Assembly: GCF_002964045.1 (NCBI RefSeq)
Contig: NZ_POPB01000311.1
Location: forward strand, 1-34,967
DNA from: Streptococcus suis
GTDB lineage: Bacteria; Bacillota; Bacilli; Lactobacillales; Streptococcaceae
Direction of reading: 5' to 3'
DNA: 34,967 nucleotides
Made by a program: the position numbers and the translations under genes. The notes below the pieces were generated by a model that searched no databases, was not told where the DNA came from, and saw nothing but the letters and a program-made list of their open reading frames with translations. Of this stretch, positions 1 to 34,967 are shown one piece after another (position 1 is the first letter of the stretch; every line of letters begins with the position of its first letter).

Positions 1-68
1 AATCGCTAGTTTTTATCAAAAAATAATTTCAAAATAGAAAGGAACTTGTCCCATCCAAAATTCCAGAT

Positions 69-266
69 AACTAGAACTTACTTTGAGACGTCTCAGAGCC
101 AGTAACTTTAGTGTACTCTTTTTTTCAACAATTTCAATCCTAAAACTCACTATTATCAACATTTTTAGTCAAAAACAGAACTTAGTCTGAGACTAAATTC
201 TGTTGATTTTATGCAGTTTTCTCAAAGTAACTTCTGGAAGGACGGGAACTAGAACTTACTTTGAGA
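69..266. repeat. 20-bp perfect direct repeat, two copies
   Basis: AACTAGAACTTACTTTGAGA occurs at 69-88 and again at 247-266. The second copy forms the right arm of a 12-bp inverted repeat with 219-230. The copies are 178 bp apart and lie outside any gene. They could be remnants of a small repetitive element or a duplicated regulatory site; I cannot name the family. Confidence 0.6.
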
Positions 267-489
267 ATTTACCCCTAAAATAAGTTAAAATAAGTTACAT
301 ATAATAAATTATACCTTCCTTCTGTTGCATATGAAAAATATCTAGCATTTTCAATATTTACCAAGTGAAAAAATTATTGAACTTCAAAAAAGCTGGCATA
401 AGCCAGCAAAATTACATATAATGAATACAGCAGTTCTACACTGTATTTAGATTGATAGTTTTGTCAATGCAACAAAATTCGTCCATAAA

Positions 490-515
490 TTAGGGAAGGA
501 ATTGTTTTTCCCTAA
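490..515 (-). terminator. Hairpin downstream of the DUF1304 gene
   Basis: TTAGGGAA (490-497) and TTCCCTAA (508-515) form an 8-bp stem 10 nt beyond the stop codon of the leftward gene at 526. The T tract after it on the minus strand is short, so this is a weak terminator call. Confidence 0.45.
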
Positions 516-525
516 AGTTATAAAT

Positions 526-885
526 TTATTTGAGTAACAAAATAGAAATCAGTGCCAAGATGGCTGGTCCACCTTGGGTCAAGATAATTTTTGGACTAGA
601 TGTCACAGCTCCATAACCTGCTGCTCCAATAACAAACAAGACAAAAATAGTTGTAATTTCCAGATTTCCTGTGAAAATTCCATATAAGAGGAAAATAGCC
701 AACAAACCATTGTAAATACCTTGGTTTTTGAAAAGTGTCGTCACAGACTTACGTTGCAATTCATCCTTTGTCATATTAAAGACACGACTAGTAGAATCTG
801 AATGGGTTGCAAAGGTTTCAAGATACATAATGTAAAGATGCTCAAGAGCTACGATACTAGCTAGAATAGTGGTAAAAATAGACAT
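526..885 (-). CDS. DUF1304 family small membrane protein
   Basis: A 119-residue protein with about four hydrophobic segments (residues 1-25, 50-67, 73-92 and 98-118). The N-terminal 'ALEHLYIMYLETF' stretch and the 'KNQGIYNGLLA' segment are typical of the DUF1304 (YqjF-like) family, whose biochemical role is not established. I chose the ATG at 883-885 because AAGGAG lies 9 nt upstream; a longer frame from 921 would start inside the upstream gene with no ribosome site. It follows the marR-like gene by 13 bp and its ribosome site touches that gene's stop codon, so the two are co-transcribed and it is probably the regulator's target. No transport or enzymatic function can be inferred from sequence alone. 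Confidence 0.8.
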   Translation of the reverse strand: MSIFTTILASIVALEHLYIMYLETFATHSDSTSRVFNMTKDELQRKSVTTLFKNQGIYNGLLAIFLLYGIFTGNLEITTIFVLFVIGAAGYGAVTSSPKIILTQGGPAILALISILLLK

Positions 886-898
886 AAAATGTTTCTCC

Positions 899-1342
899 TT
901 ATTTTTCGATAAATGATTCAACAGAAAGATTTTGAAGACCAGAAACCAACTTCTCCAAGAGTTGACTCAATTGTTCTTCTTCACTCTCAGATAAAATGTT
1001 CGCCATGGCTGCTTTCACTGCTTGGTGATGGGCTGGCGGACTGTCCTGTAAATCAGACAAAGCAAGCTGGGTAGGTTGAACCAGCATTTCCCTTTGATTT
1101 TCTGGGTTACGCGCTCTCTGAATATAGCCCTTATCCTCCAAGATTTTCAAATGGCGAGTTATGGCTGCCCGATCGATCAGAAGTTTCTCCTGTAAAGCCT
1201 GCTGTGAACAAGGAAAATCTTCCAGTAAATGCTGTAAAAGCTGATAGCGAGTCAAACTAATGCCCAACTGCTTTTCAAATAAACTGGTCACTGCCTCATC
1301 CGCAAGTTTTACTTGGTAGAGTAACTGAGAAAGTTGTTCCAT
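899..1342 (-). CDS. MarR family transcriptional regulator
   Basis: A 147-residue protein with MarR architecture: an N-terminal dimerisation helix, a winged helix-turn-helix at roughly residues 30-95 (recognition region around '[21 protein letters not shown]', then the wing), and C-terminal dimer helices. It starts at the ATG 1340-1342, preceded by AAAGGAGAGAAGT; the longer frame to 1384 runs through the operator and is unlikely. It heads a two-gene leftward operon with the DUF1304 gene. A perfect palindrome overlaps its promoter, so autorepression is likely. The ligand is unknown. It is not adjacent to fatty-acid or zinc genes, so I do not call it FabT or AdcR. Confidence 0.85.
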
Positions 1343-1357
1343 ACTTCTCTCCTTTTG

Positions 1358-1411
1358 TTGATTTATCAACTGTTGATAAATCAATTATATCGGAATACGA
1401 ATATTTTGCAA
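1358..1411 (-). promoter_or_regulatory. marR promoter with palindromic operator
   Basis: On the minus strand a -35 TTGCAA (1406-1411), 16-bp spacer and -10 TATAAT (1384-1389) precede the marR-like gene. Abutting the -10 is a perfect inverted repeat, TTGATTTATCAA (1358-1369) and TTGATAAATCAA (1373-1384), separated by 3 nt. Its position over the start region fits a MarR dimer repressing its own operon. Binding by this protein is inference. Confidence 0.75.
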
Positions 1412-1430
1412 GAATTTTGCTTAATTTTTT

Positions 1431-1490
1431 AAAACTTTATCATATAAAAATAAAGTTTTGGTATAATAAATCTAACTAAACAGAAGGAGG
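1431..1490 (+). promoter_or_regulatory. Extended -10 promoter and RBS for the exporter genes
   Basis: TG-G-TATAAT at 1459-1467 is an extended -10 box with no good -35. Just upstream a 10-bp stem AAAACTTTAT/ATAAAGTTTT (1431-1440 and 1450-1459) could be an operator or a terminator remnant. GAAGGAGG (1483-1490) is the ribosome site of the gene at 1496. Confidence 0.6.
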
Positions 1491-1495
1491 ACAGC

Positions 1496-2254
1496 ATGGA
1501 AGAATCCAAAAAACTCAACTTAAGCATTGATGTTTTGATGCTGGCTGGGGCCATTCTCTTACAAAGCGGTGCTGAAATCCACCGTGTTGAAGACACCATG
1601 ATTCGTATTGCTAAGTCACAAGGAATTGAAGCAGTCAACGTCTTAGCTATCCCTGCCGCCATCTTCTTTTCCATCGATCATACTAACATCTCTCGGATGA
1701 AGCGTATTGTCAATCCAGTGCATGATATGCAAAAAGTCTGTCAGGTCAATCAGGTTTCTCGTTCCTTAACTGCAAGGCAGATTAGTTTAGAAGACGCTCT
1801 TCAAGAGTTGCTTACTATCCGCAACCAATCTCTACCTTATACTCAGCTCCAAACAATATTTGCTGCAGTCTTAGCCGCTCCTTTTTTTACCATCATGTTT
1901 GGCGGCAATCAACTTGATGCCTTAGCAACAGTTTTCGCTACCTTACTAGCCTTCCCCTTCTCTCTTTTGATTGATCGGCTGATTCAAATAGAATTTGTAT
2001 CAAAATTTGCTGGAGCACTTGTTTTCTCCCTGTTTTCCTTGCTGCTAGTGAAATATACTAATCTACCAATCAATTCAAATATGGTAAATGCTGGTGCGGT
2101 CATGCCCTTTGTTCCTGGTATAGCATTTACAAATGCCGTTAGAGATTTGATGACCAATCACCTCAATACCGGCTTGACAAAGATTTTTCAAACACTGCTT
2201 GTCATCCTCTCTTTAGGAGCAGGAACAACTGTTGCACTATTGATTGTGGGGTGA
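1496..2254 (+). CDS. ThrE-type threonine/serine exporter, N-terminal subunit (DUF1212)
   Basis: A 252-residue protein. The first half is soluble, with the 'LLQSGAEIHRVEDTM' motif and a run resembling 'EAVNVLAIPAAIF', typical of the DUF1212/ThrE N-terminal domain. The second half (about residues 120-250) has five hydrophobic helices. In this family a long and a short protein (YjjP/YjjB-like) together make an exporter for small amino acids or organic acids at the cytoplasmic membrane. GAAGGAGG lies 5 nt upstream of the ATG. The partner gene starts 3 bp after its stop, so the pair is translationally coupled. Substrate is inferred from family only. Confidence 0.85.
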   Translation: MEESKKLNLSIDVLMLAGAILLQSGAEIHRVEDTMIRIAKSQGIEAVNVLAIPAAIFFSIDHTNISRMKRIVNPVHDMQKVCQVNQVSRSLTARQISLEDALQELLTIRNQSLPYTQLQTIFAAVLAAPFFTIMFGGNQLDALATVFATLLAFPFSLLIDRLIQIEFVSKFAGALVFSLFSLLLVKYTNLPINSNMVNAGAVMPFVPGIAFTNAVRDLMTNHLNTGLTKIFQTLLVILSLGAGTTVALLIVG

Positions 2255-2257
2255 ATT

Positions 2258-2707
2258 ATGAATCTACTTCATTTTTTCTTACAGGCTGTGGCTTCATATA
2301 TTGCGATCGTTGCCTTTCTCATCGTTCTCAATGTCCAAAAACAATTGCTGATTCCCGGAGGCATATTAGGTATGTGCGTCTGGTTGATCTATCTAGTCTT
2401 GCTTGAACCAACTAATGTTGTTATTGCAACTTTTATTGCTGCAATCGTTGGATCTTGCATCAGCCAAATCATGAGCATGGTCCTCAAAACACCTTCGGTG
2501 ATTTTTTCACTGGCCATCCTAGCACCGCTTGTCCCAGGTTACAGAGCCTATTTGACGACCACTCAGTTTGTATCTGGAAGTTACAAAGAAGCCTTGGTCA
2601 ATACCACTACTGTACTCACATTAGCCTTAGTCATCCCAATCGGCATGGCAAGTGGAACGGTCTTACTCCAACTCTACCGCTACTTGCAAACCAAAGCAAC
2701 TCATTAA
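2258..2707 (+). CDS. ThrE-type exporter, C-terminal subunit (DUF3815)
   Basis: A 149-residue, almost wholly hydrophobic protein with about four or five membrane helices and the family signature around 'PSVIFSLAILAPLVPGYRAY'. It corresponds to the YjjB/ThrE_2 half of split threonine/serine exporters and should pair with the product of the gene 3 bp upstream. It has only a weak ribosome site (GTGGGGTGA) overlapping the upstream stop codon, which implies coupling. A shorter frame on the same strand (2455-2769) is an out-of-frame shadow. Confidence 0.85.
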   Translation: MNLLHFFLQAVASYIAIVAFLIVLNVQKQLLIPGGILGMCVWLIYLVLLEPTNVVIATFIAAIVGSCISQIMSMVLKTPSVIFSLAILAPLVPGYRAYLTTTQFVSGSYKEALVNTTTVLTLALVIPIGMASGTVLLQLYRYLQTKATH

Positions 2708-2709
2708 AT

Positions 2710-2745
2710 GTCTGTCTGTGTTTCTTGAAACCTGACAGACTTTTT
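2710..2745 (+). terminator. Rho-independent terminator after the exporter genes
   Basis: GTCTGTC (2710-2716) pairs with GACAGAC (2734-2740), followed by TTTTT at 2741-2745. It lies 2 nt after the stop codon of the gene ending at 2707. Confidence 0.75.
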
Positions 2746-2753
2746 GTTAGAAT
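2725..2753 (+). promoter_or_regulatory. mntE promoter, embedded in the preceding terminator
   Basis: TTGAAA (2725-2730), a 17-bp spacer and TAGAAT (2748-2753) form a good sigma-70 type promoter. The -35 sits in the loop of the terminator hairpin and the spacer contains its right arm. AGGAGG follows just upstream of the mntE start. I see no obvious metal-regulator operator. Confidence 0.6.
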
Positions 2754-2777
2754 GAATAAATATGTTTAGGAGGAGCC

Positions 2778-3971
2778 ATGAACCAACAAATTCAAAATTT
2801 AAAACTTGCTGAACGGGGTGCCATCGTATCGATTACTACTTACATTATCCTATCCGGTATAAAGTTGGCTGCGGGACACATTTTCCATTCGGATGCTCTG
2901 ACTGCTGATGCCTTTAACAATATTTCAGATATTATTGGTAATATCGCTGTCCTAGTCGGATTGCGAATGGCTCAGAAACCAGCTGATACGGACCATAAAT
3001 TTGGACATTGGAAAATGGAAGACTTGGCAAGCCTGATCACATCCTTTATCATGTTTGTAGTTGGTTTTCAAGTTCTCTACTCTACCTTTATTAAAATCAT
3101 CAGCAATCAGACTGTTGAGATTGATATGACTGGTGCTGTAGTTGGGGTATTCTCAGCCCTTGTTATGATTGCCGTTTACCTTTATAACAAATCTCTTGCT
3201 AGGAGAGTTCATTCAAAAGCCTTAGAAGCAACTGCTAAAGATAACTTATCTGACGCTGTCACTTCAATTGGAACATCCATTGCCATTATCGCAGCAGCCT
3301 TCGATTTCCAAATCGTCGATAAAATCGCTGCTGTTGTCATTACCTTCTTTATCTTAAAAACAGCCTACGAAATTTTCATGGAAAGTTTCTTTACGCTATC
3401 GGATGGCTTCGACGAAGAACTCCTGCACAAATATGAAGAAGATATTCTCAAACTCCCTAAAGTTGTTGCCGTCAAGTCACAACGTGGCAGAACCTACGGT
3501 GCCAACATCTATCTGGACATTGTTTTAGAAATGAACCCCGATTTGTCCGTCTACGAAAGCCATGAAATTACCGAACAGGTAGAACAACTCCTCACACTAA
3601 AACACGGTGTTTTTGATGTAGATATCCATGTCGAACCTTCTGAAATCCCACATGACGAAATCTTTGAACACGTCTTTGACAAACTCTACCGCTTCGAATC
3701 AGAAATCCAAGCGCACGAAGTTGGCTATGAAAACCTCATAGATGAGAATTATTTACTAATAGACGCCAAGGGGCGCTACCTTAATAAAGCTGAGATGCTT
3801 CAAGCCCATCCTATACAATCCACCTACCTATCCAACTACCAGATGACCTCTATCAGCCAGAAATCCAAGTTGGTCACCTTTGAAATCGGTGACTATGTCC
3901 ACACATCCCTCTGGCGACGTCACGAAAACTGGACAGTCATCTTCCATCAAATTTCAAAGAAACAAGCCTAG
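2778..3971 (+). CDS. mntE: Manganese exporter MntE, cation diffusion facilitator family
   Basis: A 397-residue CDF transporter. Six membrane helices fill about residues 12-215, followed by a cytoplasmic dimerisation domain (about 215-295) and an extra C-terminal domain of about 100 residues ending 'SLWRRHENWTVIFHQ'. The metal site reads NNISD in helix 2 and DNLSD in helix 5; N-D-D-D ligands rather than the HxxxD of zinc exporters point to manganese. The sequence closely follows pneumococcal MntE as I remember it, including the start and 'DHKFGHWKMEDLASLITS'. It exports Mn(II) across the cytoplasmic membrane. It has its own promoter and a terminator overlapping the stop codon, so it is probably monocistronic. 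Confidence 0.92.
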   Translation: MNQQIQNLKLAERGAIVSITTYIILSGIKLAAGHIFHSDALTADAFNNISDIIGNIAVLVGLRMAQKPADTDHKFGHWKMEDLASLITSFIMFVVGFQVLYSTFIKIISNQTVEIDMTGAVVGVFSALVMIAVYLYNKSLARRVHSKALEATAKDNLSDAVTSIGTSIAIIAAAFDFQIVDKIAAVVITFFILKTAYEIFMESFFTLSDGFDEELLHKYEEDILKLPKVVAVKSQRGRTYGANIYLDIVLEMNPDLSVYESHEITEQVEQLLTLKHGVFDVDIHVEPSEIPHDEIFEHVFDKLYRFESEIQAHEVGYENLIDENYLLIDAKGRYLNKAEMLQAHPIQSTYLSNYQMTSISQKSKLVTFEIGDYVHTSLWRRHENWTVIFHQISKKQA

Positions 3972-3990
3972 TCAGCTAGACCAGGCTTTT
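3965..3990 (+). terminator. mntE terminator overlapping its stop codon
   Basis: AGCCTAGTC (3965-3973) pairs with GACCAGGCT (3979-3987) with one A-C mismatch, followed by TTTT. The left arm includes the mntE stop codon TAG (3969-3971). Confidence 0.7.
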
Positions 3991-4005
3991 CATTTGGACA
4001 TAGAA

Positions 4006-4024
4006 AAAGAGCACGTGGCTCTTT
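4006..4024. terminator. Small bidirectional terminator hairpin
   Basis: AAAGAGC (4006-4012) and GCTCTTT (4018-4024) form a 7-bp stem with a 5-nt loop. On the minus strand it is followed by a T run, so it would end the leftward ABC-transporter operon after that transcript has passed through the BOX-like element; on the plus strand it backs up the mntE terminator. Confidence 0.6.
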
Positions 4025-4025
4025 G

Positions 4026-4183
4026 TATACTCAATGAAAATCAAAAGCAGACTAGGCGACGCAGATGCAGATAGAACTCTGTCACTTTATTATTGTCAAG
4101 TGACAGGCTGGAAACCTCCACTGGAGCTTTCCACTCATCAAATCAAGTCAACAACGTCTGCTTTTTGATTTTCGAAGAGTATT
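4026..4183. repeat. BOX-like repeat element with imperfect terminal inverted repeats
   Basis: The left end TATACTCAATGAAAATCAAA (4026-4045) and the right end at 4156-4183 are imperfect inverted copies over about 24 bp; both contain a GCAGAC/GTCTGC inner end. Inside are two further hairpins, CTGTCACTT/AAGTGACAG (4079-4106) and a GGAAAcCTCCA type stem (about 4109-4132). Ends and layout resemble the boxA/boxC ends of pneumococcal BOX elements, including a GGCGACGC core at 4055-4062. A second copy lies at 9727-9832. Confidence 0.65.
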
Positions 4184-4191
4184 AAAATCTT

Positions 4192-5034
4192 TTAGTTCTT
4201 CACAGAATCTGTAGCAACATCTTCACCAAACCATTTTTGTGAAATTTCTTGGAAGGTTCCATCATTATACAATTCTGTAAAGGCTTTGTTAATATTTTCA
4301 ACAAGTGTCGTATCTGACTTACGAGCACCTACTGCAAAAGCTTCGTTTTCATAGCCAGCATCAATGATGTTATAGTCTGCGATGATTCCCTCTTGTTGCA
4401 AGTAGTAGTTGGCATACACTCGGTCAATTAAGAGACCATCGATACGGTCATTTTTCAAGTCAATCAAAGCTTCATTAAACGTTGCATATTGACTTGCGTC
4501 ATTGTTTTGCACAATATCTTTCAAAATGGCTGGTTGTGATTCAAAGACTGAGTAACCTGAAGAACCAGCTTGTGCCCCCAAAATCTTATCTTTCATATCA
4601 GACACTTGACTGATATTAGAAGATTTTTTTGTTACCAAGACTTGTTGATTATCCATGTAAGGATCTGTGAAGAGAACCTTCTCCTTACGCTCATCCGTAA
4701 CAGAATAACCATTCCAGATTAAATCAATGTTGCCATTGTTCAACTCAGTTTCTTTCAAATCCCAATCAATTGGCTGCCACTCAACAGAAATACCATATTT
4801 TTCAAATAACGCTGTTGCCAAATCAATATCAAATCCAGTATAGCTACCGTCTGTTTCTTCAAATCCCATTGGTACAAAGGTCTTGTCAAAACCAATTGTG
4901 ATTGACTTTTCAGATTCGTAAGTTGACCAATTATCTGACTTGGTCGTTGACTCACTTGATCCACATGCAGCAAGGGCAAAAGTCGTTACAAGAGCCGCAG
5001 CTCCAAGCATCATTTTTTTCATATTCATCATCAT
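4192..5034 (-). CDS. Amino-acid ABC transporter, substrate-binding lipoprotein
   Basis: A 280-residue lipoprotein. The N-terminus has a positively charged start, a hydrophobic core and the lipobox LAAC with the lipidated Cys at about residue 24. The mature part is a type II periplasmic-binding fold of the SBP_bac_3 family ('SITIGFDKTFVPMGFEE', 'GFDIDLATALFEKYGI', 'DLIWNGYSVTDERKEKV'). It closely resembles pneumococcal AatB from memory. It captures a polar amino acid outside the membrane and delivers it to the permease encoded upstream. Three ATGs lie in a row; the first fits AAAGGAAC best. It is the last gene of a permease-ATPase-binding protein operon, 14 bp after the ATPase gene. The exact substrate is not decidable from sequence. 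Confidence 0.9.
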   Translation of the reverse strand: MMMNMKKMMLGAAALVTTFALAACGSSESTTKSDNWSTYESEKSITIGFDKTFVPMGFEETDGSYTGFDIDLATALFEKYGISVEWQPIDWDLKETELNNGNIDLIWNGYSVTDERKEKVLFTDPYMDNQQVLVTKKSSNISQVSDMKDKILGAQAGSSGYSVFESQPAILKDIVQNNDASQYATFNEALIDLKNDRIDGLLIDRVYANYYLQQEGIIADYNIIDAGYENEAFAVGARKSDTTLVENINKAFTELYNDGTFQEISQKWFGEDVATDSVKN

Positions 5035-5048
5035 ATTTGTTCCTTTTC

Positions 5049-5681
5049 TTAGTGTTTCGGTTCAATTTTGATGATTTCATCTGCGATATTCTCAGCAAAC
5101 TGCATATCGTGGGTGACCACAATTTGCGTGATTCCAGTAGCCCTATTTTCAAGAATGAGTTTTTCTACTCCTTTTCTCAATTCTGGGTCTAAGGCTGAGG
5201 TTGGTTCATCATAGCCAATAATCTCAGGATCAATCATCATAGCACGCGCCAAAGCCACACGTTGCTTTTGTCCACCCGATAATGAAAACGGATAGGCAGT
5301 AGCGTGGTTAGCCAGGCCGAGAGTATCCAAGAGTTTAAGGACCTTGTCTTCCGCCTCTGAACGCGACATATTCTGCGTTTTCACAGGAGAGAGAACCAAG
5401 TTTTCCAAAACGGATAGGTGCGGGAAAAGCTGGAAGTCCTGGAAGACAAAGCCCAGCAGATGTCGTTTTCCCAATTCCTCAAGTGGCAGTTCTTGACCAT
5501 TATAAATCAAGGTTCCTGAATCAATGGTTTCCAAACCAGCCAACATCCGTAAAAGAGTAGTCTTACCGCCACCAGATTGACCGACGATGGCAATTATTTT
5601 CCCCTCTGGAATGACCAGATCATAGTCGGAGAAAATCTGTTTATTATCAAATCGTTTGGATAGATTGCGTAATTCTAACAT
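5049..5681 (-). CDS. Amino-acid ABC transporter, ATP-binding protein
   Basis: A 210-residue nucleotide-binding subunit of the polar amino-acid (GlnQ/HisP-like) class. Walker A is GQSGGGKTT (residues 34-42), the Q-loop lies in 'GFVFQDFQLFPHLSV', the ABC signature is LSGGQKQR, Walker B with catalytic Glu is 'EIIGYDEPTSALDP' and the switch His is in 'VVTHDM'. At 210 residues it is shorter than the usual 240-250, ending soon after the H-loop, but all ATPase motifs are present. It energises uptake through the permease whose gene ends 9 bp upstream. Confidence 0.92.
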   Translation of the reverse strand: MLELRNLSKRFDNKQIFSDYDLVIPEGKIIAIVGQSGGGKTTLLRMLAGLETIDSGTLIYNGQELPLEELGKRHLLGFVFQDFQLFPHLSVLENLVLSPVKTQNMSRSEAEDKVLKLLDTLGLANHATAYPFSLSGGQKQRVALARAMMIDPEIIGYDEPTSALDPELRKGVEKLILENRATGITQIVVTHDMQFAENIADEIIKIEPKH

Positions 5682-5690
5682 GACTTCCTC

Positions 5691-6332
5691 CTATCTATAA
5701 TAGTCAAATTTCTTTTCTACCTGCTTAGAAACAAGGGTTACAGCACCAATCATCAAGAGATAAATAGCTCCAGCGATAAACATAGGTGCCAAGCTAGCAT
5801 CACGGTTGGCTGCTGTACGGCTGGCAAGCAATAGATCGCTGACACCCAAGGCATAGACCAAGGACGTATCCTTGACTAAGGTCATGACTTCATTGAAAAC
5901 ACTTGGTAGGACAATTTTCACGACCTGGGGCAAGACGATATAGCGAATGGTCTGAACGGGAGTAAATTTCAAGACCTTAGCGGCTTCATACTGACCTTTT
6001 GGAATCGCCTCAATACCACCACGGAAAATCTCAGAGAAATAGGCCGCATAGTTAAGCGTAAAGGCCAGAATCACAGCAGGCATTCGGTCAAATGTAATAC
6101 CGACACTTGGTAAAACATAATAAACAAAAATCAATTGCAAGAGCAATGGAGTCCCCCGCATAATCAAAACATAAATATGCAATAGCCACTGCAGGGGTTT
6201 AAATTTAATCTGCATTAAGAAGGCAAGGATGGCTCCAAGAGGCAAGGATAAAATCAGAACTAGAAAAAATACTTGCAAGGAGATCAATGCACCATTTAAC
6301 AAACTGGGCAGAACTTCCAAAACATAATCCAT
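5691..6332 (-). CDS. Amino-acid ABC transporter, permease protein
   Basis: A 213-residue HisM/GlnP-type membrane protein with about five helices. The cytoplasmic EAA loop is clear at 'EAAKVLKFTPVQTIRYIVLPQ', where the ATPase docks. It is the first gene of the operon; the ATG is preceded by TAGGAGAATTCT and a strong promoter 31 bp upstream. Only one permease gene is present, so the membrane part is probably a homodimer. Confidence 0.9.
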   Translation of the reverse strand: MDYVLEVLPSLLNGALISLQVFFLVLILSLPLGAILAFLMQIKFKPLQWLLHIYVLIMRGTPLLLQLIFVYYVLPSVGITFDRMPAVILAFTLNYAAYFSEIFRGGIEAIPKGQYEAAKVLKFTPVQTIRYIVLPQVVKIVLPSVFNEVMTLVKDTSLVYALGVSDLLLASRTAANRDASLAPMFIAGAIYLLMIGAVTLVSKQVEKKFDYYR

Positions 6333-6362
6333 AGAATTCTCCTAAAAGAATGATTAGCTACT

Positions 6363-6436
6363 AGTATAACAGAAAAAAGTATTCATTTCAAAGAATTTTT
6401 CAGAATTTTTAATAAATTTAACTATTCAATTGAATA
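6363..6436 (-). promoter_or_regulatory. ABC-transporter operon promoter with possible CodY-like box and palindrome
   Basis: On the minus strand TTGAAA (6386-6391), 17-bp spacer and TATACT (6363-6368) form a strong promoter. Next to the -35, 6395-6409 reads ATTTTTCAGAATTTT on the plus strand, matching 12 of 15 positions of the CodY consensus as I recall it. Further upstream is a perfect 14-bp palindrome TATTCAATTGAATA (6423-6436). CodY control of amino-acid uptake is common in streptococci; both operator roles here are inference. Confidence 0.6.
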
Positions 6437-6536
6437 TTTTTTCAATTTAAGGGAATGTCATTCTGAATATCCAGCTCATTCATCACATTTCGCAGTTTAA
6501 AAGCAATAATATGACAATCATTAACTATCTACTTCT

Positions 6537-7154
6537 TTAATCAAATCGTGTTTCCCAATGCTCAGACCGACTAGCTTCCAAGCAAAGTGATAGCTGCTCA
6601 GCTGTATTTTTGCCAAGTGAGAGCGGTGGTAAGTCATCTAGACTGAAAAAGCCACTGGCAACTGTTTCCGAATTGGTCTGAAACTCCCCGCCAAGTAGTC
6701 GACATAGAATGAAGACCTTGGTCACGCGGTGAGCTGACTTGGCAGGATTGTTCTTGTGCTTGTCCAAAATCGCCACGACTCGCAGAGCCTCCACATCCAG
6801 CCCCGCTTCTTCCTTTACTTCCTTGACCACATTGTCCTTGACAGACTGGTCCACATCGCACCAACCACCTGGTAAAGACCAGAGTCCATCATTTTCCTGA
6901 ACCAGTAGGATTTTATCCTCTTGGAAAATAGCTGCGCGGGTATCCAGCTTGGGTGTCTGATAGCCTGTTTCGTTGCAAAACAAGTCTTTCACCACCTCCA
7001 AGGGCTGTCCAGACGGCTCTACCAACATTTCCGCCGCAATCTGTCTGATTTCTTCGAAACGCTCTATGTCATAAACATCTTTTCCATAGGCCAAGCCTGT
7101 CTGAGCCAAGGCTTGTAAACGTACGGCCCATTCCAACCACTTATCCTGCGACAT
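6537..7154 (-). CDS. NUDIX hydrolase with N-terminal helical domain
   Basis: A 205-residue protein. Residues 1-60 form the helical domain seen in CDP-choline/ADP-ribose-type NUDIX enzymes ('LQALAQTGLAYGKDVYDIERFEEIR'), and residues 68-200 form the NUDIX fold. The NUDIX box lies at 97-119, but the consensus first Glu is Gln103 and the consensus Arg is Lys111; the metal-binding E112 and E115-E116 remain. It should cleave a nucleoside-diphosphate derivative in the cytoplasm; the substrate is not certain. It starts at the ATG 7152-7154 after GGAGGGAATGTC and overlaps the thioesterase stop by 14 bp, so it is translationally coupled. It is the last gene of the hemW operon. Confidence 0.85.
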   Translation of the reverse strand: MSQDKWLEWAVRLQALAQTGLAYGKDVYDIERFEEIRQIAAEMLVEPSGQPLEVVKDLFCNETGYQTPKLDTRAAIFQEDKILLVQENDGLWSLPGGWCDVDQSVKDNVVKEVKEEAGLDVEALRVVAILDKHKNNPAKSAHRVTKVFILCRLLGGEFQTNSETVASGFFSLDDLPPLSLGKNTAEQLSLCLEASRSEHWETRFD

Positions 7155-7881
7155 GACATTCCCTCCACTCTATGACAGCTTGAGCATGAATATGCCCATC
7201 TACCACAATCTCATGCTGGCTGACACCAGCTTCCGCCACCATTCGTGAACTCACCAAGCTAGTCGCCTCTACCTCCTTGAGATACTTGAGTTGGATTTTT
7301 TTAGGGACATGGCAGAGCAGAAAATCATAGCCTAGTTCTTCATACATCCATTCCAGATACTTGCCATTATTGACATGCCCATTCATATCCAAATCAAAAT
7401 AGCGAACAGGAAATTCTTGAACAGATGGATTTTCCAAGAGCTGATACTTGGGAGCCCGAGGCAATTTCTTGACCTGCTCAGACTGATAAGGAACAATCAA
7501 ATCTTCTGGCACAGGGGCCACCTTGCGAGTCTCAAAATCAATCAGGACAAAATAGCAGAGAATGTCCAACAAAAGATTACCCGCTGCATCGTAGATATAG
7601 AACATCCGATGACAGAAAAACTTGTTGTAGGCAACTGCTTCTGTTTTTATCGTGATGGTTTCATTGTACTTAGGCAAGCTTTGAATAGTTAGTTCGTAAT
7701 CAGTCACCACCCAAATCAAGCCAAATTCCTGAAAAACATAGAGGTCACTGCGACCCAGTTCCTCCGACTGCCGACCTGACACACCAAGACAGTAGGAAAT
7801 AAAGTCAGGTAGTTTGATTTCTTGTTTAACATCCACCATATCAAAAGGAATGGTGAACTCTTCTTGGTAGCTTAGTCCCAT
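7141..7881 (-). CDS. Acyl-ACP thioesterase
   Basis: A 246-residue double hot-dog protein of the bacterial FatA/FatB-like acyl-ACP thioesterase family. The first hot-dog is about residues 1-130, the second about 150-245. The catalytic region DLDMNGHVNN (163-172), with Asn167 and His169, and the following 'YLEWMYEEL' helix are conserved. It hydrolyses acyl-ACP to free fatty acid and ACP and may set fatty-acid chain length or recycling. It starts 12 bp after hemW (RBS AGAGGACACA) and overlaps the NUDIX gene. Confidence 0.88.
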   Translation of the reverse strand: MGLSYQEEFTIPFDMVDVKQEIKLPDFISYCLGVSGRQSEELGRSDLYVFQEFGLIWVVTDYELTIQSLPKYNETITIKTEAVAYNKFFCHRMFYIYDAAGNLLLDILCYFVLIDFETRKVAPVPEDLIVPYQSEQVKKLPRAPKYQLLENPSVQEFPVRYFDLDMNGHVNNGKYLEWMYEELGYDFLLCHVPKKIQLKYLKEVEATSLVSSRMVAEAGVSQHEIVVDGHIHAQAVIEWRECHVAG

Positions 7882-7893
7882 TGTGTCCTCTTT

Positions 7894-9030
7894 CTAATCT
7901 TCTATAATGAAACGCTCGGCAACTGTATCGCCTAGGAAGAGACCCTTTTTGGTCATCCGAAGCCAACGGTCTTCTTCTTGTAAGAGGCCTTCATTTTTCA
8001 AGTCCCTGACCACCTGACCGTAACGGTCTTCAAAAGAGATACCAAACTTCTCTTCGAATCGCTCAATGGACACGCCAGTTTTTTTCCGTAAACCTAAAAA
8101 CATCTCTTCTTCCATCTGCTCGGTCTGGCTGAGAAATTCTTCGTGTAAGCGAGAATGGCCTTTTTCACGGATGGATTTGAGGTAGTGCTGGATGGGGCCG
8201 CGGTTGCGGTAGCGCATGCCGTCGATGTAGCCAGATGCTCCAGCTCCTAGACCATAGTACTCCGAGTTGTCCCAGTACATGAGGTTGTGGCGACTCTCAA
8301 ATCCTGGCTTGGTGAAGTTGGAGATTTCGTAGTGCTCGAAGCCGTTTTTCTCCAGCTCTTGTAGAATGTAGTCGAACATATCGGACTCCACATCTTCGTT
8401 GGGCAGATGGAGATTGCCACGGCGTTGGCGGTTCATGAAGACCGTGTGATTCTCCAAAATCAAGCTATAAAGGCTCATGTGGGGAATATCCAGCTCCAAG
8501 GCCTTGGCGACATTGTCCACCACCTGCTCCATGGTCTGACCAGGCAGGGCATAAATCAGGTCAATGGAAATGTTGTGGAAACCCGCTTCCTTGAGGGCTG
8601 CAATGGTTTCATAAATCTGGGCTTGGTTGTGGCTACGACCAATTTTTTTCAACATACGGTCATCAAAGGTCTGGACCCCCAGCGACACCCGATTGCACTT
8701 GGACTTTTTCAGAACTGCAATCTTGTCTGCCGTCAAGTCACCTGGATTGGCCTCGATAGTGAATTCTTCCAGTTGCGACAAGTCCAGCAAGTCCTCCAGA
8801 TTGGTCAGGAGGTAGTCCAACTGGTCTGCCGAGAGAGCCGACGGTGTTCCGCCTCCGATATAAAGTGTGCGGAGTGCTGGTAGGTCGTAAAACTTGACCT
8901 CTTCCATGAGGGCTGCCAAATACTCGTCAACAGGCTGGTTCTTAATAAAGACCTTGGAAAAGTCACAGTAGTAACAAATCTGGGTACAAAATGGAATGTG
9001 GATATAGGCAGATGTCGGTCGTTTTTTCAT
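7894..9030 (-). CDS. hemW: HemW, radical SAM heme chaperone (formerly HemN-like)
   Basis: A 378-residue radical SAM protein. The CxxxCxxC cluster motif is at Cys15, Cys19 and Cys22, followed by GGGTPS (about 60-65) and an 'EANPGDL' strand; a HemN C-terminal domain fills about 290-370 ('EEMFLGLRKKTGVS'). HemW binds heme and lacks the coproporphyrinogen oxidase activity once assigned to it. The start fits other streptococcal HemW proteins I remember. No Shine-Dalgarno is visible: a TATAAT box ends 7 nt before the ATG, so the mRNA appears leaderless. First gene of a three-gene operon. Confidence 0.93.
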   Translation of the reverse strand: MKKRPTSAYIHIPFCTQICYYCDFSKVFIKNQPVDEYLAALMEEVKFYDLPALRTLYIGGGTPSALSADQLDYLLTNLEDLLDLSQLEEFTIEANPGDLTADKIAVLKKSKCNRVSLGVQTFDDRMLKKIGRSHNQAQIYETIAALKEAGFHNISIDLIYALPGQTMEQVVDNVAKALELDIPHMSLYSLILENHTVFMNRQRRGNLHLPNEDVESDMFDYILQELEKNGFEHYEISNFTKPGFESRHNLMYWDNSEYYGLGAGASGYIDGMRYRNRGPIQHYLKSIREKGHSRLHEEFLSQTEQMEEEMFLGLRKKTGVSIERFEEKFGISFEDRYGQVVRDLKNEGLLQEEDRWLRMTKKGLFLGDTVAERFIIED

Positions 9031-9037
9031 ACCAACT

Positions 9038-9046
9038 ATTATAGCA
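9038..9046 (-). promoter_or_regulatory. hemW extended -10 promoter, predicted leaderless start
   Basis: TATAAT on the minus strand (9038-9043) with TG one base upstream (extended -10) and no good -35. Only AGTTGGT lies between the -10 and the hemW ATG, placing the expected transcription start at or within a base or two of the start codon. Confidence 0.65.
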
Positions 9047-9075
9047 CACTGTCTATAAAAATATTTTTTACAGAC

Positions 9076-9104
9076 TTTAACTCTACTTAAAATAATGATA
9101 TAAT
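9076..9104 (+). promoter_or_regulatory. Promoter of the VanZ-like gene
   Basis: TTTAAC (9076-9081), 17-bp spacer and TATAAT (9099-9104), then AAGGAGG just before the ATG at 9122. It diverges from the hemW promoter. Confidence 0.65.
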
Positions 9105-9121
9105 GAATAAGGAGGTCTTCT

Positions 9122-9700
9122 ATGAGAAAAGAAACTATTTATGACTGTATTAACCTGATCCTATCATTTCTGCTCTGTCGCTGGCTCTTCATGACCTTTC
9201 TCTTTTACCAGTTCACGACCATTTTCATGACGATTGATTTTTGGCCGACACTTGCCGCAATCCTGTTAATGACCGGATTTTGCTTTACCCTATTTCGACT
9301 TGTCTATAAAACCCGCATTTCGCGACTGACACTTTTGTTTTTCTACACTTGCTACGGGCTTCTGCTAGTCTATCTTCTATTTTTCAAAAGCATGGGCGTC
9401 CAGGGTTTCAACTGGGATCTCCTTAGCACTTTTTCTCAAGACCTATTTCTCAATCCTGCTATAGTGGTCTTTAACCTCTTGCTCTTTTTACCACTTGGGT
9501 TACTTTTTTCATTTTCTTGGAAAAAACTTTCTCTCTTTGTAGGGGCCATATTGCTAGTTGAAGCCTGTCAATTCTTCTTTTCACTGGGCTTCTTTGACCT
9601 TAGCGATATCTTGCTCAACACCTCTGGTTTTGCCCTCGGAAACCTCTTGGGACAATCCGCAATGGCTCACTCTTTCAAAAATAGAATACAGAAAAAATGA
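9122..9700 (+). CDS. VanZ-like family membrane protein
   Basis: A 192-residue hydrophobic protein with about five or six membrane helices. The VanZ signature is present: 'NLLLFLPLGLLF' (P-x-G), then 'VEACQFFFSLGFFDLSDILLNTSGFALGNLLG', matching the E-x-x-Q, D-x-x-D-x-x-x-N and G elements. VanZ confers low-level teicoplanin resistance, but most family members have no proven role and this one is not in a glycopeptide-resistance cluster. It has its own promoter and a terminator overlapping the stop codon. The longer out-of-frame frame at 9558-9833 is a shadow running into the BOX element. Confidence 0.82.
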   Translation: MRKETIYDCINLILSFLLCRWLFMTFLFYQFTTIFMTIDFWPTLAAILLMTGFCFTLFRLVYKTRISRLTLLFFYTCYGLLLVYLLFFKSMGVQGFNWDLLSTFSQDLFLNPAIVVFNLLLFLPLGLLFSFSWKKLSLFVGAILLVEACQFFFSLGFFDLSDILLNTSGFALGNLLGQSAMAHSFKNRIQKK

Positions 9701-9718
9701 CCCCGAAAGGTCATTTTT
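9693..9718 (+). terminator. Terminator of the VanZ-like gene
   Basis: AAAAATGACC (9693-9702) pairs with GGTCATTTTT (9709-9718), loop CCGAAA. The left arm contains the stop codon TGA (9698-9700). Confidence 0.8.
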
Positions 9719-9726
9719 AGTTTATT

Positions 9727-9832
9727 TATACTCAATGAAAATCAAAAGTAGCCTAGGAATCGAAGCCGACGATAGAACTCAAGTTCATCTAGGCAAGTTT
9801 ACAACGGAAAATTTTGATTTTGAAGAGTGTTA
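9727..9832. repeat. Second BOX-like element, shorter
   Basis: Begins with the same 20 bp TATACTCAATGAAAATCAAA as the element at 4026 and ends with TTTTGATTTTGAAGAGTGTT, a variant of that element's right end. The interior is shorter and different. It lies between convergent genes (VanZ-like and glgP) and reaches the end of the glgP stop codon region. Confidence 0.62.
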
Positions 9833-9834
9833 GC

Positions 9835-12102
9835 TTACTTAACTTCCAAATGCCAGATATCTTCATTGTACTGTTGAATCGTACGGTCTGATGAGAAGAA
9901 TCCTGCTTTAGCAATATTGACGATGACCTTGTCCAACCAGCTGTCGCGGTCTTCATAGTCTGCCAACATTCTTTCCTTGGTCACAATGTAGTCTTCCAAG
10001 TCTAGCAAGGTCATGAAGTGGTCATTGTGCTTGAGGTTATCTTGCAAGCGCCATAGGCGTTCATCGATACCTCCAGCATGACGAATGGTATCTGATGTAA
10101 TGAAATCAATCAATGGACGGATCGTTTCGCGCTTATAAAATGCATAAGGATGGTAAGTTCCATTTGCATAGTGGTCAATAACGGTTTGGCTATCTTGACC
10201 GAAGATGTAGATGTTCTCATCTCCAACCAACTCATGAATCTCTACGTTTGCACCGTCGTCTGTACCGATTGTCAGAGCACCGTTGAGCATGAATTTCATG
10301 TTACCAGTACCAGATGCTTCTTTAGATGCAAGAGAAATCTGCTCTGAAATATCTGCCGCTGGAATGATGAAGCTGGCTTCCGTTACGTTGTAGTTTTCAA
10401 TCATGACCAACTGCAAGTGTGGTGCCACTTCTGGGTCATTTTTGATAACCTGTGACAAGACCAAAATCAAGTGGATAATATCTTGAGCCGTTGTGTAAGC
10501 TGGTGCAGCTTTTCCTCCGAAGAAGACTGTCAATGGACGAGTTGGGATATTGCCAGCCTTGATATCCAAATACTTGTGGATAACATAGAGAACATTCATC
10601 TGTTGACGCTTGTACTCGTGCATACGCTTGATTTGCACGTCAAAGATAGACTCTGGATTGACCTCCACACCTTGCGTCTTAGCAATATGACGTTGCAACT
10701 TACGCTTGTTGTGCTGCTTGGTTTTTTCTAACCAAGATTTTAATTCCTTGTCATTCTTATATTCTAAGAGTTTTTCCAACTCGCTAGCATCATGGTGGTA
10801 GCCATGTCCAAGTAGTCCATCAAGATAGCTAGCCAATCTTGGGTTAGCATGCATGAGCCAACGGCGGAAGGTGATACCGTTAGTCTTGTTGTTAAATTTC
10901 TCTGGGTAAAGCTCGTAGAAGGCTTTTAACTCAGAAGTCTTCAAAATCTCAGTATGAAGGGCTGCTACACCGTTGATAGAGTAGCCGTAGTGAATATCCA
11001 TGTGGGCCATGTGGACACGACCATGCTCATCGATGATATTAACCGCTGGATCATTTTTCACTTCTTTTGCACGGCGGTCCAACTCCTCGATAAATGGCAC
11101 CAAGTGAGGCACCACACGGTTCAAGAAATCCAGTGGCCATTTTTCAAGGGCTTCAGACAAGATTGTATGGTTGGTATAGGCAGTCATTTTCTTGACAATT
11201 TCGATTGCCTCATCGAAGGAAATGCCACGGAGTTCCAAGAGACGAATCAATTCTGGAATGACAAGGGATGGGTGGGTATCATTGATTTGAACCACTGCAT
11301 AATCTGGCAAGTCATGAAGGTTTGACCCTTTGGCAACCGCTTCATCAATCAAGAGTTGAGCTGCGTTAGATACCATGAAATACTGCTGGAAGATACGGAG
11401 AATTTTACCCTCGTCTGTCGAATCATCTGGATAAAGAAAGAGGGTCAAGTTACGGAAAATATCTTCCTTGTCAAACTCAATGCCATCATAGATGATATTG
11501 TCATCAACTGAACCAAGGTCAAACAAACGCAAACGGTTCTTCCGCTCAGTCTTATAACCTGGCACATCGATATCGTACAACTTAGAAGTTAAGGTAAAGT
11601 TAGCAAATGGCACTTGGTAAGAAATTGGGGATTCTGTCAACCAAGAACGGGGTGTAATCCACTCGTTTGGCACTGCAGATTGCTGGTGGTATTCGAACAA
11701 CTGACGGAAAAGTCCGAAGTGGTAGTTCAATCCGACACCATCTCCGTTGAGACCAAGGCTAGCAATGGAATCAAGGAAGCAGGCGGCCAAACGACCCAAA
11801 CCACCGTTACCAAGTGATGGCTCCATCTCCACATCCTCAATAGCAATCAAGTCTTTACCTGCTGCTGCAAGCTGGCTCTTCACCTCATCATAAACACCCA
11901 AGTTGATCAAGTTATTCGACAAGAGTTTACCAATCAAGAACTCAGCAGAGATATAGTAAACTTTTTTCTTTTGCTCGTTGGTGTATTTAGCTTCACTTTG
12001 TTGCTTGGTAAATGCAAGCAAGGCATAATAGAGTTCGTAATCCGAACAGTCTTCAATACGTTTTGCATACATGGCCTGAACAAAGTTTTGTAAATTTATC
12101 AT
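9835..12102 (-). CDS. glgP: Glycogen/maltodextrin phosphorylase (GlgP/MalP)
   Basis: A 755-residue alpha-glucan phosphorylase, full length. Family signatures include '[23 protein letters not shown]', '[16 protein letters not shown]', '[15 protein letters not shown]', '[12 protein letters not shown]' and the PLP-binding region '[19 protein letters not shown]' at about residue 600. It releases glucose-1-phosphate from alpha-1,4-glucans using phosphate. The sequence resembles pneumococcal MalP more than glycogen-operon GlgP in my memory, and no malQ or glycogen genes are next to it. AGGAGA precedes the ATG. Upstream cre and LacI-type operators point to carbon-catabolite and maltose-type control. 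Confidence 0.93.
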
Positions 12103-12136
12103 GACACTCTCCTAAATATATTAATGTAATTATCAA

Positions 12137-12201
12137 GAAACGTTTCGTTACTCATTTGTAAACGTTTTCTTAATTATACCTTATTTACAAAAAAAAGACA
12201 A
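12137..12201 (-). promoter_or_regulatory. glgP promoter with cre site and LacI-family palindrome
   Basis: On the minus strand TTGTCT (12196-12201), 17 bp and TATAAT (12173-12178). TGTAAACGTTTTCT (12157-12170, plus strand) matches 13 of 14 positions of the CcpA cre consensus and sits just downstream of the -10. GAAACGTTTC (12137-12146) is a second perfect palindrome of LacI/MalR type. Repression by CcpA and a MalR-like regulator is inferred. Confidence 0.75.
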
Positions 12202-12237
12202 GCTAAGTTCCGTACAAATAGAACTTAGTTCGTCTTT
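12188..12237 (-). terminator. Terminator of the deoB-deoD operon
   Basis: Minus-strand stem formed by 12195-12210 and 12221-12236 (AAGAC and GCTAAGTTC blocks with a 2-nt internal loop), followed by nine Ts (12188-12196). The T tract and end of the stem are also the -35 region of the glgP promoter. Confidence 0.85.
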
Positions 12238-12263
12238 CAAACGATTTCAGAATCTCAAATTAC

Positions 12264-12977
12264 TTATTCAGCAATGAGGGTTTCCAAACCAACCTTCATC
12301 ATGTCTGTGAAGGTATTTTGACGCTCTTCTGCAGTTGTGTCTTCTTCTGGGTTGACCAAGCTATCAGAAATAGTCATAATTGCAAGTGTTTCAACACCGA
12401 ATTTAGCACCCAAATAGTAAAGGGCTGCAGCTTCCATCTCAACTGCTTTGACACCGATTTGACCCAATTCCAAGTTACGGCTGAAAAGTTTTGGTGAGTA
12501 GAAACTATCTGAAGATAAGACATTACCAACATGCGTTGTCAAGTTAAGGTCTTTGGCAATATGGTATGCCTTGTCCAAAAGGTCAAAACTCGCAATCTGT
12601 GGCAAGTCATATTCTGGCCAATCAATGTTGATCATACGAGAGTTGGTTGCAGCTGCTTGCGCCAAGACCAATTCACGAACATGCACATCCTTGTTCAAAG
12701 AACCGGCAGTACCTACACGGATGAGTTTTTTCACACCATAGTCATTGATGAGCTCGTGAGCGTAGATAGAGATAGATGGCATTCCCATACCAGTTCCCAT
12801 GACTGAGACACGGTGACCTTTGTAAGTACCAGTATAGCCGAACATATTGCGGACTTGGTTGAAGCAAACTGCGTCTTCTAGGAAGTTTTCCGCGATAAAT
12901 TTAGCACGAAGTGGATCACCCGGAAGCAAAATCTTATCAGCGATTTCGCCTGGTTTTGCAGAAATATGAATAGACAT
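12264..12977 (-). CDS. deoD: Purine nucleoside phosphorylase, DeoD type
   Basis: A 237-residue hexameric-type phosphorylase. Signatures: His4, '[12 protein letters not shown]' with the phosphate-binding Arg, '[14 protein letters not shown]', 'RVGTAGSLN', '[12 protein letters not shown]' and 'SDSLVNPEE' with the catalytic Asp. It phosphorolyses purine (deoxy)nucleosides to base and (deoxy)ribose-1-phosphate. The ATG is preceded by AAAGAGGT. Last gene of the nucleoside salvage operon; DeoB upstream uses its sugar-1-phosphate product. Confidence 0.95.
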
Positions 12978-13009
12978 GTAATATACCTCTTTGTTCTATT
13001 TTCAATTGC

Positions 13010-13819
13010 TTACAATTCAGCCAAGATAGCTTTGACCAAGCCCTTGAAGTTACCCTTGATTTGCTCGGTTACTTCTACGACTTCTTCGTGGTTGAGTTCA
13101 GATTGGAAACCAGCCGCAAAGTTTGTGATAGCAGAAATCCCCAAGACTTTCATGCCTGAGTGAGCTGCCACGATGACTTCTGGTACTGTTGACATACCGA
13201 CTGCGTGGGCACCCATCGTCTTGAAGGCCAAGATTTCTGCAGGTGTTTCATAGGTAGGACCTGTCACACCGAGGTAGACACCATTGTCCAACTTGATGCC
13301 CAATTTTTCCGCAACGGCATGGGCTTTTTCACGGTATTCTTTAGTGTAGGCATTTGACATATCTGGGAAACGTGGACCAAACTCTTCCAAGTTTTCCCCA
13401 ATCAATGGGTTTTGTCCAGTCATGTTGATGTGGTCTGTAATGGCCATGAGGGTACCTGGACCGTAACCGATACCACCTGCGGCATTGGTGACAATCACGC
13501 CTTCACAACCAAGAGCTTTCATGACACGGACTGGGAAAGTCACAACTTCCATTGGATTGCCTTCGTAGAAATGGAAACGACCTTGCAAAGCCAAGACCTT
13601 GCGTCCTGCCAAATCACCGTAAACCAACTTACCAGCGTGACCTACAACTGTTGACTTGCCCCAGTTTGGAATGTCTGCATAATCGATTACGATAGCATTT
13701 TCTACTTCTTCCGCTAATTCACCCAAACCTGAGCCCAAAATCAAACCAAATTCAGGCTTGACCAAACCTTTTTCTTCTAAGAAGGCTTTTGTTTCATTGA
13801 TTTTTTCTAATAGTGACAT
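13010..13819 (-). CDS. punA: Purine nucleoside phosphorylase I, trimeric type
   Basis: A 269-residue inosine/guanosine-specific phosphorylase of the trimeric class, distinct in fold family from DeoD next door. Signatures: 'GLILGSGLGELAEE' (phosphate loop), 'GRFHFYEGNP', 'VTNAAGGIG', 'GPTYETPAEI' and 'GMSTVPEVIVAAHSG', with 'ITNFAAG' near the end. It lies 32 bp upstream of deoD and 107 bp after arsC. A short GC hairpin (13833-13846) precedes its ribosome site. Confidence 0.94.
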   Translation of the reverse strand: MSLLEKINETKAFLEEKGLVKPEFGLILGSGLGELAEEVENAIVIDYADIPNWGKSTVVGHAGKLVYGDLAGRKVLALQGRFHFYEGNPMEVVTFPVRVMKALGCEGVIVTNAAGGIGYGPGTLMAITDHINMTGQNPLIGENLEEFGPRFPDMSNAYTKEYREKAHAVAEKLGIKLDNGVYLGVTGPTYETPAEILAFKTMGAHAVGMSTVPEVIVAAHSGMKVLGISAITNFAAGFQSELNHEEVVEVTEQIKGNFKGLVKAILAEL

Positions 13820-13832
13820 AAATAATCCTATT

Positions 13833-13846
13833 CAGGCCGAAGCCTG
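13833..13846 (-). promoter_or_regulatory. Stem-loop just upstream of the punA ribosome site
   Basis: CAGGC/GCCTG with a 4-nt loop (TTCG on the mRNA strand), about 15 nt before the punA start. It has no T tract, so it is more likely an mRNA-processing or stability element within the operon than a terminator. The rest of 13847-13926 holds no further gene. Confidence 0.4.
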
Positions 13847-13926
13847 TATTCAGTCAGGTAGCTAGCTTTATCTGCCTAACTAAATAGTCCTTTCTATAAT
13901 TTGTTAGCTAGAGAGTTGGTTACCTG

Positions 13927-14331
13927 TTACAATGGAGAGACAACTTCCCCATCTTCTTTGATGAATACTTCTGTCATCGGCGGAAGTAAATCCAACACGA
14001 CTTCTGACGGACGACATAATTTTACGCCTTTGGAACTCACAACAATCGGTCGATTGATAAGGATTGGTTCTGTAACCATTGCTGATAAAATGTCATCCTC
14101 ATCAGCCTTATCCCAATCAATTCCCATATTTTGATAAGGAGGGACATTGGTCCGAAGCAGTTCTTTTGCTTTCAATCCCATTTCTGTCAGCAGCTCTACC
14201 AATTTTTCCTTGGTAGGAGGTATCTCCAAATAAAGAATCACTTCGGGTTCAATCCCAACATGACGAATGAGGGCCAGAGTGTTACGGGAAGTCCCACATT
14301 CTGGATTGTGGTAAATGGTTACTTGTTCCAT
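13927..14331 (-). CDS. arsC: ArsC family arsenate reductase (glutaredoxin-dependent type)
   Basis: A 134-residue protein aligned without gaps to the catalytic residues of plasmid R773 ArsC: Cys12 in HNPECGTSRN, and Arg60, Arg94 and Arg107, the three arginines that bind arsenate. This makes true arsenate reductase activity plausible. No arsenite exporter or ArsR is nearby; instead it sits inside a nucleoside-salvage operon, 11 bp after another ArsC-family gene. Its role here, perhaps stress-related or simple co-location, is unknown. Confidence 0.85.
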   Translation of the reverse strand: MEQVTIYHNPECGTSRNTLALIRHVGIEPEVILYLEIPPTKEKLVELLTEMGLKAKELLRTNVPPYQNMGIDWDKADEDDILSAMVTEPILINRPIVVSSKGVKLCRPSEVVLDLLPPMTEVFIKEDGEVVSPL

Positions 14332-14342
14332 AGCTACCTTTC

Positions 14343-14699
14343 TTACAAATAAGCTGACCAGTCATATTCTGGCATTTTTTCCTTGATGATGTCGAGGGGA
14401 CGACAGAGGAAGGCTGTCTGTTCTCGCTCGATAATGGGGCGATTAAGAATAGCAGGTTCTTCCACTAAACGCTGGAAAAGTTCTTCTTCTGACAAGCCTG
14501 CTCGCTCTTCTTCCGTCAACCGAATAACTGCTGAAGGCTGACTGTCCATTTTTTCCAAAAGAGCTGTCAACTCTTCCTCTGTCAGTGGATTTTCTAGGTA
14601 ATTAACCCACTTGATGTCCAGATCCTGACTGGACAGTAAGATTTTTAATTTCTTACATTTACTGCAGTCGGGATTGTAATAGACCGTCAGTTGTTCCAT
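14343..14699 (-). CDS. ArsC/Spx family thioredoxin-fold protein
   Basis: A 118-residue ArsC-family protein. It carries CSKC at residues 12-15, a CxxC as in Spx rather than the single Cys of ArsC, then 'EEPAILNRPII' and 'FLCRPLDII'. The start overlaps the deoB stop by one base (TAATG), so it is coupled to deoB. It may be a thiol-disulfide or reductase-like protein; I would not call it Spx because the C-terminal RNA-polymerase-binding pattern is not evident. Tandem with arsC, so possibly an old duplication. Confidence 0.75.
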   Translation of the reverse strand: MEQLTVYYNPDCSKCKKLKILLSSQDLDIKWVNYLENPLTEEELTALLEKMDSQPSAVIRLTEEERAGLSEEELFQRLVEEPAILNRPIIEREQTAFLCRPLDIIKEKMPEYDWSAYL

Positions 14700-15910
14700 T
14701 AGACTAGGGCTCCTAAGAAGCTTTCGCCAATCATGGCTTTTTCGACACCGAAGTTTTCAGCAATAGTCGCAGAAATATCCGCAAAATGTCCGACTGGCAA
14801 AACACCGCTGCCTGTGAAGGATTTGCTATAAGCCAAGAGTGGAATGTATTCACGTGTATGGTCTGTACCTGCGTAGGATGGATCATTTCCATGGTCAGCC
14901 GTAATCAAGAGCAGGTCATCCTCACGCATAGCAGCGATAATTTCTGGGATACGAGCATCGAATTCCTGCAAGCAATCGCGGTAGCCTTCGATGTCACGAC
15001 GGTGACCATAAACGGCATCAAAGTCAACCAAGTTGGTAAATGAGAAACCTTTCTCAAAGTCAGCCAACTGCATGGTTTCAAGAAGGACATCTACACCGTG
15101 CATATTTGACTTGGTGTGGCCCATGTCGTTGGTAATACCTGATGCGTTGAAAATATCGCTGATTTTGCCGACTGAATAGGTAGGAACTCCCGCATCCGCA
15201 AGCTTGTTGAGGACAGTTGCTTCAAACGGCGATACCGCATAGTCATGACGGTTAGCAGTCCGTGAGAAATTACCTGGCTCACCAACGTATGGACGGGCGA
15301 TGATACGACCGAGAAGAGCTGGGCGTTCAAGCGTAATCGAACGAGCGTACTCACAGATACGGTACAATTCATCCAGCGGAATAATGTCTTCGTGGGCTGC
15401 AATCTGAAGAACAGGGTCTGCGGAAGTGTACACAATTAACTCCCCAGTTTCCATTTGGCGAGGACCAAAGTCATCAATAACAGCTGTACCTGAGTACGGC
15501 TTGTTCGCCTCGCGGATGATTTTACGGCCTGAGAACTCTTCGATTTTTGTCAAAATCTCCTCTGGGAAACCGTCCCAGAATGTATCGAATGGCTCGGTGA
15601 TATTGAGGCCCATGATTTCCCAGTGGCCTGTCATAGTATCTTTTCCGAGCGATACTTCTTCCAACTTGGTCACGTAGCCAGTTGGATTCTCCTCAGCAGG
15701 AACAGTCGCAAGGGCTGTATCACGAGGGATGTTTCCAAGACCGATTTTGGCCATGTTTGGCACAGCCAAACCAGATTTTTCAGAGATGTGCCCGAGGGTA
15801 TCCGACTCAGTGTCCACAATCCCTGCGTTGAAAAATTTATCTGCATCTGGTGCTGCACCAATTCCGACAGAATCCATGACCACCAGGTGAATACGTTTAA
15901 ATTTAGACAT
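14699..15910 (-). CDS. deoB: Phosphopentomutase
   Basis: A 403-residue alkaline-phosphatase superfamily enzyme. Signatures: '[17 protein letters not shown]' (metal Asp), '[10 protein letters not shown]' (catalytic Thr), '[15 protein letters not shown]', '[20 protein letters not shown]' with metal ligands, and a cap domain in between. It interconverts (deoxy)ribose-1-phosphate and -5-phosphate. The start is the ATG 15908-15910 after AAAAAGGAGTTCTT; a frame extending to 16000 runs through the promoter and is rejected. First gene of the deoB-arsC-like-arsC-punA-deoD operon. Confidence 0.95.
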
Positions 15911-15988
15911 AAGAACTCCTTTTTCTAAGAACGTGTATCGACAAGCAAAGCACTGAACTATCAATACAATTCTTTTGTTCGTCTTTTC

Positions 15989-15997
15989 ATTATACCA
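15989..15997 (-). promoter_or_regulatory. deoB operon promoter (extended -10)
   Basis: Minus-strand TATAAT (15989-15994) with TGG upstream gives an extended -10; no good -35 is seen because the region is occupied by the rpiA terminator. It leaves a leader of about 70 nt. Confidence 0.65.
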
Positions 15998-15999
15998 CA

Positions 16000-16036
16000 A
16001 AAACGCTTCCCATTACAGAATAATGAGAAGCGTTTT
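16000..16036 (-). terminator. rpiA terminator
   Basis: AAAACGCTTC (16000-16009) pairs with GAAGCGTTTT (16027-16036), and an inner CATTA/TAATG extends the stem after one mismatch. A T run follows on the minus strand. It immediately precedes the deoB -10 box. Confidence 0.85.
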
Positions 16037-16043
16037 CAACTTA

Positions 16044-16715
16044 TTATTTTTCCAATATTTTTGGTCCTTGTGGCGTCCCGACAATGACCTTGGAAATCAA
16101 GCCAATAAAGAGCCCATGTTCGACTACTCCCACTGTTTTATCCAGTTCGTCTGCCAAGGCCTCCGTATCCTCGATGCGTTGCAGGTCAAGGTCGATAATG
16201 AAATTCTTCATATCGGTCACGTGCTTCTGGCCGTCTTTCATCCGAAAACTCGGTCTGTAGCCTTTGGCCTCAAAGAATCGATAAAGATTTTCCGCTCCGT
16301 ACTGCACGACTTCCACTGGTAACTTGAAGGCACCTAGGGTATCAACCACTTTGGACTCATCAACGATCCAGATGCAGTCTTTGCTGTTGACCGCGACCAC
16401 CTTCTCCATAAGCAGTGCGGCACCGCCTCCCTTGATACCATTGAAGGCTCCGTCCACCTCATCAGCTCCGTCCACCGTCAAGTCCACGTGATCGACCTCG
16501 TCGATGTTTTTTAGGGGAATCCCAAGGGACGCAGCATGCTCAGCCGTGGCATGAGAGGTCGTTACGCCTGTGATTTGTAGGCCCTCCTCTGCAACCCGGC
16601 GGCCAATCTCCTGCACGAAATAGTAAGCCGTCGAGCCAGTCCCCAGCCCAACAATCATACCGTCCGTCACAAACTCAGCCGCCTTAATCCCAACCTGCTC
16701 TTTAAGGTTTGTCAT
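16044..16715 (-). CDS. rpiA: Ribose-5-phosphate isomerase A
   Basis: A 223-residue RpiA. Signatures: GTGST (25-29), 'DGADEVD' (82-88), '[11 protein letters not shown]' (95-105, with the catalytic Glu) and a C-terminal '[11 protein letters not shown]'. It interconverts ribose-5-phosphate and ribulose-5-phosphate, linking DeoB's product to the pentose phosphate pathway. AAAGGAGACAAAG precedes the ATG. Separated from deoB by a terminator and promoter, so the functional link does not require one transcript. Confidence 0.95.
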
Positions 16716-16748
16716 CTTTGTCTCCTTTGAAATAAAACGATTACATAT

Positions 16749-16778
16749 AGTATATCATGGAAAACTTTGAATGGACAA
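16749..16778 (-). promoter_or_regulatory. rpiA promoter
   Basis: Minus-strand TTGTCC (16773-16778), 18-bp spacer and TATACT (16749-16754). The DNA between here and the array (16779-16863) holds nothing I recognise. Confidence 0.55.
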
Positions 16779-16863
16779 GAGGGAATTAGAAATCTTGGAG
16801 GAAAATTGGATGCTCTCATTGAAAATAGAATCTTAAATGATTGCAAAAACAATCCAATTGCTG

Positions 16864-16895
16864 TTTACAACTCACGCACCCGTGTAGGGTGCGAC
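16864..16895 (-). repeat. Degenerate leader-distal terminal repeat
   Basis: This last repeat keeps the stem-loop but has TTTACAACTCAC where the others have ATTTCAATCCAC. In crRNA terms the handle is corrupted, as is usual for the trailer-end repeat, and it confirms that the array is transcribed leftward. Confidence 0.9.
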
Positions 16896-18284
16896 TTTTC
16901 CAGAAATACTGCGGAGCATCCACAATCTTATTTCAATCCACGCACCCGTGTAGGGTGCGACTTACAGAATCCGAGACTGGTGAAATCACATACGGTATTT
17001 CAATCCACGCACCCGTGTAGGGTGCGACATGAGTTTCAAGTTATCAACAATCAAAATATCAATTTCAATCCACGCACCCGTGTAGGGTGCGACCCGCAGT
17101 TGACCTTGAAGACCTCAAGTGTCTATCTATTTCAATCCACGCACCCGTGTAGGGTGCGACTATTCAACAACGTTTTGTAAGTCAATACCGATAATTTCAA
17201 TCCACGCACCCGTGTAGGGTGCGACAAAATCTTGTTATTTCTATTAGTATCAAGATAAATTTCAATCCACGCACCCGTGTAGGGTGCGACGCGAAAATAA
17301 CACCGTCCAAACCGTTCCGAACTGAATTTCAATCCACGCACCCGTGTAGGGTGCGACTTGTTGTGTAATCTCTGCCAACAAGCCCTCTGGATTTCAATCC
17401 ACGCACCCGTGTAGGGTGCGACCAAATTCTAGCGGTGCAACAAGTTCTTCGCCTCATTTCAATCCACGCACCCGTGTAGGGTGCGACGGTAAAGCAAGAG
17501 GAAAAACCGCAAATAAAGAAAGATTTCAATCCACGCACCCGTGTAGGGTGCGACCGTGGTCACAACAGTCGTCGACAGGAAATCTAAAAATTTCAATCCA
17601 CGCACCCGTGTAGGGTGCGACGTTGGAAGCGCAAGATGTATTTCACTACGTTAAAATTTCAATCCACGCACCCGTGTAGGGTGCGACGTATGCTCGAGCG
17701 TGGAGCGATTGAGTTCGCTGAATTTCAATCCACGCACCCGTGTAGGGTGCGACAACAGTGTCAAAAGCCTTGTACCTGCTCATTTTGTTATTTCAATCCA
17801 CGCACCCGTGTAGGGTGCGACTACAGCTTCATAACCGCCTGTGTAGCCGTAATTTTATTTCAATCCACGCACCCGTGTAGGGTGCGACTTTCACGTTCAT
17901 AGCGTTTAAGCCTTTCTATACTGATTTCAATCCACGCACCCGTGTAGGGTGCGACCACAAAAGGAGTACGGCAGTGCGGTTATTTAAAATTTCAATCCAC
18001 GCACCCGTGTAGGGTGCGACTGTGACTTCGGTCAGCGGTACTACTAGCATCGAGATTTCAATCCACGCACCCGTGTAGGGTGCGACTTATACGTTTAGTT
18101 GTTGTATCAATGACAATCCAAATTTCAATCCACGCACCCGTGTAGGGTGCGACAGAGAGTACAGGGATGAATGCCTCAGATATTATATTTCAATCCACGC
18201 ACCCGTGTAGGGTGCGACTGCCGTGCGTTGATTTGCACAACGATTCTGGATTATTTCAATCCACGCACCCGTGTAGGGTGCGAC
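16864..18284 (-). CRISPR. Type I-C CRISPR array, 22 repeats and 21 spacers
   Basis: The 32-bp repeat starts ATTTCAATCCACGCACCC on the plus strand; the crRNA strand is minus, since the leader and cas2 lie to the right. In crRNA orientation the repeat has a 7-bp stem CGCACCC/GGGTGCG, loop TACAC, and the 11-nt handle TGGATTGAAAT, a classic type I-C layout. Repeats 2-22 (counted from 16864) read identical to me. Spacers are 33-36 bp (8 of 33, 5 of 34, 7 of 35, 1 of 36). I see no duplicated spacers. Protospacer sources cannot be named without a search. Confidence 0.98.
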
Positions 18285-18429
18285 AGTGCCATTTGACACT
18301 GTTTTGTAAAAATAAAGTTTCTACAGATATAGAAAATACCATAAATTCACTCTATTTTCACTGTTTTTCATATGTTTTTCACGCGAATCTCCTCGCATTT
18401 TATGAGTAAGTCCGATTCGCAGAGAGAAT
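18285..18429 (-). promoter_or_regulatory. CRISPR leader
   Basis: 145 bp, AT-rich, between the cas2 stop and the first repeat. It contains an inverted repeat GCGAATC (18383-18389)/GATTCGC (18414-18420) near cas2. I could not pick a convincing -35/-10 for the array. It should hold the array promoter and the adaptation signals. Confidence 0.75.
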
Positions 18430-18723
18430 CTATAACAGAAGGACTCCCTGATCTGGATCATAACTAGTATCTCGTCCAATAGTTTCCACTCGATTTTGCC
18501 AGTTTTTTCCTAGCATATAAAAGCGGATACTGTCCTGCTCCTTATCAATGATTTCCAATAATCTATTCTTTACTTCAACAAATTCTGCTGGAGTGACTGA
18601 ACATTCGAAGACAGAATGTTGCACACGTTGACCAAAATCAACGCACAACTTGGCTACTTTTCTCAACCGCTTTCGTCCAACTGCTGTTTCTGTATTGACA
18701 TCATAGGTCACTAATACCATCAT
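18430..18723 (-). CDS. cas2: CRISPR-associated endoribonuclease Cas2 (type I-C)
   Basis: A 97-residue ferredoxin-fold Cas2: 'MVLVTYDV' beta-1 with conserved Asp8, a basic helix 'RKRLRKVAKLC', 'QHSVFECSV' and 'DSIRFYML'. It bridges two Cas1 dimers in the spacer-integration complex. Begins 10 bp after cas1 with GGAG 7 nt upstream; two ATGs are adjacent and either could serve. Confidence 0.96.
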   Translation of the reverse strand: MMVLVTYDVNTETAVGRKRLRKVAKLCVDFGQRVQHSVFECSVTPAEFVEVKNRLLEIIDKEQDSIRFYMLGKNWQNRVETIGRDTSYDPDQGVLLL

Positions 18724-18733
18724 AATATAGCTC

Positions 18734-19759
18734 CTATATCATAAACGGAGGATAGCTATCCAACTCGCCTCGAATAGCTTTTGCAAGTAATTGAGCTTGG
18801 ACATAAGGCAACAACATTAATTTGACTTTTTCCTGCGTAAATGGATGTTCAACTTCTGTATGTTTTCGCTTTTGCCAGGCTTCAATGAAAACTGCTCTGC
18901 CTTTTTCAGTCAACAAAACACTTGCATTTTCTTTAATATCAAAATGCTTTTTCGTTAGCTGGCCTCTATTGATTAAGGAAAATACAAAACGATCAACAAT
19001 GAAGGAACGAAATTCCTCAACTAAATCCAAAGCCAGACTCGCACGACCAGGACGGTCTGTGTGGAAAAATCCAACATAACTATCCAGACCAACCGCTTCA
19101 AGTGCTGATTGGCATTCATAGGTCAACAGACTGTAACCGAAGGAAAGTAAGGCATTCACACAATCCAACGGAGGCCTTCTACTGCGACCATTGAATTGAA
19201 ACGTCTCCTTATCAGCCAAAACCATTTCGTTGAATAGGCGGAAATAGTGATTCGCTGCCTGCCCCTCAATTCCCAGAAGAGTTTCCTTATCCAGAGTTGT
19301 TTGGACCATTTCCACTGCCCAAGTTAGCTCTGTATTGACCTCTTCAAATAGATTTCCATCCACCCTATCTTTATGATCTCTACGAAATCGCAACAGGTAT
19401 TTTCTGGAATTAGAGATTTTAGATAGAATAAAACGTTTGGCAAATTCCAGAGATAAAGCATCATCAGCTAAGCGATACTGTTGCCGTCTTAACAGAACAT
19501 TTCCATTCGTCGGACCTACAAACCGGCCACAAAATCGCCCTTGAGGTGTATGGAAGGAAAGGTTAATCTGGTGTTCTGCACACAGTTCAATTAAAGACGG
19601 AGAGGCTCCTAGATAGGAAAAACACACAATACCATCTATAATGCGATAGGGAAAGCGGTGAACGGCAACGCCATTTTGCTTAATAACAATGTTGTCCCGC
19701 TCTCTAGTTAAATAAAAATCTTCCTGAGTCAGATAGAGTGTATTCAGCAGTTTCTTCAT
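18734..19759 (-). CDS. cas1: CRISPR-associated endonuclease Cas1 (type I-C)
   Basis: A 341-residue Cas1. N-terminal beta domain about 1-90, then the helical catalytic domain with Glu165 (GIEGQAA), His233 (GFFHTDRPG) and Glu248 (LDLVEEFR). It is the integrase that inserts spacers at the leader end. The start ATG overlaps the cas4 stop (ATGA) and follows GGAGGGGTT. Confidence 0.97.
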   Translation of the reverse strand: MKKLLNTLYLTQEDFYLTRERDNIVIKQNGVAVHRFPYRIIDGIVCFSYLGASPSLIELCAEHQINLSFHTPQGRFCGRFVGPTNGNVLLRRQQYRLADDALSLEFAKRFILSKISNSRKYLLRFRRDHKDRVDGNLFEEVNTELTWAVEMVQTTLDKETLLGIEGQAANHYFRLFNEMVLADKETFQFNGRSRRPPLDCVNALLSFGYSLLTYECQSALEAVGLDSYVGFFHTDRPGRASLALDLVEEFRSFIVDRFVFSLINRGQLTKKHFDIKENASVLLTEKGRAVFIEAWQKRKHTEVEHPFTQEKVKLMLLPYVQAQLLAKAIRGELDSYPPFMI

Positions 19760-20427
19760 AACCCCTCCTCGCTTACCATGGATTGTTGGATATAATGAGC
19801 AACACTACGCGATTTTTTACTCAATCTAGGCATACAAATATCTACCAGTGAGCAAAGTTGGCAATTCTTAAAATACTCAGCCTTTGGCAAATCTCTTTTC
19901 TGATAAAGGTCATGCATTTGACTAGCTAATTCAACAACCAGATGCCTCAATTCAGCACTAATGCTAATTTCTACTTTTTTATTGACACTATGATAGTACA
20001 AATAGCCCTTATCAATTTTGCAACCAAGTGTTTCCTCCAAACACATGGTCTGTGCTACCAATTGAACAATATCCCGTTCATCTTTTTTCGGCTTACCACG
20101 CTTATATTCAACGATAGTTGGAATCCATTTACCACGTTTTCCACTCAGTGAAATGCCCGCCTCATCTTTATGGAATTCCACAACATCCAAAATCCCGTAA
20201 AGACCTAACTCCTGAGACGATACCTGCATCGCCCTAGAAATCAAGAAATCCTTACGTTTTTCCTTGATATAGGGATTGTCAGCTTTTTGATGAAGAAACT
20301 GACCGTGAGTGGTTGCCTCATTTTCAGCCCATTCTTGATAAATATGGATCAAAGCCCATTGACGTTTGCAGAACTGAAAATGTTGAATACCAGACAACAT
20401 CAAATAATCATCTTCTGCATAGGCCAT
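19756..20427 (-). CDS. cas4: CRISPR-associated exonuclease Cas4
   Basis: A 223-residue RecB-type nuclease. Four cluster cysteines are Cys20, Cys189, Cys192 and Cys198; nuclease residues include His46, Asp81 (GILDVVE) and Glu107-Lys109 (VEYKRG), followed by a Q-rich motif III region. It trims prespacers and selects for PAM together with Cas1-Cas2. Separated from cas7 by 1 nt, overlapping cas1 by 4. Confidence 0.96.
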   Translation of the reverse strand: MAYAEDDYLMLSGIQHFQFCKRQWALIHIYQEWAENEATTHGQFLHQKADNPYIKEKRKDFLISRAMQVSSQELGLYGILDVVEFHKDEAGISLSGKRGKWIPTIVEYKRGKPKKDERDIVQLVAQTMCLEETLGCKIDKGYLYYHSVNKKVEISISAELRHLVVELASQMHDLYQKRDLPKAEYFKNCQLCSLVDICMPRLSKKSRSVAHYIQQSMVSEEGL

Positions 20428-20428
20428 C

Positions 20429-21280
20429 TTACAATCCTTCTAAAATCTCAACTTTCAATCCCTTAACCTGAAACTCAGCTAGCTCTTTCTGATTCAGTCC
20501 AATCGCATACTCTTCATAGCTTGACTTGTCTTGTTTTTCCTTATCAAATTCTAACAAGTCGAAGACACGTGCACTGGAAACATTGCCCAGTTTATTGGAA
20601 TGAGTAAACCAGAAAACCTCACGAACACGCATAGAGCCTTCTGGACGAGCTGATGACGCATCATTTTCAAATAGGGTAATCAGGGTTTCTTTCAAAACCT
20701 CCGCATCTTCTGCCGTAAAGCCTGTCTTCTCTGCAAAATAAGCATTGATAGACCCCTTGATAACATACACACCGTAGTCTACAAAATGCTTGGTTCCCAT
20801 GGTGTCAGAAGAACGACCTCCTGCTTTCTTAGGTTCCACACCATTTGTACTTCTAGTAATCTGCAAACTAGAAATGATAATTGGTTCTAACGAATGAGCC
20901 ATGCTAACAGAAACTGGACCACGGATAGCAAAAGAACGGTCCTTCAAATACGTGAAGACCTGACCAAATGAGCGAACATCTAGCCAGATTTGATTGGCCT
21001 TTTCATTGATTTCCTCATCTGATTCTTTTCCAGAAAATTGAACTTTGAAGCGTTTTTCTAAAGAATTTAACCCATCTTCAATCCGATCGTTTGCCTGGAC
21101 AAAAATCTTATGCCCCATATCCTGCATCCGGTTACGAATTTTCCGCTTAATCGCAACATCACTAATAATCCCTTGGTTCTTAGCATTCGTACGTGGCATA
21201 TTTCCTGATAAAGGATCGCCATTAGCATTGGCCTCACGTACCTCAATGGTCACCATAAAATCTATTTTCTGTTCCAACAT
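20429..21280 (-). CDS. cas7: Type I-C Cascade backbone protein Cas7 (Csd2)
   Basis: A 283-residue Cas7/Csd2 protein with the type I-C N-terminus 'VTIEVREANANGDPLSGNMPRTN' and 'MGTKHFVDYGVYVIKGSINAYFAEKTGF'. Seven copies form the helical crRNA filament of the effector. Start 3 bp after the cas8c stop; ribosome site AGTGAGGAA lies in the cas8c end. Confidence 0.96.
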   Translation of the reverse strand: MLEQKIDFMVTIEVREANANGDPLSGNMPRTNAKNQGIISDVAIKRKIRNRMQDMGHKIFVQANDRIEDGLNSLEKRFKVQFSGKESDEEINEKANQIWLDVRSFGQVFTYLKDRSFAIRGPVSVSMAHSLEPIIISSLQITRSTNGVEPKKAGGRSSDTMGTKHFVDYGVYVIKGSINAYFAEKTGFTAEDAEVLKETLITLFENDASSARPEGSMRVREVFWFTHSNKLGNVSSARVFDLLEFDKEKQDKSSYEEYAIGLNQKELAEFQVKGLKVEILEGL

Positions 21281-21283
21281 TCT

Positions 21284-21679
21284 CTATTCCTCACTTTCAG
21301 TTTTTTCTTGTTTTGTGTAAAAGTATTGCTTCTCAGCATAATAACCAAATATAAAGCGATAGTCTAATGGGTCATTTATTCCACGTTCTTGCATCAAAGG
21401 CCCTAATAACTCCATGATTTCTTCCCGCTCTTTGTCCAATTTCTTAAAGATGCCCGGACTGTTTAACTTGACCGCCTCTTCATAAGGTTTGATTTTATTT
21501 GTCAAATTCATCATCAACTTAGCTGGTTGGCTGGTATAGGCAGTCCAATAACGTTCCGCATTGGTGATTCGATCATTTTTTGAACCGTCTAACTGATACC
21601 GTTGAAGCTCTAACAATTCAAAAATCGCCAACAATCGTCCAAACAAATAGGAACGATCCTTATTCTTGTGGTCTAACAT
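21284..21679 (-). CDS. cas11c: Cas11c small subunit by internal initiation within cas8c
   Basis: In frame inside cas8c, AAGGAGG (21691-21697) lies 11 nt upstream of an ATG (21677-21679), giving a 131-residue helical protein identical to the Cas8c C-terminus ('MLDHKNKDRSYLFGRLLAIF' onward). Type I-C systems in other bacteria make Cas11c this way, at about this size. The ribosome site encodes Lys-Glu-Glu in Cas8c. The exact start is inferred; a TTG lies 9 nt upstream of the ATG. Confidence 0.7.
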   Translation of the reverse strand: MLDHKNKDRSYLFGRLLAIFELLELQRYQLDGSKNDRITNAERYWTAYTSQPAKLMMNLTNKIKPYEEAVKLNSPGIFKKLDKEREEIMELLGPLMQERGINDPLDYRFIFGYYAEKQYFYTKQEKTESEE

Positions 21680-23185
21680 CGGTGTCAACTCCTCCTTATT
21701 AGTTTTATGTAAAAGGGCCAAGGAAACAAATAATACCTTGTTCCATGTGTTCCCATATCTCTGACGTTGCTTGATATTGTCTTTTAATTTACCAAGAATC
21801 GTATCCGGAACATCTTTCCCGTCGATCATACTAGTAGCCAATTTTTGGAACTGATCACTCTTGAACTTGTCGTTATCCAGTTCCAAGAATCGACCTCTGT
21901 CTACCCCATAGGCTGCCAAAATAATATCTATATAACTCGGTGGACACTCAGCATACTCTCCATTTTTCTTTTTAAACGGCCAAGAATACTTGTCCTGCCA
22001 TCTGTTGAGATTATCTAGTAATTGTGAGACAGCTAGTTGTCTAAAGTATTTAAGGGCAACACGACCATCATTTGTCTTGTTAATAATAGCAACATAATAA
22101 GTTGCTCCATCACCAAATTCTTTTTTACCGTGGATAAAGGCAGAGCGAATTTTCTTATTGACCTCTGTTACTTGAAATTTTGTGCTATCATCTGAAGATA
22201 TTTCTCCAAAATCAAACATTCCACCATCTTCAATCTCTTCCACTTTCGGAGTGGTTATATCTAATTGAGTCTCATTAGTCAAATCATCACTAAACCAATT
22301 GATCAAATGCTGTCCTGACCCTAACCATGCGTGTGTATGTTCATTCTCCAATAAAAACTTTGCCATCAAATGAATCTTTTCCGAAGTCTGATTCCCAACT
22401 GTAAAGACTTCCTCTCGCTCCTTGAAACGTCCTTTATAGGTTTCAATGTTATTGCTGACAGAAATTAGTTTGGCATTGCCAATCAACCCGCGGTGTTTGG
22501 CAGCCAGCACTTCTTGCTTCCCACTAATATTACAGATGATATCTGCCTGCTGATTCGATTCCACATATGAAATGTAAGCCTTATGTAAGTCCAAATAGTT
22601 GGTAACAGAAACGGTTTGATAGCCAATGAATTGATCAATTTTAAATTCCAGAAAAGCAGTTGATAGGTCAACAGTCTTTTTACTATCATCACTGTTCAGA
22701 TAGGTTACTTTTAACCCCTCTCTACTGGTTACTCTACTAAAAAGGGACTGGACAATCTTCTCTATAAAGTCATCCTGTAGCAGAAAATGCTGGATATGAC
22801 TCAAAAATGTTTTAACTTCTTGTTCCTGACACTGAGAAATCCATTCATTCAACTGACGATGATAGGTATCATACTGTCCTTGGTCTATCTCTGAAAGATA
22901 GTAAGTTAATTTATCAACCAACGGGTGCGGAGCTGGATTTTTCCCCGCACGAGCCACCGAGTCAGAAGTCACCGGAAAGATGATACTCTCGCCATCAGCC
23001 ATAAAATCTGCCTTCATGAAATTTCCTTCATTGTCTAGTAGGACGGCTATCGTATCCTTTCCACTTGAACGACGACTGGTATGGTAAATCGGTAGGAGGG
23101 GATTGGTTGATTTTTGAGCGTTGTCAACCCAGCCTGTGTCCTCAGCTGCTTCATAAGCCCGTAAAAGTGCTGTAAAAAAATCCAT
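21284..23185 (-). CDS. cas8c: Type I-C Cascade large subunit Cas8c (Csd1)
   Basis: A 633-residue Csd1/Cas8c protein of normal length. Type-typical stretches are 'MDFFTALLRAYEAAEDTG', 'PIYHTSRRSSGKDTIAVLLD', 'WLGSGQHLINWFSDD' and the C-terminal helical domain from about residue 500. It recognises the PAM and holds the target. Its ATG shares one base with the cas5 stop (TAATG). An in-frame internal ribosome site would also yield Cas11c. Confidence 0.96.
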   Translation of the reverse strand: MDFFTALLRAYEAAEDTGWVDNAQKSTNPLLPIYHTSRRSSGKDTIAVLLDNEGNFMKADFMADGESIIFPVTSDSVARAGKNPAPHPLVDKLTYYLSEIDQGQYDTYHRQLNEWISQCQEQEVKTFLSHIQHFLLQDDFIEKIVQSLFSRVTSREGLKVTYLNSDDSKKTVDLSTAFLEFKIDQFIGYQTVSVTNYLDLHKAYISYVESNQQADIICNISGKQEVLAAKHRGLIGNAKLISVSNNIETYKGRFKEREEVFTVGNQTSEKIHLMAKFLLENEHTHAWLGSGQHLINWFSDDLTNETQLDITTPKVEEIEDGGMFDFGEISSDDSTKFQVTEVNKKIRSAFIHGKKEFGDGATYYVAIINKTNDGRVALKYFRQLAVSQLLDNLNRWQDKYSWPFKKKNGEYAECPPSYIDIILAAYGVDRGRFLELDNDKFKSDQFQKLATSMIDGKDVPDTILGKLKDNIKQRQRYGNTWNKVLFVSLALLHKTNKEELTPMLDHKNKDRSYLFGRLLAIFELLELQRYQLDGSKNDRITNAERYWTAYTSQPAKLMMNLTNKIKPYEEAVKLNSPGIFKKLDKEREEIMELLGPLMQERGINDPLDYRFIFGYYAEKQYFYTKQEKTESEE

Positions 23186-23922
23186 TAGCGACCTCCTTCC
23201 TCATTTTCTTGATCTCGTGAGTAAATATCAAATTCTTCTTCTACTGACCTGATGTCACCAGAGGTCTTAAACACATAATCAGAGAGAGTATTGACAATCT
23301 CGCATTCTTCTTGCTCCTTAAACCGTATGACACTGTTTTCCATGACGGTCTTTGTAAAATAGGAACGAAGCGGTTGATTAGACTCTGTTGGATAGGCAAA
23401 TGAATGAAACATAATTCCAAAATCAATGGTCTTATCTGCATATTCTAATTTAGCTGTTTCATATTCTTCCTGGCTAATCGCTTCAACTAAACCAAGACAT
23501 TCCCTGGTTCCAAGAAAGACATCTCGGCGTCCTCCTTTTTTAATAGACCTTTCCATAATCGCCTCATGTTTATTTGGCAGACGATCATGCACTAAATCTG
23601 GGCGATTTTCATTCCAGATAAAGTGAAATTTGACCAGGTATTCCACATTGCTGAGGTAAGAGACATAACTTAAGTCAGCTCCATAATTAGCCAACAAGGC
23701 TCGGACTCCATGAAGTTCCGTTTGAATTTGATTGACAATCTTCACTTCTGTCACAACATTTGTGATAGTTGGTTTATAGTAAACCGCATCCACCACACCT
23801 TTTAATGCCTGTCGAGTAGGAACGGCATAGCTTGACCTTTCTCCACCACCCTTGGTAGCTGGATTTGTAAAGAGAGCCAGGTCGCCCTTCACCCGCAGGT
23901 AAAAATTCCGTGAACGATACAA
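23185..23922 (-). CDS. cas5: Cas5 (Cas5c/d), type I-C pre-crRNA processing endonuclease
   Basis: A 245-residue Cas5d-type protein ('YRSRNFYLRVKGDLALFTNP', 'KGGGERSSYAVPTRQALKGVVDA', 'KGGRRDVFLGTRECLG'). In type I-C it replaces Cas6, cutting the pre-crRNA at the base of the repeat stem and holding the 11-nt handle. No ATG is available: TTG codons lie at 23926-23928 and 23920-23922. I chose the second because GGAGG is 9 nt upstream of it against 3 nt for the first, and because I remember S. pyogenes Cas5 beginning MYRSR. First cas gene of the cascade-adaptation operon. Confidence 0.93.
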   Translation of the reverse strand: MYRSRNFYLRVKGDLALFTNPATKGGGERSSYAVPTRQALKGVVDAVYYKPTITNVVTEVKIVNQIQTELHGVRALLANYGADLSYVSYLSNVEYLVKFHFIWNENRPDLVHDRLPNKHEAIMERSIKKGGRRDVFLGTRECLGLVEAISQEEYETAKLEYADKTIDFGIMFHSFAYPTESNQPLRSYFTKTVMENSVIRFKEQEECEIVNTLSDYVFKTSGDIRSVEEEFDIYSRDQENEEGGR

Positions 23923-24079
23923 AATCAAGTTCCTCCTTTTCTTTTTTTATCATAGTAAAGATAGACTACAACAGAAATGTACAACCTAAGTAACAGGATA
24001 GCTAGCGGTGGCACCATAGCCTTCAACTACAGTAACCACTGACTAACTCGTAAAAATAATTTTTTTCAAATGACCGAAA
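23923..24079 (-). other. Leader between the small peptide gene and cas5
   Basis: No gene. I see no convincing rho-independent terminator on the minus strand, so transcripts from the promoter at 24218 may read into cas5. A TATGAT sequence about 26 nt before the cas5 ribosome site could be a weak promoter but lacks a -35. A loosely paired GCTA...TAGC region around 24010-24030 is present. Confidence 0.45.
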
Positions 24080-24181
24080 TTACTTATCCTTATTTCCTGA
24101 ACGGCAAGCAAAAACCAAGTAAGCTACGGCCGTTAGAATAGCTGGTAATCGCTCCAACAATTTGTCTATTAGTTGAATCAT
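24080..24181 (-). CDS. 33-residue hydrophobic peptide, candidate CRISPR-repressed toxin (CreT-like)
   Basis: ATG at 24179-24181, TAA at 24080-24082. The peptide has an amphipathic N-terminus (MIQLIDKLLERLP), a hydrophobic helix at about residues 12-26 and a short charged tail ending in KDK, the shape of membrane-acting type I toxins such as Fst, though I see no sequence match. A strong AAGGAGGT lies 17 nt upstream of the ATG; between them 5'-TATAC-agaa-GTATA-3' can fold and bring the two closer. It sits between cas3 and cas5, and its promoter carries a site matched by the crRNA-like RNA next door. Alternatives: a leader peptide for cas5, or chance. Toxicity is inference. Confidence 0.55.
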   Translation of the reverse strand: MIQLIDKLLERLPAILTAVAYLVFACRSGNKDK

Positions 24182-24217
24182 ATACTTCTGTATAGGTACC
24201 TCCTTATTGTGATATCT

Positions 24218-24249
24218 ATTATATTATCAATATTGCAATTCATAGTAAA
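24218..24249 (-). promoter_or_regulatory. Leftward promoter for the small peptide and probably cas5
   Basis: Perfect TATAAT on the minus strand at 24218-24223. The -35 is poor: ACTATG at 17-bp spacing, or TTTACT (24244-24249) at 20 bp. Predicted start about 24211, leaving a short leader to AAGGAGGT. The -35 region lies within the predicted Cascade target (24239-24275), so binding there would block RNA polymerase. Confidence 0.6.
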
Positions 24250-24275
24250 GTGAAACAATATTTGCATTGTTTGTT
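24239..24275 (+). promoter_or_regulatory. Predicted Cascade target site with TTC PAM
   Basis: TTC (24239-24241), the type I-C PAM, is followed by ATAGTAAAGTGAAACA (24242-24257). The pseudo-spacer of the nearby crRNA-like RNA starts ATAGTTAAGTGGAACA. The match is 14 of 16, with the mismatches at positions 6 and 12 exactly, bases that type I effectors do not read. Beyond position 16 the match is random, which should allow binding but not Cas3 recruitment or cleavage. A 34-bp footprint would end beside the -35 of the RNA's own promoter. Confidence 0.8.
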
Positions 24276-24304
24276 TTGAAAGAGAACATTATCTGTGGTA
24301 TAAT
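24276..24304 (+). promoter_or_regulatory. Strong promoter for the crRNA-like RNA
   Basis: TTGAAA (24276-24281), 17-bp spacer, TATAAT (24299-24304), with TGG just before the -10 (extended -10). It is the best promoter in the CRISPR locus and points away from cas5, towards the cas3 3' end, where there is no gene on this strand. The predicted start is at about 24311. Confidence 0.85.
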
Positions 24305-24312
24305 TAATTCAT

Positions 24313-24340
24313 CATGGTCTTTATCCATGCGGATTGAAAT
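24313..24340 (+). repeat. Diverged single CRISPR repeat (stem plus handle)
   Basis: Stem arms CATGG and CCATG are followed without a gap by CGGATTGAAAT. In the array the arms are CGCACCC and GGGTGCG followed by TGGATTGAAAT. Ten of the 11 handle bases are identical, while stem and loop changed together. It lies on the opposite strand to the array and cas genes. Confidence 0.85.
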
Positions 24341-24377
24341 ATAGTTAAGTGGAACAGCACAAAGGCTGGCAGATCTT

Positions 24378-24419
24378 TCTATCTTACCTTACAAGATAGA
24401 GAGGTTTGCCTCTTTTTTT
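24378..24419 (+). terminator. Terminator of the crRNA-like RNA, overlapping the cas3 3' end
   Basis: TCTATCTT (24378-24385) pairs with AAGATAGA (24393-24400); then AGAGG (24400-24404) pairs with CCTCT (24409-24413), followed by TTTTTT (24414-24419). The second stem is a classic rho-independent terminator. On the other strand these bases encode the last residues and stop codon of Cas3, so the two transcripts converge and overlap here. Confidence 0.82.
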
Positions 24420-26824
24420 AATCCAAGCTTCTCGTCATCATAATACTCTTCTTGCAGTATTAAGACCTGTCCCTCCAAATAATAGCGAACAGCTTGTAAT
24501 CGGCTATCATACTGTCTCAGATTGACTGTAAAGGGCTGTAGGCTCTTGAGGATTTGTTTGATCTCAACTAAATCTTGCCCCCTTGGATAAGGATTGCTTA
24601 CCAGCCGTTCTTCCAAGTCAGCAATTTTCTCTGCTCCGTCACCATATGGAACTAGGACGCCAATACTATCATCTTTGATTAAATCTATTTTCTGCCCTGC
24701 CGTCTTGAATGACTGTCTGACTTTGCAGTTCGGACTTCCTTTGAAGCTACTTAAGCTGAGATAATCATAGACAGATTCATTGGTAGACAGTGGGTAATCA
24801 AATTGTGTTTTATTGTCAGCATAGTAACGTTCAAAAAATAAACGATTCAAGGCCCCGACATCAATCGGTGAACTTTCTTTTATCAAAATAGTTTCAGTCG
24901 CCTCTTTTTTATGCTTGATTTCCTTCAGATAGGTGAGACTTTCTTCCTCCTTGGATAAATTTATCAATGTTACCTGACCTAAATCACGTTTTCCTTCACG
25001 GTTACAGCGGCCAGCTGCTTGGACAATTGAATCTAGTCCTGCATAAGACCGAACTACTCGTTCAAAATCAACATCCACTCCTGCTTCAATCAATTGTGTA
25101 CTGATACAAATTAGGGGAACATCGTCTTTCAATTGATTTTTGATTTCTTGTATGACATCTAGACGGTGCTGGGCACACATATTGGTCGAGAGATGATAAA
25201 GTGGTCTGTCTGTTTGGAATTCTAATAGGCTATACAGTTTTTCTACTGCTGGTTTGGTATTGAGAATGACAAGCGTGGAAGTTTCTTCTTCCAAGATAAA
25301 ACTTGCTAAGTCAGACAATCGGGAAACTGCATTGCTTTCATCGAACTTGCGGAGTTCTGTCCTCTTAAACACCTCTTGCTCTTCAGCGGTTAAGGTGACA
25401 ATATCTGCCTGCTCTGCTATTTCCCCACCATATAAGAGTCGGTGGCTTATAGAAACCGAATCATAGGCAGGTTGAGTCGCTGTACAGAGGACAACTGTAG
25501 CCCCCATGACACGACTCAAAAAATTCATGGTCAGATTAAAGAGCGTGGTGACCTCAATAGGAAGGGACTGGACTTCATCTAAAATCAAGATGCTGTTTGC
25601 TAAGCTGGAGAAGCGTCTGATATTAGCTGACTTGGTCTTAAAGAGGGTTTGAAAGAACTGGACCATGGTGGTAAGGACAACTGGGCTATCCCAGGTATCA
25701 ATCAGGTAGTCGATCATTAGACCATTGACTGTTTCCTCTCCATACTCCTCATTCTGAGGTGTGGCATCTTGTTGTTCTCTGACTAGGTTAGAATGGTGCT
25801 CTAAGACACCCTCCTTGCCAATAATTTCCTGAATCGCTGCTGCATTTTGTTCTAAAACGGACAAAAAAGGCGTCATATAGAAGAAACGTTCTTTACCTTT
25901 CTGTGTCAGTTGATGAACTGCGTAACGAAGGGACAGGTTGGTTTTTCCCGCACCCGTCGGAAGATTGAGGCGATAAATACCTGAAGAATCAGTAGCTCCA
26001 CGTTGTTTAACCCGCTCTCCCAAGGCCGTTCGAATACGGTTTAGTTCAGTGGTTGGATTTCTAAAACCTGCATAAACGTCTTCCACTGATTGAAAATACT
26101 TCTGAACGAGTTCACTATTTTCCTCAATAGTTTTTGGCTCGATAACAAGGTTATAGGCATTAATCGTATCCAAAATATCCGCATTCTTCAAATAAGACAA
26201 GTAGAGCCGAATAAAACAAGAACTATAAAAAGCCGATTCGCTATCATCGTTGATACATAATTTCGCCCAAGCGGTTTGAAAATTTCCAAATGATTTTGTC
26301 ACTAAATCATCTACATTTTGATAGCCAAAGCTAGGTAGTTGTTCTTCCAATAACTTAGCATAGGCCCTTATATCTTCTTCATAATGATAGTCTGCTCGTG
26401 GCTGACCGATTCGATAAAACAACTTACTATACCGATATCTACCTGCTCCTTCCATATCCTCAGGTAGAGGGACATCATAAACGCCGTGGTGGGCAGATAT
26501 AATGTAGGCTATTATTTCACGAAAAAGCTGGGCATCATTTGAGGTTTTTCCTGAACGCCGAAAGACTTGCTCAATCTCTTGAAATAGGTAACGAGCTCCC
26601 GCATACGAATGATCTACGTGTAGACTTGGCTCCTCTTTCATTTTTTTCTGAAAAAGCCTATCACTCTTGCCCAAATCATGATAAAGTCCTAGTAAGAACA
26701 AAATATCCCCTTGGCCAATCGTTTCCGCAGATGCTTTGGCCTCTTTGGCAACGTTGAACAGGTGGTCCTCTAGATATTGAAATCGACTTTCTCTTTCTCT
26801 CTTTTCAATATGCGCTAAATTCAT
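24389..26824 (-). CDS. cas3: CRISPR-associated helicase/nuclease Cas3 (HD fused), type I-C
   Basis: An 811-residue Cas3 with an N-terminal HD nuclease and a superfamily 2 helicase. HD residues: 'GLYHDLGKSD' at about 47-56, 'VDHSYAGAR' and 'SAHHG'. Helicase: Walker A LPTGAGKTN at about 288-296, Walker B LILDEVQ at about 413-419, 'LCTATQP', 'STQLIEAGVDVDF' and 'QAAGRCNREG'. Cascade recruits it to unwind and degrade target DNA. Two ATGs are in frame; AGGAGG is 1 nt before the first (26828-26830) and 7 nt before the second (26822-26824), so I chose the second. It is separated from cas5 by the 460-bp regulatory gap and has its own promoter. Confidence 0.95.
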   Translation of the reverse strand: MNLAHIEKRERESRFQYLEDHLFNVAKEAKASAETIGQGDILFLLGLYHDLGKSDRLFQKKMKEEPSLHVDHSYAGARYLFQEIEQVFRRSGKTSNDAQLFREIIAYIISAHHGVYDVPLPEDMEGAGRYRYSKLFYRIGQPRADYHYEEDIRAYAKLLEEQLPSFGYQNVDDLVTKSFGNFQTAWAKLCINDDSESAFYSSCFIRLYLSYLKNADILDTINAYNLVIEPKTIEENSELVQKYFQSVEDVYAGFRNPTTELNRIRTALGERVKQRGATDSSGIYRLNLPTGAGKTNLSLRYAVHQLTQKGKERFFYMTPFLSVLEQNAAAIQEIIGKEGVLEHHSNLVREQQDATPQNEEYGEETVNGLMIDYLIDTWDSPVVLTTMVQFFQTLFKTKSANIRRFSSLANSILILDEVQSLPIEVTTLFNLTMNFLSRVMGATVVLCTATQPAYDSVSISHRLLYGGEIAEQADIVTLTAEEQEVFKRTELRKFDESNAVSRLSDLASFILEEETSTLVILNTKPAVEKLYSLLEFQTDRPLYHLSTNMCAQHRLDVIQEIKNQLKDDVPLICISTQLIEAGVDVDFERVVRSYAGLDSIVQAAGRCNREGKRDLGQVTLINLSKEEESLTYLKEIKHKKEATETILIKESSPIDVGALNRLFFERYYADNKTQFDYPLSTNESVYDYLSLSSFKGSPNCKVRQSFKTAGQKIDLIKDDSIGVLVPYGDGAEKIADLEERLVSNPYPRGQDLVEIKQILKSLQPFTVNLRQYDSRLQAVRYYLEGQVLILQEEYYDDEKLGLKKEANLSIL

Positions 26825-26850
26825 TCTCATGCCTCCTGTTTTATAGTATT

Positions 26851-26888
26851 ATTTTACCATTTTCTGATATGTATAGAAAGCGTTTACT
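26851..26888 (-). promoter_or_regulatory. cas3 promoter with cre-like box over the -35
   Basis: Minus-strand TAAAAT (26851-26856) with TGG upstream (extended -10) and a weak -35 TTTCTA (26874-26879) at 17-bp spacing. AGAAAGCGTTTACT (26875-26888) matches 12 of 14 positions of the CcpA cre consensus and overlaps that -35. CcpA control of cas3 is a hypothesis only. Confidence 0.45.
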
Positions 26889-26929
26889 GATTTTTTAGCC
26901 TCTATTTTTTCATCGGTTTTAAAACAAAG

Positions 26930-26938
26930 TGCTATAAT
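26930..26938 (+). promoter_or_regulatory. mnmE promoter (extended -10)
   Basis: TGC-TATAAT at 26930-26938 with no clear -35, 34 nt before the ATG. The ribosome site (GAAAGA) is weak. It diverges from the cas3 promoter. Confidence 0.6.
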
Positions 26939-26972
26939 AGTACTATTACTAAATTACAGAAAGACCATTTCT

Positions 26973-28346
26973 ATGATCACCAAAGAATTCGATACTATTA
27001 CTGCTATTTCCACTCCTCTCGGTGAGGGGGCTATCGGGATTGTCCGCCTGTCTGGGACGGATGCTTTTGCCATTGCCAGCAAGGTTTTCAAGGGAAAGGA
27101 CCTAGGCTCCGTTGCCAGCCACACCCTCAACTACGGCCACATCATCGACCCTGATACTGACCAGGTCTTGGACGAGGTCATGGTTGGCGCTATGCGTTCT
27201 CCCCGCACCTTTACTCGTGAGGATGTCATCGAAATCAATACCCACGGTGGCATCGCCGTCACCAATGAAATCCTCCAGCTCCTCATCCGCCAGGGGGCTC
27301 GGATGGCTGAGCCAGGCGAGTTTACCAAGCGGGCCTTTCTCAACGGTCGTGTGGATTTGACCCAGGCCGAGGCCGTCATGGATGTTATCCGTGCCAAGAC
27401 CGACAAGGCCATGCACAATGCCGTCCGACAGCTTGACGGCTCCCTCTCCCAGCTCATCAACGACACGCGCCAGGAAATTCTCAACACGCTGGCACAGGTC
27501 GAGGTTAACATCGACTACCCTGAGTACGACGACGTTGAGGAGGCGACGACAGAGCTGGTCCGTGAGAAGACACTCCAGTTCCAAGCGCTTTTGGAAAATC
27601 TCCTCCGCACTGCTCGCCGTGGAAAAATCCTGCGTGAAGGCATCGCAACTGCCATTATCGGTCGTCCAAATGTGGGAAAATCCAGCCTACTCAATAACCT
27701 CCTCCGCGAGGAAAAAGCCATCGTTACAGACATCGCTGGAACAACCCGTGACGTTATCGAAGAATACGTCAACATCAAAGGCGTCCCCCTCAAGCTGATT
27801 GATACAGCAGGTATTCGTGAAACAGATGACATCGTTGAAAAAATCGGTGTGGAACGGTCTAAAAAAGCACTTGAGGAGGCCGACCTGATCCTGCTAGTCC
27901 TCAACGCATCCGAGCCCCTGACCGAGCAAGACCGCAATCTCCTAGCCATTTCCGATATGACCAACCGCATCGTCCTACTCAACAAGACCGACCTGGAAGA
28001 ACAGATTGAAGCAGACCAACTGCCCGAGGATGTCATCCGCATTTCCGTCTTGAAAAACCAGAACATCGACCAGATTGAAGAGAAAATCAACCAGCTCTTC
28101 TTTGAAAATGCCGGTCTGGTAGAGCAAGATGCCACCTACCTCTCCAATTCTCGCCATATTTCCCTGATTGAGCAAGCCGTCCAAAGCCTACAAGCTGTCA
28201 ACGATGGACTGGAAATGGGCATGCCTGTCGACTTGTTACAGGTTGACCTGACACGCTGTTGGCAGATTTTGGGAGAAATCACAGGCGATGCAGCTCCAGA
28301 TGAACTCATCACCCAACTCTTTAGCCAATTCTGTCTTGGAAAATAA
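26973..28346 (+). CDS. mnmE: tRNA modification GTPase MnmE (TrmE)
   Basis: A 457-residue protein, full length. N-terminal folate-binding domain (about 1-120), helical domain, inserted G domain with GRPNVGKSS (G1), 'DIAGTTRD' (G2), 'DTAGIRET' (G3) and 'NKTDLE' (G4), and the C-terminal CLGK motif with Cys454. With MnmG it makes the (carboxymethyl)aminomethyl modification at the wobble uridine of tRNAs. The first half is visibly richer in G and C than its neighbours, probably codon bias. Followed by a strong terminator, so monocistronic. Confidence 0.96.
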
Positions 28347-28354
28347 TATCCACT

Positions 28355-28384
28355 ATCATGTAAGGGAACTTACATGATTTTTGT
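28355..28384 (+). terminator. mnmE terminator
   Basis: ATCATGTAAG (28355-28364) and CTTACATGAT (28369-28378) form a perfect 10-bp stem with loop GGAA, followed by TTTTTGTT. Confidence 0.88.
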
Positions 28385-28403
28385 TATATTAACACATAAA
28401 CAA

Positions 28404-28432
28404 TTGATTATGTCTGCCATTTAGGATATACT
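28404..28432 (+). promoter_or_regulatory. Promoter of the exported protein gene
   Basis: TTGATT (28404-28409), 17 bp, TATACT (28427-28432), then AAAGGAGG (28441-28448). Confidence 0.7.
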
Positions 28433-28455
28433 AAACAGTGAAAGGAGGCATTTCC

Positions 28456-29532
28456 ATGAAAAAACTTATTATTTGTATCGTTCTTCTATCCTGCCTTGTC
28501 TTTCCATTTATCGGCTGGAAACTATATGCCTACCAGCACAATGCAATCACGTTAACGTCGGAAGCCGATTTCTACTTGGTTTATCCTGGGAAGGTCGAAG
28601 CCTTTCAGCTAAATGGACAAGAACCAGAGCTCATTCATACACAGAAGATGAGTTCGGAAAGCTATTTTGGCTCTGGTGAAAATTATGTCATAGACAATCG
28701 GTATTTGGTTTTTGCCAATGACCAGCAAAAATTCATTAACGATAATCTGATATCCATTGATTTCAATACTGGCACTGTCTTGCGAAAGCCAAGTCGGTAT
28801 AGTAGCTATATCAGCGGTACAGATGGACAAGACTTTTATACGGCGGGCCCCTTTCATACTTTAGCCCAATTTGATAAGCAATTTGAGACAGGTCAGACCC
28901 AGGTATTAAACGATGACTTCATCCCAAATGCTCCGGTCATGGCAGACCAAACTTCAGTCTATTTAACTGGTTTTGTGAAAGATTTTTCTCAAAATGGATC
29001 GGAAGAAAATGTCCTAGTGATATTTGATAAGAAAGATTTTTCAAAACAAGAAGTTTTCGAATACGACAATACAATAGCAACTGGTGATGGACTCTTGGTC
29101 AATGGAACCATCTATCTACCTATTTTTGGCAAGAAAGTCTTAGAATACAAAGATATCCAACAATCTTCCGAGCTACTGACCTTCGATACAAAAACGAAAT
29201 CCTTCTCAACCATATCATTAACTCATCCTTCACCGAGCACACTCCATGCTCTCAAAGACCAGAAGCTTCTCCTCATCGAACATCAAAATGGTATGTTTAG
29301 CCCACTTTCCTTTACTATTTACAATACCCAAACTGGCGAGCAATCCTACCAGACTTTGAAGGACTTAAATCCCCGTCCTCACTACATTGACCATATCCGT
29401 CAAATCGATGACAAGCGCTTAATGATTATTTTGGCAAATCAACTCCTTATCTATGATATGAAGAGTCAAAAAATTATCAGCCAGACCACTCTGTCAGAAG
29501 ACTACGTTTCTGGAGTTTGGATCAATCCATAA
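28456..29532 (+). CDS. Membrane-anchored extracellular protein of unknown function, possibly beta-propeller
   Basis: A 358-residue protein with an uncleaved-looking N-terminal hydrophobic segment (residues 3-24) and a large extracellular domain. The body is beta-rich with repeated blocks such as 'LISIDFNTGTV', 'LLTFDTKTKSFSTI', 'FTIYNTQTGEQ' and 'LLIYDMKSQKII', spaced like blades of a beta-propeller (YncE/quinoprotein-like). I do not recognise a named family. The ATG at 28456 fits AAAGGAGG 7 nt upstream; a GTG at 28438 would remove that site. Monocistronic between a promoter and a bidirectional terminator. Confidence 0.8.
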   Translation: MKKLIICIVLLSCLVFPFIGWKLYAYQHNAITLTSEADFYLVYPGKVEAFQLNGQEPELIHTQKMSSESYFGSGENYVIDNRYLVFANDQQKFINDNLISIDFNTGTVLRKPSRYSSYISGTDGQDFYTAGPFHTLAQFDKQFETGQTQVLNDDFIPNAPVMADQTSVYLTGFVKDFSQNGSEENVLVIFDKKDFSKQEVFEYDNTIATGDGLLVNGTIYLPIFGKKVLEYKDIQQSSELLTFDTKTKSFSTISLTHPSPSTLHALKDQKLLLIEHQNGMFSPLSFTIYNTQTGEQSYQTLKDLNPRPHYIDHIRQIDDKRLMIILANQLLIYDMKSQKIISQTTLSEDYVSGVWINP

Positions 29533-29569
29533 AATAAAGAACTCGGCTCAGTTAGCCGAGTTCTTTATT
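29533..29569. terminator. Bidirectional terminator between convergent genes
   Basis: A perfect 16-bp stem (29533-29548 with 29554-29569), loop CAGTT, with A runs on one side and T runs on the other. It contains the lemA stop codon (29565-29567) and follows the stop of the gene ending at 29532. Confidence 0.9.
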
Positions 29570-30146
29570 CTTCATCTTGTAAATCCACACTTGGTACGGT
29601 TGTTGCCGCGTCGGTGCTGGCTTGGAAAAGCTCGACTTTTTCATAGCCAAACAGACTGGCATAGATGGAAGTCGGGAACCTCTTGATTTTTTTATTGTAG
29701 GCTGTTGCCACCGCATTGTAATCCTTGCGGGCAACCAATATCCGATTTTCAGTCCCTTCCAGCTCGGTAATCAAATCAGATACCTGTTGATTGGCTGTCA
29801 GCTGCGGATAATTTTCCGCCACCATCAACAAGCGAGAAACAGCCGAATCCAGCTGACTTTGAGCCTGATTGTAGTCACTAGTTCCTGCTTGACTAGAACC
29901 GATTTTCGCACGCGCATCTGCGATAGCAGTAAATATTTCTTCTTCGTGTTCCATAGCCCCCTTGACCGCCGCAACCACATTGGGAATCAGGTCATATCTG
30001 CGTTGGAGCTGGGTATCCACATTGGCCTGGGCATTTTCCACTTCCGCATGGCTATCGACCAGCCCATTGTATTGACCGACTGCCCCCATTCCCAAAAATA
30101 GCAGAGCGAGGATCGGGATTAGTATGGCTAACCATTTCTTTTTCAT
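29565..30146 (-). CDS. lemA: LemA family protein
   Basis: A 193-residue LemA protein: one N-terminal membrane helix (residues 5-25), then a long helical domain with the family pattern 'YNGLVDSHAEVENAQANVDTQLQRRYDLIPN' and 'NRILVARKDYNAVATAYN'. LemA proteins are inner-membrane anchored with the C-terminal part outside; their function is unsettled. Paired with a TPM-domain gene 15 bp upstream, a common arrangement. AAAGGAAC precedes the ATG. Confidence 0.92.
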   Translation of the reverse strand: MKKKWLAILIPILALLFLGMGAVGQYNGLVDSHAEVENAQANVDTQLQRRYDLIPNVVAAVKGAMEHEEEIFTAIADARAKIGSSQAGTSDYNQAQSQLDSAVSRLLMVAENYPQLTANQQVSDLITELEGTENRILVARKDYNAVATAYNKKIKRFPTSIYASLFGYEKVELFQASTDAATTVPSVDLQDEE

Positions 30147-30161
30147 ATAAATGTTCCTTTC

Positions 30162-30944
30162 TTACCAACCAGACGAGGCTCCACCGCCTCCACCACCGCC
30201 TCCAGACCAGCCACCTCCTCCGAATGATGAAGAAGAGGAAGAATGAGAGGAATGGTTGTCATGGTAATGATGGCGGTCATCTACCAGCATCCAAAGCAGA
30301 TTGCCAGGACCACCGCCTCGACCACGGCTAGCCTTATCAATCATTCCAAAAATCATGAAGATTAGTATCAGAATTAAAAATAATACAAAACTATCACTTT
30401 CTGCACTGGTCCTTTCTTCCATAGCTGCCAGTTGTTCCTGACCCAGACTAGTCCCGTAGAAACGATCTCCTATGGATTGGACAATATAGGTTACTCCTCC
30501 GTCATAGTCTTCTTGGCGGAAAAATTCTCTTGCATTTTCCAGAATGTCCTTAGCTTCCACATCCGTCAACACCGTGGCAGCATTGTCTGAAGTTTCTATT
30601 CGAAATTCCCTGTCGGCTATGGCAATCACCAAGAGGATACCATTGTCTGTCCCTGCAAAACCAACCTGCCATGCACGGAAGGTTTCATTTGCCAGACTTT
30701 CAATATCCCCTGAAAGACTTTCGGTCACATAGACCCCAACCTGCAGTTGTTGCTCGCTAGCTGCCCAAGTCTGATTGAGCTGGTCAAGGCTGGCGATGGT
30801 TTCACTGGAAAGAAGTTGGGTTTCATCAACCACCGTCGTATCAATAGGACGGTCTGGAATTCCCTCAGCTTGTGCCAGGCTAGGCAGACCTAGACTGAAC
30901 AGTAAAAGCAAGAGACCCAATAAATAGAACAGATACTTTTTCAT
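30162..30944 (-). CDS. TPM domain (YgcG-like) exported protein with Gly-rich tail
   Basis: A 260-residue protein with a signal peptide ending near 'SLAQAEG' (about residue 26), a TPM phosphatase-like domain (about 33-160: 'DTTVVDETQLLS', 'GTDNGILLVIAIADREFRIET'), a membrane helix at about 185-200, and a cytoplasmic or surface tail. The tail has a His-rich stretch, a Ser run and a long Gly run. TPM proteins partner with LemA in many bacteria. The Gly-rich tail is common in this family. AGAGGAGG precedes the ATG; own promoter at 30986-31013. Confidence 0.9.
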   Translation of the reverse strand: MKKYLFYLLGLLLLLFSLGLPSLAQAEGIPDRPIDTTVVDETQLLSSETIASLDQLNQTWAASEQQLQVGVYVTESLSGDIESLANETFRAWQVGFAGTDNGILLVIAIADREFRIETSDNAATVLTDVEAKDILENAREFFRQEDYDGGVTYIVQSIGDRFYGTSLGQEQLAAMEERTSAESDSFVLFLILILIFMIFGMIDKASRGRGGGPGNLLWMLVDDRHHYHDNHSSHSSSSSSFGGGGWSGGGGGGGGASSGW

Positions 30945-30985
30945 ACGGCACCTCCTCTGAACGAAGAAAACGCTATTTTTATATT

Positions 30986-31013
30986 ATTGTATCATTTTTA
31001 CTCTATTTTTCAA
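30986..31013 (-). promoter_or_regulatory. Promoter of the TPM-lemA operon
   Basis: Minus-strand TTGAAA (31008-31013), 16-bp spacer, TACAAT (30986-30991). The -35 overlaps the end of the upstream glycosylase gene. Confidence 0.65.
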
Positions 31014-31581
31014 GTATTTCTACAATTATTTTTTGAAGTTGCGGAATGATTTCTTCTCGAAACCAAGGATTCTTTGCTTGCCAGATATTGTTTCTTGGAG
31101 AGGGATGTGGCAAAGGAAAATATGTGGGAAGGTAATCATCTGCATGCTCTACTCTCTCAGTCAGGTTCCTTTGGGATTTTTCCAAATAATAATCCTGAGC
31201 ATATTGCCCAATCAACAAGGTCAATTCAAGCTCTGGAAGTTGGTCCAGAATCAGCTGGTGCCATTTGGGTGCAAAATCCTTACGAGGTGGATTATCGCCT
31301 GTTTTCCCCTTTCCTGGATAATAAAAATCCATAGGAAGAATGGCAAACTGAGCAGATTCATAAAAAGTTTGACGATTTACACCTAACCATTTACGCAGAT
31401 TCTCTCCACTAGCATCATCAAAGAGGCGACCTTTTTCTTGTGTTTTTAATCCCGGCGCCTGTCCAATAATGAGTATTTTTGCGGTAGACGGTGCTTGGAA
31501 AAGCGGTTTTATTCCTTTTTTCGTAAACGCTTGATTTGCAGCGTCCTTCATGATAGCTTTCTCTATTTCAACTAGCTCCAT
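31003..31581 (-). CDS. Uracil-DNA glycosylase family protein
   Basis: A 192-residue member of the UDG superfamily. Motif 1 is GQAPG (residues 40-44) and the second active-site motif is HPSPRN (160-165). It contains no cysteines, so it is not of the iron-sulfur family 4 or 5 type; the layout is closer to the YcdX/COG1573-related small group annotated in streptococci. A role in removing uracil or damaged bases is inferred from family. It overlaps the GNAT gene by 14 bp and is coupled to it. Confidence 0.82.
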   Translation of the reverse strand: MELVEIEKAIMKDAANQAFTKKGIKPLFQAPSTAKILIIGQAPGLKTQEKGRLFDDASGENLRKWLGVNRQTFYESAQFAILPMDFYYPGKGKTGDNPPRKDFAPKWHQLILDQLPELELTLLIGQYAQDYYLEKSQRNLTERVEHADDYLPTYFPLPHPSPRNNIWQAKNPWFREEIIPQLQKIIVEILEK

Positions 31582-32026
31582 TACGACCTACTTTCTTGAC
31601 CATGGTCACATCTTCTTCTAAGGCACGGAAACCACATTTTTCATAGAAGGAAAAGGCTGGTAAATTACGTTCTGTTTGCAAGAGAATATGAACAATCTTT
31701 CTCTCAACTAGCTGCTCCTCAATTCTTTTTAGAAAGTCTTGTCCAATTCCTCGTCCTTGGTAATCGCGAGCAATACAGAGCTCTTCAATACGGTATTCAG
31801 TCCCCTCATACCAGTAGCGAATGTAACCAAGTGACAGACCTATCAATTTTTCCTGGTCAAACAAGCCAAAACAGAGTGCTCTTGAGTGTCCTAGTAAATC
31901 GCCTATGTAACGGTCTAATTGCTCCTCGTCAGACCAATCGTCATTCCATGGTTCCTGACTAAATACAGATAAAAAGAGCTGTTTGACCATTTCTATATCT
32001 GCAAGTGTGAGTTCTTTCAGTTCCAT
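31568..32026 (-). CDS. GNAT family N-acetyltransferase
   Basis: A 152-residue GNAT protein. The acetyl-CoA pyrophosphate loop is QGRGIG (residues 90-95) within 'IARDYQGRGIGQDFL', and the late motif 'NLPAFSFYEKCGF' is typical. N-terminal 'FLSVFSQEPWNDDW' resembles aminoglycoside 6'-acetyltransferase-like members, but the substrate cannot be told. AGGAGGAATT precedes the ATG, directly after a terminator-like hairpin. Confidence 0.85.
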   Translation of the reverse strand: MELKELTLADIEMVKQLFLSVFSQEPWNDDWSDEEQLDRYIGDLLGHSRALCFGLFDQEKLIGLSLGYIRYWYEGTEYRIEELCIARDYQGRGIGQDFLKRIEEQLVERKIVHILLQTERNLPAFSFYEKCGFRALEEDVTMVKKVGRNGAS

Positions 32027-32036
32027 AATTCCTCCT

Positions 32037-32060
32037 AAAAAAGACGGGCAAACCCGTCTT
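32037..32060 (-). terminator. Terminator-like hairpin immediately before the GNAT ribosome site
   Basis: Minus-strand AAGACGGG/CCCGTCTT (32041-32048 and 32053-32060) with a 4-nt loop and six Ts (32037-32042), followed at once by AGGAGG. It is either the end of a transcript from pepV or an attenuator for the GNAT-glycosylase pair. I find no promoter between it and the gene. Confidence 0.7.
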
Positions 32061-32772
32061 GATCAGAACCTGTATTCACAAGTAAAGTGCTTTGATATAA
32101 GAGATAGTTTTTCGCTAATCAAGGCAGTTTTTTGAGACTGGGCTCAAGCCTAGCGCCACTTCTCAGAGTTTGGGTCAACATCTCAGCGCAGTGGTTGATT
32201 GCTCTAACAATCTGGGAGATTGTTAGAGGTAGGAAATAAAACAAACGAAGTTTGTGTCTAAACAGTCCAGTGGAGTGAAACAGTTTGGGAAACTGTTTCA
32301 GCCTGAGCCTAAAAATGAAAAAGCGAGGTAAAAAGGTTGGAGATAAGATTTGTGAAGCAAATCTCTGCAATTCGTGTTTTACACTCCAAATCCGACCTCT
32401 ACGTCTGTTGCGAACAAGTTCTCTTCATTTCCAACCTCCAACAGTCACTACTCTGACTTAACGATTGATGCGAACTTTGTTCGCTCTATCTCCAACCTCC
32501 AAAGGTTCCCCGAACCTTTGGAGCTATGCGGGGGTGGGAGTTCAAAAGGTCTGGGAGACCTTTTGAAGTAGGAAATACAAGCTGACGGTAGTCAGATCAC
32601 ATAATTCAAAGTCTGTGGATAGACTGTTTCAGGTCAACAACTTGAAACGAAAATTTGTTGACGAACTCGTTTTGAGACCAATTGAGTTCTTTCTCACTCC
32701 AAAAAAACGGACGATGAATAGCTGAAAAAATAGCCTTAGATAAAAGTGCTGTACTGTAAATATGGGTTAGTA
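32061..32772. repeat. Non-coding region of modular hairpin repeats downstream of pepV
   Basis: No gene. A series of near-perfect inverted repeats with 3-nt loops: 32202-32228 (12-bp arms, GGG), ACAAAC-GAA-GTTTGT at 32241-32255, 32277-32299 (10-bp arms, GGG), 32346-32364, GCGAAC-TTT-GTTCGC at 32470-32484, 32497-32523 (12-bp arms, CCC) and 32541-32567 (12-bp arms, GGG). Linkers such as ATCTCCAACCTCC recur. Modules before about 32350 are in reverse orientation, those after are forward. They belong to the same family as the array at 34225-34775. From 32568 to 32772 I see nothing clear. Confidence 0.7.
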
Positions 32773-34173
32773 TTATTTGATCAATTCATAGATAGCTTCT
32801 GCGTAAATGGCAGCGGCACGGTAGAGTTGCTCAACTTCGATAAATTCGTTGGCTTGGTGCATGGTATTGACATCGCCTGGGAACATCGCTCCGTAAGCTA
32901 CACCACGTTTGAGCAAGCGGCCGAATGTACCACCACCGATTACTTGTTCGTGGCCTTTCAAACCTGTATGTTTTTCATAAACAGACAGAAGGGTTGCGAC
33001 CATTGGGTCATCGATTGGGCAATAATGTGGGGTATGACCATGTTCAGATAAGCTGACAGCTTCCACGCCAAGTTTTTCCAAACCAGCCTTAATGGTTTCT
33101 GGGTTGGTATTTTTTGGATAACGGAAGTTGAGGGCAATGGTGTTGTCAGATGAAGTTTCTTCAAACTTAAAGACACCTGCGTTCATAGAAAGGGCACCCA
33201 TCTGCTCATCGTAGATGGCTACGCCGAGTTTCTTAGCGTCATGGTCTTCCAGAAGGACTTGTCCTGCTAAGTCAAGATAGGCTTTAGCTGCTCCGTCAAA
33301 GGCAAATTGGCTGAGGAATTTTGCCAAGTAGGTAGCTCCGTTGACACCTTCTTCTGGGGTTGAACCGTGGGCTGATTTTCCGATGACGGTGACTTGAACT
33401 TGACCGTTTTCAAGGGTTTCCGCGTCAGCTTTTAGGCCATAGGCTGCTGTGAAATCTGCCAACTTGCTATCCAGATCTGCTAGGTCGCCAGAGATGATAG
33501 CTGTCGCAGACTCAGGCACCATGTTCTCACGCAAACCGCCTGCGAAGGAATGCAGTTTAGCAGCTCCGCTATTTTCCCCCGCAAAATGAAGATAAGCTGT
33601 GATATTGCCCTTTTCGCCGTTGATAATCGGGAACTCGGCATCTGGAGAAAATCCGAAATCTGGCAGGGGAAGGCCGACGTGTTCGAAGTAGTAATCCATG
33701 TCCGCCCAGCCCGACTCTTCGTCGGTACCGACGATGAAGCGGACTTTTTTAGAGGTCGGAAGGCCCAACTCCTTGATGATTTTCAAGCCGTAGTAGCAAG
33801 CCATGGTCGGTCCTTTGTCGTCAGAGGATCCGCGGGCAAAGAGCTTGCCGTCGATGATTTGCGGCTCGTATGGGTCAGTGTTCCAGCCACTTCCTGCTGG
33901 CACCACGTCCAAGTGACCGAAGATACCGAGGACTTCGTCGCCCTCGCCAAACTCAAAGTGACCTGCGTAGTTGTCAACGTTCTTGGTTGGGTAACCATCA
34001 CGCTGAGCGATTTCCAGGAACTTGTCCAAGGCACGCACTGGGCCTGGTCCAAATGGATGCTGGGCATCTGCCTGGCTGTCGTCACGCTCGGAATTGATGC
34101 GTAAGAGGTCAAAGAGGTCCGCTAGAAACTCATCTTTGCGTTTGTCAAACTCTGCTCTAAAATTGATTGTCAT
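32773..34173 (-). CDS. pepV: Dipeptidase PepV
   Basis: A 466-residue M20 family metallopeptidase, full length. Metal and catalytic residues as in Lactobacillus PepV: His87 and Asp89 (FGHLDVVPAG), Asp119 (GSSDDKGP), Glu152-Glu153 (DEESG), an Asp in 'SPDAEFP', a His in 'SAHGSTPEEG', and a late His in 'NTMHQANEFIE'. It hydrolyses a broad range of dipeptides in the cytoplasm, part of peptide use. AAAAGGAGAACAC precedes the ATG. Its likely promoter is far upstream, with the repeat array between. Confidence 0.95.
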   Translation of the reverse strand: MTINFRAEFDKRKDEFLADLFDLLRINSERDDSQADAQHPFGPGPVRALDKFLEIAQRDGYPTKNVDNYAGHFEFGEGDEVLGIFGHLDVVPAGSGWNTDPYEPQIIDGKLFARGSSDDKGPTMACYYGLKIIKELGLPTSKKVRFIVGTDEESGWADMDYYFEHVGLPLPDFGFSPDAEFPIINGEKGNITAYLHFAGENSGAAKLHSFAGGLRENMVPESATAIISGDLADLDSKLADFTAAYGLKADAETLENGQVQVTVIGKSAHGSTPEEGVNGATYLAKFLSQFAFDGAAKAYLDLAGQVLLEDHDAKKLGVAIYDEQMGALSMNAGVFKFEETSSDNTIALNFRYPKNTNPETIKAGLEKLGVEAVSLSEHGHTPHYCPIDDPMVATLLSVYEKHTGLKGHEQVIGGGTFGRLLKRGVAYGAMFPGDVNTMHQANEFIEVEQLYRAAAIYAEAIYELIK

Positions 34174-34224
34174 GTGTTCTCCTTTTCAGTATCGTCATTT
34201 GGTTTATCTTTTATTACGTCGACG

Positions 34225-34775
34225 CAAGTGGAAACTTCGTTTCCCTATTTCCAACTTCAAATAATTTCATCATTATTTGAACTCGTTTTGCCGTACTTCA
34301 GTTATGCCTGCGGCTGTTGACACAAACTTCGTTTGTCTCATCTCCGACCTTCAAAGGTTCCCCGAACAGTTGTTGACACAAACTCTGTTTGTTTCATTTC
34401 CAACCTTCAACAGTCACTACTCGGACTGTTTTGACACAAACTTCGTTTGTTTCATCTCCAACCTTCAAAGGTTCCCCGAACAGTTGTTGACACAAACTCT
34501 GTTTGTTTCATCTCCAACCTTCAAAGGTTCCCCGAACAGTTGTTGACACAAACTCTGTTTGTTTCATTTCCAACCTTCAACAGTCACTACTATGACTGTT
34601 TTGACACAAACTTCGTTTGTCTCATCTCTGACCTTCAAAGGTTCCCCGAACAGTTGTTGACACAAACTCTGTTTGTTTCATTTCCAACCTTCAACAGTCA
34701 CTACTATGACTGTTTTGACACAAACTTCGTTTGTCTCATCTCCGACCTTCAAAGGTTCCCCGAACCTTTGAAGCT
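34225..34775. repeat. Tandem array of 56/58-bp modular hairpin units (BOX-like)
   Basis: Eight units begin with GACACAAAC at 34319, 34375, 34433, 34489, 34545, 34603, 34659 and 34717. Each opens with ACAAAC-NNN-GTTTGT and a TCATYTCCRACCTT linker. Two types alternate as A B A A B A B A: type A (56 bp) continues CAAAGGTTCCCCGAACAG, type B (58 bp) CAACAGTCACTACTNNGACTG. The last A unit ends in a full CAAAGGTTC-CCC-GAACCTTTG palindrome. Degenerate units precede it (GGAAAC-TTC-GTTTCC at 34230-34244; a TCAAATAAT palindrome at 34257-34280). Frames seen here are repeat artefacts. Resembles tandem boxB units of pneumococcal BOX elements in design, not in sequence. Confidence 0.8.
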
Positions 34776-34816
34776 AGTAATAAAAGTAAACCAAAAGACT
34801 AGATTAAAGTAAGTCT

Positions 34817-34845
34817 ATTTTATCACAAAATGAAAGAGATTTCAG
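34817..34845 (-). promoter_or_regulatory. Probable pepV promoter upstream of the repeat array
   Basis: Minus-strand CTGAAA (34840-34845), 17-bp spacer, TAAAAT (34817-34822) with TGA just upstream (extended -10). I see no better promoter nearer pepV, so the transcript would have a leader of about 640 nt containing the repeat array. A closer weak promoter cannot be excluded. Confidence 0.5.
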
Positions 34846-34874
34846 AATTGAAACAACAAAAACATACTAAGATT

Positions 34875-34919
34875 AGTAGTGAGGAAATCTCCGACGGGAG
34901 AAAGTACTCACTACTTTTT
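34875..34919 (+). terminator. Large terminator-like hairpin near the window end
   Basis: AGTAGTGAG (34875-34883) pairs with CTCACTACT (34907-34915), with an inner TCTCC/GGAGA stem (34888-34892, 34897-34901), followed by TTTTTC. No gene on the plus strand ends just before it; it may serve a transcript from the right on the other strand, or an unseen RNA. The last 48 bases (34920-34967) show no supportable gene. Confidence 0.5.
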
Positions 34920-34967
34920 CTTTATGATAAAGTAGAGGTGTCTTGTTAAGTCGTAGGGCTTTTTGAC

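Follow-up and report, generated by a model that had tools for sequence, protein, structure and literature searches.

Why should a single, diverged CRISPR repeat stand between cas3 and cas5 of a streptococcal type I-C locus, on the strand opposite the cas genes and behind a promoter of its own? The question arose from an initial annotation of 34,967 nucleotides of Streptococcus suis DNA, referred to here as the window. Its minus strand carries a complete-looking type I-C locus in the order cas3 (24389..26830, stop codon at 24389-24391), cas5 (23185..23928; Cas5c/Cas5d, the expected processing enzyme and a Cascade subunit), the other Cascade genes cas8c and cas7 (20429..23185), cas4, cas1 and cas2 (18430..20427), and a CRISPR array (16841..18284) with a type I-C repeat, the handle TGGATTGAAAT and 21 spacers. 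A gap of about 460 bp separates cas3 from cas5, and the solitary crRNA-like element lies inside it on the plus strand, where it had been placed initially. Elsewhere, the window displays families of 56-58-bp tandem-like repeats at 34317-34776 and 32424-32526, with diverged copies about 1.9 kb off.

The element begins with a predicted promoter at 24276..24304 on the plus strand, TTGAAA-17-TATAAT with an extended -10 (TG), which agrees with the consensus at 11 of 12 bases as annotated; the region 23850-24500 as a whole holds one promoter-like site versus a shuffle mean of 2.2, and thus no excess of such sites. The diverged repeat follows at 24313..24340 on the same strand. Its CATGG (24313-24317) is able to pair with CCATG (24325-24329), and the 11-nt handle, CGGATTGAAAT (24330-24340), was again found to be identical to that of the array at 10 of 11 positions. 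The window contains 23 copies of GGATTGAAAT, namely 21 in the array, one in the element and one at 131-140; this last copy, on the minus strand and outside the array, looks like chance (0.23 expected). The terminator was also recovered, as an intrinsic terminator at 24368..24418 (plus strand) with an 18-pair stem at 24368-24410 and a T-run, overlapping the 3' end of cas3. The putative 109-nt precursor folds better than all of 200 shuffles (z -4.2), an effect carried by the terminator. The initial annotation had also stated that paired changes kept the hairpin of the repeat. Across 15 aligned element repeats, excluding near-copies and the array-type repeat of S. pseudoporcinus, 97.4% of the cells pair and three of the six pairs change on both sides, but the hairpin is absent from the minimum-energy fold of the full 109-nt precursor. 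The isolated repeat does fold into it, as well as 62 of 200 shuffles do. A search of 23900-24450 against Rfam gave no match. At the level of sequence, an element with promoter, repeat, handle and terminator as described is confirmed.

The stretch following the handle had been described as a pseudo-spacer. A sequence is indeed present there, but its target and a peptide gene next to that target had been overlooked. The guide part at 24341..24356 (plus strand) matches 24242..24257 of the same strand; its only mismatches are at guide positions 6 and 12, the remaining 14 positions being all in agreement, and the target is preceded by the motif TTC (24239..24241, plus strand), the presumed PAM. The second-longest run of guide matches in the window is 9, and TTC together with guide positions 1-5 and 7-11 occurs at a single site in the 2.5-Mb genome. 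Placed beside TTC in the same way, the 21 spacers of the array score no more than 10 of 14 within the gap and no more than 11 of 14 across the window, versus 14 of 14 for the guide. A near-match at 23952 (run of 9, with ATC instead of TTC) was rejected, as S. plurextorum and genome G248 keep that sequence without TTC. The guide-target pair in the window is, in our view, strongly supported. Positions 6 and 12 are left unpaired in CreA (PMC8501985), and TTC was shown to be the PAM of a Xanthomonas type I-C system (PMC8406640). For the window itself, array spacers compared with phages gave five records for four spacers, omitting three unannotated 'Bacteriophage sp.' matches and a duplicate SMP record; with the flanks CTC (two records), CTT, TTC and TGC, they decide neither for nor against TTC as the local PAM. 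Spacer 18 of this array matches the Streptococcus suis phages SMP and Javan573 at 33 of 35 bases.

The element is shared by relatives of the window. A type I-C Cas5 was found in 26 of 284 Streptococcus genomes, 19 of which carry the element, and the seven others have gaps of 50-151 bp; the conservation that the initial annotation had proposed to check was seen, and among element-bearing loci we encountered no case in which the handle had diverged while its flanks were conserved, the seven genomes being without the whole element. A model of the repeat gave 18 strong matches in the 284 genomes, all of them in I-C carriers, a strength that is by construction because most of these 18 fed the model, and weak matches (8e-5 to 0.01) in 11 more genomes. 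By eye, the short gaps of L040, L047, L048 and L049 retain guide- and flank-like pieces with no repeat, as if an element had been deleted. In S. pseudoporcinus (L006), the repeat ahead of the guide is of the array type and has further repeat-like sequence upstream of it, and the peptide gene described below has lost its Shine-Dalgarno sequence; this may be a mini-array, repaired or ancestral in appearance, next to a peptide gene that is fading.

We compared 20 distinct loci, the 19 streptococcal ones and that of Enterococcus columbae. All 19 streptococcal guides have a TTC-flanked partner in their cas3-cas5 gap, matching at 12-14 of 15 scored positions, a score equalled by none of 300 shuffled guides in any of these loci. 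Counted over the 19 loci, which hold 13 distinct guides and omit E. columbae, whose target lies outside its gap, positions 1-5 and 7-11 match in 18-19 loci, position 6 in seven, position 12 in four, positions 13-16 in 15-18 and position 17 in six; since partners were chosen by the other 15 positions, the choice favours matches at those and leaves positions 6 and 12 free to match or not. No guide scores better in another gap than in its own, and most score clearly worse there, near-identical guides excepted; guide and target have changed together. The guide of S. henryi reaches 14 in the gap of S. plurextorum, equal to its score at home. The E. columbae gap holds no guide partner (best TTC score 8, with 172 of 300 shuffles as good), and a 16-position TTC match abuts the -10 of a predicted cas3 promoter.

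Outside the genus, Cas5 was found in 32 of 395 genomes, two of which turned out to be Streptococcus, and 30 loci were returned. Handle-like sites were sought here up to 1.4 kb from cas5 and on a single strand; absences in this search mean little. A handle search of loci L018-L023, from Clostridia and relatives, showed none. Sites in L062, L066, L068, L083 and L084 were rejected, as their best runs were 6-8 and TTC was missing. Six non-Streptococcus genomes were picked for a plausible element or a near Cas5, one of them matching E. columbae in guide and Cas5. The element occurs in at least six genomes of other genera. Five of the six have a TTC target at 13-14 of 14 positions (shuffles as good: 0, 2, 0, 0 and 0 of 500), and that of G457 is weaker (12 of 14; 5 of 500 shuffles as good). 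In G463 (L119, about 2100-2300), the element shares the strand of the cas genes and sits upstream of cas3, and its target is at the start of cas3.

What, then, lies under the target in the window? Between target and cas5 we found an unannotated gene for a small hydrophobic peptide, a candidate toxin, at 24080..24181 on the minus strand, with 33 amino acids from an ATG and an alternative start ATA at 24193. It is preceded by the Shine-Dalgarno sequence AAGGAGG (24199..24205, minus strand), which stands 17 nt from the ATG in the window and in G248, and by a weak predicted leftward promoter at 24221..24249 (minus strand; TTTACT-17-TAATAT with TG, 8 of 12), the predicted -35 of which falls inside the guide target. 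A stricter promoter scan did not detect this leftward promoter. Palindromic stretches lie between peptide gene and cas5 (23930-24070 of the window, minus strand) and likewise in the gaps of L001, L026 and L003-L007; they vary among species and might be an attenuator or terminator.

Related peptides of 33-45 amino acids occur at 10 streptococcal loci, with one P and one I invariant in the alignment. Eight of them have a hydropathy of 1.70-2.62, and the values of L014 (0.98) and L031 (1.14) are low for a membrane span. The third codon position accounts for 30 of 63 differences in four separate pairs (p 0.013). Their starts are odd, being TTG in three, with ATA, ATT or ATC as the best candidates in others. 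Searched through the 284 genomes of the genus, the peptide profile gave 10 strong matches, exactly the 10 I-C loci; it also matches three database proteins, one of them from Streptococcus suis. Pfam and NCBIfam hold no family for the window peptide, and hence no KilA-N, and six peptides from other loci gave one weak match to DUF4547 (0.11) in the domain search. A distant kinship to the phage family phrog_3399 was found for all three locus peptides scanned (4.4e-4 to 2.3e-3), and a weaker profile match in G175 (6e-6) leads to phrog_3399 as well, together with many streptococcal phage peptides; a tblastn search of the phage collection with the S. plurextorum peptide gave no match. We regard the peptide as likely to be a phage-derived membrane toxin. 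The family phrog_3399 itself comprises a small streptococcal phage protein (L132-L136), seen also in phages phi3396, PH10 and phiARI0923 (L152-L154), and when three of the 20 phage records found were viewed, its stretch was seen past the lysis genes, close to the prophage end. We know of no CRISPR guide over phrog_3399.

The reading that we favour, and hold to be fairly probable, is that of a guard resembling CreTA, with a peptide toxin kept repressed by type I-C Cascade. The crRNA-like RNA would be made from its own promoter and trimmed by Cas5 below the hairpin, and Cascade would bind the short match over the predicted leftward -35 without cutting by Cas3. The type I-C system described in PMC8406640 required a match of at least 27 bp to kill, so a match as short as this one should be bound and not cut. 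Bound Cascade would keep the peptide gene, the likely toxin, off; were Cascade lost, or blocked by an anti-CRISPR for example, the cell would make the peptide and come to harm. Of these steps, the toxicity of the peptide is the one of which we are less sure. As the window has no other clear promoter before cas5, the same repression may also limit cas5-cas8c-cas7.

This last point leads to the alternative with the most weight, which we nevertheless regard as unlikely, namely that the element is a cas self-repressor only, resembling CreR, with the cas5-operon promoter as its target and with a peptide that does no harm, being the first cistron, a leader or an accessory membrane protein. The lack of a clear cas5 promoter after the peptide gene fits it, as do the target at cas3 in the E. 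columbae locus and in G463 and the fact that cas5 is the next gene after the target in nine of the 19 streptococcal carriers, at a distance of 66-69 bp in eight of them and 135 bp in the ninth. The peptide gene intervenes in the other 10, including the window, and here the distances point the other way: in eight of these, the target lies about 57-92 bp from the peptide and 252-312 bp from cas5. Also against this alternative, the peptide is conserved as a protein, and its strong matches in 284 genomes are confined to I-C loci. In the two remaining loci, L014 and L031, extra DNA puts the target 1099 and 404 bp from the peptide, respectively. The inserted stretch in L031 (G049; cas-strand 405-530) contains a second hydrophobic ORF of 41 amino acids with no match in Pfam, PHROGs or NCBIfam, and that in L014 (S. 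thoraltensis) contains broken ORFs that appear transposase-like by eye.

It is improbable that the toxin is instead an RNA, as in CreT, with a short ORF that sequesters tRNA or ribosomes and a peptide sequence of no relevance. CreT RNAs are indeed described as carrying a mini-ORF with strong translation signals (PMC8501985, PMC10097628), and the start scan found a Shine-Dalgarno-like AAGGAG or GGAGG before the ORF in seven of the 10 peptide loci. Conservation of the peptide as a protein over its 33-45 amino acids speaks against a toxin acting as RNA, however, as does its phage protein relative.

Still less probable is the idea that the element is array debris, a functionless leftover repeat. 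A single diverged repeat could be such a leftover, S. pseudoporcinus has an array-type repeat in the same place, and the element is missing from seven of 26 genomes. Debris would hardly retain a covarying stem, nor would it agree with a TTC-flanked target in 20 of 20 loci, with guide and target changing together and the pattern at positions 6 and 12. The initial annotation had argued for selection as a Cascade-type guide from the handle and stem; at the level of sequence, this is strongly supported by the presence of the element in 19 of 26 Streptococcus genomes and in at least six genomes of other genera, by the covarying stem and by the 20 target partners. That the element is an anti-CRISPR RNA (Racr) which a mobile element left behind is scarcely credible: a solitary repeat with its own promoter has that appearance, and PMC10651486 reports a prophage Racr of type I-C, but the element has a conserved place inside the cas locus, no exact match of its pattern was found in viral contigs, its gap DNA has no match in the phage and plasmid collections, and its guide is matched, something that a decoy can do without.

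Returning to the guard reading, the Cas5 tree gives some indication of its origin. The 10 peptide loci and the peptide-less locus of S. merionis fall into one group with moderate support (87/90), and two changes on the tree suffice for the peptide label, a number so low that none of 500 shuffles reached it. Among the non-streptococcal rows, the nearest three are all cas-aimed; of the streptococcal rows outside the group, 15 in number, eight are cas-aimed and seven element-less; in this labelling, 'none' for L060, L067 and L083 comes from the handle search on one strand within 1.4 kb of cas5, and row L063 was counted as cas-aimed despite an ORF fragment between target and cas5. With the nearest outside rows cas-aimed and the other streptococcal rows cas-aimed or element-less, the aim at cas genes appears to be the older state. 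There was probably a single gain of the peptide, in a lineage with cas-aimed relatives, followed by its loss in S. merionis, and the guard thus likely evolved from a cas self-repressor. Such an ORF fragment lies between guide target and cas5 in L118 (4330-4954; G290), which belongs to another family; it is possibly another guarded gene that has decayed.

If this reading is correct, CRISPR addiction and CRISPR self-regulation would extend to type I-C systems and to streptococci. How a regulator turned into an addiction module could be traced in a natural series of loci, with the guide aimed at cas3, at cas5 or at the peptide gene, or with the element lost. Such a locus would have its own means of sensing anti-CRISPRs that act against type I-C, and deletion of cas genes in strains carrying it would call for caution. 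The 19 streptococcal guide-target pairs are also data on how little pairing I-C Cascade may require for repression without cutting.

It remains to set this locus beside known systems. The initial annotation, which pointed to CreA antitoxins and to cas-repressing mini-CRISPRs, knew of no streptococcal type I-C case; none appears by title or beginning of the abstract among the literature matches listed, which does not prove novelty in print. A 2023 survey of standalone repeats in Nucleic Acids Research may already list some of these loci. Both of the analogies appear apt, as judged from the element family, in which cas-aimed forms occur beside a CreA-like, peptide-aimed form, that of the window.

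CreTA modules of types I-B and I-F (PMC8501985, PMC10097628) resemble our locus in three respects: a diverged repeat in a crRNA-like RNA that is encoded within a type I cas locus; an incomplete match beside a PAM that falls on the promoter of a small toxic gene, where for our locus the promoter is predicted, TTC is the presumed PAM and the gene is a candidate toxin; and pairing at positions 1-5 and 7-11, with 6 and 12 spared. The Acinetobacter module described there also adjoins cas3. The streptococcal locus differs in being of type I-C and in its candidate toxin, a conserved, protein-coding hydrophobic peptide as opposed to a toxic RNA; furthermore, the CreA of Haloarcula hispanica has two repeats, whereas the streptococcal element has one, followed by a terminator. 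CrePA (PMC12737573) would share with it a protein toxin of phage descent under the control of CreA and Cascade; the toxin of CrePA is a KilA-N protein, whereas the streptococcal peptide has 33-45 amino acids and no KilA-N domain. CreR is resembled by the peptide-less relatives and the cas3-aimed forms; PMC13131331 lists types I-B, I-E and V-A for it, a list without I-C, and the gene that comes first under the target in the window is that of the peptide, the candidate toxin, and not cas5. Our interpretation further drew on PMC9458426 and PMC12948488. Racr has in common with the element a solitary repeat with a promoter, but is a phage RNA, whereas the streptococcal element is part of a host cas locus and has a matched guide. 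The phage family phrog_3399, annotated with no function, is a distant sequence relative of the locus peptide from streptococcal phages and differs in its place near prophage ends, beyond the lysis genes. We therefore class the locus neither as CrePA, as KilA-N is missing, nor as plain CreR. With a confidence only slightly better than even, we suggest that an old type I-C RNA repressing its own cas genes has become the antitoxin of a phage-derived membrane-peptide toxin, its guide being rewritten to follow the gene held (cas3, cas5, toxin), which would make this a third CRISPR-guarded class beside the RNA toxin CreT and the KilA-N toxin CreP.
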